Shown piece after piece: positions 1-64,000 of a stretch of DNA of 64,000 bases (position 1 is the stretch's first letter; each line of letters begins with the position of its first letter). The stretch comes from Methanosarcina acetivorans C2A (lineage in GTDB: Archaea; Halobacteriota; Methanosarcinia; Methanosarcinales; Methanosarcinaceae), in NCBI RefSeq assembly GCF_000007345.1, contig NC_003552.1, positions 248,001 to 312,000 of the forward strand, written 5' to 3'. A program made the translations under genes and the position numbers. The notes beneath the pieces are model-generated. The model was not told the DNA's origin. It made no database searches and worked only from the letters and a program-made list of their open reading frames with translations.

Positions 1-497
1 CTGCACCACTGGCTTCCGGATAGGTCCCGGATCGAAATTGAAAAAGGTTTTACCTCTATGTTTCGCTTCTTATAGGCTTCCACCTTTCCTGCTGGCACGA
101 AAACCTCGGTCTCAAGGCCTTTGGGGGCTAGATCCCAGTTTTTCAGTCTTCCTGCTTCGGAAGAATTCGGATAACTCATGGTCCAGAAAATCCCCATAGT
201 ATCAATGATAAGGGAGGCAAGTTTTCCCTTGATGGCGGGAGGGAGAAAGGCAAGTTCTTCCAGCATACATCCCATCGTGTAGGACTTTCCGTATCCTCTT
301 TTCCCGCAGATCAAAACAGCATGTGGCTTGAGGGCGTCCAGATAAACGGCAGCGCCCCTTGAATGGTCAAGTGCCATATAGTTCCCAAGAAACAGGAGAC
401 CTTCTCCATTATTTTCTTCGTTCCCAAGCACTCGCAGCGTTCCGCTGAATTTTCCTCGAAAAGCAGGTCTGAACTCTTTATTTTTTCCTTCAGGCAT
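1..497 (-). CDS. HerA-like (DUF87) ATPase, 3' part outside window
   Basis: The gene runs off the left edge, so only the first 165 codons are visible. The N-terminus (about residues 13-60) looks like the small beta-rich domain that precedes the ATPase core in HerA/DUF87 proteins. A clear Walker A, GKRGYGKS, lies at about residues 65-72, followed by a hydrophobic strand ending LIIDTMGIFW, typical of HerA-like ATPases that act as DNA translocases or helicase-like motors. The ATG at 497 follows a weak purine stretch. The Walker B and arginine finger would lie outside the window. The HerA/DUF87 assignment is inference from the P-loop context; another P-loop motor ATPase is possible. Confidence 0.72.
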   Translation of the reverse strand, partial: MPEGKNKEFRPAFRGKFSGTLRVLGNEENNGEGLLFLGNYMALDHSRGAAVYLDALKPHAVLICGKRGYGKSYTMGCMLEELAFLPPAIKGKLASLIIDTMGIFWTMSYPNSSEAGRLKNWDLAPKGLETEVFVPAGKVEAYKKRNIEVKPFSISIRDLSGSQWC

Positions 498-1105
498 CCT
501 TGATAGTATCGGACCGACTTCTACTTAAAATAATTTGTTTATCTGTGATAAAATAATAATGCCTATCTTTAAGATTTTCAAGCCCGAATCTCACTTCGAT
601 CTTCTTTGTCCTCGTTTTAAATACGGCTCTGAGTCCACTCCTTTTCAGGAAATACTCAGGTCTGAATAAAAAATTCTGCGTATGTTTTCCCTGAATAGAA
701 ATGTTTATCTCTCTGAAAAATCAAAATAAGTCTTACGGATTGTGTACTTGAGTCTGCGCCAGTATTAAACCGGCAATTTGTCAAATCCTTAAGTCGGCTT
801 CAAGAATATGAGGGGAAAAGCTTTCAGCCTGACAGATTTTGCTTAAGAGGAGTCATAATTCATAGTTTGTAGATTCATAGTTTGTAGATTCATAGCTTGT
901 AAATTCATAGTTTGTAGATTCATAGTTCATAAAAGCCGCTACATCCGGTTCCGGGCAAAAGTCCTGGAAATAGGTTTGTTGTCCTGAGACTAATCGTCCT
1001 GTATCTATGTTATTCTGATGCCTATATCAGTCCAATGTCTACGTCAGTTTGATGTCTATGCCAGTTTGATCTTTATGTAATAATCCGTGTATTTGCTATA
1101 ATCTG
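498..1105. other. Intergenic region, divergent promoters
   Basis: About 600 bases without a convincing gene, between the divergent HerA-like and FilR1-like genes. It is AT-rich, contains the five-copy 15-bp repeat described separately, and ends in near-repeated phrases of the type 'tctatgtcagtttgat' just before the regulator. Promoters for both flanking genes must lie here, but no TATA box stands out clearly enough to call. Confidence 0.5.
858..932. repeat. 15-bp tandem repeat, 5 copies
   Basis: Five head-to-tail copies of a 15-base unit, consensus attcatagtttgtag. Copies 1, 2 and 4 are identical, copy 3 has two changes, and copy 5 is degenerate at its end. It lies in the divergent intergenic region upstream of the FilR1-like regulator and encodes no plausible peptide. 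Confidence 0.85.
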
Positions 1106-1978
1106 GTGGTGGGTAGTGTGGATTCTCTTCAGAAAGCTACGCTAATAGATTTGCTTTTAAGGTCGGATAAAAGAAGAAAAATTCTGCTTTTTCTCAGGGA
1201 AGGGCCGAAAAATATTGAAGAAATCACTGGATTTCTGGGCTCTTCCTGTATCGCAACCCTCCCCCAGATTAAAAGACTGGCAGAAAAAAGGCTGATTGAG
1301 CAGGAAGATAAAAATTACAAACTTTCCACGGTTGGGTTGATAATCACTGAAAAGATGGCTTCTCTTACGGGAACTTTCGAGGTCTTCGAAAATAACCTTG
1401 ATTACTGGGGGCAAAAAGACTTGACCGGGATTCCTTCCTTTTTGCGTTTGAAATTCGGAAAGTTAGCCTGTTCCAGGATTATAGAGCCCCCGCTTAACAG
1501 GATGTTTGAGCCCAGGATGTTTGAGCCGCCGGAAGAATTCATAGATTCCCTCAAAAAATCCGCCGAAATCATGTATTTTTCTTCGTTTTTCCAGCCTTCT
1601 TTTTCAGGTTTTGACCCGGATTTTTTGAAGAGAAAAACAGATTCTACTTTCATTTTCACAAAAAACTTTTTTGAAAGAATTCTCAGTCTTCCCTCAGGGG
1701 AAACCGTTGATTTAATGCTGCCGGGCAATTCAAACCTCTATCTATACGGAGGGGCTTCATCCTTAGTCTCACTTACCGTAACCGAGAGGTTTATGGCTTT
1801 ACTGCTTCCCAATAAAAAAGGGATACTTGACCGTAACTTCCTGATAAGTTTCGACAGTGAGGCAATAGAATGGGGTAAAGAACTTTTCACGTACTACAAG
1901 GACCTTTCCAGAAAAGTCTCAGGAGATGAAGCTAATTCCCTGATCTCTGAAAAAATCCCGGTATGTGATAAATCCTGA
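1106..1978 (+). CDS. Winged-helix regulator, FilR1/DUF1724 family
   Basis: A 290-residue predicted transcription regulator of a family expanded in Methanosarcina. Residues about 14-85 form a winged helix (SDKRRKILLFLREGPKNIEE at its start, recognition helix around LPQIKRLAEKRLIEQ). The C-terminal half (about 130-270) matches the FilR1/DUF1724 sensor-like domain. Relatives in Methanosarcina (the Msr regulators) control methylotrophic methyltransferase genes; the target here is unknown. The start is GTG and has alternatives at 1109 and 1118; no strong Shine-Dalgarno decides. A 15-bp in-frame duplication at 1499-1528 produces two adjacent RMFEP segments between the domains, so the linker tolerates length change. 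It is monocistronic. Confidence 0.8.
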   Translation: MVGSVDSLQKATLIDLLLRSDKRRKILLFLREGPKNIEEITGFLGSSCIATLPQIKRLAEKRLIEQEDKNYKLSTVGLIITEKMASLTGTFEVFENNLDYWGQKDLTGIPSFLRLKFGKLACSRIIEPPLNRMFEPRMFEPPEEFIDSLKKSAEIMYFSSFFQPSFSGFDPDFLKRKTDSTFIFTKNFFERILSLPSGETVDLMLPGNSNLYLYGGASSLVSLTVTERFMALLLPNKKGILDRNFLISFDSEAIEWGKELFTYYKDLSRKVSGDEANSLISEKIPVCDKS

Positions 1979-2149
1979 CCCAAGGAAACTTTCTGGTCGT
2001 GAAAAGAATGTTTTTTACAGACCAGGACTATTGAGAAAGAATGATAAATTCGGGGAAAACAGAAAAAATCAGGGCTTGAAAGCCTGTTTCAAGCCTGAAA
2101 ATAGGACAAAAAAATATGAGTTTTGAAACCTTCTGAAAATTTCAATAGT

Positions 2150-2250
2150 TCTGGAATACTTCCAGAATTTCAGAATACTTCAGTAGCTTCAGAATACTTC
2201 CAAATTTCAAAATACTTCAGTGGCTCCAGAATATTTCAACAGTTTCAGGA
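2150..2250. repeat. Degenerate repeats of 'ttcagaatacttc'
   Basis: Between the FilR1-like gene and the convergent purP stop, the phrase 'tcagaatacttc' recurs at least five times with small changes, at irregular spacing of roughly 15-40 bases. It is non-coding. It may be decayed tandem repeat sequence or part of the 3' ends of the two converging transcripts. Confidence 0.6.
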
Positions 2251-3315
2251 TATTATTTTATCCAGCTGGTTTGTCCGGACTGCTTCTTTGATTTCCTGAG
2301 CTATTCTCCGTCCGGTCGAGAGGTCTTCCTGAATCAGATCCGCATAGGGAGAACCTGATATGTAAAGGTTTGTCCCTGCCACGATCCGAGCAGAAATCTC
2401 AAACACCTTGATTTCAAGGGAGTCCGTGAAAACGGTTTCAAGGCAGAAAGCCCCTATCATCCCGCCGAAAAGCCCCAGGGATTCTTCAACCACTCTTTCT
2501 CCAAGAGAGAAGATAAGAGGTAGGAGGGATTCTCTTGCAACAAGAGGGACGTTTCCTGTAACTACATATGTTGGGCGGATCCCGGCTTCTATGAGTTCTC
2601 TGGGAGAACCGAGCCTGAAGATTTCATCGGCATTGGATTCTACCCTGCGGTCCATACTGAGAAGTTCCAGGCTTCCTTCGCTTAAGGTATATCCTTCGTT
2701 TCGGATAGGGGAATAAAAGTAATGCAGGTAATAGCGAGTTCCTGTAATGAACTCCTGAATAGTATACTTCTGGGTGCGGTCAACGAGCTCGTCGAATTCC
2801 TCGTAGGTTTTTGCAACGAAGAAGCCTTTTCCTCCTTTTGCCCCGTCGTACTTAACCATCACAGGCCCGTTAATATCACGGGGGTCATCTATTTTCCCGG
2901 GCATGTGGATGCCTGCTCCAAGCAACCATTCCCGCTCTTTGTCCCTGTCCGATTCCCACTCCAGTACAGCCCGGTTCCCGAAGGTAGGCACGGTCAGCTC
3001 TGCAAAGTTTTCGGTGCCAAGGTAAGCAACAAATGAACCGTGAGGGATGATGATTACGTTTTTCTTTCTGAGTTCCTCAACCTTATTCATGATATCCGAA
3101 TAGCTGTCGACAATAAGGTATTCATCGGGTTTTGCTTTGGGGAATGCCTCGTAGAATTTGGGCGGTTTGCCAACGCAGATCCCCAGAGTTCTGAAACCTT
3201 CTTTTCGAGCTCCATCAAAAATTTGAAGGCTTGAGTGAGAACAGACTGTTGCAATAGTAATGTTTTCTAAATCGTAATTTTTCAGAAATTCAAGAACCTG
3301 CTGTTTTGTGATCAT
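2245..3315 (-). CDS. purP: Formate-dependent FAICAR synthetase
   Basis: PurP uses ATP and formate to formylate AICAR to FAICAR, the archaeal replacement for the folate-dependent step of purine biosynthesis, in the cytoplasm. The 356-residue product has an ATP-grasp layout: an N-terminal domain beginning MITKQQVLEFL with the conserved ATVCSHSSLQIF segment, the ATP-binding loop PVMVKYDGAKGGKGFF at about residue 150, and a C-terminal metal-binding strand ending in VFEISARIVAGTN. The frame is open 36 bases further upstream, but family members start as M-I-(T/S)-K, so the ATG at 3315 was chosen. It is monocistronic. Methanogens often carry a second PurP paralogue, so this copy may not be the only one. 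Confidence 0.93.
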   Translation of the reverse strand: MITKQQVLEFLKNYDLENITIATVCSHSSLQIFDGARKEGFRTLGICVGKPPKFYEAFPKAKPDEYLIVDSYSDIMNKVEELRKKNVIIIPHGSFVAYLGTENFAELTVPTFGNRAVLEWESDRDKEREWLLGAGIHMPGKIDDPRDINGPVMVKYDGAKGGKGFFVAKTYEEFDELVDRTQKYTIQEFITGTRYYLHYFYSPIRNEGYTLSEGSLELLSMDRRVESNADEIFRLGSPRELIEAGIRPTYVVTGNVPLVARESLLPLIFSLGERVVEESLGLFGGMIGAFCLETVFTDSLEIKVFEISARIVAGTNLYISGSPYADLIQEDLSTGRRIAQEIKEAVRTNQLDKIIS

Positions 3316-3514
3316 GATTGCTACCAGCGGAAAATTTAGATTAGAATACACAATGTTATATTTAAGGTTAAGGGCAGGCTTCTATATATAAATATAGCAG
3401 CCGATCTATAATAAATTGAAGAAATAAAAACTTTATATTAAGATCGGTTCAAAGTACAGTACAGAGTGTACCTAATAAATACTGATAATAAGGTTTTTAA
3501 CTCAGGAAATACGC

Positions 3515-4498
3515 ATGAACGGGCTTGAAGATAGAGACGGTTTATCCGAAACCGGCGAGCCTCCTCAGGGGCCTGGACCCGGGGAGCAGGATAGCAGGGT
3601 GCTTGTTCTCCCTGTAAACGGGGATTCAAGAAAAATTACCCAGATCCTCTCCAACGAAACTTCATTGAAGATTCTTGAACTTCTCGGGAAAAAAAGCATG
3701 TCTGCAACCAATATTGCAGAAGAGTTGAAGCTTCCCCTTACCACGGTCAAATATAACCTGGATTCTCTGGTCGAATCCGACCTGATTAAGGTCAAACAGA
3801 TAAAGTGGAGCCAGAAAGGGAGGCAGGTCAAGATCTACGAGTCAGTGGAAAAGCTGATTGTCCTTGTCCCTTCCAGGAGTCCAATGGATAAACTCTCCAT
3901 TATAAACTTGCTGCAGAAATACATCGGAGTAATAGGAGCAGCCGTCTTTGCAGCTGCAGGAATAGAGTATCTCTCGGCTTATCTGCGGGCAAAAAAGATT
4001 ATCGATGCCACGGCTCCTTTGCGGATGGGGATAACAGGTCCGGCAAATGAGACTTATCCAGAAGCAACAATTATGGAGACCGTTGAAACCGAAAACCTGA
4101 GCCCGGAAGCAGATAGTTATAATTCGGATTTTGACAAGGTGGTGCCGGAAGAGGAGGTAATGGAAGAGGAAGTAGAGGAAGTAATGGATGAGACCCCCGA
4201 AACCTTTGCCGGGCAGCAGGTAGAAGACGGCGGGGGTGCGGGAAATCTGTCTTCGGGAGCGGACACTTTCCAGAGAGAAGAGGCTGGGGAAATCTCTGCC
4301 ACGGAGACTCTGGACTCAACCTCCGAACTGCCTTCGGTTCCTTCTGTTCCTTCGGAAGGGCTCACCCCTCTCGGAGGGCTTCATGGGCTTTACGATACTC
4401 TTTCTCTTCACCCGGGGGTCTGGTTCCTTTTCGGGTGTATCTTTGTAATATTTTTGATAATTGTAAGAGAAGTCTATTATAAGAAAAAAACCAAGTAA
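3515..4498 (+). CDS. Membrane-tethered winged-helix (ArsR-like) protein
   Basis: A 327-residue protein with an ArsR-type winged helix at about residues 40-110 (KITQILSNETSLKILELLG; TNIAEELKLPLTTVKYNLDSL). It is followed by a hydrophobic segment at about 133-154, a long acidic Glu/Pro-rich linker (about 165-295) and a second membrane helix at about 300-318 with a short basic KKKTK tail. This predicts a DNA-binding head on the cytoplasmic face of the membrane. Such HTH-TM proteins are common in Methanosarcina; their targets are mostly unknown. The ATG is preceded by aggaaa at good spacing. The gene ends 11 bases before truA, so the two are probably cotranscribed. Confidence 0.75.
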   Translation: MNGLEDRDGLSETGEPPQGPGPGEQDSRVLVLPVNGDSRKITQILSNETSLKILELLGKKSMSATNIAEELKLPLTTVKYNLDSLVESDLIKVKQIKWSQKGRQVKIYESVEKLIVLVPSRSPMDKLSIINLLQKYIGVIGAAVFAAAGIEYLSAYLRAKKIIDATAPLRMGITGPANETYPEATIMETVETENLSPEADSYNSDFDKVVPEEEVMEEEVEEVMDETPETFAGQQVEDGGGAGNLSSGADTFQREEAGEISATETLDSTSELPSVPSVPSEGLTPLGGLHGLYDTLSLHPGVWFLFGCIFVIFLIIVREVYYKKKTK

Positions 4499-4509
4499 TC
4501 AGGGATTGT

Positions 4510-5319
4510 ATGAGAGTCGCTTTAAAACTTGCATACATAGGCACCGAGTTTCATGGGTCCCAGATTCAGCCGAATGTTGAGACCGTGGAGAAAGAACTCT
4601 TCAAGGCTCTTCGGAACCTCAGCATTATAGAAAGCCCCAAATCTGCTGACTATACCTGTGCGGGCAGGACTGATGCAGGAGTCCACGCGCTCGGACAGGT
4701 TGTCGCTTTTGATACGGAAAAACCGAACCTGGCAATTCCCAGAGTTATCAACTCCGAACTTCCTCCGGCCATATGGGCATGGGCTCATGCAGAAGTCCCC
4801 TACTACTTTGATGCAAGGAGAAGTGCGGTTTCCAGGCACTACCACTACGTGATGAGCGGCGAAGATTATGATATCTCAAAGATGAGGGAAGCTTCAAAAC
4901 TGTTGCTCGGAACCCATGATTTTGAAAATTTTTCCAGGTCAAACGGTGAAAAAAGTACTGTTCGCACTCTGGAAAGGATCAACGTCCGTGTAGATGGGGA
5001 AATTACAAAGATTGATGTCGTTGGCAACAGTTTTCTCTGGAACATGGTCAGAAAAATAGTGACTGCCCTTTCAATGATCGGAAATGGGGTGCGTGATAAT
5101 GACTGGTTGCTCCAGATGCTGAATCCCGAGATTTATGAAGAAGGAATCGAACCGGCTCCTCCCTACGGGCTAACCCTTATGGGAGTAAATTATGGAGAAA
5201 ATATAGAATGGATTGAAGACGATTACTCGATCAGGCGAGCAGGTGAGCAGAACCACAAACGCATTCTCAGGCACAGGGTAATGGCTGAGGTGCTGGAAGA
5301 ACTAATTTCCCATGAATGA
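4510..5319 (+). CDS. truA: tRNA pseudouridine(38-40) synthase TruA
   Basis: TruA isomerises uridines 38-40 of the tRNA anticodon arm to pseudouridine. The 269-residue protein has the family layout, with the catalytic aspartate in CAGRTDAGVHALGQV (about residues 49-63), an N-terminal LAYIGTEFHGSQ strand and the C-terminal GNSFLWNMVRKIVTAL motif that packs at the active site. An agggatt stretch precedes the ATG. It follows the membrane-tethered HTH gene by 11 bases. The length is normal for an archaeal TruA. Confidence 0.94.
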   Translation: MRVALKLAYIGTEFHGSQIQPNVETVEKELFKALRNLSIIESPKSADYTCAGRTDAGVHALGQVVAFDTEKPNLAIPRVINSELPPAIWAWAHAEVPYYFDARRSAVSRHYHYVMSGEDYDISKMREASKLLLGTHDFENFSRSNGEKSTVRTLERINVRVDGEITKIDVVGNSFLWNMVRKIVTALSMIGNGVRDNDWLLQMLNPEIYEEGIEPAPPYGLTLMGVNYGENIEWIEDDYSIRRAGEQNHKRILRHRVMAEVLEELISHE

Positions 5320-5736
5320 GAAACATTTAAAGGTGAAAAATCACCTTTCTATCTTACTCCACTTTTTAAACCCCTTTTACCCAACTTTATTCACCTTACT
5401 TTATTCTTTTTTCCTGTCCCCGAGTTTCTACCTTTACTATTTTCTACTTTTATACAGTCCTCTCCTTTTTCCTGTTCTTCACTTTTTACTGCTCTTTACT
5501 TTTTTCCGTTTTTTACTTTTATATCCTAACTTCCGTCTTTTTAAGCGCGTACATGCTTTTCCGCAAATCTGTGAAGTCAGGTGCTTGCAGTTTAGAGATT
5601 TTACCTTGAATCTAATGCGCTTAAGCCTAAGCGCATAAGTCAGCATCAGCCGACGTCTATGCGCTTAAAAATGCGGAACTAAGGTTATATCGCTCTTTAT
5701 TTTTTTTCCTCTCTTCACTTTTTACTGTTTACTCTT
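5320..5736. other. Convergent intergenic, pyrimidine-rich
   Basis: About 420 bases between the convergent ends of truA and the tRNA methylase gene. The first 220 bases are a striking T/C-rich tract on the plus strand (many tttact and cttttta runs), which could terminate truA transcription. The second part holds the inverted repeat called separately. The frame open through the T-rich tract gives a Phe/Leu-rich peptide of no recognisable kind and is not called. Confidence 0.55.
5615..5636. repeat. Perfect 9-bp inverted repeat (hairpin or operator)
   Basis: The arms atgcgctta and taagcgcat flank a 4-base loop (agcc). A third copy of the left arm lies at 5660-5668. The position between two converging genes favours an RNA hairpin at transcript ends, but the extra half-site would also fit a protein-binding palindrome. 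Confidence 0.6.
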
Positions 5737-6801
5737 TCAGCTCTCTGAATAATTCTGCTCCATATCTTTCCGGAAAATAGTTATTATCCTTGTGAGGCTT
5801 CTGTGCACTCTCTGCACATAAATCTCAAGAACCTTAAGTCCTGCTTTCTCTCCATACTCAAATGAGGCTTTGTCCGAGACAACAACTGCGATACCTCCGG
5901 GTTTCAAGACTCGGTGGATCTCTTCCAGGGCGCCGGAATATAGCTCTTCTAAGGATCCGGCAAGGATTGCTGCCGACCTCCCGTAGGGCGGGTCGGTGAC
6001 AACGGCATTGATTGTAGAGTCCTTTAGAGGGATCCTGCAGGCATCTCCTTCCATCAGTAGGTAGTCCAGTTCGTAGGCTTCAAGGTTCATATGAGCCCCG
6101 AGGACAAGTTTTTCCTGGGCATCGATTCCTATAACCCTTGCCCCCACAAGCCCGGCTTCTACAAGTATCCCGGCCGTGCCGCAGAAGGGGTCCAGAAAAA
6201 GCTCTCCAGTTTTTATCTCGGAAAGGTTCGTAAGGGCGCGGGCAACCCTCGGCATGAGAACGCCGGGGTGGAAAAATGGCTTGTTCTGGGGAGTTCTGGC
6301 TTCATATGCACTCCGGTCAACCGAGGACAGGAGAGTCCCGAGAACAGCCTTTTCACTCAGGATTAGCCGGAATTCCACGTCAGGGTTCTTCAGGTTTGCC
6401 CTGAACCCCTTCCTGTAGATGCAGCCTCCAATTTTCTGCTCTAGGTACTCGCACGGAAAATCAACATGGTGTTTGATCCGCTTTGCCCTGACAACAAAAC
6501 TTTCTCCCTCTATGATATATCCTTCAGGTTCAAAGGCTTCAGCAAGTTTCAGGACTGCATCAGGGTTGTTTTCGGTAATTCCCACCACCTTCAGGATATG
6601 GTGGGTCATCGCCAGTCTTCCGGTTACGGAACCTGCAAGGGTTTTTTCAACATCCTCTTCTCTGCCTGCTATATCCACTACAAGGCACTGGTCTACTCTT
6701 GAATGGGGCTGGAAATCAAGCCCCTCAATTTTGAGACAGGCAAGGACTTCGGCAGCTGGCAGTTCTTCGTGTTCTCCGGAAAGTTCAAAAGCGTATAACA
6801 T
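5737..6801 (-). CDS. tRNA (guanine-10-N2) methyltransferase, Trm-G10 type
   Basis: A SAM-dependent methylase predicted to form N2-methyl or N2,N2-dimethylguanosine at position 10 of tRNA. The N-terminal 150 residues are the THUMP-type RNA-binding part found in archaeal Trm-G10/Trm11. The Rossmann domain has the SAM loop LFLDPFCGTAGILVEAG at about residues 202-217, an acidic strand end VIGIDAQ, and the catalytic motif TDPPYGR at about 269-275, the N2-guanine signature. The 354-residue length is normal. It is transcribed alone toward the T-rich convergent region. A Trm14-like (position 6) specificity is less likely given length and motif. Confidence 0.85.
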   Translation of the reverse strand: MLYAFELSGEHEELPAAEVLACLKIEGLDFQPHSRVDQCLVVDIAGREEDVEKTLAGSVTGRLAMTHHILKVVGITENNPDAVLKLAEAFEPEGYIIEGESFVVRAKRIKHHVDFPCEYLEQKIGGCIYRKGFRANLKNPDVEFRLILSEKAVLGTLLSSVDRSAYEARTPQNKPFFHPGVLMPRVARALTNLSEIKTGELFLDPFCGTAGILVEAGLVGARVIGIDAQEKLVLGAHMNLEAYELDYLLMEGDACRIPLKDSTINAVVTDPPYGRSAAILAGSLEELYSGALEEIHRVLKPGGIAVVVSDKASFEYGEKAGLKVLEIYVQRVHRSLTRIITIFRKDMEQNYSES

Positions 6802-7097
6802 TGATGATCGGAAATAAGTTGATTAATATAGTTCAAAATGATCTTTGGGCAGTTCAAAATGACTCGATTTCGGGTTCTGTGCAGAATATTGAGGTCTAAA
6901 TAAGGTCCAAATTGAAGTCAAAAACGGGTTACAGGTAAGAGAAAAGCTGTCTTAAACGGAAGCAGCCTGTAAGAGTTCGATATATGATAATATGATATAT
7001 CCGTTTGTAAGAGCTCGGTTTATGACAGGTCCGAGTGTAAGAGTTCACATTTATTGAGATGTTTCCGAAGAGGGTTGCCTGTGAAGCAGGTATCTTT

Positions 7098-7385
7098 TCA
7101 AAACATCTTTTCCAGGGCTTTCCTGCCAGTCATTCCTATCTCAATTCCAAGTTCTCCGGCAAACTTCGTTAGCTCGACAACAGGGGCTTTGAGCATATCT
7201 TCAAAACTCTGCACGCCTTTTACTTTTGCTGCCGTATCCCCCAGGGTCTCCGCGGCACTGACATTAAGATAGCCGCACATCAGAAAACCCTTCTCTACCC
7301 TTATGACAAGCAAAGGATATTTCTGCATTTCAAATCGGAGGCCAAGTGCACATCCGTTTTCAAGTGGAATTTGTTCAATGAGCAT
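7098..7385 (-). CDS. DUF1805 family protein (YunC-like)
   Basis: A small protein of the DUF1805 family, of unknown biochemical role. Its characteristic core GFLMCGYLNVSAAETLGDTAA is followed by a C-terminal region ending GIEIGMTGRKALEKMF, closely like bacterial YunC proteins. The frame can be extended to a TTG at 7406, but family members begin at the segment MLIEQIPLENG, so the ATG at 7385 was chosen (95 residues). It is the last gene of a same-strand run with the exported-protein gene (about 40 bases upstream) and map, probably one transcript. Confidence 0.75.
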   Translation of the reverse strand: MLIEQIPLENGCALGLRFEMQKYPLLVIRVEKGFLMCGYLNVSAAETLGDTAAKVKGVQSFEDMLKAPVVELTKFAGELGIEIGMTGRKALEKMF

Positions 7386-7425
7386 GTTTTTCTGAATAAG
7401 CCTCAAGCCAGATTAACTTTTGGGC

Positions 7426-8229
7426 TCAGGTCAGGCTCCTATTAATTTCTTTAAGGATATTTTTGAAGAACCCGGTTACCTGACTGGCTTCAGCTTTTTC
7501 TCCGGCTGCTTGGGTTGCGTTTTCTTCACTCTCGTTTTCCGCATTTTTGTCTCTATTCATTTCCATGCTCTGCAGTTCGGATTTGAAAGTTTCATTTTCC
7601 GAAAGCCATATGGTAATGTTTTTTTCAGAGCCAAAATTCCCTTTCAGTAAGGTCCGGTTATTTTTAAACTCAAGGCTTTTGTTGTCAAGCCCTTTCGTTA
7701 ATTCTGCGTCAAGGCCCTGTGGGAGAGTAATTGTAACGCTTGAATTCGGAGTGCCCATCAACCATATATCTGTTCCGGGGCCTGCTTCTTCCCTGAACAT
7801 GTAGGTTGCACTGGCGCTGTCTGTAATTGCCGATTTTTTTCCAGTTCTTCCGAGGGCATCTTTCGAGATCCGGAGCTCAACGTTCTTTAATTCAACAGAA
7901 TCAGAAGTCGAGTTGAGCTTTACATCAGATTCTTCTTCTATGGATTCCTCCATTTTGCCGCTTAAAAGAACTTCCATTTTTAGGATTTCCCAGGCATTTA
8001 CAAAACCGTCACTGTCACCTGTTTCGACATCTATGAGATTCCTGAAAAAAACAGCTTCGTTATCCGTAATTTTTTCGTCGTAATTCCACGTCATCCCACC
8101 TCTTTCCATTGTGATATTGTTACCTGGAATGAAGACAGCAGAGCAGGGTTCTGCAAGAAAGGCCGGAATAAGGAAAGTTGCCAGTAAAAGACTGGCTGAG
8201 AGGAGAGGGTACAGTTTCAAGGCTGTCAA
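7426..8229 (-). CDS. Exported protein of unknown function
   Basis: A 267-residue protein with an N-terminal signal sequence (hydrophobic LYPLLSASLLLATFLIPAFL, then an AEPCSA region). The mature part is mostly beta-strand-like, with several N-glycosylation sequons (NNIT, NSSV, NNRT, NESE). A Glu/Ala-rich stretch (about 225-250) precedes an amphipathic C-terminal helix. I recognise no domain. The start is a TTG at 8229; a second TTG three codons in has better spacing from aaagag, so the exact start is open. It lies between map and DUF1805 on the same strand. A surface or S-layer-associated location is plausible but inferred. Confidence 0.65.
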   Translation of the reverse strand: MTALKLYPLLSASLLLATFLIPAFLAEPCSAVFIPGNNITMERGGMTWNYDEKITDNEAVFFRNLIDVETGDSDGFVNAWEILKMEVLLSGKMEESIEEESDVKLNSTSDSVELKNVELRISKDALGRTGKKSAITDSASATYMFREEAGPGTDIWLMGTPNSSVTITLPQGLDAELTKGLDNKSLEFKNNRTLLKGNFGSEKNITIWLSENETFKSELQSMEMNRDKNAENESEENATQAAGEKAEASQVTGFFKNILKEINRSLT

Positions 8230-8279
8230 CTCTTTTTTATTCTTTCTTCATCTGATTCGTTTTTCTGTTTTTTCCGGGC

Positions 8280-9170
8280 TTATTTTGTTGTAACTTCACA
8301 CCCGTCCCTAGTTATTATTACCGTATGTTCTGCCTGGGACACAAGCCCTCCTGCACTTTCAACAAGTACGGGATAGGAGTGGAGAATTCCGGCTTTCTCA
8401 AGCTGGATCAATGAAAACTCAAGTTTGTCCGATTCGAGCCAGCGCTTTGCAAAGGGGAGTTCCCTGTACTCTTCTACCTGTTTCAGGACATTTCTGACTG
8501 CTGGCAAGCGGACAGGCTTTTTCTTTATCAGGCTGTAGATCTCTGCCCAGCTTCCGTCATGTACAAGGCCTGTTCCGTTAGTTGCAAAGGGCTCGATTGC
8601 AAGCACATCTCCTTCCTTCAGGATAACTCCGCCTTCTACGTGTTTGTTGGGCACCGGGGGATTGTCATGGGCCTCGTAATGGGAAAGTCCGTGGCCTGTG
8701 AGGTTCGTAATAGGTTTTAAACCGTAGCTGTGGATCCTCTCTTCTATTGCAGCCCCGATTTCCCCTGTGCTGACCCCCGGTTTCATGAGATCAATCGCTG
8801 CTGCAAGGGCTTCTTCAGAGGCTTTTACGATATCGGAATTGCCTGAAAGGTCCACAGTCACTGCCGAGTCTGCTATGTACCCGTCGACATGGACTCCGAG
8901 GTCCAGCTTCACCATATCATTTCCAAAGACATCCTGATCCCCTGCTTTAGGAGTTGCGTGGGCAGCTTCCTGATTTCTTGAGATATTGCAGGGAAAGGCA
9001 GGCCTGCCCCCGAGTTCTATGGTTTTCTTTTCTACAAATTCAGCAACCTCAAGCAGGCTGTTCCCGACTCTTATCATGTCTGCGGCTTCGGTCCTGACAA
9101 TCTTCAGGATCCTGCCCGCTTCTCTGTACTTTTCAATGATATCTTCTTTGTTGTATACATTATCCGTCAT
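8280..9170 (-). CDS. map: Methionine aminopeptidase, type II
   Basis: This enzyme removes the initiator methionine from nascent proteins. The 296-residue protein shows the pita-bread fold with all five metal ligands: Asp90 and Asp101 (KLDLGVHVDGYIADSA), His160 (TGHGLSHY), Glu193 (AIEPFA) and Glu281 (AEHTVI). It has the insertion of about 60 residues before the last ligand that defines the type II (archaeal/eukaryotic) form. A ggtgggg Shine-Dalgarno stands before the ATG. It is the first gene of a probable operon with the exported protein and DUF1805, and is followed upstream by a related-fold prolidase, also on the minus strand. Confidence 0.95.
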   Translation of the reverse strand: MTDNVYNKEDIIEKYREAGRILKIVRTEAADMIRVGNSLLEVAEFVEKKTIELGGRPAFPCNISRNQEAAHATPKAGDQDVFGNDMVKLDLGVHVDGYIADSAVTVDLSGNSDIVKASEEALAAAIDLMKPGVSTGEIGAAIEERIHSYGLKPITNLTGHGLSHYEAHDNPPVPNKHVEGGVILKEGDVLAIEPFATNGTGLVHDGSWAEIYSLIKKKPVRLPAVRNVLKQVEEYRELPFAKRWLESDKLEFSLIQLEKAGILHSYPVLVESAGGLVSQAEHTVIITRDGCEVTTK

Positions 9171-9370
9171 GTTAACCCCACCTTGATAATTCGAGTTAAT
9201 TCTTCCTGACCGTACCTATTTGTAAGCTTTATTAAGTTATATTTTGCCAGCAACCATAGTTATGGATTTCTATTCCTGAATTCAGGGTATATTATTTTTT
9301 TTAATCCTTTCCTGGAGCTTTTAATGCATTTTCAGGCTTTTAAAGTTAAATTCTTGTTACAATCTGTTAC

Positions 9371-10555
9371 TTAATTATAAAAAGATTTTAATACAAATTT
9401 TTTTTCCAGTCCTGTAAAGTTTTCATACCCTGTTTTGGTAACCAGTACCATATCCTCAAGCCGGATACCCCCGATTCCCGGATAATACAGCCCGGGTTCG
9501 ATGGTTATCACGTTACCTGTCTCCAGAAGAACCCCGCTTTCTCCTACGCTGGGAAGTTCGTGGATATCAAGCCCTACCCCATGGCCTGTAGAATGAGTAA
9601 ACCCGGCCTTTGACCCGCTTCTGTAGGTGTGATACCCCCTTGCCTCAAACAGATCACAGACTGCCCTGTGTATTTCAGATGAATGGATGCCGGGTTTGAC
9701 CATTTCCAGCGCTTTTTGCTGGGCTACAAGTACGGTTTCATACATTTCCTTTAGTTTTTCCGAAGCCTCGCCTCTGAGCACGGTCCGTGTCATATCCGCA
9801 AAATAACGCTTCTTTTTGCTCCTCGGAAATATGTCCAGGATTATCGGAGCATTTGCTCTGAGAGGGCCTTCCGTAGTTCCGTGAGGGTTTGAAGTATCTT
9901 CTCCGCAGGAAACAATCGTCTCTTCGGCTTCGCACCCGAAATCCAGTAGAGTATGGTCAATGACCGAGTTTACTTTAGCCCCGGTAAGAACCTGTCCTTC
10001 AAAATAGAGTACGCCGTCCTTTTCTTCCGCATCTGCTATCAGGGTAATTGCTGCCTCCATAGCCTTTTCTCCTGCCATCTGAGCATACTTTATGGCTTCA
10101 ATCTCTTCCGGTCCCTTTACGCTCCTCATTTTCCTGAAAGGGCTTTTTACAGGCACTATGGTAAAACCTGCTTCTGTAAGATAGTTTGAGTAAAAAATCG
10201 GAAAATCGTAGGCAACAGCAATTTTTTTTACTTTTTCTTCAAGGAGCAGCTCGGATATACAGGCTGCATAGGCAGTAGATGCATCCTTTTTCTCTTTGAT
10301 TTTTTCGCGGTAGCCAAAGTCCTGAGTGGTTTTTATATTCGAAACCCTTGACTCGATTTCAGCTCTTCCACGCTCCATTTCCGAAATAAAAAGGACTTCT
10401 TTCCCGTTTTCGGTTTGCAGGTACACAAACTCGTCCGATGCCAGGAAGCGGGTTACATAGTAAATATCGGCATTGTGAATATTCCCTGTCATCAGGTAAG
10501 CATCTGTTCCTGCTTCCTCAAGGGCCTTTTTTATGCTGAAGTCTGGCTCTGTCAT
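9371..10555 (-). CDS. pepQ: Xaa-Pro dipeptidase / aminopeptidase (M24)
   Basis: A metallopeptidase that cleaves the bond before proline, important for peptide turnover. The N-terminal creatinase-like domain (about 1-145) is followed by the M24 catalytic domain. The metal ligands are all visible: Asp241, Asp254 (FADMTRT), His325 (HSTGHGVGLDIHE), Glu353 (TIEPGLY) and Glu367 (RLEDMV). Its length of 394 residues fits archaeal prolidases. Its transcript is probably separate from map, with 200 AT-rich bases between. Whether it prefers dipeptides or longer N-termini cannot be told from sequence. Confidence 0.88.
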   Translation of the reverse strand: MTEPDFSIKKALEEAGTDAYLMTGNIHNADIYYVTRFLASDEFVYLQTENGKEVLFISEMERGRAEIESRVSNIKTTQDFGYREKIKEKKDASTAYAACISELLLEEKVKKIAVAYDFPIFYSNYLTEAGFTIVPVKSPFRKMRSVKGPEEIEAIKYAQMAGEKAMEAAITLIADAEEKDGVLYFEGQVLTGAKVNSVIDHTLLDFGCEAEETIVSCGEDTSNPHGTTEGPLRANAPIILDIFPRSKKKRYFADMTRTVLRGEASEKLKEMYETVLVAQQKALEMVKPGIHSSEIHRAVCDLFEARGYHTYRSGSKAGFTHSTGHGVGLDIHELPSVGESGVLLETGNVITIEPGLYYPGIGGIRLEDMVLVTKTGYENFTGLEKKFVLKSFYN

Positions 10556-10674
10556 GCAAGGTAATTCTGGTTTCGTAGATAAAGTTGTTATCGTCGGCTT
10601 GCGTGCAGGTCTGTGTATGGATACTGATCCGGGGCATTTCTTTCTTTATCATCTTCCCTTCTCATCTTCCTTTT

Positions 10675-11343
10675 TCATTTTCCTTTTTCTTTGTTCTTCC
10701 TTTCTATCTCCTTCATCTCTTTCCCAAGAATTAAAAGTTCCTCTAGCATCGTGAAATAGCGGTCAAGGGAAGCTGTCATCTCGTCCGAAAACCTGAGAAT
10801 GCATATATATTTTCGTCTCCCCCGCTCTTTTACCCATATCCTATCTCCAGGGGCTTCATCTTTCAGGTCGGCGAAATTTTCTGCCGCGCAGCCCAGAATC
10901 ATCCGGATGCTTGATGTCAGCCCCTTCTTCATTTTATCTTTTTTAAACTCAAGGTAGTCGCGGGAGATGTCGTACTGAAGCTGCTGGTTCCTGTGGACCC
11001 AGTACTCATCCAGGTTGAGGTTCTCTTCAACAATAAGCGGGATCCTGGAATTCATTTCCTTCAGGCGTGTCAATTCATTCCGTTTCTTTTTGTCGGCGTC
11101 TTCATTCCCGGAATGAGCGTCTTTTTCCGGAGTAGGCACGTTTAATTCCAGTTCCTTTTGAATCCATTCCAGGGAGAAACTTTTGGTGGCTTCTATAAAA
11201 ATTAGAGCTTCCTCTTCCATTTTTTCTCCGGTACTCTCAATCTTCTTGCAAAGCTCTCTAACTCTATCGGCTCTTTCTCCGGAACAATCCTGAATGTGGG
11301 ACTTAATTCCCATTTTTTTACTTCTTCTTTCAGCTTTATTCAT
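10675..11343 (-). CDS. Hypothetical protein, charged and helical
   Basis: A 222-residue protein that I do not recognise. It is strongly charged, with coiled-coil-like stretches (about 25-60 and 200-222, ending EMKEIERKNKEKGK) and an ordered middle containing YWVHRNQQLQYDISRDYLEFKK and WVKERGRRKYICILRFSD. It has no signal peptide or membrane helix. Codon use resembles its neighbours. The frame also has an internal ATG 10 codons in. It sits between the prolidase and the tRNA genes, all transcribed leftward. Confidence 0.6.
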   Translation of the reverse strand: MNKAERRSKKMGIKSHIQDCSGERADRVRELCKKIESTGEKMEEEALIFIEATKSFSLEWIQKELELNVPTPEKDAHSGNEDADKKKRNELTRLKEMNSRIPLIVEENLNLDEYWVHRNQQLQYDISRDYLEFKKDKMKKGLTSSIRMILGCAAENFADLKDEAPGDRIWVKERGRRKYICILRFSDEMTASLDRYFTMLEELLILGKEMKEIERKNKEKGK

Positions 11344-11695
11344 TAATGTTCCTTCGGCTTAATTCCTTAATGCTCTTCTCTTTACATGTTTTTATGGGAA
11401 AAGTATCCGGGTTTCGAGGTTCTGGGTTTGACCGGAAATTGAGATTAAAAGGATTCGAAGAAGTCGGAAGGGTAGGGTAGTGAAGGGAGTAACTGACCAA
11501 ACAGGGAGCAACAGGTTGAAAGCAAGACATTCAGTAGAGTGTTCGGTGCAGGGTAATCAGGGTCACGAATCTCAGAATTGGGGGAATCGAAATAAAAATG
11601 GATAACACCGGTAAAAATTCTAAATTATATAAAAACAGGCTCAAGACCTAAATGTGAAATATAATTTGTAAAGTTATGCAATCGAAAAAAAGAAG

Positions 11696-11768
11696 CGCCC
11701 GGACCGGGATTCGAACCCGAGTCGGAGCCTCGACAGGGCTCCATGATAGGCCTCTACACTATCCGGAC
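11696..11768 (-). tRNA. tRNA-Asp (GTC)
   Basis: The 73-nt cloverleaf on the minus strand has acceptor stem GTCCGGA pairing with TCCGGGC (one G-T), discriminator G, anticodon stem GAGCC/GGCTC around loop CTGTCGA with anticodon GTC, and a T-loop TTCGAAT. CCA is not encoded. Anticodon and discriminator G73 agree with aspartate identity. Confidence 0.95.
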
Positions 11769-11879
11769 ACTTCGGTCTTTTTAGCTGCTGTTTTGCCCGC
11801 GTTGCGAGCAAATCTTAAATGTCTTTCCGGTATATAAATGTTCCCGTTGACTGGTTCCGATTCTGATGAATGTTTCAGG

Positions 11880-11992
11880 TCCCGCCTCCCAGACTCGAAC
11901 CGGGGACATCGCGGTGCCTGCGCAGAGATGTACGGGAGGAACCCGCACGAGCCGAACTACAGCCGCGCACTCTACCACTGAGTTAAGGCGGG
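11880..11992 (-). tRNA. tRNA-Tyr (GTA) with 41-nt intron
   Basis: The minus-strand tRNA has acceptor CCCGCCT pairing with AGGCGGG, discriminator A and the C1-G72 pair typical of archaeal tRNA-Tyr. The anticodon stem CGCGG/CCGCG is interrupted after position 37 (CTGTAG, anticodon GTA) by an intron at 11916-11956. The junction fits a bulge-helix-bulge: exon CTGT pairs with intron GCAG, leaving 3-nt bulges AGT and GCA that contain the splice sites. The intron also folds into an inner hairpin (GTGCGGG/CCCGTAC). The mature tRNA is 72 nt plus added CCA. Confidence 0.93.
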
Positions 11993-12213
11993 ACAATGAT
12001 ACTGCTTCAGTGTTGCATAGGGCTACACTGCTTCAGTGCACCATCTCCATATATGGTGATGATATTTATGTTTTTCGCTGGATGTGGGAATAATAGCTGA
12101 CATTTATGACATTTCCCATATATATTAAAAATACTTTTGTATATTACAGGGAACATAAAGCATAATTACAGTAAGAAAACGGACAGATCTCACAAATAGA
12201 AAGGGTAAGGAAT

Positions 12214-12552
12214 ATGGTCGCCCAAATTTTTACGAACGCCAATTGTTTCGATACGGTCAGCGTCAACCTTGGAGACACCTTTGTGATAAAACTCAGGGAT
12301 GAGCCTGGAGAGCACCTTTACAGTAAGGAAGAGCCCGTTGCTGAAACTGTATGGAAGATGGAGACCGGAGAAGGTCTCAAATTGCTCCGGGAACAATTCA
12401 CTCCAGATATTCCGGACACAAAGACTATTCCAGGGATTCACGAATGGGAATACGAGGCTGTAAAACCAGGTACCTGGGATGTTGAAGGCACTTACACCAT
12501 TTTCCGTTTTGGAGGCGAGAGAAAGTTCAAACTAACTGTTAAGGTTGTCTAA
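12214..12552 (+). CDS. Chagasin-like (I42) protease-inhibitor domain protein
   Basis: A 112-residue cytoplasmic protein without signal peptide. The second half (PGIHEWEYEAVKPGTWDVEG followed by TYTIFR and FKLTVKVV) follows the strand and loop pattern of chagasin-type cysteine protease inhibitors: PG-x-HEW, a central A-x-x-PGT turn, and an aromatic-rich last hairpin. The N-terminal NPTTGY loop of classical chagasins is not evident (GEHLYSKEEP sits there), so inhibition itself is uncertain. A ggtaagga Shine-Dalgarno precedes the ATG. It is monocistronic, downstream of the divergently transcribed tRNAs. Confidence 0.6.
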   Translation: MVAQIFTNANCFDTVSVNLGDTFVIKLRDEPGEHLYSKEEPVAETVWKMETGEGLKLLREQFTPDIPDTKTIPGIHEWEYEAVKPGTWDVEGTYTIFRFGGERKFKLTVKVV

Positions 12553-13212
12553 AAACTTTTTGAATTCAAACATTTTTATTTTTTTGAGGCTCCTAAGTTG
12601 ATTAAAATTTGCCTCACATAGTTGAAAATGTTAACCTGGTCCCTGAGACCGCTTTCACTATTTAACACTTGATTTTGGCAAGTACCTGAAAGGTTGAATA
12701 ATTCCTTTTTTAGTGATTCCTCTCTAAGAGGCTGTCTTAAAATTCAAATCATTTCTACATTTGGATAGTACGCATTGTTGATCTTAAGGTCACTCAGTAA
12801 ATTAATTATATCTAACATATTAGCTCGATGCATAATATCAAATGCATTAGCCATCATGGTTAAAATTTAAACTTTAGACATTTAACGGTTCAATTCTACC
12901 GTTTTTTAGTCCAAATACATGAGTACTATCCCAATTGTATAATCAAATTGAATTTTAAGACACGCTCTAAGCTATATGCCCCATTTTAAAATTCTATCTT
13001 AATATTCTGGGCGGTTAATGGACTGGATGTTAGAAAAGGAAGGTAAAAGAAAGTTGAGGCAAAAGAAAGTTGCAGCAAAATAAAGGTACGGCAAAAATAA
13101 CTATACAGTAAAAGGAAAGATACAGTAAAAAAGATGTGAAAATAACCAAAGATGTGAAAAGAACCCGAAGTTTCCTCTTGATATTCTCCGGGCTCAGAAA
13201 TTTTTGGTTCTG
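12553..13212. other. Intergenic region containing the MITE
   Basis: This 660-base gap lies between the chagasin-like gene and the convergent SAM synthetase stop. It holds the 240-bp inverted-repeat element and, at 13020-13160, a purine-rich run in which 'aaaagaaagt', 'gcaaaa' and 'acagtaaaa' phrases recur at about 15-20 base intervals. No gene is seen. Confidence 0.6.
12728..12967. mobile_element. MITE-like element or internally deleted IS, 240 bp
   Basis: The terminal inverted repeats are 20 bp with 18 matches (left gaggctgtcttaaaattcaa; right end its near reverse complement). They are flanked by a 3-bp direct repeat TAA, a TNA-type target duplication as made by some IS5-family elements. 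No complete transposase fits inside. Short open stretches on the minus strand near both ends (one reading MMANAFDIMHRANMLDIINL onward, stopping just inside the left repeat) may be remnants of transposase ends. Confidence 0.72.
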
Positions 13213-14409
13213 TCAGAAGGTGTTCAGTTCGCCCCTGATAACCATTTCAGTGATTTTTGTTACATTGGAAAGCCAGTCGTCAATTACAACTTCAGCTTCC
13301 GATTTGACCTTTTCAAAGGAAGTACCTTCTTTTGGAATGATCTGAGCGCTTGCCACAAGTGGCTGGTCAATGGGCTTTGCAATCTGAGAGAGCAGTCTTA
13401 TATAGACGTCCTGTACTTCCGGGACCTGTTTTACAATATCCCTGGCCATCTGGGTCGAGAGGAGGTTATAGATTTTTCCGATGTGGTTAATCGGGTTCTT
13501 TCCGCTGGTTGCCTCCATGCTCATAGGCCTGTTAGGTGTGATCAACCCATTGCAGCGGTTTCCGCGTCCTACCGAGCCGTCATCTCCCATTTCGGCTGAA
13601 GTCCCGGTGACGGTAAGGAAGACGCAGCTCGTTTTCAGGTTATCGCCTGTGTTAATGTAAACATTTACGTCCCGTTCGGTATAGTGAGTTGCAAGCTCTT
13701 CTACATAGATCTTCATTTCCTGAGTCATGTTTATGTAGCTGTCCAGATCGTCAATATACTTTCCTATCATGCCGCTGCATATTGTAAGGGCTATATCTTC
13801 CCCATCCCTGAGCCCCATGACCTTCATGTCTTCTCCTATTGCAGGCATGCGGGACTTCAGATCGGTAAGGAGCCGTCTTTCGGTATTGTAGACGATATTT
13901 TCAAGCTCAGAAAATGGGGCGTGCCCAACTCCGAAAGAGGTGTCATTTGCAACCGGGACTCTGTCTCTCTTGAAGACATCTCTGAGGTCTGAGGACCCTG
14001 TTCCGAGTTTGCAGTCCATGATAACGTCTCTTTCAAGATCCATATTTACCATAGTCTTCCTCAGGTAATTCCTGGCGGCCTGGAGGGCTACGGACTCGGT
14101 AGCAAGTTCTACACCTTCGAACTCTTTAGTCGCCCTGCCTACGAGGAGCATATAAATTGGCTGCAGTACCTCTCCTCCTCCGAATTTCGGGCTAGATCTT
14201 CCGGCTACTATCTGGGTTTCATCAGTGTTGTGGTGGAGTACAGTTCCACATTTGCTTATGTATTCCCTGCATAGCGCTCGGCTTACGGCTTCGGCAAGTC
14301 CGTCCGATATGCTGTCAGGGTGCCCTATCCCTTTGCGTTCTACAAGCTCTATTCGTTGTTTTTCGATAGGAGTTTGCAAGAGCTCTTCCACTTTTATATT
14401 TCGGGCCAT
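13213..14409 (-). CDS. mat: S-adenosylmethionine synthetase, archaeal type
   Basis: This enzyme makes SAM from methionine and ATP. The 398-residue protein is of the archaeal class, which is very divergent from bacterial MetK. It retains the early [23 protein letters not shown] segment, the [12 protein letters not shown] strand, and a glycine-rich [20 protein letters not shown] region followed by [20 protein letters not shown] near the active site. A gagg Shine-Dalgarno precedes the ATG. Its 560-base upstream region carries unusual degenerate repeats, noted separately. It is monocistronic. Confidence 0.93.
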
Positions 14410-14973
14410 TTGGATCCTCTTTTTTCAAAATTGTTGGTAATTTTTTTGCTAGATCAAAACTATTGGTGCTTCTATTTCTGATCAAAATTATTGGTATTTT
14501 TATTGCTGATAATGCTGACCAAAATTATTGGTCTTTTATTGCTAGATGTTAATATTACCACTTTATTAATCTTTACTCTGTTGTCGTAATTTACTTTTCT
14601 GGAGGCAACTTAAATTACTTGCTGATGCGATTGTAACATTTATAATATTATTTTTATGATCGGATAGTCTGTTTCTATTAAATTACTACGGCTATATAAT
14701 GCTTCTCATGTATTCATTACTGGTGGTAATATCTCATTTAATAGGGCTATCTTTCGGCTTTAGCCTCCAAAAATAAGTCCTTTTTCTTTGTGTAAAAATT
14801 CATCTCGTTTTGGACTGAACGTCCCCAATCAACAGGGTTTCGGGAAAAAAGTTTACACCGAGCCTTACCGTGAAGTCTATATTATACAAGAGTATTCTGG
14901 ATAAATGTTTTATACGGAACGAGCATACCCGGAGTAAGTTTCCCGACAGATCACTTATTAGAGGACATAGCAG
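14410..14973. other. Divergent promoter region of SAM synthetase and hisG
   Basis: 564 AT-rich bases between divergent genes. The half next to the SAM synthetase gene (14425-14545) contains about four degenerate copies of a phrase like 'tcaaaattattggt..tttattgctga' at 32-40 base spacing. The half next to hisG includes a TATA-like tctatattata at about 14876-14886, some 90 bases before the hisG start. No gene is seen. Confidence 0.55.
14425..14545. repeat. Degenerate repeats in SAM synthetase leader
   Basis: Four imperfect copies of a core caaaa(c/t)t(a/g)ttggt followed by a T-rich stretch and usually ttgct(a/g)a. They lie directly upstream of the SAM synthetase start and may fall in the mRNA leader or promoter. 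No resemblance to a known SAM riboswitch was seen. Confidence 0.6.
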
Positions 14974-15843
14974 ATGATTCGCATTGCAATACCCAATAAA
15001 GGTCGCCTTCACGAACCTACAATGTCTCTTTTTAAAGATGCAGGGCTTCCCATTAGCGGAGGAGCCGAGAGCCGAATACTCTTTGCAAAAACTACGGACC
15101 CGGATATTCATATTCTCTTTGCCAGGGCTGCTGATATACCTGAGTATGTGCAGGACGGAGCTGCGGATGTAGGTGTTACAGGCATGGACCTTATTACGGA
15201 AAGAGGGGCAGATGTTGAGGCTCTTCTGGACCTTAAATACGGGAAAGCAAGCCTTGTACTGGCTGTCCCCGAGGAATCTGTTTTCCAGAGCGCCCGGGAT
15301 CTTGAAGGCAAAAAAGTGGCAACAGAGTTTCCGGAGATCACGCGCCAGTACTTCAAAAACCTTGGAATCACCGTTGAAGTTATAACGGTCAGCGGAGCCT
15401 GTGAGATGACTCCTCATGTGGGAATTGCAGATGCCATTGTAGACATCTCGAGTTCCGGGACAACCCTCCTGATAAACCACTTGAAAGCTATCGACACAGT
15501 CTTTTCTTCCACCGTCCATCTGATTGCGAACAAAAAAAGTCTCAAGGAAAAAGGCAAAATCCTGGACATAAAAACCGCACTCGAAAGTGTGCTTAACGCA
15601 AAGAAAAAGCGCTATTTGATGATGAACGTTCCCGAAGCATCCCTCCAAGCGGTAAAAGAGGTCCTTCCGGGAATGTCCGGGCCAACAGTCATGAAGGTTG
15701 AATCCAGCAGGTCGTCTGAAGAATCCTTCCTTGCCGTTCATTCCGTTGTGGACGCAGACCTGATCTTTACCATCGTGAACAAGCTCAAGAATGTAGGTGC
15801 AAGGGATATACTTGTCGTTCCCATAGAAAGGATCATGCCTTAA
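14974..15843 (+). CDS. hisG: ATP phosphoribosyltransferase, long form (HisG)
   Basis: This is the first enzyme of histidine biosynthesis, joining ATP and PRPP. The 289-residue length and the C-terminal domain (about 210-289, ending DADLIFTIVNKLKNVGARDI) make it the long, histidine-regulated form that needs no HisZ. The PRPP-binding loop is seen in DAIVDISSSGTTL (about 155-167), with the N-terminal IAIPNKGRLHEP and the DVGVTGMDLI segment. It heads the local hisG-hisA-hisB run; a gap of about 115 bases with short repeats separates it from hisA. Confidence 0.95.
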   Translation: MIRIAIPNKGRLHEPTMSLFKDAGLPISGGAESRILFAKTTDPDIHILFARAADIPEYVQDGAADVGVTGMDLITERGADVEALLDLKYGKASLVLAVPEESVFQSARDLEGKKVATEFPEITRQYFKNLGITVEVITVSGACEMTPHVGIADAIVDISSSGTTLLINHLKAIDTVFSSTVHLIANKKSLKEKGKILDIKTALESVLNAKKKRYLMMNVPEASLQAVKEVLPGMSGPTVMKVESSRSSEESFLAVHSVVDADLIFTIVNKLKNVGARDILVVPIERIMP

Positions 15844-15887
15844 AAGTAAATAGCCTGAAAGTAAATAGCCTTGAAAGTAAATAGCCC
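15842..15887. repeat. Short tandem repeat 'gaaagtaaatagcc' x3
   Basis: Three near-identical 14-16 base copies of gaaagtaaatagcc begin at the hisG stop codon and fill the hisG-hisA gap. They are non-coding on the plus strand. Confidence 0.8.
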
Positions 15888-15959
15888 TGAAAATAGAGAA
15901 GGCTTAAAATTGATAGAGAATATGTTTTTCTTGCAGATATACCGGAGATGTGGTTTTCT

Positions 15960-16697
15960 ATGGCTTTTGAAGTGATTCCTGCAGTGGACATGAGGGGAGG
16001 AAAATGCGTTCAGCTGGTGCAGGGTGTGCCTGGCAGTGAGATCGTGTCCCTTAATGACCCTCTTGCAGTTGCCCTTGACTGGATAGGAAAAGGAGCGAAG
16101 ACCCTTCATCTGGTAGACCTTGACGGAGCGATTGAAGGGGAAAGAAAAAATGCCCCTATTATTGAAAAGATAGTCCAGGCGTGCAGGGAGAAAGGTGTGA
16201 GTATCCAGGTTGGAGGAGGAATCCGGAGCTTTGAAGATGCGGCTTCCCTGCTTGAGCTTGGGGTTTCAAGAATAATTCTCGGAACTGCTGCCCTCCAGAA
16301 CCCCGAACTTGTAAAACAGCTTTCCGATGCCTTTGGAAGCTCGTGTGTAAATGTTGCACTGGATGCAAAGAACGGGAAAATCTCGATCAAAGGCTGGACC
16401 GAGGAGTGCGCGCAAACCCCTGTCGAAATGGGCAGAGAGTTTGAAGAGCTTGGAGCCGGAAGCCTTCTTTTCACGAATATCGACACCGAAGGACTAATGC
16501 AGGGAGTAAACCCTGGCCCGACAAGGGAACTTGTGGAATCGGTCAGCATCCCTGTAATTGCATCCGGAGGGGTAAGTTCCCTCGAAGACCTGAAGGTTTT
16601 AAAGCAGACCGGAGCCTCAGGAGTTGTGGTAGGCAGTGCCCTCTACACAGGCAGGTTTACCCTTGAGGCAGCTATCGAAACTATTCGAAATGATTGA
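15960..16697 (+). CDS. hisA: ProFAR isomerase HisA
   Basis: HisA catalyses the Amadori rearrangement of ProFAR to PRFAR in histidine synthesis. It is a TIM barrel with the duplicated half-barrel signs: Asp in VIPAVDMRGGKCVQL near the start and Asp in LFTNIDTEGLMQG (about residues 165-177), and phosphate-binding loops IQVGGGIRS and VIASGGVSS. The frame opens at 15948, but that ATG abuts the ggag; the ATG at 15960 (MAFEVIPAVDM) has proper spacing and matches the family start, giving 245 residues. It is followed 57 bases later by hisB. Confidence 0.93.
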   Translation: MAFEVIPAVDMRGGKCVQLVQGVPGSEIVSLNDPLAVALDWIGKGAKTLHLVDLDGAIEGERKNAPIIEKIVQACREKGVSIQVGGGIRSFEDAASLLELGVSRIILGTAALQNPELVKQLSDAFGSSCVNVALDAKNGKISIKGWTEECAQTPVEMGREFEELGAGSLLFTNIDTEGLMQGVNPGPTRELVESVSIPVIASGGVSSLEDLKVLKQTGASGVVVGSALYTGRFTLEAAIETIRND

Positions 16698-16754
16698 TTT
16701 GCATGTAATCATGGGCAAAGTATTTAAGAAATTTAAAAGAGAATGTGATGGTGT

Positions 16755-17330
16755 ATGAGAACCGGCAGAATCTCCCGCAAGACAAAGGAAACCGATATCC
16801 AGCTTGAATTGAACCTTGACGGTAAAGGCGTTGCAGACATCAGCACCGGATTGGGTTTTTTTGACCACATGCTCGCTTCTTTTTCACGGCATTCGGAATT
16901 TGACCTTAAAGTGCGTGCCGAAGGTGACCTCTATGTAGACGAGCACCACCTGGTAGAAGATGTCGGGATAGTTCTCGGGAGGGCTCTTGCCGAAGTTCTT
17001 GGAGACATGTCCGGTATTGCCCGTTTCGGGGAAGCCAGAATTCCCATGGATGAAGCCCTTGCCGAAGTTGCGCTGGACGTCGGAGGTCGCAACTATCTTG
17101 TCCTGAAAGCTGAGTTTGCAAGCCCTCAGGTAGGACAGTTCAGTACCCAGCTAGTGCGTCACTTCTTCGAAACCCTCGCTTCAAATGCAAAAATTACCAT
17201 GCATGCCAGTGTATATGGAGATAACGACCACCACAAGATAGAAGCCCTCTTCAAGGCTTTTGCCTATGCAATGAAAAGGGCTGTAAAAATCGAAGGCAAA
17301 GAAGTAAAAAGTACGAAGGGCACTCTATAA
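16755..17330 (+). CDS. hisB: Imidazoleglycerol-phosphate dehydratase HisB
   Basis: HisB dehydrates IGP to imidazole acetol phosphate in histidine synthesis. The 191-residue monofunctional form carries the two histidine-rich manganese sites: [16 protein letters not shown] with [14 protein letters not shown] in the first half, and [16 protein letters not shown] with [17 protein letters not shown] in the second. It is the last gene of the hisG-hisA-hisB run. A structured intergenic element follows within about 15 bases of the stop. Confidence 0.96.
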
Positions 17331-17346
17331 CACCCGAATTGCGCCA

Positions 17347-17465
17347 CCCTAGTTTCGCTTCCCTAGTTTCGCTTCGGGATCACAGGAAATCGGAGATTTC
17401 CTGGGAGTTGCGATGTAATCGCAACAGCACGAGGTTCTTTTCACTCGCTTCGCTCGCTCAAGAGG
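17347..17465. repeat. Structured intergenic element with two perfect hairpins
   Basis: Just after hisB, the 14-bp ccctagtttcgctt occurs twice in tandem (17347-17360, 17361-17374). A perfect 9-bp stem follows (caggaaatc/gatttcctg, 17383-17403, loop gga), then a perfect 8-bp stem (gttgcgat/atcgcaac, 17407-17425, loop gta), then actcgcttcgctcgctc. The GC-rich composition differs from the surrounding intergenic DNA. It could be a dispersed repeat of the genome, or the 3' end of the his transcript. Confidence 0.65.
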
Positions 17466-17519
17466 ACTAACTTATGGATCATTTTGGTAGCAATACTTAG
17501 CATTTAAGTTTTAAGCTCT

Positions 17520-18245
17520 TTATCTTGTTGTTTTGATCCTCCACTCCCCTGCAAAAACCAGCATTGCTTCAGGTCTGAGCTGCCCGACAAGGCACATGTT
17601 TGCTTTTTTTGCAGCTTTCACTCCGGAGTCAAAGGGCATGGCTTTGGTGGCAACAAGGGGGATTCCTGCCCTAGCTGCTTTTGTGACCATGTAGGCAGGT
17701 TGCCTGCCTGTGGAAAGCATGTAGTGTTGTGAGAGGTCGAGTCCCCGGAGGAAGGCAGTCCCCACTGCTTTGTCTACGGCATTGTGTCTGCCTATATCAA
17801 CAATCTGGACTGCGAGCTTTCCTTTTCTGTCTATAAGTGCAGCAAGATGGGTGCCTCTGGTAAGCTTGTAAGTCTCGGATTCAAGGTGTCCTGTGCCTGC
17901 AAAAATAGCTTCCGGATCAAAAACAGTATTTGTCTCTACGTAAATCTCTGCCGGGGCTGTCTCATTACGAGGAGGGGAGCTTTTCTTTTGAGTCAGGATA
18001 TGGACTTCATCACCCTCCACTTCAGTCCCTGCAATCTCCCCGTAACTGACAGCTCCTTCCGTGATCAGATGCCCTACTGCAAGCTCTTTAAGCTCAAAAG
18101 GAGAGGCAAAAAGGGTTGTAAAAGCTTTCCCGTCCAGAAAAAGTTTGACAGGGCATTCCCTTGCAAGCAGCACTTCCGTATCTTCTGCCGTGCCGTCGGA
18201 ATGGATTCTTTTTGCAGGGTAAGGAGTGGTGTATCTCTCAGGCAT
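17520..18245 (-). CDS. fdhD: FdhD-like protein lacking the CxxC motif
   Basis: FdhD is the sulfurtransferase that delivers sulfur to the molybdenum or tungsten cofactor of formate dehydrogenases. The 241-residue protein aligns over its length: early ASPFELKELAVGHLITEG, the cofactor-side VDIGRHNAVDKAVG motif at about 148-161, and the C-terminal ANMCLVGQLRPE. However, the region where the family carries CGxCG (about residues 85-105) reads KKSSPPRNETAPAE and holds no cysteine. Only two cysteines exist in the protein (in ARECPVK and NMCLVG). It may act on another molybdo/tungsto-enzyme, such as formylmethanofuran dehydrogenase, or have lost sulfur transfer. The function is inferred. Confidence 0.8.
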   Translation of the reverse strand: MPERYTTPYPAKRIHSDGTAEDTEVLLARECPVKLFLDGKAFTTLFASPFELKELAVGHLITEGAVSYGEIAGTEVEGDEVHILTQKKSSPPRNETAPAEIYVETNTVFDPEAIFAGTGHLESETYKLTRGTHLAALIDRKGKLAVQIVDIGRHNAVDKAVGTAFLRGLDLSQHYMLSTGRQPAYMVTKAARAGIPLVATKAMPFDSGVKAAKKANMCLVGQLRPEAMLVFAGEWRIKTTR

Positions 18246-18356
18246 TTTTGGTCTGAATTTTGATATGTTTTTCAGATTTATTATTTCATTGATAGCGGTT
18301 CATTGTTTATTGCCTGTTTAGCTTTTGAATGTCCCTTCAATTTCTTTTTTCTACTT

Positions 18357-19910
18357 TTAACTGCTTACAATTTCATAGTCTGCACTGCAGTCAAAGTATG
18401 TACTTCCTGAGTTAAACTCAATTCTCAGAATGTTATCATCTGTTGGTATTCCGATATTATATAGATTAATTGCGGAGTCATTTTCCGGCCACCAGCCAAT
18501 AAGATTCACTCCATCAACCTGGAATTGAGTTCCTGATAGATAAGAAGGAAGTAAATATGTTAAAGTCGACTCATAGTCGGAATAGTCTTTCACATATATT
18601 CCAGTGACTTTTCCCTGATCCACATATTCTCCATCAATATACATCTTAACATTAAAGTTGAAGTTGGTGATCTGGTTGGTGTTCATATCTGCAGTTCCAG
18701 ACGTCTGGTCTCCATCTATTACGAGCTTTACAATGTCATTCTTTTTAAGTTTCTTTTCGGAACCATCGATTTTAATCCAATAATAGTTATTATTTCCGTT
18801 ATTTCCATTATTTTTGAATTGGATGTAAGTTCCTGAAGAGATGACTCCTCCAATTCCAGGTTTATTTAATATAATGCTGTTTCCATGAGTTAATTCTTCT
18901 TCAGGTTCATCCTCTTCTTCAGATCCGTCCTCGTCTTCGCCGGACTCAGAACCGTCGACTTCTCCCTCTTTCAGGCTGCCGCCTGTCCCCAGTTCTGCTT
19001 CAATCACGGACTTGCTGATACAGAGCCTCTCAAGAGTTTTATTACTACCGGGCAGGAAAGAAAAGTATACGGTGTCTGAACCTATTTTGTCAAGCGCATA
19101 ATCCGTTCCGTATTCAAGACCTGCATTTTTTGAGGTTTCGTTGAGGTAGGAGATCCAGGCATCCGGGTATCCGGTGAGAATTGTGCAGGTGAAAGAGTCG
19201 ATTCCTTCTGAATCATTGCTGTCATAGATAGGGACTGCATAAAGCCCGGTCAGCCTCAAAGAAGCATCGGTGTTTGAAGAGATGCTGTCAGGTTCCCCTG
19301 TAATTTTGATCGCATTGATCGAAACTGTATAGTTATCTTCATCAGTTTGTTTTATATTGAATGAGGGGAACTGCCTCATTAATGATCTGCCTTTTTGGGA
19401 AAGGATAAGGGCTCCGTTTTCGTATCTAAAGGCCTGGTTTAAATATTCTCTGTTGTTTGAATAATAGGTAATCCCTCCGCAGTCCACTATTTGAGGGGAG
19501 GTCGAAATAGAAGATTTTTCTGGAATTATGGTCATTCTGCAACATTCAGTGTTTAATGAAAGTGTTCCGCTTGATTTTGATGGTTCCAGAATGGGAATTT
19601 CCCCTCCTCCCATACTAAACGAAATAGTTACTGGAAATCCATATTCTGAAGAATTAAGCTCTGAAGAAGTAAAGAGAGATATCATGTCTACCGTTGATTT
19701 GAGTTCGGCCATGTCGTTCTGGACTTCACTCATATGTGATTGTTCTGCATCAGTCTTCCACGCCGGAACATACTCAACCCTGACAACTGCAAGTACAGTA
19801 AATATGATACTCAGCAGCAAGACTGCCGCAACTACGGTAGCTCCCGCAGATTCCGAGTTGAAGAGGTTTTTTCTGGCCTTTTCCCTGATTCTGTTCTTTC
19901 TGGTCTTCAT
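18357..19910 (-). CDS. Large pilin-like surface protein with acidic linker
   Basis: A 517-residue protein with a short basic N-terminus (KTRKNRIREKARKN) and one hydrophobic helix (about 23-45: GATVVAAVLLLSIIFTVLAV), like type IV pilin-like proteins. The helix is followed by VEYVPAWKTDAEQSHMSEVQNDMAELKS, also found in two other proteins of this locus. After the shared domain (to about 315) comes an acidic linker (EDEDGSEEEDEPEEE, about 322-338). A beta-rich C-terminal domain (about 340-517), absent from its paralogues, has an Asn/Gly-rich loop. It is predicted to be anchored or assembled at the cell surface. No prepilin peptidase site is certain. It is the last gene of the 22086-18357 run; 180 bases separate it from its upstream neighbour. 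Confidence 0.7.
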   Translation of the reverse strand: MKTRKNRIREKARKNLFNSESAGATVVAAVLLLSIIFTVLAVVRVEYVPAWKTDAEQSHMSEVQNDMAELKSTVDMISLFTSSELNSSEYGFPVTISFSMGGGEIPILEPSKSSGTLSLNTECCRMTIIPEKSSISTSPQIVDCGGITYYSNNREYLNQAFRYENGALILSQKGRSLMRQFPSFNIKQTDEDNYTVSINAIKITGEPDSISSNTDASLRLTGLYAVPIYDSNDSEGIDSFTCTILTGYPDAWISYLNETSKNAGLEYGTDYALDKIGSDTVYFSFLPGSNKTLERLCISKSVIEAELGTGGSLKEGEVDGSESGEDEDGSEEEDEPEEELTHGNSIILNKPGIGGVISSGTYIQFKNNGNNGNNNYYWIKIDGSEKKLKKNDIVKLVIDGDQTSGTADMNTNQITNFNFNVKMYIDGEYVDQGKVTGIYVKDYSDYESTLTYLLPSYLSGTQFQVDGVNLIGWWPENDSAINLYNIGIPTDDNILRIEFNSGSTYFDCSADYEIVSS

Positions 19911-20089
19911 AGCGGAACATCACATAATTTTTTTAGTATTCTTAAAATGTAAATCCTTAAATTTCCGTTTTTTAATTTTCTACCTTTCAATATCCGTTTT
20001 TTAACCTTATACTGAGAGTGGATTAATTACGGCTTATTTTATTCCATCCGATTTAGTCTGTTATCTACGGGCAACGATAATGGCAAAGT

Positions 20090-21016
20090 TCAGATCAAAC
20101 CATTAATCAGCTCTGCATTAACTATGGTTTTGCCAATGTACAGTCTGTCCAAGCTTCTGTCACTTCCATTTTCCGGAAATGAAAAGTACAGGTAATCATT
20201 TTCTACGATGTCAAGGGTGTAGTCTTTATCTTTCTCCAGTCCGGCTCTTATCATTGTTTCGTTAAAATAGGCTTCCCAGGCTTCTGGATGGGTAGTGTTT
20301 ATTTTTAAAGCAAAAGAACTCATATTTTCGTAGTCGTCACTGTCGTAAAAAGAGCTAAATGAACAATCTCTAAGGTAAATGGAACAGTCCGAAGTTGATG
20401 AAAGTGTGTCTTCCAATCCCCTGATCTCAATTGCATTGATTGAAAAACTGTAGTTTTTATCCGAAACTTCGGAGACACGCATCATTGGATAAAGTTTCAT
20501 TACCGATTGATCTTTTTGCTCAAGGATCAAAGCCCCATTTTCATACTTGAAGGTCTGGTCAACATAATAATTATTATTAGAACTATATGCAACGGTGCCA
20601 CAGTTTATAACTTTTTCACTATCGTTTGCAGGATTGATTGTAATTTTGCATGTATCCGTATTTATGGAAACCGTCCCGCTGAACTTTGAATAATCGGTGA
20701 GTGGCATTTCCCTACTTCCGGTATGAAGGGGCATTGTTATTGTAATGCTTGAGGAAGAGGAATTTGGGTCTGACATCAGGAATATTGTAGTTCTGTCTAT
20801 TTTTGATTTGAGTTCTGTCATGTCTTCCCATACACTGGATACGTGAGAATATTCTGCGTCAGTTTTCCATTCCGGAACATATCCAAGATGGATCATGGAA
20901 AAAACTGCAAATAATATCCCTAAAAGTAAAATAGCTGCAATAGCTGTAGATTCAGCAGACTCAGATCGGGAAAAAAAATCTTTGCCAAATTTTAATGTGA
21001 TGCCTTTTTCCTCCAT
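20090..21016 (-). CDS. Pilin-like protein, YVPxWKxDAE family
   Basis: This is a paralogue of the proteins at 18357 and 27092: a hydrophobic helix (STAIAAILLLGILFAVFSMI), then YVPEWKTDAEYSHVSSVWEDMTELKS, then a Ser/Thr-rich beta domain with KYENGALILEQKDQSVMKLYP, the motif these three proteins share. The frame is open to 21097, but that would overlap the upstream pilin by 34 bases. The ATG at 21016 has a gaagga Shine-Dalgarno, giving 308 residues. Eight or more N-glycosylation sequons agree with surface exposure. A minor pilin or adhesin is the simplest role; that is inference. Confidence 0.72.
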   Translation of the reverse strand: MEEKGITLKFGKDFFSRSESAESTAIAAILLLGILFAVFSMIHLGYVPEWKTDAEYSHVSSVWEDMTELKSKIDRTTIFLMSDPNSSSSSITITMPLHTGSREMPLTDYSKFSGTVSINTDTCKITINPANDSEKVINCGTVAYSSNNNYYVDQTFKYENGALILEQKDQSVMKLYPMMRVSEVSDKNYSFSINAIEIRGLEDTLSSTSDCSIYLRDCSFSSFYDSDDYENMSSFALKINTTHPEAWEAYFNETMIRAGLEKDKDYTLDIVENDYLYFSFPENGSDRSLDRLYIGKTIVNAELINGLI

Positions 21017-21063
21017 GCTTCCTTCATTTTCCCGCCCGTTCCCCTCCTTTTGTGCGTTTATTT

Positions 21064-22086
21064 TTATTCGACGTGGATTCCCAGGAAGTCTATCCATGCG
21101 GTTTTATCGGCTTTTTTGTCTGCGTGCGTTACAGCAACTATCCTTACCTTGAATGCCTCAAGTTCTTCAATATTTCTCACATAGGAAGTAAGATCTATGT
21201 AATAAGGTTCGAAATTTTTATTGTACTCTGGCATATTTGGTTCGACTCTTACCCATTCGGGGTTTTCTTCAGAGTCGTCAACACTGATGTCAAGTGTAAT
21301 ATATTCGTAATTTTTATCGTGCACGCTATATACTATTTTTAAGGTTACGTTGCTGAAAGGTTCTGTAATTCCTTCATCGTCTGCGTCGATGTCGAAATCG
21401 AATACCTGGGCTGTGGAATTGGGGTTTCCGTCTTTTTTATCTGGGGCATAGTAAGTAGTAAAAATCCCATCTCCGGTTTCATTAACCGCTTTTGTAGATA
21501 TCCACCCTTCGGAAGTATCATCTGCTGTTCCATTCGGATGGGGAGTTATCCAGTATCTGCCGGTATCATCAGTGTCATCAGAACTTTCACTTTCTTCGCT
21601 TCCACTCTGGAGCATAACTCTCTGGATTAACTGATCTGATTCGGTGTCTACAAAGTACATATCAATTGTATCCGTACTCTTCAGGTCGATTCCCCTACTA
21701 AGGTTAGTATCGATTACAATGTAATCCCCGGCCATAAGGACATTATTTGTGGCGTCGTAACTAACACTGGGGTCGGAAGACAACTCAAATACTTCCTGCT
21801 GCCCATTAATATTGAGAACAATCTTTGCATCTTCCAGATCGATGGCTTCTCCCCCTTTATGGAAGATCTTCACGGTATTCGCACCCGTGTCGATTCTTTC
21901 CTGCAGGTCAGCCTTTGGCGTGTGAGGTGGATTTATATTTACCTCATCCGAAAATATGACCACGGCGATTGAAGAAAAAGCCAACATAACTACAGCTAAC
22001 ATGAGCACCTGCCCCATTACCTCCGAAACTGCCTGACAGTCCCCCTCGAGTGCCCTGTTTTTTTTACCCTCCACGATAACAGTCAC
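21064..22086 (-). CDS. Archaeal type IV pilin (DUF1628-like N-terminus)
   Basis: A 340-residue protein with the archaeal pilin N-terminus: a charged leader, then CQAVSEVMGQVLMLAVVMLA (about 17-36) as the assembly helix, the place where prepilin peptidase would cut just before the helix. The next domain has the family motif TVKIFHKGGEAIDLEDAKIVLNINGQ. An acidic Ser/Asp linker leads to a C-terminal beta domain (about 195-340: SNVTLKIVYSVHD, YIDLTSYVRNIEELEAFKVRIVA) shared with the pilins at 28030 and 29044. It is first in a minus-strand run with the two genes that follow it. Confidence 0.78.
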   Translation of the reverse strand: MTVIVEGKKNRALEGDCQAVSEVMGQVLMLAVVMLAFSSIAVVIFSDEVNINPPHTPKADLQERIDTGANTVKIFHKGGEAIDLEDAKIVLNINGQQEVFELSSDPSVSYDATNNVLMAGDYIVIDTNLSRGIDLKSTDTIDMYFVDTESDQLIQRVMLQSGSEESESSDDTDDTGRYWITPHPNGTADDTSEGWISTKAVNETGDGIFTTYYAPDKKDGNPNSTAQVFDFDIDADDEGITEPFSNVTLKIVYSVHDKNYEYITLDISVDDSEENPEWVRVEPNMPEYNKNFEPYYIDLTSYVRNIEELEAFKVRIVAVTHADKKADKTAWIDFLGIHVE

Positions 22087-22243
22087 CTTATATAAATTCT
22101 TGTCTAACTTTCTAAATGTTATTAATCAAATATTAACCTGACTGTCTGAAAAACTCTCTTCTCTTCTTTAAAATTGCCTGGAAAACACTTATAATAAATA
22201 AGGAAGATAATTACTAAATAATCTCAAAATGTATCTGCAAAAA

Positions 22244-22251
22244 TTTATATA
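22244..22251 (+). promoter_or_regulatory. TATA-like box of the major pilin
   Basis: tttatata, preceded by an A-rich BRE-like stretch (caaaaa), lies 121 bases upstream of the pilin start at 22372. With the usual 25-base spacing, transcription would start near 22275 and leave a leader of about 95-100 nt that includes the hairpin at 22320-22345. Confidence 0.5.
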
Positions 22252-22319
22252 CGAATGAAGGATATCTTTGAATAAAGTTATAAAAAGTATTAATTGCAAA
22301 TATGTACTCAAATGTGAAA

Positions 22320-22345
22320 ATTCTGACAGTAGATCCTGTCAGAAT
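22320..22345 (+). promoter_or_regulatory. Leader hairpin before the pilin ribosome site
   Basis: A perfect 10-bp stem (attctgacag/ctgtcagaat) with a 6-base loop (tagatc) ends 11 bases before the aggaggg Shine-Dalgarno at 22357-22363 of the PilA-like pilin gene. It could stabilise the message or tune translation of a highly expressed pilin, or be a protein-binding palindrome. Confidence 0.65.
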
Positions 22346-22371
22346 GTCTTTACCTCAGGAGGGAGAAACAT

Positions 22372-22833
22372 ATGGATCTCAAAAAAATATTTAATGATAA
22401 TAAGGCAGTGTCCCCGGTCATCGGTGTCGTGCTGATGGTTGCAATTACTGTCATCCTTGCTGCCGCAATCGGTTCATCTGTCTTTGGTCAGAGTCCTGCT
22501 AAATCTGCACCGCAAGCTAACCTTGATATTAAAGCAGTTAACACCACAGATCCCGGGTATATAAAGTTTGAACACCTTGGTGGTGATCCTATTTATTTCG
22601 ATGAAAACTCCACCACGAAGGTTATGGCAGCTCTTGATGGTACATCCGTAGAGATCGATGCTACTGGCCTTGGTACACTGGATGTGGGTGATATGGTCAC
22701 AATCGGGTTGGATAAATATTCTGATAGTAATACTACTGCATTCACCGGTTTATCTTCTGGTGACACTGTCAATATCAAAATTATAGATGTCCAAACCAAG
22801 CAGCTTATCTGTAATAAGGACGTGAGATTCTAA
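22372..22833 (+). CDS. PilA-like major type IV pilin
   Basis: A short 153-residue archaeal pilin. The leader MDLKKIFNDNKA is followed by VSPVIGVVLMVAITVILAAAIGSSV, nearly the textbook DUF1628 pilin helix of halophilic and methanogenic PilA proteins. The remainder is a compact beta domain starting QANLDIKAVNTTDPGYIKFEHLGG with four potential N-glycosylation or Ser/Thr-rich stretches, ending in KDVRF. The very strong aggaggg Shine-Dalgarno and clean TATA suggest high expression, so it is the best candidate for the main pilus subunit. It is divergent from the pilin at 21064 and monocistronic. Confidence 0.82.
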   Translation: MDLKKIFNDNKAVSPVIGVVLMVAITVILAAAIGSSVFGQSPAKSAPQANLDIKAVNTTDPGYIKFEHLGGDPIYFDENSTTKVMAALDGTSVEIDATGLGTLDVGDMVTIGLDKYSDSNTTAFTGLSSGDTVNIKIIDVQTKQLICNKDVRF

Positions 22834-23720
22834 ATTAAATCTTAAGCACCTTAAAAAGGTACTTTTTCTTTTTAACTTGACACAGATTTTTTTTACTGGC
22901 AATTCTCCATTTTTTCTTTTAATCCATAATCTCTTTATAATGTTTGCCTCTACAATGAACGCATTTATCTTATTTACATCGTTCATCTAAAGAAATATCT
23001 CTAAAGTATCACATCTTACTAACGTCGAATTACATTTGTATTAAATTTGTTGAAAAATTCTTTTATGGAATTTAATATTATTGGAAAGTAATCATTCTAA
23101 ATATTTATATTTTTAAACTTCTTTACTGTCTCTATTTATTGTTCTAAATATGTCTCTATTTTTTCAATTCTTTCGGATAATACATATATTAAATAAATTA
23201 TTCATATGAAAATTCTTTACACAAAAAGTCTATTTTTATTTATACTGTTTGCTTGTCCGGGATCTTAATATATTTTTTCACCTCATCTTTTCAGCTGTTG
23301 TATCCTGAAATGATTTCGCAGATCCAAAGCCATTTGAAAGTTCAATATATGATACAATAGCAGGCGGCTCAAAAGGTTAAACGTTGAGTAAATTCAAATT
23401 CCGTTTAAGTACTGTGAGATGATCATAAAATGAAACAAATTCGAAGTTGAAGTAAAATAGCGGGTACCTGTCGACGATATATATTTGCAATAAAAGAAAT
23501 TAAAAAAGTGAGCTAATTTCGGGATAAAACACCATCTTTTCAGCCAAATTAGCTATAAATACAACTTTTTCTATAATTGTAGAGTATAACTGTCTTAACT
23601 AATTTTGCTCTTTTTCCAAAGGGAAATTAAATAATATTAATCGATGAAGAGAGCAGTTTGTAGCTACTGTTTCAATTAGTTTATTCATATAAACCTACAA
23701 AGGGTCATTATTTTTTCCTT
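22834..23720. other. Long AT-rich gene-less stretch between pilins
   Basis: 890 bases with no convincing gene on either strand. The sequence is strongly AT-rich. It contains a 9-bp inverted repeat (agctaattt at 23511-23519, aaattagct at 23546-23554) about 210 bases before the next pilin gene. Its base composition differs from that of coding neighbours. It may hold the promoter and an operator of the 23766 pilin or the decayed remains of another pilin gene, but no pilin motif could be read. Confidence 0.5.
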
Positions 23721-23765
23721 TTGCAGAAGAAGGCAAAGCCTGAAAATTATGTAGGGAGATTTACT

Positions 23766-24872
23766 TTGAATATACTTGAAAAATTCATGAAAGATTCCAT
23801 AGGAGTTTCATCTGTCATGGGTGAGGTTCTTATTGCAGGAATTATTGTTATTGCATTTGGTTCTCTATTCGTAATTATGACTTACATTGACAAGCCGGTT
23901 GATTCTACCAGGTTGTTGGCAGAAGAATGGATAGATGCACCTTCTGACACTATTTTCCTGCGCCACGCTGGAGGGGAACCTATTGATACAAAAGACCTGA
24001 AAATCAATGTCCAAATAAATGGTACCAACTATGTATATTCCTCTTCTAATATTTCTGAAAATTTAGGCGGACAAGGCTTCTGGGAACTGGCAGATGTTAT
24101 TCAAATCGATACTATCCAGGAATGGGGTATCGGCATCGAAAATGAAGAAGGTATAGATGTAAAATTGGTTGATACGAGTTCAAAGGAAGTACTTCCTAAA
24201 TACAGAATTGGCTTCTCTCCGGAATCCTCTACTGGTTCATCTGAAGACGATCTCTCTGTAAATGATTCTGAATATGATCTACCTGAAGATCCTGTTGACT
24301 TTGAGATAATAGAAGATACAGTAGTTCCGCAGGAGGACTTTATCAGCAGTTTTACAGTTCTGGGGGCTGCAATTCAATCAGGCGGATATGATCTAAAGGT
24401 GACTACTCAATTTATAGTTGGAGATGACATTTTAGATCCCTGGCAATACTCATTGCCAGTTACCGGTAATGTTAATGATGAAGAAATACACGTATGGAAT
24501 CTTTCGGCCACTTATCCGGCAGGCACTCCTGTAACTATAAATTGCAAATCCTGGATCTGGACCAAGGATAGTAAAAAACTCTCTACAAAAGACTCAGACT
24601 GGAAGAGTTATATGGAAGTTAGTTCTTCGAGTTATTCATCGAATTTAATAGTACTCAGGAACGGAGATGCTGTCCCTACAATTCCGGGTTTGGATGAGCA
24701 GCCAGATGTTGCAGAGTTTATAGAAGACTATGTGGGGGATGGTAAGTTAGTGTTGGAAGGAAATGAGGCTATTTTCCTGTTTGAACTGGGAACAACCGAT
24801 CTTCACAGTTCTGCGGCTGATTTCCAGGACTTTGTGGTTCTGATGTCGATCGATCCAGCACCGGAAAATTAA
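23766..24872 (+). CDS. Archaeal type IV pilin, long form
   Basis: A protein of 368 residues if started at the TTG at 23766, which has a gggag Shine-Dalgarno 7 bases upstream. An earlier TTG at 23721 has none. The leader MNILEKFMKDSIG precedes the helix VSSVMGEVLIAGIIVIAFGSLFVI. The next domain (EEWIDAPSDTIFLRHAGGEP, INVQINGTNYVYSS, FWELADVIQIDTIQEWGI) is clearly homologous to the pilins at 28030 and 29044. The C-terminal half (about 190-368) differs from these and carries a beta-rich ligand-like region with WIWTKDSKK. It is probably a minor pilin with a distinct tip domain. It lies on the opposite strand to most of the locus. Confidence 0.74.
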   Translation: MNILEKFMKDSIGVSSVMGEVLIAGIIVIAFGSLFVIMTYIDKPVDSTRLLAEEWIDAPSDTIFLRHAGGEPIDTKDLKINVQINGTNYVYSSSNISENLGGQGFWELADVIQIDTIQEWGIGIENEEGIDVKLVDTSSKEVLPKYRIGFSPESSTGSSEDDLSVNDSEYDLPEDPVDFEIIEDTVVPQEDFISSFTVLGAAIQSGGYDLKVTTQFIVGDDILDPWQYSLPVTGNVNDEEIHVWNLSATYPAGTPVTINCKSWIWTKDSKKLSTKDSDWKSYMEVSSSSYSSNLIVLRNGDAVPTIPGLDEQPDVAEFIEDYVGDGKLVLEGNEAIFLFELGTTDLHSSAADFQDFVVLMSIDPAPEN

Positions 24873-24920
24873 GTTTTCAGGTGGAAATCGAACTTTAGCA
24901 GAAAAAATTCAGTTTTGAAC

Positions 24921-24947
24921 CTGAAACCGATTCTTTTTCGGTTTCAG
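24921..24947. terminator. Perfect 10-bp hairpin between convergent genes
   Basis: ctgaaaccga and tcggtttcag form a perfect 10-bp stem with a 7-base loop, followed by T-rich sequence. It stands 49 bases after the pilin stop at 24872 and would serve transcripts from either side. Confidence 0.65.
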
Positions 24948-25161
24948 TTTTCAAGTTTGATGAAGTGAACATGGAGTGATAATTTCCTTTTCTTTCTTTT
25001 TTTGGAAAATGAAAGCCTTTTATAAACTTAAATATGAATCTACTAAAAGTTTGTAATGTCTTTCTGTATGATTCTGTTGTTTTTAGACTGATGTGAAATT
25101 TTCTAAACCCCCATTTGACCGATAGGCACTCACACTTGCCGTAGTTTGTTTCGCCCATCAC

Positions 25162-25911
25162 TCATTCCTCCTCATTTAAAATTCTTATGTATTCTTCTAC
25201 TAGGGATTTTCCCATTCCCAGAATTTGTGCAATTTCCTCACTTTTCATCTTTTTGCTAAGCTTTTCTACCTTCTTGTATGCTTTAATGTACCTATCACAC
25301 GCTTCCTGCGTGTGATTTGTCATTCTTGCAATATCCGGTGTTTGATATCCTTTTATGTACAAGTTTAGTATAATCCTCTTGTGAGTGACTGCTCTACCAA
25401 TATCATGTATGATTCCTCTTGTTGGCAATATCTCGCCTGTTCTTTGCATATACCCCTTTGCCTGTTTGCTTACCGTACCCGTGGAAACATTTAGCAGATA
25501 TGCCATATCAGAATGTGTTAGCAGTGCTTCCTGTTCATATGCCTCTTTAAATATCCTAACCACTTTTGTTTCCATTATTTCTCTATCTGAATACCCTTCC
25601 TTCTTCATCTCCAGGTCATCTTTGGAAATCAAGGTCAAAACAATTGGTGTTAATGGTGTTTTCTTACTGTTTTTACCATAATTCGGCTTCTCTGAAGCCT
25701 TTGCTCCATACCACAAAATCTGTCCAACTTCCAGTTTCCATGGCTCTCTATAAGATTTCCTCACCACTTCCACGAGATCATTGGCAAACATTTCCTGAAT
25801 TTTGTCACCTGCAATAAACTGGTAATCATTTTGTATCAGATCCAGAACTGAACCTTTCAGGGAGCTTGTTACCTTTGTTTCAATCATTGAAGGTACTTTC
25901 ATCTTCTCCAT
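25162..25911 (-). CDS. DUF1670 family protein (second of pair)
   Basis: A 249-residue protein of the DUF1670 family, whose function is not established. The C-terminal half is the family core: LLTHSDMAYLLNVSTGTVSKQ resembles a helix-turn-helix at about 130-150, followed by RGIIHDIGRAVTHKRIILNLYIKGYQTPDIARMTNHTQEAC, which looks like a second DNA-binding segment. The last part (SEEIAQILGMGKSLVEEYI) looks like a third. It has no signal or membrane helix. Its start overlaps the end of its paralogue upstream by 13 bases, so the two are translationally coupled. A role in regulating the surrounding pilus genes is inference from position. Confidence 0.72.
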   Translation of the reverse strand: MEKMKVPSMIETKVTSSLKGSVLDLIQNDYQFIAGDKIQEMFANDLVEVVRKSYREPWKLEVGQILWYGAKASEKPNYGKNSKKTPLTPIVLTLISKDDLEMKKEGYSDREIMETKVVRIFKEAYEQEALLTHSDMAYLLNVSTGTVSKQAKGYMQRTGEILPTRGIIHDIGRAVTHKRIILNLYIKGYQTPDIARMTNHTQEACDRYIKAYKKVEKLSKKMKSEEIAQILGMGKSLVEEYIRILNEEE

Positions 25912-26729
25912 CTCCCCGAACTGTTTTTTGGACCTGTTTCCGTGTTCATTCTGCTGATCTCTTTTTTTCCAAAAATGCTATGAAGCTGGTCTAAACGTTC
26001 CTGATATTCCTCGGTAGAATAAGTCTCAATCAGCTCTTTGTATTCCTGAATTGTTTTTTCAGAAAGCCCTGTTATGATCCTGAGTTCTTCATCTTCGAAT
26101 CCCTCTTCAGTCAGCACCAGTATTCTTGCAAAATCCTTTACATAACGCATTATGGCTTCGCCACTATGTTGGGTCTTTCTCTCGATCTCAGTATATTCGT
26201 ACCCTTTAAGATATAGCTCCAGAATCCGTTTTTTGTGGCTTACTCCGGGACCTATATCCTTCCATTTTCCTCTGGTTGGAACCAGTTCTCCATTCTCTTC
26301 CAGCGCTTCTATATGTCGTGAAATTGTCTTTGTACTCTCTCCCAGAAGAATTGCGATGTCAGCCTGGGTGAGCAAAGCGCCCTGAGTGTGTGCTTCATTA
26401 CTTATGCGCATGATCCGTTTATCCAGCAGCTCTCGCTGGTTCTTAACTTTGCAGTCTTCAGGGTCGTAGATAGTGATAATGACAGAAACCAGATTCATCT
26501 CATTAACTGGTACGCCAGGAGGAACGTCTTTGGAAACTCCATGGAAGATAATCTGGCCTTCTTTGCGCTGACTGCTGAAATATAGGTCAATGTAAGACAT
26601 GAAGAGCTCAGACAGAGATCTGCAAACAGCACGAGGAAAGGAATAATCCTGCATCAGTTCATTGTAAAGTTGAGTCTGTAATTGGCGATTAAAAGTTGAG
26701 AGATATTCTTTTGGGATTTTCAAGACCAT
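25899..26729 (-). CDS. DUF1670 family protein (first of pair)
   Basis: This is a paralogue of the downstream gene with the same three HTH-like segments (LLTQADIAILLGESTKTISRH; RGKWKDIGPGVSHKKRILELYLKGYEYTEIERKTQHSGEAI; DEELRIITGLSEKTIQEY). It has an N-terminal region of about 80 residues (YNELMQDYSFPRAVCRSL) not obvious in textbook regulators. The frame extends to a TTG at 26744, but the ATG at 26729, just after ggtgg, is preferred (276 residues). Together with its partner it interrupts the two pilin gene sets and is read in the same direction as the secretion operon. Confidence 0.72.
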   Translation of the reverse strand: MVLKIPKEYLSTFNRQLQTQLYNELMQDYSFPRAVCRSLSELFMSYIDLYFSSQRKEGQIIFHGVSKDVPPGVPVNEMNLVSVIITIYDPEDCKVKNQRELLDKRIMRISNEAHTQGALLTQADIAILLGESTKTISRHIEALEENGELVPTRGKWKDIGPGVSHKKRILELYLKGYEYTEIERKTQHSGEAIMRYVKDFARILVLTEEGFEDEELRIITGLSEKTIQEYKELIETYSTEEYQERLDQLHSIFGKKEISRMNTETGPKNSSGRWRR

Positions 26730-27091
26730 TAGTGCCACCAACAATGTTTTGGTGACAAGAGTAGATAAACAATCGGTCAGAAGGGGGTATTTTATTTTAG
26801 TTTAAAATTCTAAATCAATGTTTTTCGTAAAATGAGTTTCGCATCATAACTGAGTTAGAAATGTAATAGCTGACACAATTGATAACTGTGTTATAGAATT
26901 TCAGGGAGAACCTGATGCAGGGTTTCAATCTTTCAATGTAGGAAAATCTGACAAGGGGCACTTTATGGCTCCCTCGAAAATGGACATGTGCAGCCCAAGG
27001 TTCCCTTTCTCTTCAGGTTTGGATGGCTGTAAGTAATTTCATTTAGGCTAATATCCTGTTGTTCGCAGCGGGCTTGCCAGCACAATTTTGA
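26730..27091. other. Intergenic, no gene seen
   Basis: About 360 bases between the DUF1670 pair and the end of the secretion operon. It should contain the promoter of the DUF1670 pair and the 3' end of the pilus operon. No hairpin, repeat or open frame of interest was found. Confidence 0.5.
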
Positions 27092-28009
27092 TTAAATCCC
27101 CGTTTCGACTTTTATCGCGGCTTTGTAGACGTTAACGTACAGGTCTTCATCTTCAGGGGAGAGAGAAAAGGTGACTGTGTAGGTGCCGTTGGTAAGGTTG
27201 TAATCAGTACCTTCCTGAAGATCGATCTCTCCGGCTGAATTTTCGAAATATCTTTCCCATGCTTCTTGGTTTTCCGTATAGACCGTGAGGTTGACCGAGG
27301 TTATGTTGAAAAATTGTTCTATCCCTGTAAGATCGAAAAGAGGGGTAAAATATTCGGATGTAAGCCTTATGTCCTCAATGCTGTTGCTCGCCATGACCCC
27401 GCGGTTCCCATCAAGAGTTACAGCCCTTACGGAAAGATTTACCGAACCTGTATCTCTTTCAAGAACCATTCCCGGGGATAATTTCATCATCGACCTGCCG
27501 TTTCTGGATACTATGAGAGCTCCGTTTTCATAGCAATAAGTCTCGTCCACGTAATGGGTGTTTGTCGGACTGTAAGTGACCGTACCTGTGTAAAAGAGAC
27601 TTGTTCCACTGTTATACTCGGTGGTTGCATTGTCGGTCGTAACAACTATCGAAAGCCCCGATATTTCATTGTTTACAGCAAGGGTACCGCCTGTTGTTGT
27701 GCCGCCTATGAAGGGAACGTCGTTTCCTCCTACCTGGATCGGGCTGTTCAGGACAATTCTTGCATCAGGATTTATTTCAAGTCCGGCAACAAGAATATCA
27801 ACATTAGATTTAAGTCTGGACATATCCTGCCAGACGTTGGACATGTGAGCGTATTCTGCGTCTTCTTTCCAGACAGGCACGTAATTTAGCTGAATTGTTG
27901 TCATCGCGGCAACTATTATTCCTAGCAGAAGGGCTGCGGCAACGGCGGAGGAAACTCCATATTCGGAACTGCAAAAAGAAGAGATTGATTCAAAGAACCT
28001 ATTTTTCAT
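27092..28009 (-). CDS. Pilin-like protein, YVPxWKxDAE family
   Basis: A 305-residue protein beginning MKNRFFESISSFCSSEYG, then a helix (VSSAVAAALLLGIIVAAMTTI), then NYVPVWKEDAEYAHMSNVWQDMSRLKS, the signature shared with the proteins at 18357 and 20090. The domain that follows is Gly/Thr-rich and includes CYENGALIVSRNGRSMMKLSP. A good aaggga Shine-Dalgarno precedes the ATG. It is the last gene of the operon that starts with the secretion ATPase at 33699, 20 bases after the preceding pilin. It is probably a minor pilin or pilus-associated adhesin exported through this machine; that is inference from context and N-terminus. Confidence 0.74.
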   Translation of the reverse strand: MKNRFFESISSFCSSEYGVSSAVAAALLLGIIVAAMTTIQLNYVPVWKEDAEYAHMSNVWQDMSRLKSNVDILVAGLEINPDARIVLNSPIQVGGNDVPFIGGTTTGGTLAVNNEISGLSIVVTTDNATTEYNSGTSLFYTGTVTYSPTNTHYVDETYCYENGALIVSRNGRSMMKLSPGMVLERDTGSVNLSVRAVTLDGNRGVMASNSIEDIRLTSEYFTPLFDLTGIEQFFNITSVNLTVYTENQEAWERYFENSAGEIDLQEGTDYNLTNGTYTVTFSLSPEDEDLYVNVYKAAIKVETGI

Positions 28010-28029
28010 CTTTTTCCCTTTCCTGCTTT

Positions 28030-29010
28030 TTAATTTACATACAATGCCATGTAGTCAACATGGAGATTTGTGGTGTTTGCACCGGCGTTTCCCGTAGCAA
28101 CTAGCTGGATCTTTAAGTTTTCGAGATCAGTGGTGTTGTTTATATATGAGGATAAGTCCGTGGAGTAAGCTGCAAATGAGGTATGTTCAGGGAGATTCTG
28201 TTGTTGCCAGGTTCCTGAGCTTTCGTCCCATAACTTCAATTTTATTTGTTCACAGGTGTTATTGTTTCCGCTGTAGACAAGCTTCAGGGTCACAGAAGTA
28301 ATATTATCCCTCCAGAGGGCAGTACTTAATCCAAAATTAAATTCTTCATATATGTTGTCGTTTTGACTTACAGGTGGATGGTAGCTGGTATATAACCCAT
28401 CGTTTTCTTCTTGGACATGGAGGAGGATTGCTGAACCTCCCTCGGAAGTGTCAACTGCTGAGCTTTGGGGTGTATACCAGCTGGAATCCTCACTTTCTTC
28501 GGTGGAAAGTCGAAGGTTCTGGAACACTTTTCTGGAAGGCTTATCTATCAGGTATACGTTTATATCATCTTCATCTTTTATGTCGACATTCCATTCGCTG
28601 TAGGTATTGATCTCTATTTTATCTCCCAGTTCCCAGCTGCTTTTATTCCCGATATTTGCATAAATCTGGGGCGAGGAATAAGTATATCGGTTTCCATTGA
28701 TGTTTATTACAATTTCAAGGGCTTCGGTCTCGATAAATTCTCCCCCGTTGTGTTCTATGTAGATTGTATTTATCCGAGAATCTGTCCATTCTTTCACATG
28801 GGTGCGGGGTACGTCGGCAGCTCCGTCATAAGAAAATATGAAAACTGCAATTGAACTTATAAGGATTACTGCAATTGTTGTCATAAGAACCTCTCCTACA
28901 ACATCTGAAACCGCAGAGCAGTCTTTCATGAATTCTTTTATATTCGGCAAAACCGATTCCTCTCTTGAACTTTTTTTCTCTAAACCAGGTCTTTCAGAAT
29001 CAACGGTCAT
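28030..29010 (-). CDS. Archaeal type IV pilin (intact copy)
   Basis: A 326-residue protein whose N-terminal leader ends EFMKDCSA before the helix VSDVVGEVLMTTIAVILISSIAVFIF (about 33-58). Next come the shared pilin domain (EWTDSRINTIYIEHNGGEF, IVININGNRYTYSS, SWELGDKIEINTYSEWNV), a Ser-rich linker, and a C-terminal beta domain (TSVTLKLVYSGNNN, YSTDLSSYINNTTDLENLKIQLVA) as in the pilin at 21064. It lies downstream of a broken paralogue with the same architecture and may have taken over its role. No Shine-Dalgarno is obvious at the chosen ATG; an internal ATG at MKDCSA is an alternative start. Confidence 0.76.
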   Translation of the reverse strand: MTVDSERPGLEKKSSREESVLPNIKEFMKDCSAVSDVVGEVLMTTIAVILISSIAVFIFSYDGAADVPRTHVKEWTDSRINTIYIEHNGGEFIETEALEIVININGNRYTYSSPQIYANIGNKSSWELGDKIEINTYSEWNVDIKDEDDINVYLIDKPSRKVFQNLRLSTEESEDSSWYTPQSSAVDTSEGGSAILLHVQEENDGLYTSYHPPVSQNDNIYEEFNFGLSTALWRDNITSVTLKLVYSGNNNTCEQIKLKLWDESSGTWQQQNLPEHTSFAAYSTDLSSYINNTTDLENLKIQLVATGNAGANTTNLHVDYMALYVN

Positions 29011-29043
29011 TTTTTTAAAAAGTCATTCTATTCATATAGGTAT

Positions 29044-30014
29044 CTAGTCTATATATATTCTTTGATTACTATTGGTTATACAAACTTCAATTCTTATTTT
29101 AAAATTTGAAAGTTTTTCGGCATCGTGGATGTAATTGGTGATATCATAGTATTCGACATCAAAATCATCGGTTTCTTTCGGCAAATTTGTGATATAACCC
29201 CATCGATCGGGCTCGTTACTATCATAGATTTTTATTTTAATCTCTTTAGTAGCGCTATCTTTTGAGTAATATACAATTTTTAAAGTAACATTTGAAAAAA
29301 TATATCCCGGATACAATCTGTATTCTAAAGGACTGGTTTTGAAATCAAATTCTTGATATTCACTTGAATTTATTTCATCTTCTGAAGGGTGATAAGTGGT
29401 CAATTTCTATCCATTAGATCTGTATGCGGGTCCTGTACATCATCAGTTTTAGTGCTATCCACATATTTGACCTGTTCGAGGTCTCCATAGCCTCCTGAAG
29501 TATCAAGTATGTCTCCTTGTGGAGCAATTCATATTTTTAAAAGAGGTTTCCTTTCATAATTTGTCTTGAGCCTGGCCACCTGAATCGGCTTCTGTGAAGG
29601 GATGTCTATCAGAAACAATTCTACCTCATCATCATTTTTGATGTCGAGATTCCACTCCCTTCTCGCATCTATTGTCAGGACGTCCCCAAGTTCCCAGACG
29701 CTTTTGTTCCCCAGACATTCGTAAATGTCTTCCGATGGATACACATACTTTTCTCCGTTGACATTAAGTACGATCTCACATTTTTCCGTGTCAAGGAATT
29801 CCCCTCCGCTATGTTTCAGATAAATTGTATCCGCGGATTTGTTTATCCACTCCTGCAGTCTTGTATGAGGGATATCGTCAGGTCCGTCCAGGGAAAAAAT
29901 GGATATGCTGAGGATGCTGAGCATGATAATTACTACACTTGTAAGAAGTACAACGCCCGTTACTTCTGAAACTGCAGCCTCTTTTGTGGTGTCTGTTCCG
30001 GGAGTTTCTTGCAT
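29044..30014 (-). pseudogene. Type IV pilin gene broken by TGA and a frameshift
   Basis: The 161-codon 5' part (from 30014) has a normal pilin helix (AAVSEVTGVVLLTSVVIIMLS) and pilin domain (YLKHSGGEF, VWELGDVLTIDARREWNL). It ends at an in-frame TGA at 29529-29531. Beyond it the same frame continues with 41 sensible codons (IAPQGDILDTSGGYGD) that match the linker of the intact neighbour, then meets a TGA at 29400-29402. The C-terminal beta domain (TTYHPSEDE, SNVTLKIVYYSKDS, YYDITNYIHDAEKLSNFKIRIE) lies in another frame, entered near the aaattg at about 29401-29406. One stop and one single-base shift would restore a product of about 320 residues. TGA is not the pyrrolysine codon. Confidence 0.8.
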
Positions 30015-30023
30015 AAAAACATC

Positions 30024-32012
30024 TTAAACGAACATCGTAAAGACTGCATAGGCAATTATCATCATGCTGACGCTGTATTTCAGGCCCATATATACCGAAC
30101 CCTGACCCATCTTCCCGGCAATGAGCCCGGAGGTAAAAGCCTGAACAAGGGCTGAGTGGTACATGAGCATAGAATACTCATCTATGTTGAAATAACCGTT
30201 TCCGATTCCTCCGTATCCCATTCCCTGAGAAGAATTTTTAAATGAGGCACTTTCAGGGAAAAAGTATACGGCCAATATATAAACTATGAAAAGGAAGACA
30301 AAGAAGGCAACGTAGATGGTGACGACGTAAACAACCATCTCCGAAGAACGTTCTTCTTTCAACCTTTCTTCGCTCTTTACCTGTTCTGCGGTAATAGAAA
30401 GCACATTTTTGATGTCGCTTGTGGACTCGTTTGCTTTTATGAGAGTATGGAGAACCCGGCTGGATGTTGCGGTCCTTATGTTGTTTTCCAGTTTCATAAG
30501 GGCTCTTGAAGTTGAATTTCCCCATGAGAGGTCTTCTTTTAGCTTTTTGAGTTCTTTACTGAGGATTCCCATCTTGGATTCTGCCATTATTTTTAAGGAA
30601 TTAGAGAGCAGAATCCCTGAATCGTTCATGCTTGACAGGTTTCTCAGCAGGTCAGGCATTCTTTCATCAATCTTTCGCATCCTCCATGCCCTTATTTCGT
30701 AAAATATAATGAAGGGGATGAGTGCGATTACGGTGAAAATGACCAGGTAATCGTCAATAGAGCTTATTAACTGGACACTGCTGTCACTGATATGGGCAAA
30801 GTTAAGGTTCCAGTGGAAACTATAATTAAGGCTTTCTTTAAGAGTTTTCGGAAGGTGGATAAGATAATAAAGCCCGAGAGGGACTCCGAAAAAGAAGGTA
30901 TATCTGGGTTCGTCGCGGATAGTTTTGTACGGGTTAAAAACCAGGTCTCTCATATTGTAAAGCTGCCTGTACAGTTTTAACTTTTTGTTCCTCTTCTCCT
31001 CCTCTTCTGCACTGAGCTTGGAGCTGAGTTCCGGGATATCGTAAAGGTTTATGGGGTACCTGGGAACCCTGCTCTTTTCCGGACTCATGGAGAGTTCTCC
31101 TACTGTATCGAGAAGCACGATAAAGAGCAGGGTTGCAAGGGGTATTATAACATAAATCAGCATGTAAAGGATCTGGGCTGAAGCCGGCTTGAGAAACTGC
31201 AGCACTACAAGGGTTGTCATTATGAATAACGGACCTGCAACAAAGGCAGTTACATAAACTTCTGCAAGGACGTCCAGCCTCTTTAACAGGTTGCGGTTTG
31301 CAAGATCCGCCATCTCCTGGTACTGCTCGGATTTATTTTTCATGTACTCGGTTATGGTCCCACCGCTTGAAACAAGGATCAGGCCGTCAACAAAATCCTT
31401 GAAACGTTCCGAAGGGGTGCGTTCCTTTGCTTCTTTAAGGGCCGTTATAAAGTCCTTTCCCAGATAGTCCATATCCCGCACAATATAGGAGATTTCTTCC
31501 GCGCTTGTGCCAAAGATATGGGTATAACTGCTAAGAGACCTGAATACATCATAAATTGACATGCCTCCCTTGGTCAGGGCATACATGTAAGTTACCGCTG
31601 GCAGCATGGACTTATCTATACAGGCGTTCCGGATATCTGCCTGGAAATAAGGGTAGATGTATATCATCCCAAAGACGACAAGAAAACTTATAATGAATAA
31701 CAAAAGGGCGACTAATATCGCAAGCAAATAAAGGTATTCTTCTGCAAAACATGCCCTTGTGGAATCCACAAAAAGGCTGAGGCGGGAGATCGGGTCTCCG
31801 AAAGTCTTAAGTCCTAGCCATAATCCGAAGATCCCTCCTATTATACCTGCGAAGAGTGAGTACATGAAGGCTGATGCCAGGTACTGATCCACTGACTTTG
31901 GAATATGGGAGTGGCGTATCTTTATTTTGATCTCCTTGAAACTTTCTTTATTTTTATAAAAAAAGTCTCCAAAAGCTCTGTATGCCAGTTCGTCCACGGA
32001 AGTGTAAGTCAT
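30024..32012 (-). CDS. Pilus assembly platform protein (TadC/FlaJ-like, two T2SSF domains)
   Basis: The polytopic membrane platform on which the secretion ATPase acts. The 662-residue protein holds two T2SSF-type units. The first runs from helices at about 48-70 and 108-140 through the cytoplasmic EEISYIVRDMDYLGKDFITALKEAKERTPSERFKDFVDGLI to helices at about 255-300. The second starts with helices near 370 and 425, then MPDLLRNLSSMNDSGILLSNSLKIMAES, then three helices at the C-terminus (about 555-660). Duplicated T2SSF domains are the usual archaeal arrangement. It starts 10 bases after the ATPase stop with a gggag Shine-Dalgarno and is followed 9 bases later by the broken pilin. Confidence 0.88.
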   Translation of the reverse strand: MTYTSVDELAYRAFGDFFYKNKESFKEIKIKIRHSHIPKSVDQYLASAFMYSLFAGIIGGIFGLWLGLKTFGDPISRLSLFVDSTRACFAEEYLYLLAILVALLLFIISFLVVFGMIYIYPYFQADIRNACIDKSMLPAVTYMYALTKGGMSIYDVFRSLSSYTHIFGTSAEEISYIVRDMDYLGKDFITALKEAKERTPSERFKDFVDGLILVSSGGTITEYMKNKSEQYQEMADLANRNLLKRLDVLAEVYVTAFVAGPLFIMTTLVVLQFLKPASAQILYMLIYVIIPLATLLFIVLLDTVGELSMSPEKSRVPRYPINLYDIPELSSKLSAEEEEKRNKKLKLYRQLYNMRDLVFNPYKTIRDEPRYTFFFGVPLGLYYLIHLPKTLKESLNYSFHWNLNFAHISDSSVQLISSIDDYLVIFTVIALIPFIIFYEIRAWRMRKIDERMPDLLRNLSSMNDSGILLSNSLKIMAESKMGILSKELKKLKEDLSWGNSTSRALMKLENNIRTATSSRVLHTLIKANESTSDIKNVLSITAEQVKSEERLKEERSSEMVVYVVTIYVAFFVFLFIVYILAVYFFPESASFKNSSQGMGYGGIGNGYFNIDEYSMLMYHSALVQAFTSGLIAGKMGQGSVYMGLKYSVSMMIIAYAVFTMFV

Positions 32013-32022
32013 GCTCTCCCTC

Positions 32023-33699
32023 TTACGCGACCATGTCCTGTATCATAGTTTGCAGGGTATCGTTTTCTATAGATTCCAGAACCATTTTCGGATAACTCTG
32101 ATATGTCTGCACTACAAGAGATACCTGGATGTAGCTCCTCATATTCTTCTCATAGAGGTAAGTGAGGATCTTTCTCCGATTCTCGATTTCACTTCTCAAC
32201 TGGACTGTATCCCATCCTCTGACGTGCATGATCTCCTGCATGAGATAGGAGTCCCCAACTTTCAGGAAACTGTCTTTAAAAGGCTCCCAGTTGAAAAGCT
32301 CGTTTATGCCAAGGTCTTCGGTTTCAGGGTCAACGTTAAGGACTTCCACAAGGCTCCTTGTCCTCCTTACCCTTTTCTCTTCGATGTACACCTGTTCCTG
32401 AATACAGAGTACGTCAAGAGACTGCAGCATAAGCTTAGGTACATTTATGGGTTCGTGGGTAAGCCTGTTTATAACGGTCTGCATATCTCCTGCATGCATT
32501 GTCGAGCTTGTTGCATGTCCTGTTGACATTGCCTGGAAAAGCATAAGAGCTTCACTGCCTCTGACTTCACCTACAATGATGAAATCAGGACGCTGTCTCA
32601 GGGCTGCCCTTAAAAGGTCGAACATGGAAACTTCCCCGGTAGCGTCCGAGGCAAAGCTTTCTCTTGCAATACCCGAGACCCAGTTGTTGTGGTAGAGTAA
32701 GAGTTCCCTTGTATCTTCTATAGAGACTATCTTGGCTGTGGAAGGCATGAAAAGGGACGTTGCGTTAAGCATTGAGGTTTTTCCTGAAGCCGTCCCTCCT
32801 GCAAAAAGCATATTGTAGCCGTTTTCAATGACCAGCCAGAGGTATACCAGCATTTCCATATCGCACGTCTTAAAACCTAGCAGGTCGATAGGCGTTATCG
32901 GGTCTTTTCTGAACTTACGGATGGTAAACGAACTGCCGCGAGGAGTGATTTCTCTCCCTAACATAGCCTGAAGCCTTGACCCGTCCTGGATTGTCGCATC
33001 AACGATTGGCTGGCTGACAGAGATATGTTTGTTATTCAGCTGGCACATCTTGATTACGAGGGAGTCGAGTTCTTCCTCTTCAAAAGAAATATTACTTTCA
33101 ATGTTGAGATACCTCGTATGATAAATATAGAGCGGAATTCCGACACCATCGCATGATATGTCTTCAATATAAGGATCATAAAGAAGAGGATTGATTTTTT
33201 CATAACCAAGCAGGTTCCTTCTGAGGTAATACATTATCCTGTGAATGGCTGAGGACGAAGCTTCAGCTTTGTAACGTTCAAGAAGTAAAAGGGTTTTGTC
33301 CACAAGGAGCGCGTCTTTTTCTATTTTAGATGTTGTGGAGTTCAAAATCAGGATGTCCTGAAAATCCTCATAAATTCTTTCAAGCAACTCCTTCTCAAAT
33401 TTTGTAAGGGCAGGTTCAATAAGCTTGTAGTACCTTGTTCTGCGATCTTCGAGGATGGACACAAGAGCATAAGGCTCCTGGAGCCAGTACCTTTCTATTT
33501 CCTTCATTCCTTCAGGTACTTCAAACTCTACAAGCGGTCCATATTCTTCCCGGTCGTATGGCGGCATACTTCTCAAAGGCTTATCAAAATAACTTTTAGC
33601 CCTTTTCAGAATATCTGAAATGGAGTTATTATCGCCTGTTTTCCCGAATAACCCCGAAATAAAACTTTTCTTTTCCGAGATTTCTGTTACTTCATCCAT
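32023..33699 (-). CDS. Type II/IV secretion ATPase (PilB/TadA/FlaI superfamily)
   Basis: The motor that powers pilus assembly at the cytoplasmic face. The 558-residue protein has an N-terminal region (about 50-200) with DPYIEDISCDGVGIPLYIYH, typical of archaeal secretion ATPases, then the catalytic domain. Walker A is GGTASGKT at about 301-308, followed by the Asp box VSIEDTREL, Walker B-like DFIIVGEVRGSEA and the His box STMHAGDM. A gaagg Shine-Dalgarno precedes the ATG. It heads the minus-strand operon running through the platform protein and three pilin-type genes. The TA-rich region at 33750-33800 probably holds its promoter. Archaellum motor FlaI is excluded by the lack of any archaellum gene nearby, though not by sequence alone. 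Confidence 0.92.
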   Translation of the reverse strand: MDEVTEISEKKSFISGLFGKTGDNNSISDILKRAKSYFDKPLRSMPPYDREEYGPLVEFEVPEGMKEIERYWLQEPYALVSILEDRRTRYYKLIEPALTKFEKELLERIYEDFQDILILNSTTSKIEKDALLVDKTLLLLERYKAEASSSAIHRIMYYLRRNLLGYEKINPLLYDPYIEDISCDGVGIPLYIYHTRYLNIESNISFEEEELDSLVIKMCQLNNKHISVSQPIVDATIQDGSRLQAMLGREITPRGSSFTIRKFRKDPITPIDLLGFKTCDMEMLVYLWLVIENGYNMLFAGGTASGKTSMLNATSLFMPSTAKIVSIEDTRELLLYHNNWVSGIARESFASDATGEVSMFDLLRAALRQRPDFIIVGEVRGSEALMLFQAMSTGHATSSTMHAGDMQTVINRLTHEPINVPKLMLQSLDVLCIQEQVYIEEKRVRRTRSLVEVLNVDPETEDLGINELFNWEPFKDSFLKVGDSYLMQEIMHVRGWDTVQLRSEIENRRKILTYLYEKNMRSYIQVSLVVQTYQSYPKMVLESIENDTLQTMIQDMVA

Positions 33700-34242
33700 A
33701 CTCTCGCCTTCAGATTTCTCCTTAAGCTATATACGTCCCAACATCTTATAAAATATTTCTATAATATATCGATATATTAATAAATTTTAATAAATAGTTT
33801 TTCTCGAAAAAACCTTTTATCTTTCTTTTTAAGCCTTTTTTTCACTTGATCAGATTATTGATGTATAAATTTAATTATAATGTAGACACTCATTTTTCTT
33901 CTAATGATTGCTGGCTTTAATTTAAATGAAGCTTTTGGAAGAAATTTAAAAATCATATGCTGTTTTTAAAAATCATATGTTGTTATCGCTGTTCTTAGAG
34001 CCATTATTAACGCCCGTGAATAATTCAAAACTGAACCATACAGGCCGGTAAAACATGATATCAACAAATAAGGACGTAATAATTCTTTCAATGGCAAAAA
34101 ATTCGAGACAGGATCTGGTGAGGGAGTTTTTCCTTCTTTTATATAGCTCCCAGTTTTTAAACCGGCCCTTAAACTGAACCTAAATAAACCGGTCTTTAAG
34201 TTGGGCCTTAATAATCCGTTACTCAATTTTATTCTCAAAACC
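33700..34242. other. AT-rich intergenic, upstream of pilus operon
   Basis: 543 bases between the secretion ATPase start and the RecA-like gene. A very TA-rich block (about 33750-33800, containing ataatatatcgatatatta) is the likely promoter of the pilus operon. The stretch 34140-34240 has three repeats of an 'aaaccgg(t/c)c(c/t)tta' type. An open frame on the minus strand covering the latter gives a low-complexity peptide and was not called. Confidence 0.5.
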
Positions 34243-34728
34243 TTACCTGTCTCTTATCCCTGAAGGAGTAAGTTCAAAGAAGAGCTTTTTGTCGGGAAGT
34301 TCCATCCCCCTCATTTTTGTAATAGAAAGCACATGTAATATTTTTCCGTTTGCGGCATCTTCCTCAAGTTTCAGCTCTATTTTTCCGAGTACGATATAAT
34401 CTGCAAAACCCTGATGATGTTGGTGGGCACGGCCGTCCATGAAATAAAGTGAAGTGCAACCATATTTTGCCAGGATACTGTAAATAGCGTCAAATTTGTT
34501 GAGGGCTTCCCCCTCCGCACAATTTCGTATTCTGGTAAGAGCTCCAGGGCTGTCCAGAACGACAACGTCGACATTTTCAGTCGGATCTCTTACTGTCCCA
34601 ACTTTGTCTTTTTCGACTACTTCAAGCCCTTTTCCCAGGCGGCAAGAGGAAAGTGTTTTCTGAATCCTGTTCCGAAATACGTCTTCTACCGTGAGCAGCC
34701 CGGAATTAATAATAGGTTCCAGGTCCAT
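34243..34728 (-). CDS. RecA/KaiC-like protein without a P-loop
   Basis: The 161-residue product resembles the C-terminal half of RAD55/KaiC-type RecA-superfamily ATPases: a Walker B-like strand VDVVVLDSPGALTRI (about 53-67), the segment GFADYIVLGKIELKLEE, and the late motif LSITKMRGMELPDKKLFFELTPSGI, which in that family follows a K-x-R-G pattern. There is no Walker A, and the 120 bases upstream have no room for one, so the gene is N-terminally truncated or a P-loop-less derivative. It lies upstream of and parallel to the pilus operon but 540 bases away. Another family with a similar fold cannot be excluded. Confidence 0.6.
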   Translation of the reverse strand: MDLEPIINSGLLTVEDVFRNRIQKTLSSCRLGKGLEVVEKDKVGTVRDPTENVDVVVLDSPGALTRIRNCAEGEALNKFDAIYSILAKYGCTSLYFMDGRAHQHHQGFADYIVLGKIELKLEEDAANGKILHVLSITKMRGMELPDKKLFFELTPSGIRDR

Positions 34729-34734
34729 TCTTCA

Positions 34735-34856
34735 GATCTAGTTTTCAGGATTCAGGATACAGATAGTTTTCAGGATACGGGGTACTTCCATAATACAGGT
34801 ATTTTCAGGATTCAGAATGAAGGTATTTTTCGAATTCACAATACAAATTTTTCAGG
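34735..34856. repeat. Degenerate 'ttttcaggattcag' repeats
   Basis: The gap between the RecA-like gene and the cysteine desulfurase gene is nearly filled by five imperfect copies of ttttcagga(t/a)(t/a)c at 20-30 base intervals. Confidence 0.65.
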
Positions 34857-36033
34857 ATACAAGGGCTTTGAGCGCATCGACAGCATTTACAAATATATCT
34901 ACTTCTTCTTCGGTGTTATAGAGTGCAAAAGATGCTCTGGCAGTGCTTTCCACTTCCAGGAAGCGAGTAACAGGGATTGCACAATGGTGTCCGCTCCGGA
35001 TGCAAATTTTCTTTGTCTGGTCGAGGATCAGGGCAACATCATGAGCATGAAGCCCTTTCACATTAAAAGGTACGATTCCTGCCCGGTTTTCAGGTCCGTA
35101 AACCTCCACGTGCTCGAATTCGGAGAGTCTCTTTGCAGCTTCCCGGGAGAGTTTCTCTTCGTGTTTTTTAATCTCGGAAACCCCTATTTTTTCCACATAC
35201 TCTACTGCTCTTCCAAGCCCGATAACCCCGGGAATGTTGGGGGTGCCGGCTTCAAAACAGGCCGGAGACGGTTCAAGCGTGTATGCAAGTCCTTTTACCC
35301 CCGAAACCGTGCCCCCTCCGACTGAGGCGCTTTCAAGCACCTCCGGCTGTTTTATGTAGAGTACGCCGGTACCCTGCGGGCCGAGCAATCCTTTATGCCC
35401 TGCGGTTGCAAAAAAATCACATCCGAGTGTTTTCAGATCCACTGGAATATGACCTGCAGACTGAGCACCGTCGATCAGGACTTTAACTTCGTTTCTGTGG
35501 GCAAGTTTCGTAATCCTGATGACATCCTGGACAGAGCCGAAAACGTTTGAGATATGCGTTACAGCAATGAGTTTTGTCCTGTCAGTGAGGGCATTTTCTA
35601 TCACCTGAGGATCAATTATGCCTTTACGGTCCGGGCTTACAACCGTTACGTTTACTCCTTTCTTTTGCAGGCGCAACCAGGGCAGGAGGTTTGAATGGTG
35701 CTCGAGGAGGGTCGTGACAATGTGGTCACCTGCTTCCCAGGGGTAACTGTTTGCAACGAAGTTGATCCCCTCGGTAGTATTTTTCGTAAACACGGTCTTT
35801 GAAGGTTCTGAATTCAGGAAACGGGCAACAGTTTCCCGTGCATCTTCATAGCGATTTGTTGTTTCCCTTGCAAGGCGGTGCGCTCCTCTCCCGTGGTTAC
35901 CGGCGTACTTATAAAAATATTCCACCATGGCTTCAACAGCAGGAATCGGGGTCTGGGTGGTTGCCGTGCTGTCAAGGTACACGACTTCTTTTAGAACAGG
36001 AAAATCTTCACGGACCGCATATACATCGTACAT
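34852..36033 (-). CDS. sufS: Cysteine desulfurase, SufS type
   Basis: A PLP enzyme that takes sulfur from cysteine as a persulfide for Fe-S cluster and other sulfur pathways. The 393-residue protein shows the class-V aminotransferase plan: YLDSTATTQTP near the N-terminus, LLEHHSNLLPW, VLIDGAQSAGHIPVD, the PLP lysine in ATAGHKGLLGPQGTG (about residues 217-231), and the persulfide cysteine in IRSGHHCA (about 350). The SufS (group II) assignment rests on the RSGHHC motif. An aaggga Shine-Dalgarno precedes the ATG. No scaffold genes (SufBC, IscU) are seen beside it. A small 52-residue gene lies 44 bases upstream in the same direction. Confidence 0.9.
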   Translation of the reverse strand: MYDVYAVREDFPVLKEVVYLDSTATTQTPIPAVEAMVEYFYKYAGNHGRGAHRLARETTNRYEDARETVARFLNSEPSKTVFTKNTTEGINFVANSYPWEAGDHIVTTLLEHHSNLLPWLRLQKKGVNVTVVSPDRKGIIDPQVIENALTDRTKLIAVTHISNVFGSVQDVIRITKLAHRNEVKVLIDGAQSAGHIPVDLKTLGCDFFATAGHKGLLGPQGTGVLYIKQPEVLESASVGGGTVSGVKGLAYTLEPSPACFEAGTPNIPGVIGLGRAVEYVEKIGVSEIKKHEEKLSREAAKRLSEFEHVEVYGPENRAGIVPFNVKGLHAHDVALILDQTKKICIRSGHHCAIPVTRFLEVESTARASFALYNTEEEVDIFVNAVDALKALVS

Positions 36034-36076
36034 GCTTCCCTTCTAAGGAATGAGAAATAAAAAAAGCTTATGCAGG

Positions 36077-36235
36077 TTATTTCCCCTGCACACCGCCTAT
36101 CATAAAGCGGTAAAGGTCTAATTCATCTGAGTCTAGGTTGTCTGTGCAGCCTTTTACGACTGTGTGGTAGCCGTTTTTACGGTTTTTGTATCTATATTCA
36201 CTTCTTTTTCTTTCTTCTTGATTCAGCTCACTCAT
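36077..36235 (-). CDS. 52-residue protein of unknown function
   Basis: A small gene with a strong ggagg Shine-Dalgarno 7 bases before the ATG at 36235. Its protein starts MSELNQEERKRSEYRYKNRK, has one cysteine (VVKGCTDNLDSDELD) and ends FMIGGVQGK. The N-terminus is basic, the middle acidic. The frame stays open 141 bases upstream to 36376, but that extension lacks a ribosome site. It ends 43 bases before the start of the cysteine desulfurase gene and is probably cotranscribed with it. I do not recognise the protein. Confidence 0.6.
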   Translation of the reverse strand: MSELNQEERKRSEYRYKNRKNGYHTVVKGCTDNLDSDELDLYRFMIGGVQGK

Positions 36236-36698
36236 AAGTTTTCCTCCTGTCTCTTCAATGCTCGCGCTTGTTTCGGGGCTGGAATTTTGTTTTTTCCGGA
36301 TGTAAGCCTCCAGATTAAGGTAGATCTCCCAATACTCCAGAATAATAGATTCCTTCAGAATGTATTTGATTTCCACGCTTCTGAATGGCAGCCCTTTAAA
36401 TGCAGGCTAGAATTCCAGTTCTCCTGGTTCCAGACCCGCGGCAGCGCAGCAGGTGTCGTTCTTACCCACAACAAAATATTAATTGTAATTCGCAATATAT
36501 ATCTATTCCGGATTTTTTTTTAAATTGCCTTGAAATTTTTGTGAATCATCCAAGTTTTAGGCTAGGTGCTCTATTGGTTATTTTGCCTTCAGAGCTTTTG
36601 AGATAGATGCTGCATTGGTTATTTTGTCTTCAGAGCTTTCGAGATAGGTGCTGCATTGGTTGTTTTGTCTTCAGAGCTTCCGAATCTTAAGCTCAGGT
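36236..36698. other. Intergenic with 41-bp repeats
   Basis: 463 bases between the small gene and the DUF531 gene. The first 140 bases hold the unlikely N-terminal extension of the small ORF and its promoter region. The last part is the three-copy 41-bp repeat. A TA-rich block with an aatatata core at 36490-36505 may be a minus-strand promoter for the small protein and cysteine desulfurase genes. Confidence 0.5.
36565..36683. repeat. 41-bp tandem repeat, 2.9 copies
   Basis: Three copies start at 36565, 36606 and 36647, each reading g(g/a)tgctgcattggttattttgt, then cttcagagctttcgagata, with 1-4 differences between copies. They are located just downstream of the DUF531 stop codon on the minus strand. 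Confidence 0.9.
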
Positions 36699-37247
36699 TC
36701 ATTTCCTTGTCTCCAGATTTCCCATGAGCCCTGAGAGATGCGCAGGTATAGCTCCTATTGCAGTGCATGTCTCAAGGGAAAGTCCTTTAGAGGTGATATC
36801 AAGATGGTATTTCCCTCTTCCAAAAAGTTCTTTTGGAAGCCCTTTGTGCCCCAGGCCCACAAGAAATAGAAATGAATGGTTGCGTAACGCTTCTTCAGCG
36901 ATTTCCACAGGTAAGACCTTCCTTTTTGGGTCTGGCTTTGAAGTGGTAATAACGGTATCTCCGAATTGAGAAGGAAAGCCTTTCTTAGGAAGGTCGGCAA
37001 CTGAAAGGTGGTTTTTTTCGTAAAGGACCCTGAGATAACTTCCCGACTCTCCTATGGTGGTTTTCTCCATTACGAAAGCAACCAGCTCTTCGGCGGTCAT
37101 TTTGAATGGGAAGTCATAAAGGGCGAGATGGAACCCAAAAGCATGGCAGATTGGTGCGGCTCTGGCAATTGCACGGTAATGCGCATCAAGAACTTTGATT
37201 TTGTCGTAGGTATTAACGATTCCGAGAGTGAGCATAAGCTGCTTCAT
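36699..37247 (-). CDS. DUF531 family protein, possible SPOUT-type
   Basis: A 182-residue protein of the archaeal DUF531 family, found largely in methanogens. The N-terminus TLGIVNTYDKIKVLDAHYRAIARAAPICHAF and the C-terminal LFLVGLGHKGLPKELF followed by HLDITSKGLSLETCTAIGAIPAHL are the conserved parts. The last segments resemble the knotted SAM-binding region of SPOUT RNA methylases, so a methylase role is conceivable but unproven. An internal ATG four codons in is an alternative start. It is transcribed toward the 41-bp repeats. Confidence 0.8.
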   Translation of the reverse strand: MKQLMLTLGIVNTYDKIKVLDAHYRAIARAAPICHAFGFHLALYDFPFKMTAEELVAFVMEKTTIGESGSYLRVLYEKNHLSVADLPKKGFPSQFGDTVITTSKPDPKRKVLPVEIAEEALRNHSFLFLVGLGHKGLPKELFGRGKYHLDITSKGLSLETCTAIGAIPAHLSGLMGNLETRK

Positions 37248-37314
37248 ATGTTTTTTTGTAAAATAATGTTTCGTTAACCTCTCTCAGTTTTATTCTCCCA
37301 GAAACTCTTACTTT

Positions 37315-37776
37315 TCAGGAAACTCGAAAATACCTCATGGAATGCTGTGCACACTTTCCAAAATGCTCGCAATTCCTGCAATCTTCCCAGAGAAGTAGTT
37401 TTTCAGTGTTCTGCACCATTATAAAACCAAGTTTTTCAAAAAAGCCCGGAGCAGTCGTCCGTACATATAATTCAAGTGCAGGGGCTTCAGAGATCTCAGG
37501 TTCGTCAATTGTATTTATGAGGTACTCCATAAGTCTGGTCCCGATCCCTTTTCCTCGAAGATTTGGATGTACAGCGATGGAGTGGAGCTCCATAAAGGTC
37601 TTCTCACCTGATCTGTTCCTGATAAGGGCAGCACATCCTACCACTTTTCCTTCTTCTTCCGCCAGCACAAAGTCCTCGGGTTCCAGTTCTTCAATGTCCA
37701 GAAAATAAGTGGAGAGGAGCCTCTGGATTGCAGGCAGGTCTTTTTTTTCGGCTTTTCGGATTAAAATTTCTGTCAT
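37315..37776 (-). CDS. GNAT N-acetyltransferase with C-terminal Cys cluster
   Basis: A 153-residue GNAT-fold acetyltransferase. Acetyl-CoA binding is shown by LHSIAVHPNLRGKGIGTRLMEYL (about 68-90, with the RGKGIG P-loop-like turn), followed by APALELYVRTTAPGFFEKLGF. The overall pattern is close to the ArgA/N-acetylglutamate synthase-like GNATs that end in a cysteine motif, here CRNCEHFGKC (about 133-142), possibly a metal site. The gene ends 36 bases short of the DUF531 region and starts 79 bases after larE; both are on the minus strand. A role in arginine synthesis is possible but not shown by context. Confidence 0.78.
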   Translation of the reverse strand: MTEILIRKAEKKDLPAIQRLLSTYFLDIEELEPEDFVLAEEEGKVVGCAALIRNRSGEKTFMELHSIAVHPNLRGKGIGTRLMEYLINTIDEPEISEAPALELYVRTTAPGFFEKLGFIMVQNTEKLLLWEDCRNCEHFGKCAQHSMRYFRVS

Positions 37777-37855
37777 ATTTCTTCAGCAACAGCTTTTTTT
37801 GATCGGTTCCGTTCGCCCTGGAAGTCCGACTATTCGATATTTTATTCTTTCAAGC

Positions 37856-38701
37856 TTAGTCATCTTCTGCTTCTTCTGCTTTCTCAGCCATTTTCCGCAT
37901 GTAGGGTTCGTCCATACTCCCGGAACGGAAACCTTCAAGATCTAGGGTTACAAAGTCAAATCCGAGACTCTTAAGGTACCTGGATATTTTTTCTTTTTTG
38001 CGGATTGCATCTTCAAATTCCTCACCGGTAACTTCTATTCTGGCAAGATTTGAATGCATCCTTACCCTGAATTGTGTAAAACCCAGAGCTAAAAGATATT
38101 CTTCTGCTTTTTCTATTTTCTCAAGAGATTCAGTGGTGATGGGCTGCCCATAAGCAATGCGGGTTGCAAGGCAGGCTGCCGATGGCTTGCTGGCTACCGA
38201 AAGGGCGCGATTCGAGGCAATCTCCCGGATCTCTTCTTTTGTAACATTGAACTCCACAAATGGGGAAAATATCTTATCCCCGGCTTCCTCAATTGCCCTG
38301 TACCCTGGGCGGTTTTCCCCTTTTATTTCCGAAGCATTTGTCCCTTCAAGCACGACATTGTATCCGGCTTTCTCCGCGAATTCTACAAGGGTTTCAAGAA
38401 GGGCTTTTTTGCAGAAGTAGCACCTGTTTATCGTATTTGCGGAAAAATAGGGCACACTGGTCAGGGAGAAGGGAAGGATCTTATGCTGAATTCCTATTTC
38501 ACAGGCTGTCTGGGCAGCGGTTTCGAGCTGTTGCCTGGGAAACAGCGGAGAATCTATGGTTACGGCAAGGGCTTTTTCCCCCAGTTCCTCAAAAGCAAGC
38601 GCTGCAAGAGTTGAACTGTCCACTCCTCCTGAAAATGCAATGACTGCACTTTCTCTGGCTTTTATAGCCTTCCTTATCGTCCCGATCTTTGCGGCATCCA
38701 T
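37856..38701 (-). CDS. larE: LarE-like sacrificial sulfur transferase / PP-loop ATPase
   Basis: A PP-loop ATP pyrophosphatase with SGGVDSS at residues 24-30, the Cys-containing RCYFCKKALLE segment (about 93-103) and the LarE signature SKPSAACLATRIAYGQPIT (about 168-186). That signature holds the cysteine whose sulfur is given up in bacterial LarE. In bacteria LarE builds the nickel-pincer cofactor of lactate racemase with LarB and LarC; no such partners are in this window, so its sulfur acceptor here is unknown. The Glu-rich tail (KAEEAEDD) is unusual. It is probably cotranscribed with the downstream acetyltransferase gene. Confidence 0.86.
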   Translation of the reverse strand: MDAAKIGTIRKAIKARESAVIAFSGGVDSSTLAALAFEELGEKALAVTIDSPLFPRQQLETAAQTACEIGIQHKILPFSLTSVPYFSANTINRCYFCKKALLETLVEFAEKAGYNVVLEGTNASEIKGENRPGYRAIEEAGDKIFSPFVEFNVTKEEIREIASNRALSVASKPSAACLATRIAYGQPITTESLEKIEKAEEYLLALGFTQFRVRMHSNLARIEVTGEEFEDAIRKKEKISRYLKSLGFDFVTLDLEGFRSGSMDEPYMRKMAEKAEEAEDD

Positions 38702-39012
38702 TAATTACGAGTTTCAGCTAATAAGATATATGTATTTTCCATTCCTATAGTCAGAAGGTGCCTTATGGCAGCCACAATAGGGACATAAGGGTGTACTCTA
38801 ATCGGTGTTTTTCCTGAGTTTATATAACTCTTGAATCAACATCATTTCAAATGCTACTCAACTTCAAATATACTTTAATCTTTCATACTTTAATCTCCCT
38901 GTACCGAAGCTTTGTTTTCTTATCAGGGCTCTGGTTTCAGGAATAAATCTAATTAGAACCTAATTTCCTTTAATAGTATAATTTGATGCAAATGATGAGA
39001 TGGAGATCTTAG
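38702..39012. other. Divergent promoter region
   Basis: 311 bases between divergent larE and the sugar-phosphate mutase gene. It is AT-rich. A run of 'tttaatcttt' repeats lies at about 38872-38892 (actttaatctttcatactttaatct). No gene seen. Confidence 0.5.
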
Positions 39013-40359
39013 ATGGAATTATTCGGAACTAATGGTGTACGTGGTATTGCCAATGAATTTATAAATCCTGAACTGGCAGTCAATTTAGCCAAAAGCCTTG
39101 GTACATACATGGGCTCAAGAGGTACGGTTGCAATAGGCTGTGATACCAGGATCTCGGGCCATATGCTGAAATCCGCAGCAATTGCCGGGGCTCTTGCAAC
39201 AGGCTTGAATGTGATTGATGTTGGGACTGTCCCTACCCCCTCCATTCAGTACTATGTGCGCGATTATGCTGATGCAGGGATTGTTATTACGGCATCTCAC
39301 AATCCCAGACAGTACAATGGAATCAAGTTTATTGCAGGAGATGGCTCCGAGTTCCCCAGGGATGGGGAAAAGGATATTGAAAAAATTTATTTTTCGGGCA
39401 AATTTTCTACGGTTTCATGGGAAAAAACAGGGAATTTCAGGATTGATCCTTCCGTTAACGATTATTACATCAAAAATATAATCCATGCAGTAGATGCCGA
39501 AGCCATCCGCAGCAGGAAATTCAAGGTTGTTGTGGATACGGGCTGCGGAGCGGGTTCCCTTACCCTTCCTTTCCTGCTCAGGGAACTTGGCTGTGAGGTG
39601 CTCACCCTCGGGGCTCAACCTGACGGGACATTTCCGTGGAGAAACCCGGAACCAACGCCAGAAGTTCTGACCGAACTTTCGGACCTTGTCAAAAAGACAG
39701 GGGCAGCTTTCGGGGCAGCACATGACGGAGATGCGGACAGAATAGTCTTTATGGACGAAAACGGGGAATTCGTAAACGAGGAAGTCCTGCTTGCCATGAT
39801 GGCGAAATATATACTTGAGCGTGAAAAAGGCCCGATAGTTACGCCGGTAAGTTCTTCCCAGCGTATGGCTGATGTCGCAAAGGAAGAAGGGATTGAACTT
39901 CACTGGACCGCTGTAGGTTCGATCAATGTCGCCCGAAAGATGATGGAAACAGGTGCCGTTTTTGGAGGTGAGGGTAATGGAGGCCTTATTTTCCCCAAAC
40001 ACCAGTACTGCCGGGACGGGGCAATGGCATGCGCCAAAATCCTTGAGATACTCTCCGGAGGAAAAAAGCTTTCCGAAATAACCAAAAGCGTACCCGTGTA
40101 CTTCAATTCAAAGACCAAAACGCCTTCCAGGGATGTTGCGGGCACTATGGAAAAAATCCGAAATGAGACTTCAAACCTGGGGCTCAAAATAGATACTATT
40201 GACGGGGTCAAGATCTGGTATGACGATGGATGGGTCCTTATACGCCCTTCAGGTACCGAACCTATTTTCCGAATCTTTGCCGAGGCAAAGAAACAGGAAA
40301 GGGCGGAAGAATTGATGCATGAAGGTTTGGAAATGGTCTTAAAAGTGGAAAAGACTTGA
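39013..40359 (+). CDS. glmM: Phosphoglucosamine mutase-type phosphohexomutase
   Basis: An alpha-D-phosphohexomutase that isomerises hexose-6-phosphate to hexose-1-phosphate; in archaea this group serves glucosamine or other sugars for nucleotide-sugar synthesis. The 448-residue protein has the phosphoserine in TASHNP (Ser95), the Mg site DGDADR (238-243), the sugar-selecting GGEGNGG (about 318) and the phosphate-binding RPSGTEP near the C-terminus. GlmM-type rather than Pgm-type is favoured by the short length and the GEGNGG loop, but substrate choice among glucosamine, glucose and mannose is not certain. A ggag Shine-Dalgarno precedes the ATG. It is monocistronic. Confidence 0.84.
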   Translation: MELFGTNGVRGIANEFINPELAVNLAKSLGTYMGSRGTVAIGCDTRISGHMLKSAAIAGALATGLNVIDVGTVPTPSIQYYVRDYADAGIVITASHNPRQYNGIKFIAGDGSEFPRDGEKDIEKIYFSGKFSTVSWEKTGNFRIDPSVNDYYIKNIIHAVDAEAIRSRKFKVVVDTGCGAGSLTLPFLLRELGCEVLTLGAQPDGTFPWRNPEPTPEVLTELSDLVKKTGAAFGAAHDGDADRIVFMDENGEFVNEEVLLAMMAKYILEREKGPIVTPVSSSQRMADVAKEEGIELHWTAVGSINVARKMMETGAVFGGEGNGGLIFPKHQYCRDGAMACAKILEILSGGKKLSEITKSVPVYFNSKTKTPSRDVAGTMEKIRNETSNLGLKIDTIDGVKIWYDDGWVLIRPSGTEPIFRIFAEAKKQERAEELMHEGLEMVLKVEKT

Positions 40360-41324
40360 ACAGGAAATTGAATTTTCTGGAAATTGACTCAAAAGGGTAG
40401 ATTACAAATTCATGTGGGGCTCAAATTGATCTGAGCCTTTATCTTCCCTTTCTTAATTCGAACTTAATCGTTACTTTTTTATTGATTACAATCTGCTTGA
40501 AGCCGGGAGCGGAGGCTAGAAAGATGAATTGGCCTTGAGTTCCTGATCTAATTTTAGCTTTAATTTTAAGTGATCATTTAGTTTTTCAGTTTTAAGTTCT
40601 CAGTGATTGGCTCTTGTATTTTTGTTATACTTTAATTCTGTAAATTGTTCTTCCCGGATGTTTTCTTCAGCATATTTTATTTTATAATCTCGATCTGCTC
40701 AATTGTTATTTGTTATGTATTATGTTAAGATATGTAACAATAAATTATAAATAGATTGAAGTATTTCTTACTTCTGGGAATTAAAACGGATGCATTTTTC
40801 CTGCAGATAAATGTGTCAGTCTGAGAGCCTCCTAATCTGAAAAACATACACCTCCTAAATCAGTAAAAAGAGAAGGTTCGAAGTCACCTGCTAAGAAGAA
40901 CAGAAAGAGCATTACAGGATCGATAAGTATATCCCAAAACGGGAACTGAATACGGGATCAACACCTACCTTTGAAATATACGAGCTATTAAACCTGAGAA
41001 ATCGGTGAACATAATTTAAAAACAGGCATAGATCAAACCTGCAAACATAAAACGTTTTTAAGAAGGATTCTTGAAAAGAAGAAAGCTCTTAACGGATTCC
41101 TTAAGCGGGTTCCTGAAAAGAGTTCTTGAAAATTAAATACAGACTATAGACCTGAGATTTAATTCCTATTAACGGAATTGCCTCAAGGTAAAGTTATTGG
41201 ATCAAAAACAAAGGCTCCTTGTGCGGTTTAATTCAAAACAGATTCAAAGCAAACAGAGGATTGGGGTTTAAAAGCCGGTACCGGAGTTATGCCGACTTCC
41301 CTCGATCCTACTCTCCTTCTTTTT
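40360..41324. other. Long gene-less stretch
   Basis: 965 bases between the converging mutase and radical SAM genes. It is AT-rich at the start, then purine-rich (about 40840-41100, many 'agaaaag', 'aacctg', 'ttcctgaaaagag' phrases; 'agaaggattcttgaaaagaagaaagctcttaacggattcctt' shows decayed repetition). No reliable ORF, tRNA or hairpin was found. A short frame from 41219 overlaps the radical SAM gene in antisense and was rejected. It might hold a non-coding RNA, but nothing in the sequence demonstrates one. Confidence 0.5.
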
Positions 41325-42446
41325 TTATACCTTCCTTTGTTTTTCCCAGTAACCTGTTAGTTTTCCTCCAAGGGCTAGTTTTCCAAGCTCCCTCCTTACC
41401 CGGTTGCTTACCTTCGAAGGAACAGCTGATGCGTACGGAGTGCCCGGAAGGGGGGTCATGTAGTGAGCCCTGACGGTTCCGCCTTTTTTGCAGATCCAGC
41501 GGACAAGTTCAAGGCTTTTTTCCTGGTCCTCTTCAGTTTCGGTGGGAAGCCCGAAAATGAAATCAACTGCCGGAGCAATCTCATGTTCCAGGCAGCACTC
41601 AACAGCCGAAATGCTGTCCTCAACCGTATGTCCTCTCCTTATTTCTTTAAGGACGCGGTCACTTCCTGACTGGGCTCCAAGGCTAAGGCTGTCGTTTGCA
41701 CAGTATTTTCTCACAAGTTCTACAGATTCTTCGGTCACGAACTCGGGGCGCACTTCGGAGGGGAAAGTCCCGAAAAAGATCTTTTTATCGGGCAGTTCAT
41801 GGAGGGCAGAGAGCAATTTTTCTACCTTATCGAACCTTGGGTGAATCCCATCGCTTCCGTATGCGAAAGCATTTGAAGCTATGAAACGGAGGTCGTCATA
41901 ATACCGGGCGTTCTTCAGGACGGAATCAATGCTCCTGTGCCTGACCTCTCTTCCAAAAAGCCTGGGTGTCTGGCAATACCTGCAGCCCCAGGGGCATCCG
42001 CGACTAATCTCAATGGGAGCCCGGAGTCTTTTCGGGTCAAAACAGGGATATGCGTCCAGGTTCACATGTTGCCTTTCAGGGGTTTCGATTATTCTGCAGG
42101 TATCTGATTTGTAAGCGATTCCCTTTACCTCTCCTGGGTTTCCTCCCTCCTTCAGGACTTTCACGAGTTCAGGAAGGGTTTCTTCCCCTTCACCAATAAC
42201 CACGTAATCAAAATACTCAAGTGTCTCTTCAGGGGACCCGGAAGGATGTGGTCCTCCTGCAATGAAGATCGAATCCGTCTCCACGTTTTCAATCTCCCTG
42301 AAGATTTTCGCTGCCTGCTGTGTAGTAAAACTGTAGATCATGATTCCATTCAGGGGTTTGTCCGTAAACCCTGCCTCGGGAAGTAAAGGGGAAAGAACCG
42401 CAAAGCTGTAAGAGTTCTTTTTGCTATACCGAAAATTCACATCCAT
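41325..42446 (-). CDS. B12-binding/radical SAM protein, MJ1487 family
   Basis: A 373-residue protein with an N-terminal cobalamin-binding-like Rossmann part (about 15-100, SIFIAGGPHPSGSPEETLEYFDYVVIGEGEETL) and a radical SAM domain whose cluster cysteines are C151, C155 and C158 in CPWGCRYC. Later SIDSVL, SLSLGAQSGSDRVLKEIRRGHT and FIFGLPTETEEDQEKSL are standard strands of this fold. It matches the archaeal MJ1487 family, whose reaction is unknown. A gaggag Shine-Dalgarno precedes the ATG. The site-2 protease gene is 73 bases upstream on the same strand, so cotranscription is likely. Confidence 0.82.
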   Translation of the reverse strand: MDVNFRYSKKNSYSFAVLSPLLPEAGFTDKPLNGIMIYSFTTQQAAKIFREIENVETDSIFIAGGPHPSGSPEETLEYFDYVVIGEGEETLPELVKVLKEGGNPGEVKGIAYKSDTCRIIETPERQHVNLDAYPCFDPKRLRAPIEISRGCPWGCRYCQTPRLFGREVRHRSIDSVLKNARYYDDLRFIASNAFAYGSDGIHPRFDKVEKLLSALHELPDKKIFFGTFPSEVRPEFVTEESVELVRKYCANDSLSLGAQSGSDRVLKEIRRGHTVEDSISAVECCLEHEIAPAVDFIFGLPTETEEDQEKSLELVRWICKKGGTVRAHYMTPLPGTPYASAVPSKVSNRVRRELGKLALGGKLTGYWEKQRKV

Positions 42447-42519
42447 TTTTTTCTCCTCTTTCCGGGCCTTTTTCGTCCTCTTCAGTTTTTCCAGTTCTCT
42501 TCGGTTTTTCCGTTTCTTC

Positions 42520-43638
42520 TCAGGTTATGGGCTTAAAAGGAATCAGGGTAAAGCAGAGAAGCCCGAGAATAAAGGTAAGGATTCCTATAAGGATACGTTT
42601 TCTGTCCAGCTTCATTTTATCATGAAGGGGGGACGGGTGCCCGGCTGCTGCAAAAGCCCAGAGGAAGAGCGCCCAGAATATCCATATGAAGCCGTCTCCT
42701 TTTAACCCGTAAACCACATAAATACCTATCATCAAGAGGATTCTTGGCATCATTGAAGATACCCAATCCGCTTTTTTGCCAAGCATTGCCCTGAGCACGT
42801 GCCCGCCGTCAAGTTGCCCTGCGGGAAGGAGATTCAGAAGGGTTACAAACATCCCCACCCAGCCTGCAAAAGCCACAGGGTGCAGGTTGCTCCCCGTAAC
42901 CCCTACAAGTTTCTGGAGCATTACGAAAAGAGGGGGGAGACCAAGCTCAAACATCAGAGAATCGGGTAAAGGTTTGACTGCAGGAACATCAAGATTCAGC
43001 CCGATTATGGTGACCACAATTGAGACAAGAAGCCCTACAAGGGGTCCTGCGATTCCCACATCAAAGAGGGCTTTCCGATCAGGAATAGGTCCTCTGTAAC
43101 GGATTACAGCTCCCATCGTGCCTATGAAAGTCGGAAACGGGATAAAATAAGGGAGAGATGTTTTCATCCCATGGTGCCTTGCCATTGCATAATGGGCCAT
43201 CTCATGAGAGCCGAGCACAGCCAGTATTGCAAGGGTGAAGGGCAAGCCCTGGAAAATCTGCAGGGGCTCACTCCAGAGATCAACTCCAAACAACCAGGCT
43301 CCGCAGATCATGGTTGTAAACACTGTTGCTATGAAAAGTGCAAGGTTTACCCAGTGTTTTTCTTTTGCCTTTTTTACAGGAGTAACAATAAGAACGTGCT
43401 CCCCAAGCTCGTACTTCAGAGTGCCGCCGAGTCCTCGCTGTTCGAGGGGAGCCCAGAGTTCCCCCATTACATTTTCGGCATCAGTTTTAGGGGTGCCAAA
43501 GAAATAGAGAATCTCTCCGGACTTCTGGATTTCATATATGTCAAATACCCTAGTTATGTAAGGGTATATGCGTGAAATCATCTCTTCAGTATCTGAATTC
43601 TCCTGACCTTTTCTTCTCTGTTTCATTTTAAATTTCAC
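42520..43638 (-). CDS. Site-2 protease family (M50) membrane metalloprotease
   Basis: An intramembrane zinc protease candidate. A soluble N-terminal domain of about 95 residues (VFDIYEIQKSGEILYFFGTP) precedes six or so membrane helices. The zinc motif HEMAH is at 145-149 in the third membrane segment region, and the third ligand LDGGHVL is at about residue 277. The gene can start at GTG 43638 or the ATG four codons in; neither has a strong ribosome site. It starts 73 bases before the radical SAM gene. Its substrates, possibly membrane-bound regulators like the TM-HTH protein in this window, are unknown. Confidence 0.82.
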   Translation of the reverse strand: MKFKMKQRRKGQENSDTEEMISRIYPYITRVFDIYEIQKSGEILYFFGTPKTDAENVMGELWAPLEQRGLGGTLKYELGEHVLIVTPVKKAKEKHWVNLALFIATVFTTMICGAWLFGVDLWSEPLQIFQGLPFTLAILAVLGSHEMAHYAMARHHGMKTSLPYFIPFPTFIGTMGAVIRYRGPIPDRKALFDVGIAGPLVGLLVSIVVTIIGLNLDVPAVKPLPDSLMFELGLPPLFVMLQKLVGVTGSNLHPVAFAGWVGMFVTLLNLLPAGQLDGGHVLRAMLGKKADWVSSMMPRILLMIGIYVVYGLKGDGFIWIFWALFLWAFAAAGHPSPLHDKMKLDRKRILIGILTFILGLLCFTLIPFKPIT

Positions 43639-43735
43639 GTCTCTGGAGCTTGAGGTTTCTTTTAGGTTCTATCAATACAATTTTCATGCTTTAAGCTTAA
43701 ACGGCACGGTATTCAGGTTTAAAGTTTAACCTGTA

Positions 43736-44170
43736 TCATTCTTCTATTTTACTGCCTTTCGGTTTAATCAATTCTATATACCCCTCACTACCGTTTACCT
43801 GGACAACATCTCCATCCTTTAAAGACTCGTATGGGCTTTTTTCCAGCATATCAACTAAAGGGATTTCAGATATAATTGCTCCTACAGCTACTATCGGTTC
43901 GGTTTCCAGATTGATAATCGCCACCGGAGCAGCTCCGTTTTTCTTCAGCTGGTACATTACATAGGAACCTACAGTCGAGCCCTTCCCATGGGGGAAAACA
44001 AGCACCTTCCCTTTGATTGACTTTCCTGCAAGAGAGTGTTTTTCCTCGACAACAATTCCGGTTTTAGGGTCCACACTGCCAAGGAAGGATATTGGGTCTC
44101 TGGAAATCAAAATTTCCCCTTCTGCACATCCCCTGGAAATTGTCCTGCCTTTGAGTTTAATAGGAACCAC
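43736..44170 (-). CDS. Phosphomevalonate dehydratase small subunit (aconitase X swivel)
   Basis: The swivelling domain that pairs with the aconitase X large subunit encoded immediately upstream. The 144-residue protein begins VPIKLKGRTISRGCAEGEIL and carries GKVLVFPHGKGSTVGSYVMYQLKKNG, diagnostic for AcnX small subunits. The frame is open to 44266, but that extension is merely the large-subunit reading shifted; the GTG at 44170 overlaps the large-subunit stop by 14 bases, a typical translational coupling. With the large subunit it dehydrates mevalonate 5-phosphate to trans-anhydromevalonate phosphate in the archaeal mevalonate pathway. Confidence 0.85.
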   Translation of the reverse strand: MVPIKLKGRTISRGCAEGEILISRDPISFLGSVDPKTGIVVEEKHSLAGKSIKGKVLVFPHGKGSTVGSYVMYQLKKNGAAPVAIINLETEPIVAVGAIISEIPLVDMLEKSPYESLKDGDVVQVNGSEGYIELIKPKGSKIEE

Positions 44171-45362
44171 CCGCCTTCTTTCTTTTCCCTCCGGTTGCCT
44201 CCTCGATGCAGGTTTCCATATTCCCATACACACTTTCAGCCCCGCACATCCCGGGCAAGTAGGCAAAGGCTTTTCCCGAATTCACCATAACACAGGAGTA
44301 GCTGTTGGTTGCCGGGGAAACTACCATACAGGTATCGCAGACCACCTTTGCCCCGCTTTCCTCAATGGACCTGACATATTCGGGGTAGCGGTTTGCAAGT
44401 TCTCGCGAGGTAAAGATCCAGGTTTCCTTTGAAACCGCTTTTCCTTTCAGAAGTTCAGCCGCTTTTTTAAGTTCAACCGCAGAACAGTGGGGGCAGCCGA
44501 TAGTGATCAGTTCGGGTTCTTTGCAGGCCCTTCCTCTGCTCTCATAAACTTCATCAAGCTGGCTTCTTTCGATAATTATTTTTTCTTCAGGTTCTTCAAA
44601 GCCCAGCCTGCAGGCTTCAGGAGTCACTCCTTCCACATGATAAAGCGCTACTGCTCCGGATGCCGCCATTGCAGCTCCAAGGGTTTTAAGTTCGTCTTTT
44701 TCCGGAGCATCCTTCAAACGGAAAATAGGCACCTGGCTCCCAATGATTTTGCCTGCCACATAACCAAGGGCTCCGTAATCCGATTCTTTGAGCGGGCATT
44801 CCACCCGGATGGAGACCTCAGGGGTGCGGTTTTCCTCAAGATGGAACCCATAATTTGCAGTTTTTCCAAGGAGTGCTGCCGAAAGGGCAGACGGTCCTCC
44901 TTCCCTGTTCGTTCGGGCCCCTATTACGGAATTTGCGTAAGAGATGGCTGACGATTCACTCCATGCCAGGTGGTCGCCGTAGCCCACGGAAAAGCCTTCG
45001 AGGGTATAGGGAGTACAGGTACATTCACAGCGGATGCCGAGCTTTTTGTAAGCCTGAACAATTGCCTTCTGCTTTTCTGCAAATTCAGGGGAGATCTTCA
45101 GCCTTCCCCAGTCTTCCAGATCCATCCCTGCCGGGTTCAGGATTGAGGGAACCTTTACCTGCCCTTCAAGGTCCGAAATCCATTCCAATCCGGCGTCACC
45201 TATGGTTTTATAAGAGACTCCCGCAATCTGGGCGCTTTTGATAGGGATCAAGCTGTCCGCCCCGTAGATGTCCCCGAGAGCCACAAGGATTTCAATTGCC
45301 TGCCTGAGAGTCTCTCCGGCCTCTCCGTTCAGGATTTGCTCTTCTTCTTTTGTAAGATACAT
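44157..45362 (-). CDS. Phosphomevalonate dehydratase large subunit (aconitase X)
   Basis: A 4Fe-4S aconitase-superfamily catalytic subunit. The 401-residue protein carries the AcnX pattern: GLEWISDLEGQVKVPSILNPAGMDLEDW, the cysteine-containing IRCECTCTPYTL (about 112-123), SAISYANSVIGARTNREGGPSAL, and the later cluster cysteines in TIGCPHC (about 292) and CDTCMVVSP. In archaea, including Methanosarcina, this enzyme was shown to dehydrate mevalonate-5-phosphate. It is followed, overlapping by 14 bases, by its small subunit and preceded by the UbiD-like decarboxylase that uses the product; this order supports the role strongly. Confidence 0.9.
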   Translation of the reverse strand: MYLTKEEEQILNGEAGETLRQAIEILVALGDIYGADSLIPIKSAQIAGVSYKTIGDAGLEWISDLEGQVKVPSILNPAGMDLEDWGRLKISPEFAEKQKAIVQAYKKLGIRCECTCTPYTLEGFSVGYGDHLAWSESSAISYANSVIGARTNREGGPSALSAALLGKTANYGFHLEENRTPEVSIRVECPLKESDYGALGYVAGKIIGSQVPIFRLKDAPEKDELKTLGAAMAASGAVALYHVEGVTPEACRLGFEEPEEKIIIERSQLDEVYESRGRACKEPELITIGCPHCSAVELKKAAELLKGKAVSKETWIFTSRELANRYPEYVRSIEESGAKVVCDTCMVVSPATNSYSCVMVNSGKAFAYLPGMCGAESVYGNMETCIEEATGGKRKKAGGSY

Positions 45363-45588
45363 GAAAATTCACTCTTTAACTGCCAGGTAGCAAGGGTGTA
45401 AAATATTGAAGCAAACATATATTGAGGCAGATATAATTATTGATGCACAAACTATTAAAGCAAATACGGAACACTGAAATAAATCTAAAATGTTAAAGCA
45501 AGGTAAGAGTATTATATATCCCTGCTTGCGGTTCCTTAAAGTTTGTCTACCCCTTAAAAGTTTCGTATTTTTTAAAAGTTTCATCTCA

Positions 45589-46857
45589 TTACTCTTCAGG
45601 AATCACTGCCCTTTCAAAGTTCTCTTTTTCAATAAGGACCTTTGTAGCATCGATTCCCACTTTCGTAGTCGTCCCGTCAGGAGCTCCTCTCGGGTCAAGG
45701 GAACTGCCGCGGACATTGGGAATAATAAGGATATCCATATCCCCTTTCACTCTTGTAGCAACTGCAAACTCGACATCGGCAGGGTCAAAGATATTTATGT
45801 CCTCATCCACGATCACCACATGCTTCAGGCTCGTATGGGCTGCAAAGGCTGCCATAATAGCGTTTTTCGCATCTCCTTCGGTCTGCTTTTTGATCTGCAC
45901 GACTGCATGCAGGTAACAGCATCCCCCCTCTGTTAGGACCACGTTTTTGACGGTTGTAACTTCTCCTACAGCCCTGTATATCCTGGGTTCATAAGGCACT
46001 CCCATCATCAAGAGGTGTTCGGGGCCGGCCGGCAGAATTCCGTGATAGATAGGATCTTTTCTGTGGAGGACACGGGTAATGCGGATTACAGGCTCTTTCC
46101 TTACCATGTCGTATGTCCCGGTAATGTCCACAAATGGCCCTTCATCAACTTTTTCCACAGGATCAACGTACCCTTCGAGCACGATCTCGGAATGAGGGAC
46201 TTTTACCCCGTTTGAGCACTCAAAGAGTTCTACAGGAGCTCCCCTCAGGGCGGCTGCGTATTCAAATTCTTTTCCTACGGGCACTCTTGTAGTGGTTGCG
46301 TAAGTAATCGTGGGGTCGCAGCCGATAACAATTGCAACAGGCAGAGGCTCGCCTTTTTCTACAGCTTTTTTATGCAGGAGGTAGGTATGCCTCGGAGGGA
46401 CAAGGCGGGCTGCGAGTTTGTCTTTTCCCGCAAGCATAAGGCGGTGGATCGAAGCATTCATCACACCTCCGTATTCGGAAACTACAATCCCTGCAGTTAT
46501 GTAAGGGGCGCCGTCTTTTTCATAATGGGTAAGAATGGGCAGTCTTGTTAGGTCAACCTCGTTTTCTATGACCTCAAGGGTAGGAGATTCCGAAACTATC
46601 CGGACTTCGCCTTCAGGGGATACTTCCGAAAGCTTTCTTATAATTTCTTCTTTAGGGACTCCGAGCATGGAAGCAAGCTCGTCTCTGGACCCGAGCAGGT
46701 TCATAATAACCTTTGAACCCGAAATGTCGTGGAAAAGAACAGGAGCTTTTGTTTTTTTTGCGATCCTTGATGCCTCGAATCTCGGGGAAACGGGCTGCGG
46801 AACTTCGACCAGTTTTCCGTTTTCTCTTAACTGGTCTATAAAATCTCTATAAGTCAT
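45589..46857 (-). CDS. Anhydromevalonate phosphate decarboxylase (UbiD family)
   Basis: A prenylated-FMN dependent decarboxylase that converts trans-anhydromevalonate phosphate to isopentenyl phosphate, the next step after aconitase X in the archaeal mevalonate pathway. The 422-residue protein has the UbiD architecture: FRDFI-like N-terminus (MTYRDFIDQLRENGKLVEV), DLTRLPILTHYEKDGAPYIT, the central NASIHRLMLAGKDKLAARLVPPRH, the glutamate-rich EGPFVDITGTY, and HVVIVDEDINIFDPADVEFAVATR near the C-terminus. Its placement beside the aconitase X genes, which feed it, favours this role over aromatic acid decarboxylation. The prenyl transferase UbiX and isopentenyl phosphate kinase are not in the window. 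Confidence 0.86.
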   Translation of the reverse strand: MTYRDFIDQLRENGKLVEVPQPVSPRFEASRIAKKTKAPVLFHDISGSKVIMNLLGSRDELASMLGVPKEEIIRKLSEVSPEGEVRIVSESPTLEVIENEVDLTRLPILTHYEKDGAPYITAGIVVSEYGGVMNASIHRLMLAGKDKLAARLVPPRHTYLLHKKAVEKGEPLPVAIVIGCDPTITYATTTRVPVGKEFEYAAALRGAPVELFECSNGVKVPHSEIVLEGYVDPVEKVDEGPFVDITGTYDMVRKEPVIRITRVLHRKDPIYHGILPAGPEHLLMMGVPYEPRIYRAVGEVTTVKNVVLTEGGCCYLHAVVQIKKQTEGDAKNAIMAAFAAHTSLKHVVIVDEDINIFDPADVEFAVATRVKGDMDILIIPNVRGSSLDPRGAPDGTTTKVGIDATKVLIEKENFERAVIPEE

Positions 46858-47221
46858 GGGTATCTGGATATCAAAAAGCTGTCAGATGATAAAAAGATTA
46901 TCCGGTCATACCCACCCTGACCATACATGTTAACTGGACATCTTTTGGATTTTTTTGTAGCGTTTTAGAATTGTTCGTATAAAGTGTCTGTTAAGTCGAG
47001 GTATTTTAAATAGGAATCTTTTAAATCCCTTATTAATCTCTAATGTCTGGTTTCAAGCATTAAATTTGACAATTTTATTATAAACAAGTCTTTTATGCAC
47101 GGACGCGCATATTACACTTTGCAACTTCCCAAGTTAACTGGGGATTTTGTAAGGACTAACTGTACGTATTTTTCTTTTTTGATACGTCTGGTTTTATTTA
47201 ATATGAACGGGGTAGACTCAA
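46858..47221. other. Divergent promoter region
   Basis: 364 AT-rich bases between the mevalonate genes and the secreted VWA gene. 'gtttaaatt' and similar runs occur at about 47000-47060. The plus-strand gggg Shine-Dalgarno of the VWA gene is at 47209-47213. No gene seen. Confidence 0.5.
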
Positions 47222-48991
47222 ATGGAATGGAACAAAAAGATAAAAGAGAATTTGCTGAGAAGTATCTTTTTCGCATCCGTATTGGGCGTTGTAGCAATTG
47301 TTCTAACGGGTGCAGTAAGTGCTCAGGCTATTGCTGAGCCTGCAGTTTCAAAGACAGCGTCTCCTGCACTTATAAATATCGCTGGCAGTGGAGTGAATGA
47401 AGAGACGACTGTGACCATAGAAGTTACAGGGGCCGGAAGCACAAGTACTTCTGCTGTACCTATGGATGTGGTCTTTGCAATCGACAGTTCTGGAAGTATG
47501 CAATCAAACGACCCTTCAGGGTTGCGGAAAACCGCCGCTAAAAGTTTTGTCGACAAAATGGATTCAAGCAGGGATACTGCGGGAGTTGTCAGCTGGGATG
47601 ATAGCATTGACTTTTCCCTACCGTTAACTAATGATTTTCCGCTTGTGAAAACTAACATTGATAGTGTGGACAGTTCTGGGAGTACTAATCTTAATGTCGG
47701 TTTGGAGGAAGCAATAGATATACTTGATGCAAATCCAAGAACTGAAAATTCAGTAGAGGTAATAATTTTCCTTACTGATGGTCAGGGAACTTATCTTCAT
47801 TCAACTGCACAAGAAGCTGCCGATAAAGGTTATGTTATTTACAGTATTGGGCTGGGCGGTGTCAATCCTACTCCTTTACAGGATATGGCAACTACAACAG
47901 GTGGGGCATATTATTCTTCCCCAGATGCCACGAGCCTTCAGGCAATTTTCGATGATATATTTTCTGAGGTCACGACTTCTACGATTCCATATTATGTGGA
48001 CGTTGTGGAGGTAACTCAGGACTATATCGTCGATGAAAGTTCCTTTAACATTGCCCCGGACACCGTCATCCCGGATGGCAGTGGGACTACTACCATTATC
48101 TGGAACAATATCGGTTTGAGCAGTGATGGGGATCCTGATTTGTCCGATGACGAAACGGTAGTCCTGTCGTTCAATGCAAAGTCCGACCAGAGTGGAACTA
48201 ATCTGGAAGTTGATGTATTCGGAACTGCAAAAGTAAATTATAAAGATAGTGAAGGGGGAGATGGCGGGTCTGTGAATATTCCTCAGGCATATATTACCGT
48301 CAATGGCGCACCCGTGGCTGATGCCGGTGAAGATCAGGTTGTTGAGCAGGCTAATTGGGCGGGCACATCTGTAACTCTTGATGGGTCAGGTTCCACAGAC
48401 GACGGGCTGGTCTCACCCTTGACATATACCTGGACCTGGGATGGTGAATCAGCTAGTGGTGTCAGCCCTACAGTATCCCTCCCACTTGGGACAACGACAA
48501 TAACTCTGGAAGTCTTCGATGGGCAGCTTTCGGATACCGATACAGTTGAAATCACTGTGCAGGACACAACTTTGCCAGAGATAACAGCATCAGGTGAACC
48601 GATAATATTCTGGGCTCCCAATCACAAATATGAAACGGTTTCGATCTCCGATTGTGTTGAATCGGTGACCGATATATGTGATGTTGATGTGGGTGTTGAT
48701 GACATAATAATCACATCGGTAAGTAGCGATGAACCAGAGGACTCCCCGGACAAAGGAGATGGGGCTACACTAGAAGACATTGTTATTGTGGATCCCCAGA
48801 CAGTTGATTTGAGAGCAGAAAGGCAGGGAGATGGAAACGGCAGGGTATACACAATTAATTATGAAGTAACGGATGCATCCGGTAATACGGCAACCGGGTC
48901 CTGTCAGGTCTGGGTTCCTCATGATCAGGACGAAGGAACTACAGCCGTTGATGATGGGGCAGCCGCAGGATATACGGTGAACTATCCCTGA
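47222..48991 (+). CDS. Secreted von Willebrand A-domain surface protein
   Basis: A 589-residue protein with a signal sequence (IFFASVLGVVAIVLTGAVSAQA). The VWA domain (about 80-260) has an intact MIDAS: DSSGSM at 88-93, a Thr-bearing SSGSTNLNVGLEEA and the Asp of VIIFLTDGQG. A beta domain (about 262-355) follows, then a PKD-like repeat (about 365-450: APVADAGEDQVVEQ, SPLTYTWTWDG, DGQLSDTDTVEITV) and a Bacteroides-like C-terminal fold (about 455-589; cysteine pair in CVESVTDICD). It has no C-terminal anchor. A good gggg Shine-Dalgarno is present. Adhesion or binding of a surface ligand through a divalent cation is implied by the domain set. Confidence 0.82.
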   Translation: MEWNKKIKENLLRSIFFASVLGVVAIVLTGAVSAQAIAEPAVSKTASPALINIAGSGVNEETTVTIEVTGAGSTSTSAVPMDVVFAIDSSGSMQSNDPSGLRKTAAKSFVDKMDSSRDTAGVVSWDDSIDFSLPLTNDFPLVKTNIDSVDSSGSTNLNVGLEEAIDILDANPRTENSVEVIIFLTDGQGTYLHSTAQEAADKGYVIYSIGLGGVNPTPLQDMATTTGGAYYSSPDATSLQAIFDDIFSEVTTSTIPYYVDVVEVTQDYIVDESSFNIAPDTVIPDGSGTTTIIWNNIGLSSDGDPDLSDDETVVLSFNAKSDQSGTNLEVDVFGTAKVNYKDSEGGDGGSVNIPQAYITVNGAPVADAGEDQVVEQANWAGTSVTLDGSGSTDDGLVSPLTYTWTWDGESASGVSPTVSLPLGTTTITLEVFDGQLSDTDTVEITVQDTTLPEITASGEPIIFWAPNHKYETVSISDCVESVTDICDVDVGVDDIIITSVSSDEPEDSPDKGDGATLEDIVIVDPQTVDLRAERQGDGNGRVYTINYEVTDASGNTATGSCQVWVPHDQDEGTTAVDDGAAAGYTVNYP

Positions 48992-49111
48992 ACGGACATA
49001 TCTGTTCTTTAATTGAAGTGGATGTGGTAACCTATTAACGTAAAAGACAGAGAGTTATCTTTCTGTTTTTTCACTTTTTTGATTTAATTTCTGTTTTAAT
49101 GAGGAAAGCAG

Positions 49112-49936
49112 ATGAAATCAGGAATTGGGAAGAGTGGGGCACATAAGAGTGGGGCACATAAATTTGTTCTTATACTTTGTCTGATCCTTATTATTCTGGG
49201 AACTCTGTTAAATGTTAACAATTTTAAGATAGGGGAGACAGCATCAGGCTCTATCTCTTTTAAAAATACCTCTACATTTAATGAAAGTTTTAGTGAAGGA
49301 GTTTTGAATCTACAAAAATGGCAGATCACTCGCGAAGGAGATTTCAAGGAAAGCATAGTAGATGTATACGATGTTGATCCTTCGGAGAACGTTGATTTTC
49401 GATTGAGGCTGTGTATGAATACAATTGGCACAAGGGATGATACGGTAAAGTTCCACGGAGTCAGAAGTGTTGATAAAGTGGATTTCAGCGAAGGAAAGGA
49501 AATCTCATTTGATCTTGACTGGAACAACCAGGGCAATGGATGTTATCTGACGGGATCTTTATACCTTTGCCCTACCGTAACTGAAGGGAATCCAGAAGAC
49601 GAAAATAATTGGGTAAAGTTTGAATACGCTGGTGTTCCTCCCGGGCAAAATGTTCGTAGTATTATCTCCAGTAAAATTGATGGGAACAGAAGGATATTAT
49701 ATGCCGATGGCTGGCCTGAGGAGCGAACCGGTAGGCAAATTGCAGATCAGCATATCAGGATAAACCTTGATAATGGAATTTTTAAAATTTGGGAAAATGG
49801 TAAGGAATTATTTACTTCCTCGCCACACTATTTGAATTTCACATCAGCTTATATTTATTTTCAAATGAGTAGCCACAGCAATTATCCATCAAGGGAAATT
49901 TATTTCGACAACATTGTAATCAGCAAAGACCCCTGA
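49112..49936 (+). CDS. Secreted protein, concanavalin-like fold suspected
   Basis: A 274-residue protein with a basic, internally repeated leader (KSGAHKSGAHK; the 12-base gtggggcacata occurs twice), then a hydrophobic helix (FVLILCLILIILGTLL) that should anchor or export it. The rest is beta-rich: FSEGVLNLQKWQITREGDFK, ISFDLDWNNQG, WPEERTGRQIADQHIRINLDNG and a C-terminal YPSREIYFDNIVIS, resembling concanavalin A-like or laminin-G jelly rolls. A ligand site cannot be told. It lies 120 bases after the VWA gene in the same direction, possibly cotranscribed. A gagga Shine-Dalgarno precedes the ATG. Confidence 0.65.
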   Translation: MKSGIGKSGAHKSGAHKFVLILCLILIILGTLLNVNNFKIGETASGSISFKNTSTFNESFSEGVLNLQKWQITREGDFKESIVDVYDVDPSENVDFRLRLCMNTIGTRDDTVKFHGVRSVDKVDFSEGKEISFDLDWNNQGNGCYLTGSLYLCPTVTEGNPEDENNWVKFEYAGVPPGQNVRSIISSKIDGNRRILYADGWPEERTGRQIADQHIRINLDNGIFKIWENGKELFTSSPHYLNFTSAYIYFQMSSHSNYPSREIYFDNIVISKDP

Positions 49937-50200
49937 AATGTCTTAGAATAAGTTGTAAGTACCTGGAATGTCAATTGTATGTTTTTTATGTTGCTTTGAT
50001 GCAAAAAATATACTATTCTAATTAAAAATATTTTTACTGTCACCCTCCGATACTATTTAGATACTACTTATCTTCTATCTGCTTCTAAAAAAATGGACTA
50101 TATAGAAAATCCGTAAACTGAATCTCTAAGAATAAGGGGAGGTAAAATGGAGTCCCCAAATAACCACTTCTCACTTCTGCTTCAAAAGTTTTTAGTTATT

Positions 50201-51268
50201 TCAACATTCGTCAAGCATGAAGGCTCTGGGTCTTATGATTTTTTTCCTCTCATACTGGTCAAAGCAATGGGCTATCCAGCCTGAAACTCTCCCTATTGCA
50301 AAGATCGAGGTTGCAAGCTGCGGAGGAATTTCCATATATTTGTAGATGACTCCGGAATAGAAATCAACGTTCGGGTAAATCGGCTTTCCTCTCTTTTCTA
50401 CAAGTTCGCGGACAACAACATTTTCGACTGCTTCGGCGGTTGTGTACCAGTGCATGTCCCCTTTGGATTCGGCCAGTTTCTTTGAGAGCTGCTTGAATAT
50501 TACGCCCCTTGGGTCATAAGTCTTGTAAACTCTGTGCCCGAAACCCATTATTTTTTCTCGCTGTGAGATTTTTTCAAGGACGAATTTCTCGGCATTTTCG
50601 GGGCTTGCAACTTCGTCGAGCATGGTCATAACCTCTGCCCTTGCCCCTCCATGAAGGGGACCTTTAAGGGTACAGAGCCCTGAAACAACTGCTGAATAGA
50701 GGTCGGACATGGTTGAAGCTGTAACTCTGGAAGAGAAGGTGGAAGCATTCAGCTCATGCTCGGCACTGAGAATAAAGTCTTTTTCCATGACTTCAGCATC
50801 CAGAGGATCTGGCTTGCTGCCTTTTATCATGTACAGGAAATTGGCTCCATGGGAAAGGGAAGGGTCCGGAGGTAAAGGTTCCTTTCCATTTGCCATTCTA
50901 TAATAAGTAGCAACAATGGTTGGGACTATAGCAATTAACCTTATGGCTTTTCTCATATTTCCTTCGGGGGAACTGTCATTCAGGTCAGGGTCGAATTGCG
51001 ATATGAAAGAAATGACCGTACGCAGTGCTGCCATAGCATCAATATTAAAATTGCACATGCGGATAACGTCTATTACCTCCTTATTGATTCTACGTTCCGC
51101 ATGCAGGCGGGCTGAGTACTCGGCAAGTTCCTGTTCTCCGGGAAGTCTTCCCCGGATCAGCAGATAGGAAACCGCGTCATAAGGAAGTTTGACCAGTTCG
51201 TTTATGTCTACTTCCCTGTATTTCAGAACGCCCTCCAGCCCGTCGATGAAACATATATTTTTACTCAT
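50201..51268 (-). CDS. gltA: Citrate synthase
   Basis: This enzyme condenses acetyl-CoA with oxaloacetate. The 355-residue protein shows all three active-site blocks: LSAEHELNASTFSSRV with the His of EHELNAS (about 174), the His of GPLHGGARAEVMTML and GFGHRVYKTYDPRG with their His and Arg residues, and the Asp in NVDFYSGVIYK (about 305). The Arg of RPRAFM at the C-terminus completes the oxaloacetate site. A gaggt Shine-Dalgarno precedes the ATG. It is downstream of the aconitase gene in the same direction, so the two feed an oxidative incomplete TCA branch toward 2-oxoglutarate and glutamate. Confidence 0.95.
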   Translation of the reverse strand: MSKNICFIDGLEGVLKYREVDINELVKLPYDAVSYLLIRGRLPGEQELAEYSARLHAERRINKEVIDVIRMCNFNIDAMAALRTVISFISQFDPDLNDSSPEGNMRKAIRLIAIVPTIVATYYRMANGKEPLPPDPSLSHGANFLYMIKGSKPDPLDAEVMEKDFILSAEHELNASTFSSRVTASTMSDLYSAVVSGLCTLKGPLHGGARAEVMTMLDEVASPENAEKFVLEKISQREKIMGFGHRVYKTYDPRGVIFKQLSKKLAESKGDMHWYTTAEAVENVVVRELVEKRGKPIYPNVDFYSGVIYKYMEIPPQLATSIFAIGRVSGWIAHCFDQYERKKIIRPRAFMLDEC

Positions 51269-51682
51269 TTTCTACCTCACAGTTATGCCTAGAGGACTTT
51301 CAAAAAATTTTGAAATTAGGGGATCCTCTGGTTATACGTGAAAGATTTAGCACGAGGACCTTTTTGGGCCCAAAAATAGGATGACAATGCAATTGTATTA
51401 TCATCGAATAAGTATATTAAATTTGTTGAAATTGTATCTTTAAATCATTTTAAATATATTTCTTGGAGTTCAAATTCCTGCTTTCCGAATCTCTCCACCT
51501 ATTTTAATTGTAAAGCCTAATATTTTTCGTAATGTGTTCCGCTTCAAAATACCTTTTTGAACTCAAATAAACGGGTCTCCAATACGGATAAAAAGCTAGG
51601 TTCCGGAAAAAAGAAGGAGCCGTATTAAGGCTTGCGGAACCACTCTAAATATCTTTTCATACCATATGGCGTACTCAACCCG
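51269..51682. other. Intergenic between aconitase and citrate synthase
   Basis: 414 AT-rich bases with no gene. Such a long gap suggests that citrate synthase has its own promoter. No hairpin or repeat of note was found in it. Confidence 0.5.
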
Positions 51683-54484
51683 TTATTTTTTCTTCACCGA
51701 ATCCCGCAGGAACTTATGCAAAATTCCGCCGTTCCTGTAGTACTCTATCTCCACGGCAGAGTCCAGCCTCAATGTTACCCTGAACTCTGTTTCTCCTCCG
51801 TTATCGTCCTTTGCCCTTACGGTAAGCTCTCCGTGGGGTTCCATCTGCTCAATGCCAAGGATATCGTAGCTTTCTTTTCCTGTAAGCCCGAGGGTATCTG
51901 CGTTTTCTCCTACATTAAACTGCAGGGGCAGAACTCCCATGCCCACGAGGTTGCTCCTGTGGATGCGTTCAAAGGACTCGGCAATAACCGCCTTTACTCC
52001 GAGGAGGAATGTGCCTTTTGCTGCCCAGTCGCGGGAACTACCTGTCCCGTACTCTTTTCCTGCGAGTACAATCAGGGGAACATCGTTTTCCGCATAGAGC
52101 AGAGCTGCATCATAGATCGGAATCCCTTCTCCACAGGCCTCCGGTGGGAAGTCTTCTCCTTTGAGGTGGGAGACCGTCCAGCCTCCTTCCCTGCTTACAA
52201 GCCTGTTCCTGAGCCGGATGTTTGCAAAAGTCCCTCGCATCATTACCTCATGGTTGCCCCGGCGTGAACCGTAGGAATTGAAGTCCTTCTGGTCTACACC
52301 CCAGGATATCAGGTATCTGCCTGCAGGACCGTCTGCCGGGATATCTCCGGCGGGGGAGATGTGGTCTGTGGTGATGCTGTCCCCGAAAAGGGCAAGAACT
52401 CTGGCATTTTGTATATCTCCGGGCAGGGGCAAAGTAAGTGGGAAATCCACAAAATAAGGCGGCTCCTGAATGTAGGTGGAGGTCGGGCTCCAGGCATAGA
52501 GGGTACCTTCAGGCACATCCAGCTCTTTCCAGAGTTTTGAACCTTCCAGAACTCCTGAGTATTCTTTTTTGAACATTTCAGGCTTAATGCTGTTCTTTTC
52601 AGCTTCCCTTATCTCTTCATTTCCGGGCCAGATGTCCCTTATGTACACAGGGAGCCCGTTCGGGTCATAAGCAAGAGGATCGGTTTCGAGGTTTATGTTC
52701 ACCGTACCTGCGATCGCATATGCAACGACAAGTGGCGGGGAGGCAAGATAGTTTGCTTTTACATGGGGATTGATCCTGCCCTCGAAGTTCCTGTTCCCGC
52801 TGAGCACGGCTGCAACCGTAAGATCCTTTTCTTCAATTTCCTTTGCAATATGTTCGGGCAGGGGGCCGCTGTTCCCTATACAGGTCGTACAGCCGTACCC
52901 TACCTGGTGGAAACCAAGGGCTTCCAGATAGGGCAGAAGGCCTGCGGCTCCAAGGTACTCGGTAGCCACTCTTGAGCCCGGAGAAAGGCTTGTCTTCACA
53001 AAAGGCTTAACCCTCAGGCCCCTTTCAACCGCCTTTTTTGCGAGCAGCCCGGCTCCTATCAGGACCGAGGGGTTGGAGGTATTGGTACAGGAAGTGATGG
53101 CCGCGATTACCACGGACCCATGCGTGACCCTGAAGCCTTTCTCATGGGGTTCAACTTTTTTTACCTCTTCTATTCCGGTTTCTTCTACCGGGGCTCCTCC
53201 TTCCCCCAGCCAGCGCTGATAAGCCGGATCTCCTGCAAGTTCAGCGCCTCCTTCCTTTTTTCTTATAAAGGTCTGCCTCATTGTTTCACGGAAGTTCTCC
53301 GAAACCTCGTTCAGGAAAAGCTGGTCTTGAGGGCGTTTCGGGCCTGCGAGACAGGGCTTTACGGTTTCCATATCAAGTTCGAGATTGCTGCTGAAAAGAG
53401 GTTCGGGTTTGTGGATCGAATAAAGCAGGTCTTGGGCTTCCAGGTACTTCTTAACAAGGTCAACCTGCTCGTCGCTCCTGCCTGTTCTCTTAAGGTAGTT
53501 TAGGGTCTCCGTGTCAGGCGGGAAAATCCCAAGGGTTGCCCCGTATTCGGGAGCCATATTCGAAATCGTCGCCCTGTCCGGAAGGCTTAAGGAATTCAGG
53601 CCGGGCCCGTAGAACTCGACAAACTTGCCGACTACCCCTTGTTTTCTTAACATTTTGGTGATCGTAAGGACAAGATCCGTGGCAGTAACTCCGGGTTCCA
53701 GTTTCCCGTAGAGTTTGAAGCCCACAACCTCGGGAACGGGCATATAGTAAGGCTGCCCGAGCATTACGGCTTCGGCTTCTATGCCGCCTACTCCCCAGCC
53801 GAGCACTCCTATCCCGTTGATCATTGTGGTATGGGAGTCAGTTCCAACAAGGGTGTCAGGAAATGCAAATAACTCACCTTCCTTCTCTTTCAGGTGCACG
53901 AGTGGGGTCAGGTATTCAAGGTTCACCTGATGAATGATCCCTCTTCCGGGGGGCACGACCCTGAAATTGTCAAAGGCTTTCTGTGCCCAGCGAAGGACAA
54001 TATAACGCTCCCTGTTGCGTTCAAACTCCTTTTTCTCATTTTCCTCAAGGGCATATGCTGTCCCGTAGGAATCGACCTGAACCGAGTGGTCAATGACCAG
54101 GTCGGCAGGGATTACAGGGTTGATTTTGGCGGGGTCCCCTTCAAGGCGCTCCATTGCCGAACGGAGGGCGGCGAGGTCGACTACCGCAGGCACACCTGTG
54201 AAGTCCTGCATGATTACCCTTGAAGGAATAAACGGAATGTCCCTCTCAATTCTGTTTCCAGGGCTCCAGCGGGCAAGGGCTTCCACATCCTCTGCAGCTA
54301 TCAGGTGCTTTTCCGTATCTGCATGCCGGAGCAGGGATTCCAGAAGGATCCTTATAGAGTAGGGGAGCAGGGAAATCCCTTCAAAGCCCTTTTCTTCCAA
54401 TTTGCTCAGTCTGTAAATCGTAGCTTTTCCGGCAGTTGTTTCGATGCTATCTCTTACCCCAAAGGGGTCCAGACCTTCTCTCAT
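51683..54484 (-). CDS. acnA: Aconitate hydratase (AcnA type)
   Basis: This enzyme isomerises citrate to isocitrate with a 4Fe-4S cluster. The 933-residue AcnA/IRP-type protein has the cluster cysteines in [12 protein letters not shown] (about residue 440) and [13 protein letters not shown] (about 505-518), the HQVNLEYL and [21 protein letters not shown] blocks, and the swivel domain with the active-site SRDWAAKG and [15 protein letters not shown]. The frame is open to a TTG at 54505, but the ATG at 54484 follows a ggaggt Shine-Dalgarno by 10 bases and was chosen. Followed by citrate synthase, 414 bases downstream. A bacterial-type AcnA in an archaeon suggests ancient lateral transfer (inference). 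Confidence 0.95.
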
Positions 54485-55049
54485 TGTACTTTTTACCTCC
54501 AGCAAAAATATGACGTAAAGATAAGTGTGATTTAAGATAATCGTGACTAATGTTCACCCATTAACTCTTTATCTTATGAAACTTCCCTCCTTTTATCCCT
54601 GAGACTATTTTATTCCTTCGGGCTTTTTATCTCCATGTTTTTGCAGGCAGGAAGTTTATCCCTTCTTTCTTCGACTGATTCCCTGTTCTCGCATTTTCCT
54701 GGAAATTAATAATTTATTTGTATGCTATTTTTGATTATATGCCATTGAATATTATACGCTGCACCATATAATTACCCTTGGCCAATCGAGTCTTCTAATC
54801 TGTCCGTCAAGTTCCGGAATATGAAGTTCAGAGACCGGGAAATAGTCTCAGGGTCCAGGGCATTCTGAATCTCTGATGGAAGGATAAATTGTCCGAAAAA
54901 GAGCATAGGGCTTCATAGAATAATAAATCAAAAATACGGAAAGTAAATAAAAAAAGAAGAAAATAAATAAAAAAAAGGAAAATATATAAAAAAGGGAAAT
55001 GAGCCTTTTATAGATAAATAAACCAAAAAAAAGAAAGAAAGGGGGCAGT
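54485..55049. other. Intergenic with A-rich low-complexity tract
   Basis: 565 bases between the aconitase start and the secreted-protein stop on the same strand. From about 54920 to 55045 it is an A-rich, low-complexity tract of 'aaataaataaaaaaag' phrases and 'aaaagaaagaaagg' near the gene end, which on the minus strand is T-rich and would suit transcription termination of the NEW3-like gene. No gene seen. Confidence 0.5.
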
Positions 55050-56429
55050 TTATTCTTCTACAGCCCCTATTGTGACGGAATATTCAAAGTTTTCAGTGTT
55101 TTTGGGCAGGATTGAAAGTGTCCAGTCGCCTGTAGCTCCCGGAACCGTATAGGTTTCTACGAAGGTTGTGGTCCCTGCCTGGTAGCTCCCCTGGTTGGAA
55201 GTTTCCATGCCGCCTGCAATTCTTGCGGAGACATATGAAAGATAGGGTTGCGGGTATGTGTCATCTATTATGCTTACAGAACCGCTGTATTTCGTGCTTA
55301 CGAGAGTAGGTGTTACTTCGTTCCCTGAGGGGTCTTTCAGATTTACCTCAAAAGAGGGGGTAAGGTCCCGGTTTCCTCCTGCGGTGTAGAGACCGTATCC
55401 ATACTGGTAGGAGCTGACCTCTATGCTGATAGTGCCGTTGTTTCCGGCTTTAAAGGTGGTTTCGTAAGGCTCTTCGGGGATAGGCAGAATGCGGAAATTC
55501 AGCGAAACCTTCCCTGCATAGTCTCTGATTCCCGGGTCATCGATGTTGAGGTCGAGGCTTCCGGTGTAGCTTCCCTTTGCATCAGCCGGAACTTTAAGTG
55601 TCAGCTTTACGATGGCAGTTTCTCCTGCTTTTACTTTTTCCGGGGCGTCGACATTTATCGCATCATTTCCGAAGGCATACGTTCCCCCTCCGTAAGGGGA
55701 GATACTATCATAATAGATTATGTCGCCTTCCTCTGTAAGCTCGGGGGAGATTGCAATATCCGTATTGCCCGTATTCCGGATTTTTATCTCATAAGTGTAG
55801 GTCTTTCCTGCTTCTACAAGGTCGTTGACGTAAGGTGTAAGGATCTGGACTGCAGGTGGGGTCCAGACCTGCAGGTTCAGCTGCATTGTGCCCGGGAAGT
55901 TCGGATAATATCCTGCTACGTCTCCTTCAGGCACATTTTCCGTAAAGGCGATTAGTACGGCATAGTTCCCTAAATCCGCATCTTCAGGTATGTCCACTTC
56001 GATCTCAAACTCCGCTTTTTCTCCCGGATCCAGGTCTTTTGCGGAGGGGCTGATGCTGACCCAGCTTTCATCTATGAAGTTTTCAGTATAAGGGATGATT
56101 ACGAGCCTGGGATCCAGTGCAATGGTTTTATTGTCTTTGTTTTCAACAGTTGCGGTAAAGTTTTTACCGTCTCCGGGTTTCAGTTCAAGGTACTGGTAGG
56201 CTGGATCTACACTGATTTTTTCAAACTCGGGATAAAAGTCTTCAGCATAACTCGCGGATACAACCCCTGAACCGGCTACCATTTTTGTCTCTATCACTCC
56301 AATCTCTGCAGGTTCTGCAGCCACTGCTCTATTCTCTGTCCCTGCTCCTGCACAGGCAACCGAGAGAATGGATACGAGAAGGAGTCCGCATATGACTATT
56401 TTCAATGTCTTCATGTTCTGCATACTCAT
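55050..56429 (-). CDS. Secreted NEW3/CARDB-like repeat protein
   Basis: A 459-residue surface or secreted protein. A signal sequence (MKTLKIVICGLLLVSILSVACAGA; the Cys of SVACAG could be a lipidated residue, but archaeal lipoprotein status is uncertain) leads to repeated beta-sandwich units with the NEW3/CARDB pattern: LELKPGDGKNFTATVENKDNKTI (about 85-107), VEAGKTYTYEIKIRNTGNTDI (about 205-225) and VKAGETAIVKLTLKVPADAKGSYTG (about 265-289). A PPC-like C-terminal domain (about 330-459) ends ATGDWTLSILPKNTENFEYSV. The frame opens at GTG 56438, but the ATG at 56429 sits 6 bases after gaggtg and was chosen. It probably acts at the S-layer. Confidence 0.78.
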   Translation of the reverse strand: MSMQNMKTLKIVICGLLLVSILSVACAGAGTENRAVAAEPAEIGVIETKMVAGSGVVSASYAEDFYPEFEKISVDPAYQYLELKPGDGKNFTATVENKDNKTIALDPRLVIIPYTENFIDESWVSISPSAKDLDPGEKAEFEIEVDIPEDADLGNYAVLIAFTENVPEGDVAGYYPNFPGTMQLNLQVWTPPAVQILTPYVNDLVEAGKTYTYEIKIRNTGNTDIAISPELTEEGDIIYYDSISPYGGGTYAFGNDAINVDAPEKVKAGETAIVKLTLKVPADAKGSYTGSLDLNIDDPGIRDYAGKVSLNFRILPIPEEPYETTFKAGNNGTISIEVSSYQYGYGLYTAGGNRDLTPSFEVNLKDPSGNEVTPTLVSTKYSGSVSIIDDTYPQPYLSYVSARIAGGMETSNQGSYQAGTTTFVETYTVPGATGDWTLSILPKNTENFEYSVTIGAVEE

Positions 56430-56838
56430 GCTTTTCACCTCGCCTGATACTAACTAAGGCATGGGACTTATAAAAAAATTACTTAAACTACGAATCAATC
56501 TGTAGTTATTTTCTAAAAATAAGGATTTTAAACGTTTTTTTACACATATAGGTTTATTTTATCTGCTTATTCAGGGAAAAAATTCTTTTTGTGCTTTTTT
56601 CAGTTCCCTTATTAAATACTGTTTTTCCAGAATCCCAGCACGATATCCGAATTTAGCTGCAGCATAAACAGAAAAAGATATTTAACCTCAGAATGAAACC
56701 TGTTTATGTTAAACCATATATGTGCCTATATGCAAAGATATAATGGGAAATAGTTTGCTGAAACCACTTTCAGCTACGAACGTTTTCAGAAGAAATTAGT
56801 AGAAACAGAGTAATTCTTGATTTAACACAGGTACGGAT
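56430..56838. other. Divergent promoter region
   Basis: About 400 AT-rich bases between two divergent genes. 'tttaaacgttttttt' and 'gatatttaacctcag' are seen, but no gene, clear TATA box or repeat could be assigned. Confidence 0.5.
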
Positions 56839-57564
56839 GTGATTTTCTTGCTCAAAAGCAAACAGGACATATTCAGGAAATTTTCAAGCTCCGGCTGCAG
56901 GGTCAGGAAAAGCCCCGGGTCCGGGAAGGGTTCCTTACATGACTCTCTCATGTGGTCCTGTCCTGTAATTGATGCTGATTTTGTCGAGGTCTGCGAAGCC
57001 TCTGACGATGACGATTCTCCCGAGCTGGACCCTGAATTGATAGAAAATCTCAGGGAATACCTCCGGACGAGGTCTGAAGAGGAAATCACCGAAATCTTTG
57101 AAGAAATTCGCAAAATCCTGGAAAGCAGAACTTCCGAAGGTCGGTTTTCGGGAGACTCAATGGGAGGTTCTTCTGCCTGCGAAAAAATACGGATGAAGGA
57201 GATTCCGGGAAGAGCTTTCAGGACATTTACGAAAACAGCTTCTTGCGGAAAGGCCCGAGTAATTAAGATTTCAAAAACAGTATCTTCGAAAGCTTCAACA
57301 ATAGCTTCCGGGGGCAAAGAGTCGGTAAAAGTCTCTTCGAAAAAACTCAATGACAGGTGGAGTAATCTAAGTCCCAACGATCGCAAGATGATTTCCGAGG
57401 TCCTTATCACAGTGATTGAAATCGGGTTGCTCAGGAATTCCTCTAAAGGTAGAAGGGCGGCATTTGTTGTTTTGTCAAGCATCTACAGGCATCAACCGCC
57501 GGGCAGGAAAGATCTTGAGGAGTTCATAGACGAGGTGAACAGGCGTTTTAAGCGCAGGCATTAA
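56839..57564 (+). CDS. Hypothetical protein beside a RavA-ViaA-like pair
   Basis: A 241-residue protein I do not recognise. A basic N-terminal region with three cysteines precedes a compact acidic helical segment (DPELIENLREYLRTRSEEEITEIFEEIRKIL, about 63-93), a Ser/Gly/Lys-rich linker, and a second helical part (NDRKMISEVLITVIEIGLLR; DLEEFIDEVNRRFKRRH) at the C-terminus. The start is a GTG with a weak Shine-Dalgarno. The opposite strand is open too (56796-57482), but codon use and ordered amphipathic helices favour this one. It converges with the VWA gene at 57577, only 12 bases apart. Confidence 0.5.
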   Translation: MIFLLKSKQDIFRKFSSSGCRVRKSPGSGKGSLHDSLMWSCPVIDADFVEVCEASDDDDSPELDPELIENLREYLRTRSEEEITEIFEEIRKILESRTSEGRFSGDSMGGSSACEKIRMKEIPGRAFRTFTKTASCGKARVIKISKTVSSKASTIASGGKESVKVSSKKLNDRWSNLSPNDRKMISEVLITVIEIGLLRNSSKGRRAAFVVLSSIYRHQPPGRKDLEEFIDEVNRRFKRRH

Positions 57565-57576
57565 ACTCTGCTCCGT

Positions 57577-59301
57577 TTAAAACATCCTCGCAGGTCTGCT
57601 GACTGCTCTTATAAATCTTGCAGGGCTTTCCTCAACCTGCCAGCTTCCTGCATCAGGGATAATATAGGTCTGGTCCGAGACCTGGTCCAACCCTCCTGCA
57701 TCATAGTTTCCTATTATCAGGGAAAAGATGCGGGCTTTTCTTTCGGTTTTTATTTCATTCCATTCCCGGATAAGGGGTCTTTCCGAGAGTTCGGAGGCCC
57801 CGTCGGTCAGGAAAAGGAGGTCTGCGCCCTGAAAGGCTTTTTCCCCTTTTACTGCTTTTAGCCCTGAACGGAGCGCAGTGTTAAAATCTGTCCCGCCTCC
57901 GAATGTGTATTTGAGAAAGTCCAGAAACTCTTTACCCATACGCTTTTTATGCGTAAGTTCGATCTCAACCGTTTGCCATTTCGATGAGAAAAGAATTACT
58001 TTGACATCCCTGTTTTCTCTTAACATCCTCCTTGCAATTGCCAGGACCACGGCTTTTGCAAGGATCTCAGGGGCTCCCCGCATGGAAGCCGAGGTATCGA
58101 CAAGGGCGACAACGGGCCCTTTTCTCCTTTTGCCTGCGGAGTTCGAGTTCCAGTTTTTCCCTCGCAGCTGGTATGTAAGGAGCTTTTCCTCGAGCATGTC
58201 AGCATAGAACTTGCGCTTCAGGATGGGGTTTTTGAGTTTTACGGCTTCTATCGGAAGAAGAGTCTGGATTTCCCCTGAAAAGGTGATTGAGTGCACTTCG
58301 CTTCTGCTGTGCGGTGATAACTGCAGTTTTTTTGAGCCGTACTCAAGCTCCATCCTGCCAACCTGTTCGAGAATTTTCCGCAGGTCGGAACTTTTCCTGA
58401 GGATTGCCGCATATTTCTCAAGGTTTTCGAAGTATTCCCTGTGCAGGGCCTGTAAGGAATAGTCCCACATTCTCCCCGGAAAGAGCATGGAGAGGATCTC
58501 AAGCATTTCAAGGTGGTCTTCAAGGGCAGGGATAAGCTCTTCAAGCTCTGCAGCTATCTCTTCCTCTACTAAGGAGTCAACTGCTTCCCTGGCTTTTTCA
58601 CTGAGCATGAATTCCCGGGTCATTGAGGCAAGTCTTTCCGATCCTTCTCCGTTTTCAGTTCTCAGATTCGGGTCTTTTTCTTCCCGGGCTCCCCAATTTT
58701 TAAGGAAACTTTCCCGGTTATTCTCACCTTCTTTCTTTTTTTCCCGGAATTCTTCAGGACTTTTCTGCCAGTCAGGGTATTTAGGACTTTCAGACTTTTC
58801 CAGCCTGTTTCTTTCCCATGCTGCCTGAGTTTCACTGATCAGCTCTTTCAGGGCGTTCAGGCTCTTTTCCAGTCCTTTCTGGGATTTCCTCAACAGATCA
58901 GGTTCTATTTTTTCGTATTCTCCAAGGAGCGTAAAAAGATGTTCCAGCAGGCTTCTCAGGATAAAAATTCCTGCCATCCTGTTGCTTCCTGCAAGGGTTT
59001 TTATTTCTTCCCAGACCTTCTGGTTTCTCATGCTGAGGAAGATCGGATAAAAAACCCCGAATTTTTCCATAAAGCGTTTTTCGTCCTTTATTTCATAGTC
59101 TTTCCCTGAAAGGAGTTCATAAATAAGTACTTCTGCAATCTCTTCTCTGAGCCTGTGAGGGACTTTTCGGGGGGTTGCCAGAAATTCCCGGAGTTCTATA
59201 TTCAATATCGTATAAGGGTTAAATGCCTGGTCAAAAGATAACGCCCTGTTTGATCCGGAAAGGTCTTTGAAATCTCTTTTCGAGCTTTTCAGGTCCTGCA
59301 T
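57577..59301 (-). CDS. VWA-domain protein, ViaA/CoxE-like
   Basis: A 574-residue cytoplasmic VWA protein. The long N-terminal helical part (about 1-390) is rich in Glu/Lys/Arg and lacks a signal peptide. The VWA domain (about 400-560) begins KGPVVALVDTSASMRGAP (MIDAS Asp-x-Ser-x-Ser), followed by KYTFGGGTDFNTALRSGL with the MIDAS Thr, and DLLFLTDGASELSER with its Asp. This layout, after a MoxR ATPase, corresponds to the ViaA partner of RavA in enterobacteria, where the pair acts as a chaperone-like system linked to membrane and respiratory complexes. The gene starts 44 bases after the MoxR gene stop. The ViaA role is analogy, not shown. Confidence 0.78.
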   Translation of the reverse strand: MQDLKSSKRDFKDLSGSNRALSFDQAFNPYTILNIELREFLATPRKVPHRLREEIAEVLIYELLSGKDYEIKDEKRFMEKFGVFYPIFLSMRNQKVWEEIKTLAGSNRMAGIFILRSLLEHLFTLLGEYEKIEPDLLRKSQKGLEKSLNALKELISETQAAWERNRLEKSESPKYPDWQKSPEEFREKKKEGENNRESFLKNWGAREEKDPNLRTENGEGSERLASMTREFMLSEKAREAVDSLVEEEIAAELEELIPALEDHLEMLEILSMLFPGRMWDYSLQALHREYFENLEKYAAILRKSSDLRKILEQVGRMELEYGSKKLQLSPHSRSEVHSITFSGEIQTLLPIEAVKLKNPILKRKFYADMLEEKLLTYQLRGKNWNSNSAGKRRKGPVVALVDTSASMRGAPEILAKAVVLAIARRMLRENRDVKVILFSSKWQTVEIELTHKKRMGKEFLDFLKYTFGGGTDFNTALRSGLKAVKGEKAFQGADLLFLTDGASELSERPLIREWNEIKTERKARIFSLIIGNYDAGGLDQVSDQTYIIPDAGSWQVEESPARFIRAVSRPARMF

Positions 59302-59345
59302 AGTTTCTTATTTCCTGTCTTTTTCGGGTTTTTGAGAACCCTTTC

Positions 59346-60860
59346 TCAGGCAACTTCTGCTTCTTCGAGTTCCACGTCAAATATCTTCGGTTTTTCGAGC
59401 AGGGCCCGGATTTCGTTCAGATAGTTTGCGATCTCGTAAATATCCGTGTTTTTGGAGCGGTATTTCATCAGGATCTCCTTGCTGTCCTGCCCGGAAACCC
59501 AGATGTTCTCCCTGAGGGTCTCCTCAAGGGCTTTTTCTTCTTCCTGCACCTGTTTTCTGAAGTAGTTCAGCTTTTCTTCAAGGTTTTCGTACTCTTTTTC
59601 GTAGAGCTTCTTGTCTCCGTAGTCCAGGCTGAGCTTGAACTCAAACCCGTACTTCCGGCGGAACTGCTCTGCTACTGCTTCGAAGCTCAGTGAACCGTTA
59701 ATGTTGTTTCTGTATTCAAGCCCGAAACTGTAGGTGTGGGTAGGAAACTCTGCATGGTGCTTTAAAAAATCAAGGGCATTATTGAATGTGAGACTCTTCG
59801 GGGTTTTCACTGCCGTAAATCTGGAGCTCTTCATACCACCGGTTGTTTTTTTCTCCTCTTCGAAGCACTTGTTGCAGTATATCAGGTCCGGAAGTTCCTG
59901 CTGCAGGCAGCTGTAGACGGAATTTCTAAGATCAAGCACGTTCTGTTTGAGCTTTCCGGTATCAGTGCCTCCGGAGACGACCCTGTCCAGAATAAGTTTC
60001 CTTATAGTTTCCTTTTGCTCAGGGAGGTCCCAGAGCATGTGCTGGAGCAGGACAACAGTCATCCTGTTTACGCTTTCGTGCCCGTTGATGGCAGAAGCGA
60101 CCCTGAGCACGTTTATAATCTTCTTCCAGCGCCTGTCCGAAACGAAGATATTTGAGTTCTTAAGCTCTCTTCTTAACCCCCTGATAGTTGCCCGGACCTC
60201 TGGGTCTACACGCATATCCTTGGCTTTCTTCTGGATTTCCTTTATGTCTTCGACCGAGAGTTTCGTTGAAGGCGTGAAGTCTTCGGTATTTTCGAAAATG
60301 AGGGCTTCAAGGTTTTCCTCATGCTGGATGTAGTCCACGCTGTACCTGAAAAGGAACCTGTCATAAAGGGCTTCAAGGCTTTCATCTTCTTCGGGCAGTT
60401 CGTTGGAAGCCCCGAAAACGGAAAAGAGAGGGACATCCATAACTTCCTTTCCGTTATGGTATTTCCTCTCGTTCAGGACTGTCAGGAGGCTGTTTAAAAT
60501 AGAGCTGTTCGCCTTGAAGATCTCGTCAAGAAGGGCTATATGAGCAGTCGGCAGGTAGCCTTCTACTCTTCGGCTGAATTCATCCTTTTCAAGCGCCTTT
60601 AGAGAAAGCGGTCCGAATACTTCTTCCGGAGTGGAAAACCGGGTAAGGAGATAATGGAAAAAATTCCCTCCCTCGATAGTTTCGCAGATTTTGTTTGCAA
60701 GCAGGGTTTTTGCAGTTCCCGGCGGGCCCAGCAAAAGAACGTGCTCTCCTGAAAGCAGCGCCAGCAGGGAACCGTTGATTTCAGCGTCTCGTTCTTTAAA
60801 GTAACCAGAAAATTCCTGTTTAATATTGAGGATAGTATTTTTCAAATCCAGAACTTTCAT
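59346..60860 (-). CDS. MoxR-type AAA+ ATPase, RavA-like
   Basis: A 504-residue AAA+ ATPase. Walker A is LLGPPGTAKTLLANKI (about 43-58), followed by YLLTRFSTPEEVFGPLSLKAL (the MoxR signature), Walker B HIALLDEIFKANSSILN (about 110), and sensor and arginine-finger segments FSVFGASNELPEEDESLEALYDRF. The region after the ATPase core (about 290-504), with a CNKCFEEEKK Cys pair and a long Glu-rich coiled coil, resembles the extended C-terminal part of RavA. The frame opens at TTG 60869, but the ATG at 60860, 10 bases after aagg, is preferred. It sits directly upstream of the VWA gene, as in RavA-ViaA systems. Confidence 0.85.
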   Translation of the reverse strand: MKVLDLKNTILNIKQEFSGYFKERDAEINGSLLALLSGEHVLLLGPPGTAKTLLANKICETIEGGNFFHYLLTRFSTPEEVFGPLSLKALEKDEFSRRVEGYLPTAHIALLDEIFKANSSILNSLLTVLNERKYHNGKEVMDVPLFSVFGASNELPEEDESLEALYDRFLFRYSVDYIQHEENLEALIFENTEDFTPSTKLSVEDIKEIQKKAKDMRVDPEVRATIRGLRRELKNSNIFVSDRRWKKIINVLRVASAINGHESVNRMTVVLLQHMLWDLPEQKETIRKLILDRVVSGGTDTGKLKQNVLDLRNSVYSCLQQELPDLIYCNKCFEEEKKTTGGMKSSRFTAVKTPKSLTFNNALDFLKHHAEFPTHTYSFGLEYRNNINGSLSFEAVAEQFRRKYGFEFKLSLDYGDKKLYEKEYENLEEKLNYFRKQVQEEEKALEETLRENIWVSGQDSKEILMKYRSKNTDIYEIANYLNEIRALLEKPKIFDVELEEAEVA

Positions 60861-61317
60861 GAATTTCAAACCTTTTTATATCTCTCTTTTCCAGCATCTC
60901 ATCCGTAATCATGCAAAAAGGGCTATGCAATAATAAGCAGCAGTACCCGGTTCAAAAAATCTTAAAAATAATTAACCATTTTTATGGGTCTCGCCTTAAT
61001 TAATTTTTCCAAAAAAATTCTAGTTCGCAACCCTTTATTTATAACCCTTGTTCGTAACCTTTATTTATAACCCTTGTTCGTAACTTCGGATATGCTTGCG
61101 GGTTATATCTCCTTCTCAGTTATATGCTTCTCTACCTTAAAGTACGAAATCTGGGTATCACTCGAATGCTGTCCGAAGATGTTATGCATAAGGAAGTTAA
61201 TCATTACTGAAATGTTCTAACTTTTCTGGATAGTAGAGTTGTTAGGAGACAAACTGGTGTTATCCGGAACTGGCCGGTAGAATCAATATTCGAGAGGAAT
61301 ATTCTGGAAGATCTTAA
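60861..61317. other. Divergent promoter region with 26-bp repeat
   Basis: 457 bases between the divergent MoxR and ThiF-like genes. It contains the tandem repeat described separately and several TATA-like tttataac stretches inside it. No gene seen. Confidence 0.5.
61024..61086. repeat. 26-bp tandem repeat, about 2.3 copies
   Basis: The unit ctttatttataacccttgttc plus gtaac is repeated twice head-to-tail (at 61033 and 61059) and is preceded by the partial start ttcgcaacc. Each copy contains tttatttata, a possible TATA-like box, so the region may hold duplicated promoter elements of the MoxR gene. Confidence 0.8.
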
Positions 61318-62061
61318 ATGAATGATTTAGAACGTGAAAAATACAGCAGGCAGATCCTTCTTTTTGGGGAGGAGGGGCAGGAAAAGCTGAAGAATTCCAG
61401 AGTGCTGGTTGCAGGTGCAGGCGGACTCGGAAGCCCTATTTCCACATATCTCGCAATAGCCGGGGTCGGGAAAATTATTCTTGCGGATTTTGACTCGGTT
61501 GAGCTCAGTAATCTGAACAGGCAGTTTCTCCATCACGAAAAGGATATTGGGAGAGCCAAGATCGAATCTGCGAAGGAAAAGCTTCTTTCTATGAACCCAG
61601 GGATTGAGGTTGAAACCATCGGGGAAATGATTTCCGAATCAAACATCGAATCCCTGATTCCCGAATGTGATATTATTGTCGATGCCCTTGATAACCTTGA
61701 AACCAGGCATCTGCTCAACAGGCTTGCCGTAAAAAGGAAAATTCCTCTGGTTCATGGAGCAGTTACCGGATACGATGGGCAGGTGACTACGATAATTCCC
61801 GGTAAAACTCCATGTTTTTACTGTATTTTTCCGCGGATTTCCAGAAAAGAAGTTTTCCCGGTTTTAGGGGCAACTCCGGGAGTTATAGGTTCTATCCAGG
61901 CAAATGAAGTAATTAAATTCCTGACAGGAAAAGGAAAACTTCTCGAAGGTCGCCTTCTGTTCTGGAATGGATTTTCGGGGAATTTCAGTGAAATCTCTCT
62001 CTCAAAGTTAAACAGTTGTCCTGTTTGCGGATTTCTTAACAAATCGGATGAAAATAAATGA
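61318..62061 (+). CDS. E1-like ThiF/HesA/MoeB adenylyltransferase
   Basis: A 247-residue E1-like enzyme that adenylates the C-terminal glycine of a ubiquitin-like sulfur carrier, for thiamine, molybdopterin or tRNA thiolation. The nucleotide-binding VAGAGGLGSP is at about 31-40, ADFDSVELSNLNRQFLH carries the conserved Asp and Arg, and DNLETRHLLNRL the second set. A structural zinc site is made by CFYC (about 168-171) and CPVC (about 234-237). No rhodanese domain is attached, so it is of the HesA/MoeB-like short form. Which carrier it serves is not shown by neighbours. It is monocistronic. Confidence 0.88.
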   Translation: MNDLEREKYSRQILLFGEEGQEKLKNSRVLVAGAGGLGSPISTYLAIAGVGKIILADFDSVELSNLNRQFLHHEKDIGRAKIESAKEKLLSMNPGIEVETIGEMISESNIESLIPECDIIVDALDNLETRHLLNRLAVKRKIPLVHGAVTGYDGQVTTIIPGKTPCFYCIFPRISRKEVFPVLGATPGVIGSIQANEVIKFLTGKGKLLEGRLLFWNGFSGNFSEISLSKLNSCPVCGFLNKSDENK

Positions 62062-62090
62062 AACTACATGAAAATAGCCAAGAACAACCG

Positions 62091-62170
62091 GGAATCTCTG
62101 AAATTAGCTGGAAATCTCTGAAATTAGCTGGAAATCTCTGAAATTAGCTGGAAATCTCTGAGAATTTCTG
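62091..62170. repeat. 20-bp tandem repeat, about 3.5 copies
   Basis: The unit gaaatctctgaaattagctg is repeated three times plus a half copy, starting 30 bases after the ThiF-like stop codon. The surrounding sequence continues with 'tgaaaatcatctaaatatctgaaaataact', a decayed version of the same phrase. Confidence 0.9.
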
Positions 62171-62332
62171 AAAATCATCTAAATATCTGAAAATAACTTA
62201 AAATAAATGAAAAAATGAGGTTTTTTCCTGTTCTAAGGAATCATAATCCTTTGTTCCCTCCCCATTGATCATTTTTTATATATCCTCAGTAATAATATCT
62301 TATGAGTTATTTATGTCATAGGAGGAGATTTC

Positions 62333-63271
62333 ATGAAAAGGAAGGCTCCGCCAGTTGAAACCGGAGGCTTTAACCGGCAAGACTGTTCAGGCTTCTTGCC
62401 TGAGGGATTTCACGACCTTAACCCATCTGCCCCTTATTTCTCTTCTGCTTCTGCCCCTAATTTTCCCTATCTTGACCTTGGGATCTGTCGGGAATCCCAG
62501 GTTAAGTCATTGATCAGGGCTCACAGCAAAGATATGTACCGGTTGCTTGAGAAGGTCCGTTTTGATGGAAAATACTATAGGGTAAAGTGTGTAAACTCCG
62601 GGGATTGGGAATACTGCTGGGACCTTGCAGTCAGGATTCAGTTTTTCGGGAAAATGCAGGGGATTGTTCTTTATCCCAAACGTCTGGTTTCCCAAAATGA
62701 AAAAAAGATTGTTTACAGGTCCGTAATCCTTGTTAACCCCTATCAGCTCTGGGACGAATCCCTTGTAACCCGATTCTGGAACTTGCAGGAAAGAGTCGAA
62801 TTCCTTATAGCCAGAATCCTTTTTCACGAGTGCATCCATCTTATGATCTCGCTTGGAAATACCCTGCCAGCGGGTTTTGGAAATACGGATATCTATCTTG
62901 AGTTCAAACAGATGCTTGAGATTCCCCACTCAAAAAAACTGATATCCGAACTTCATGAGGTACAGTTCCGCCTCTGGAATCTCGTCCTGTTTGGGGCCGA
63001 AGGATCCGAAAACGAACAGACTTTGCTCGAAAGAGTCCAGGAAATCTATGAATTTCTTATTAATGAAAAATACAGTAACCAGAAAACGGGAAAGGTTTTT
63101 CATTCCCCCTCTAACAATGAAAAATTAGCCCGGAGATATGCCTGGATTGCAGGTGTCAAAGCCGGAGGGGACGTCCATGTCAGCAAAAATATATGGAAGG
63201 TCGAAGTCCGCAGACTCAGCATAGCCCTGAGAAGGCTGTATAACGGGATTGATAGGCTGCGGGTTAGTTGA
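62333..63271 (+). CDS. HExxH zincin-like protein of unknown function
   Basis: A 312-residue protein with a strong aggagg Shine-Dalgarno. It has no signal peptide. A gluzincin-type motif HECIH (165-169) lies in the helix VEFLIARILFHECIHLMISLG, and downstream DIYLEFKQMLEI could carry a third ligand (Glu at about 190). The N-terminal 50 residues are Pro/Ser-rich and disordered-looking. The middle part (about 75-140: YYRVKCVNSGDWEYCWDL, IVLYPKRLVSQNEKK) is beta-rich. The C-terminal basic helix (about 285-312) is Arg-rich. I recognise no named family. A metallopeptidase role is suggested only by the motif. Confidence 0.62.
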   Translation: MKRKAPPVETGGFNRQDCSGFLPEGFHDLNPSAPYFSSASAPNFPYLDLGICRESQVKSLIRAHSKDMYRLLEKVRFDGKYYRVKCVNSGDWEYCWDLAVRIQFFGKMQGIVLYPKRLVSQNEKKIVYRSVILVNPYQLWDESLVTRFWNLQERVEFLIARILFHECIHLMISLGNTLPAGFGNTDIYLEFKQMLEIPHSKKLISELHEVQFRLWNLVLFGAEGSENEQTLLERVQEIYEFLINEKYSNQKTGKVFHSPSNNEKLARRYAWIAGVKAGGDVHVSKNIWKVEVRRLSIALRRLYNGIDRLRVS

Positions 63272-63434
63272 GTCAGAGAGGCTTCTTCTCATTTTCTGGT
63301 TTTTTTCCTTATCCCTTCTCTGATCTTTTCTTTATTTCTTTCCCTTATCCCTTCTCTAATCTTTTTCTTTTTTCATTTACACGGAAGCTTCCATTTTTTC
63401 TTTATTTTGGGTTTTAGCTTTTGTATTCGGGGCT

Positions 63435-63551
63435 ATGAGCCTTTATGGTTGCACCACAAATACTGACCTGAGTGGCGTGGGTAATTTGCTTATGACATTT
63501 GTGGTGGGCCTGATAGCAGCTCTGATTATCAATTTATATAAAGAAGCGTAA
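63435..63551 (+). CDS. Very small membrane protein candidate (38 residues)
   Basis: A 38-codon frame from ATG to TAA: a short hydrophilic start (MSLYGCTTNTDLSG) then one membrane helix (LLMTFVVGLIAALIINL) and a basic tail YKEA. No Shine-Dalgarno is clear, and the frame is open further 5' without another ATG or GTG. It ends 2 bases before the IS200 hairpin, so it could be a real small gene truncated by insertion at its 3' side or simple host sequence. Low confidence. Confidence 0.35.
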   Translation: MSLYGCTTNTDLSGVGNLLMTFVVGLIAALIINLYKEA

Positions 63552-63553
63552 AA

Positions 63554-63576
63554 CCCCTGAGTCTTTAGCTCAGGGG
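63554..63576. repeat. IS200-type end hairpin
   Basis: Perfect 8-bp stem cccctgag/ctcagggg with a 7-base loop (tctttag), a few bases downstream of the transposase stop at 63592. Such subterminal hairpins are the recognition structures of IS200/IS605 Y1 transposases, so the element probably ends near 63550. Confidence 0.75.
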
Positions 63577-63591
63577 ATATAAGCGTCAACT

Positions 63592-63987
63592 TCAACCCTG
63601 ATTCCGTATATAATATTCTGTGGCTTCTTTACTAACGTTTCCGATGGTAGAAGCAAAATATCCATCGCTCCACAATGTGTTTTCGCCCCTATAATACTTT
63701 TCCAGATATTCTTTTTGTGTTTTCCAAATTCTGTTCGTAGATTCATGTTTCTGTTTTCGGACAATAGATAGAACACTGACTTTCGTTTCGCTCTTAATTA
63801 AGAAATGGATGTGATCTTTGTCAGTTTCCATTTCAAGAATTTCAAAGTTTGACCCTTTTGAAATATCAATCACAATTTGTTTGAGTTCTTCGCTGATTGG
63901 TTCAAGTATAGCTTTTCGATATTTGCAAACAAAGATAATATGATACATTAACAGAAATTTGCTATGATTCCTTGTCTCATATTTCAT
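63592..63987 (-). CDS. tnpA: IS200-type Y1 (HUH) transposase TnpA
   Basis: A single-strand DNA transposase of the HUH superfamily. The 131-residue protein has the metal-binding HUH pair (His59 and His61 in DKDHIHFLI), the strand RNHSKFLLMYHIIFVCKYRK near the N-terminus, and the catalytic tyrosine in EATEYYIRNQ (Tyr125 or Tyr126). The length is close to the family norm of about 140. No TnpB or IscB accompanies it within the window, though the right edge is only 13 bases away. The hairpin at 63554-63576 is its likely left-end recognition site. It runs on the minus strand and appears intact. Confidence 0.9.
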   Translation of the reverse strand: MKYETRNHSKFLLMYHIIFVCKYRKAILEPISEELKQIVIDISKGSNFEILEMETDKDHIHFLIKSETKVSVLSIVRKQKHESTNRIWKTQKEYLEKYYRGENTLWSDGYFASTIGNVSKEATEYYIRNQG

Positions 63988-64000
63988 ATTTACAAAAAAA

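Follow-up and report, generated by a model that had tools for sequence, protein, structure and literature searches.

In Neisseria gonorrhoeae, the pilin PilE retains function after being shortened by a nonsense change, according to the study describing it (PMC4877100). For Methanosarcina acetivorans, a readthrough screen yielded four TAG genes; the word pilin is absent from the available text of that report, and the design of the screen misses species-specific cases (PMC1914089). Among the literature matches listed there was no title on the gene described here or on pilin truncation in Methanosarcina. The gene, termed pilin A, lies next to a paralogue, pilin B, in an operon that recurs in related genomes. 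The new point is a comparative one: pilin A of M. acetivorans C2A is shortened at the boundary where the neighbouring pilin B was shortened in 8 of 12 other operons.

The genome of M. acetivorans C2A consists of one contig of 5,751,492 bases. The whole stretch of DNA that was analysed (64,000 nucleotides, bases 248001–312000 of the contig) is referred to as the window, and positions are given relative to its first base. Pilin A occupies the minus strand from 30014 to about 29023, with the ancestral end placed by alignment to relatives. The proximal part (29532..30014, minus strand) is intact and encodes the N-terminal helix and the first beta domain, 161 aa in total; it matches the Pilin_N family (PF07790) with an E-value of 3.5e-22 and a score of 79.5 bits, against a curated cut-off of 25.2, and pilin A was also recovered in a genome scan with this family. 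Directly upstream lie large ORFs whose sequences fit a multi-pass membrane platform protein of the FlaJ/TadC type (30024..32012, minus strand) and a secretion ATPase of the FlaI/TadA type (32023..33699, minus strand), both named by eye and by their place. On the other side lie pilin B (28030..29010, minus strand), an intact two-domain paralogue of 326 aa (Pilin_N, E 3.5e-23), and, next in the cluster, a DUF7289 pilin-like gene (27092..28009, minus strand; PF23960, E 2.6e-13). Pilin A is by origin a two-domain archaeal type IV pilin, clustered with the putative secretion ATPase, the putative platform protein and pilin B. A TATA-like stretch at 29045–29058 on the minus strand, roughly 40 bases upstream of the pilin B start and inside the decayed end of pilin A, might act as a promoter of pilin B; such a stretch easily arises by chance in AT-rich DNA.

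The reading frame of pilin A is disrupted at four places. The proximal ORF (29529–30014, minus strand, 161 aa) closes at a TGA in the inter-domain linker (lesion 1; 29529..29531, minus strand), a site that holds Trp in seven and Cys in one of ten other A rows compared. Reading frame and alignment identify the following 42 codons as a remnant of the linker (29403..29528, minus strand), in which the first frame is retained and stays open up to a TGA at 29400–29402. A remnant of the C-terminal beta domain (29047..29403, minus strand; 60% identity to the A copy of Methanosarcina sp. UBA10923) follows in another frame, within an ORF of 119 aa (29044–29403) that is entered by a one-base frame change at aaattg, 29406–29401 (lesion 2; 29401..29406, minus strand; located by reading frame and alignment). 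This ORF ends in a TAG (lesion 3; 29044..29046, minus strand) at a Tyr site, with IDY or VDY in 9/9 intact A copies. A TGA (lesion 4; 29032..29034, minus strand) occupies the site four residues past this Tyr, which is Trp in eight of the nine intact copies and Ser in the remaining one (G008). Four of the nine end two residues after the Trp site and the other five extend slightly; from the alignment of the A tails, a further TGA (29023..29025, minus strand) lies near the natural stop of the shortest-ended relatives. The window reads ID*IPI*IE* at this C-terminal motif, where it differs at several codons besides the stops. As the intact copies run past 29044, the TAG at 29044–29046 and the TGA at 29032–29034 represent two extra lesions. 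In total, pilin A has three stops and one shift. All fall between 29531 and 29032, and the preceding 483 bases are clean; relative to the intact orthologues, the disabling changes are several in number and confined to the distal half, the proximal 161 codons being unaffected. The G+C content is 0.29 for the distal piece, 0.43 for the proximal part and 0.34 for the C part of the UBA10923 copy.

Both pieces were covered in a tblastn search with the intact UBA10923 copy (L032), with 60% identity each and an E-value of 1e-101 for the pair, and they are 45% and 33% identical to the neighbour at 28030. As the two pieces align to one intact protein and also to pilin B, chance is excluded. The last residue before lesion 1 aligns to residue 177 of pilin B, of which residue 178 is a Trp. 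A profile of the C-terminal domain includes the window's own remnant, so that its match there (E 2e-47) arises partly by construction and was not used as evidence; in this match, one of the three counted stops precedes the shift and is out of frame. A separate start of the C-terminal frame (TTG 29403) was set aside because its product would be without a signal helix. The in-frame TGA at 29529–29531, described in a first-pass annotation of this DNA, is confirmed by ORF reading and by alignment to intact relatives, as are the one-base shift near 29401–29406 with the C-terminal domain in another frame and the alignment of the parts with the intact neighbour. The frame past the TGA is open as claimed, over 42 rather than 41 codons. 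The statement that only two changes break the gene has to be replaced by a count of four, including the TAG and the TGA in the conserved C-terminal motif, and the gene end had been set too early, at the TAG: nine intact A copies continue beyond this site, to an ancestral end at about 29023.

The distribution of long and short pilins was determined in related operons. When the 161-aa part was searched against 30 genomes of the genus, among them that of the window, 28 gave matches; stretches were taken from nine relatives whose matches resembled the A/B operon, and the remaining genomes were judged from the list of matches only. All nine relatives carry a long A; a short B is present in eight (G006, G007, G008, G009, G010, G019, G022 and G024; 155–197 aa from stop to stop), and B is long only in strain KYL-1 (G021). 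A scan of genome contigs gave no match with a single-protein query and nine loci with an alignment as query, six of these on contigs already covered and three new (L053, L055 and L057), with A and B both long in all three. Counting the window, 13 operons were compared: A is long and B short in eight, both are long in four, A is short and B long in one (the window), and both are short in none. A is long in 12/12 other operons and broken in the window alone; B is short in 8/13 and long in 5/13 operons. The absence of operons with two short copies is not significant as a sign of reciprocity, about 0.6 being expected among 13 operons (calculated by hand). The copy number in UBA10923 is uncertain because further A-like pieces are present at two contig ends (L033; L032 9035–9394). 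A second cluster (L032, L034, L036 and L038) contains adjoining short (162–169 aa) and long (330–339 aa) pilins; long/short pairs thus occur elsewhere in the same genomes too. One short second-cluster pilin (L037 6319–6715) is interrupted within its pilin domain; a tandem FTRK-like repeat precedes its signal region.

The nine shortened products (A in the window and the eight B) all end opposite residues 170–183 of the window's intact pilin B. An AlphaFold2 model of pilin B (mean pLDDT 60.6, built from four rows only) has a helix at residues 21–59, a first beta domain extending to residue 168, a low-confidence stretch at 169–203 and then a second beta domain. On this model, the shortened ends are predicted to fall in the linker that follows the pilin domain, immediately past the final strand of the first beta domain. 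In fold comparisons, intact pilin B matched best to the Haloferax volcanii pilus subunit 8fj5 (133 residues), with an E-value of 1.2e-5, a target TM-score of 0.56 and an rmsd of 12.1. In size, the retained 161-aa part of pilin A corresponds to known one-domain archaeal pilins. For the C-terminal domain, no sequence match was found in the PDB and the fold matches are weak; in Pfam, the first member gave no match over the cut-off, and no family was matched at E < 1 by more than one of the 14 members.

Behind the stop of short B, tblastn detected C-domain remnants in G010 (E 4e-17) and G024 (E 5e-6). For G009 the match (E 0.003) scores in the range of two chance hits to the gene that follows (0.008 and 0.015); its remnant occupies the same position as the G010 one, however, and both can be aligned base for base (155/175 identical). 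The match in G022 had an E-value of 0.18, pieces in G007, G008 and G019 were recognized by eye, and G006 retains only 33 bases ahead of the following gene. Four genome pairs have remnants of different kinds: in G007/G022 there is a stop and the linker is kept, in G009/G010 the linker is lost and the end is kept, and in G008/G024 the last residues alone are left; G006/G019 form the fourth pair. Together with A in the window, these kinds represent up to five truncation events. A pilin-domain tree built from 23 rows, which leave out L053, L055 and L057, requires four changes of the label 'short', two of them forced by well-supported branches. These comparisons give a range of two to five separate shortening events. 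In G010, a relative of another window pilin (23721–24872) is spread over three frames (L045 5569–6665), with the first break just past the pilin domain; this third pilin type is likewise broken at the pilin-domain boundary. At G005:C1:2150808-2151828, a frame of 230 aa has a Pilin_N match and a subsequent frame of 157 aa a C-domain match, perhaps another split two-domain pilin.

Of the four short-B pairs, G010/G009 and G022/G007 plainly share a truncation. The amino-acid changes in G010/G009 are below the neutral level, with 5 and 33 of 2000 simulations as low under two mutation biases; G022/G007 is borderline (89 and 175 of 2000). For G006/G019 and G024/G008, 0 and 0 of 2000 neutral simulations were as low; these pairs end at different codons, and part of the constraint may therefore predate the truncation. 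Comparison pairs of long A copies gave 0/1 and 0/4 of 2000 neutral simulations as low. The substitution patterns point to purifying selection on short B, clear in G010/G009 and borderline in G022/G007. Compared with the coding part, the DNA after the stop evolved faster in G022/G007 (Fisher 0.02) and in G006/G019 (Fisher 0.01; 33 aligned bases only); no difference was seen in G010/G009 (0.89), where the next-start rule limited the G010 remnant to 185 bases, or in G024/G008 (0.81). The proximal part of pilin A is 62% identical to UBA10923 A over 142 codons, with a dN/dS of 0.18 at a dS of 1.44; the distal part has a dN/dS of 0.21, and with dS > 1.3 these ratios are rough. A relative-rate count with four outgroups gave no significant excess of the distal over the proximal half (Fisher 0.53 to 1.0); with G021 as the outgroup the distal counts lean toward an excess (11 vs 5). 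The similar rates of the two halves indicate that the break is young, and the test does not discriminate between a young dead gene and a young domain loss.

The first-pass annotation had allowed for expression controlled by recoding and for a sequencing error. Production of full-length pilin A by readthrough and frameshifting under some conditions would fit the good preservation of both pieces (pairwise dN/dS near 0.2 each), but these low values mostly reflect the time before the break, and the scheme demands one readthrough, a frame change and then two more readthroughs. The stops are found at the same places in none of the A copies of the 12 other operons, no slippery heptamer was seen at the shift by inspection, and the TGA codons of lesions 1 and 4 stand at sites that are mostly Trp (7/10 and 8/9) rather than Cys or Sec. 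SepSecS (TIGR03531) had no match in the own genome, with control matches in Methanocaldococcus jannaschii. A tRNA-Sec search gave four matches in the own genome, 0/4 over the family cut-off; as the search was positive in all 14 control genomes, mostly below the cut-off and over it in five, weak matches carry no meaning. Recoding by selenocysteine or frameshifting was rejected on the multiple lesions, the lack of a slippery heptamer and of SepSecS, and the sub-cut-off tRNA-Sec matches, and we regard full-length expression as hardly conceivable. Errors of sequencing or assembly in an intact pilin A are very improbable too: the lesions were read from one assembly, but four errors would have to fall close together, placing a shift and three stops in some 510 bases next to 483 clean ones, and the C-terminal motif is changed at several codons beyond the stops.

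The explanation that we consider probable is that pilin A recently became a one-domain pilin, with the discarded C-terminal domain decaying and the short product in use. The stop in the linker would cut pilin A to the pilin domain alone (161 aa; no order of lesions is implied), and the C-terminal domain, being untranslated, would decay through the frame change and two more stops. We infer production and use of the 161-aa protein, which would be processed and built into the filament as a one-domain pilin, with B supplying the operon's two-domain subunit in the window, as A presumably does in most relatives examined. The lesions (read in one strain of the species), their distal confinement, the intact copies in relatives and the parallel shortening of B at the boundary where A ends are direct observations. 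Use of the short A product appears the likelier case from the sequence comparisons, because B was shortened likewise on more than one occasion and the short B stayed open, under selection in at least one pair. It is unlikely, to a much lesser degree than the errors and recoding discussed above, that pilin A is wholly a young pseudogene in which the proximal frame is open only through shortness of time. The distal half is 60% identical to the UBA10923 copy without a significant rate excess, as expected for a young loss, and an intact two-domain B remains; as the distal half is not significantly faster than the proximal one, the latter might have died too recently to have collected lesions. Every lesion is distal, however, which in a wholly dead gene would have a chance of about 0.07 (by hand, 509/992 bases), so that the clean proximal half is weak evidence alone; against the pseudogene stand also the recurrence of the boundary in B and the selection on short B in at least one pair sharing a truncation. 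The earlier proposal of a recent loss is supported for the distal half, which has intact copies in relatives and no significant rate excess; the proximal domain is intact. Loss in all relatives had been named as the mark of an old pseudogene; with A long in 12/12 other operons examined, the loss is not old.

If the reading of pilin A as a recent one-domain pilin is correct, the apparently broken gene likely represents a domain loss with a retained half, and a plain pseudogene annotation of such genes may hide working short pilins. Natural long/short pilin pairs provide material to test the role of the second domain of archaeal pilins. More tentatively, two-domain pilins of the genus may repeatedly and adaptively have been turned into one-domain pilins by linker stops or deletions; the operon could then swap which paralogue carries the outward-facing domain, and the window would represent an early stage of such a swap.

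Compared with known systems, the retained domain of pilin A resembles the Pilin_N archaeal type IV pilins, such as that of H. volcanii (8fj5), and scores well above the family cut-off. Unlike these pilins, A and B are two-domain proteins by origin, and A has lost its second domain. Like PilE of N. gonorrhoeae (PMC4877100), pilin A appears to be shortened by a nonsense change with the N-terminal part kept. PilE differs in being bacterial; according to that study, residues 1–38 are enough, and what is preserved is transformation in the absence of extended pili. PilE would serve as an analogy, A not being a member of that system. A further likeness is to the short B of the Methanosarcina relatives (L032, L034, L035 and L037–L041), which end at the same boundary with the pilin domain intact and, in most cases, have C-domain remnants behind the stop, as in A. 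In those operons B is short and A is long, whereas in the window the roles are swapped and the lost domain is more readable.
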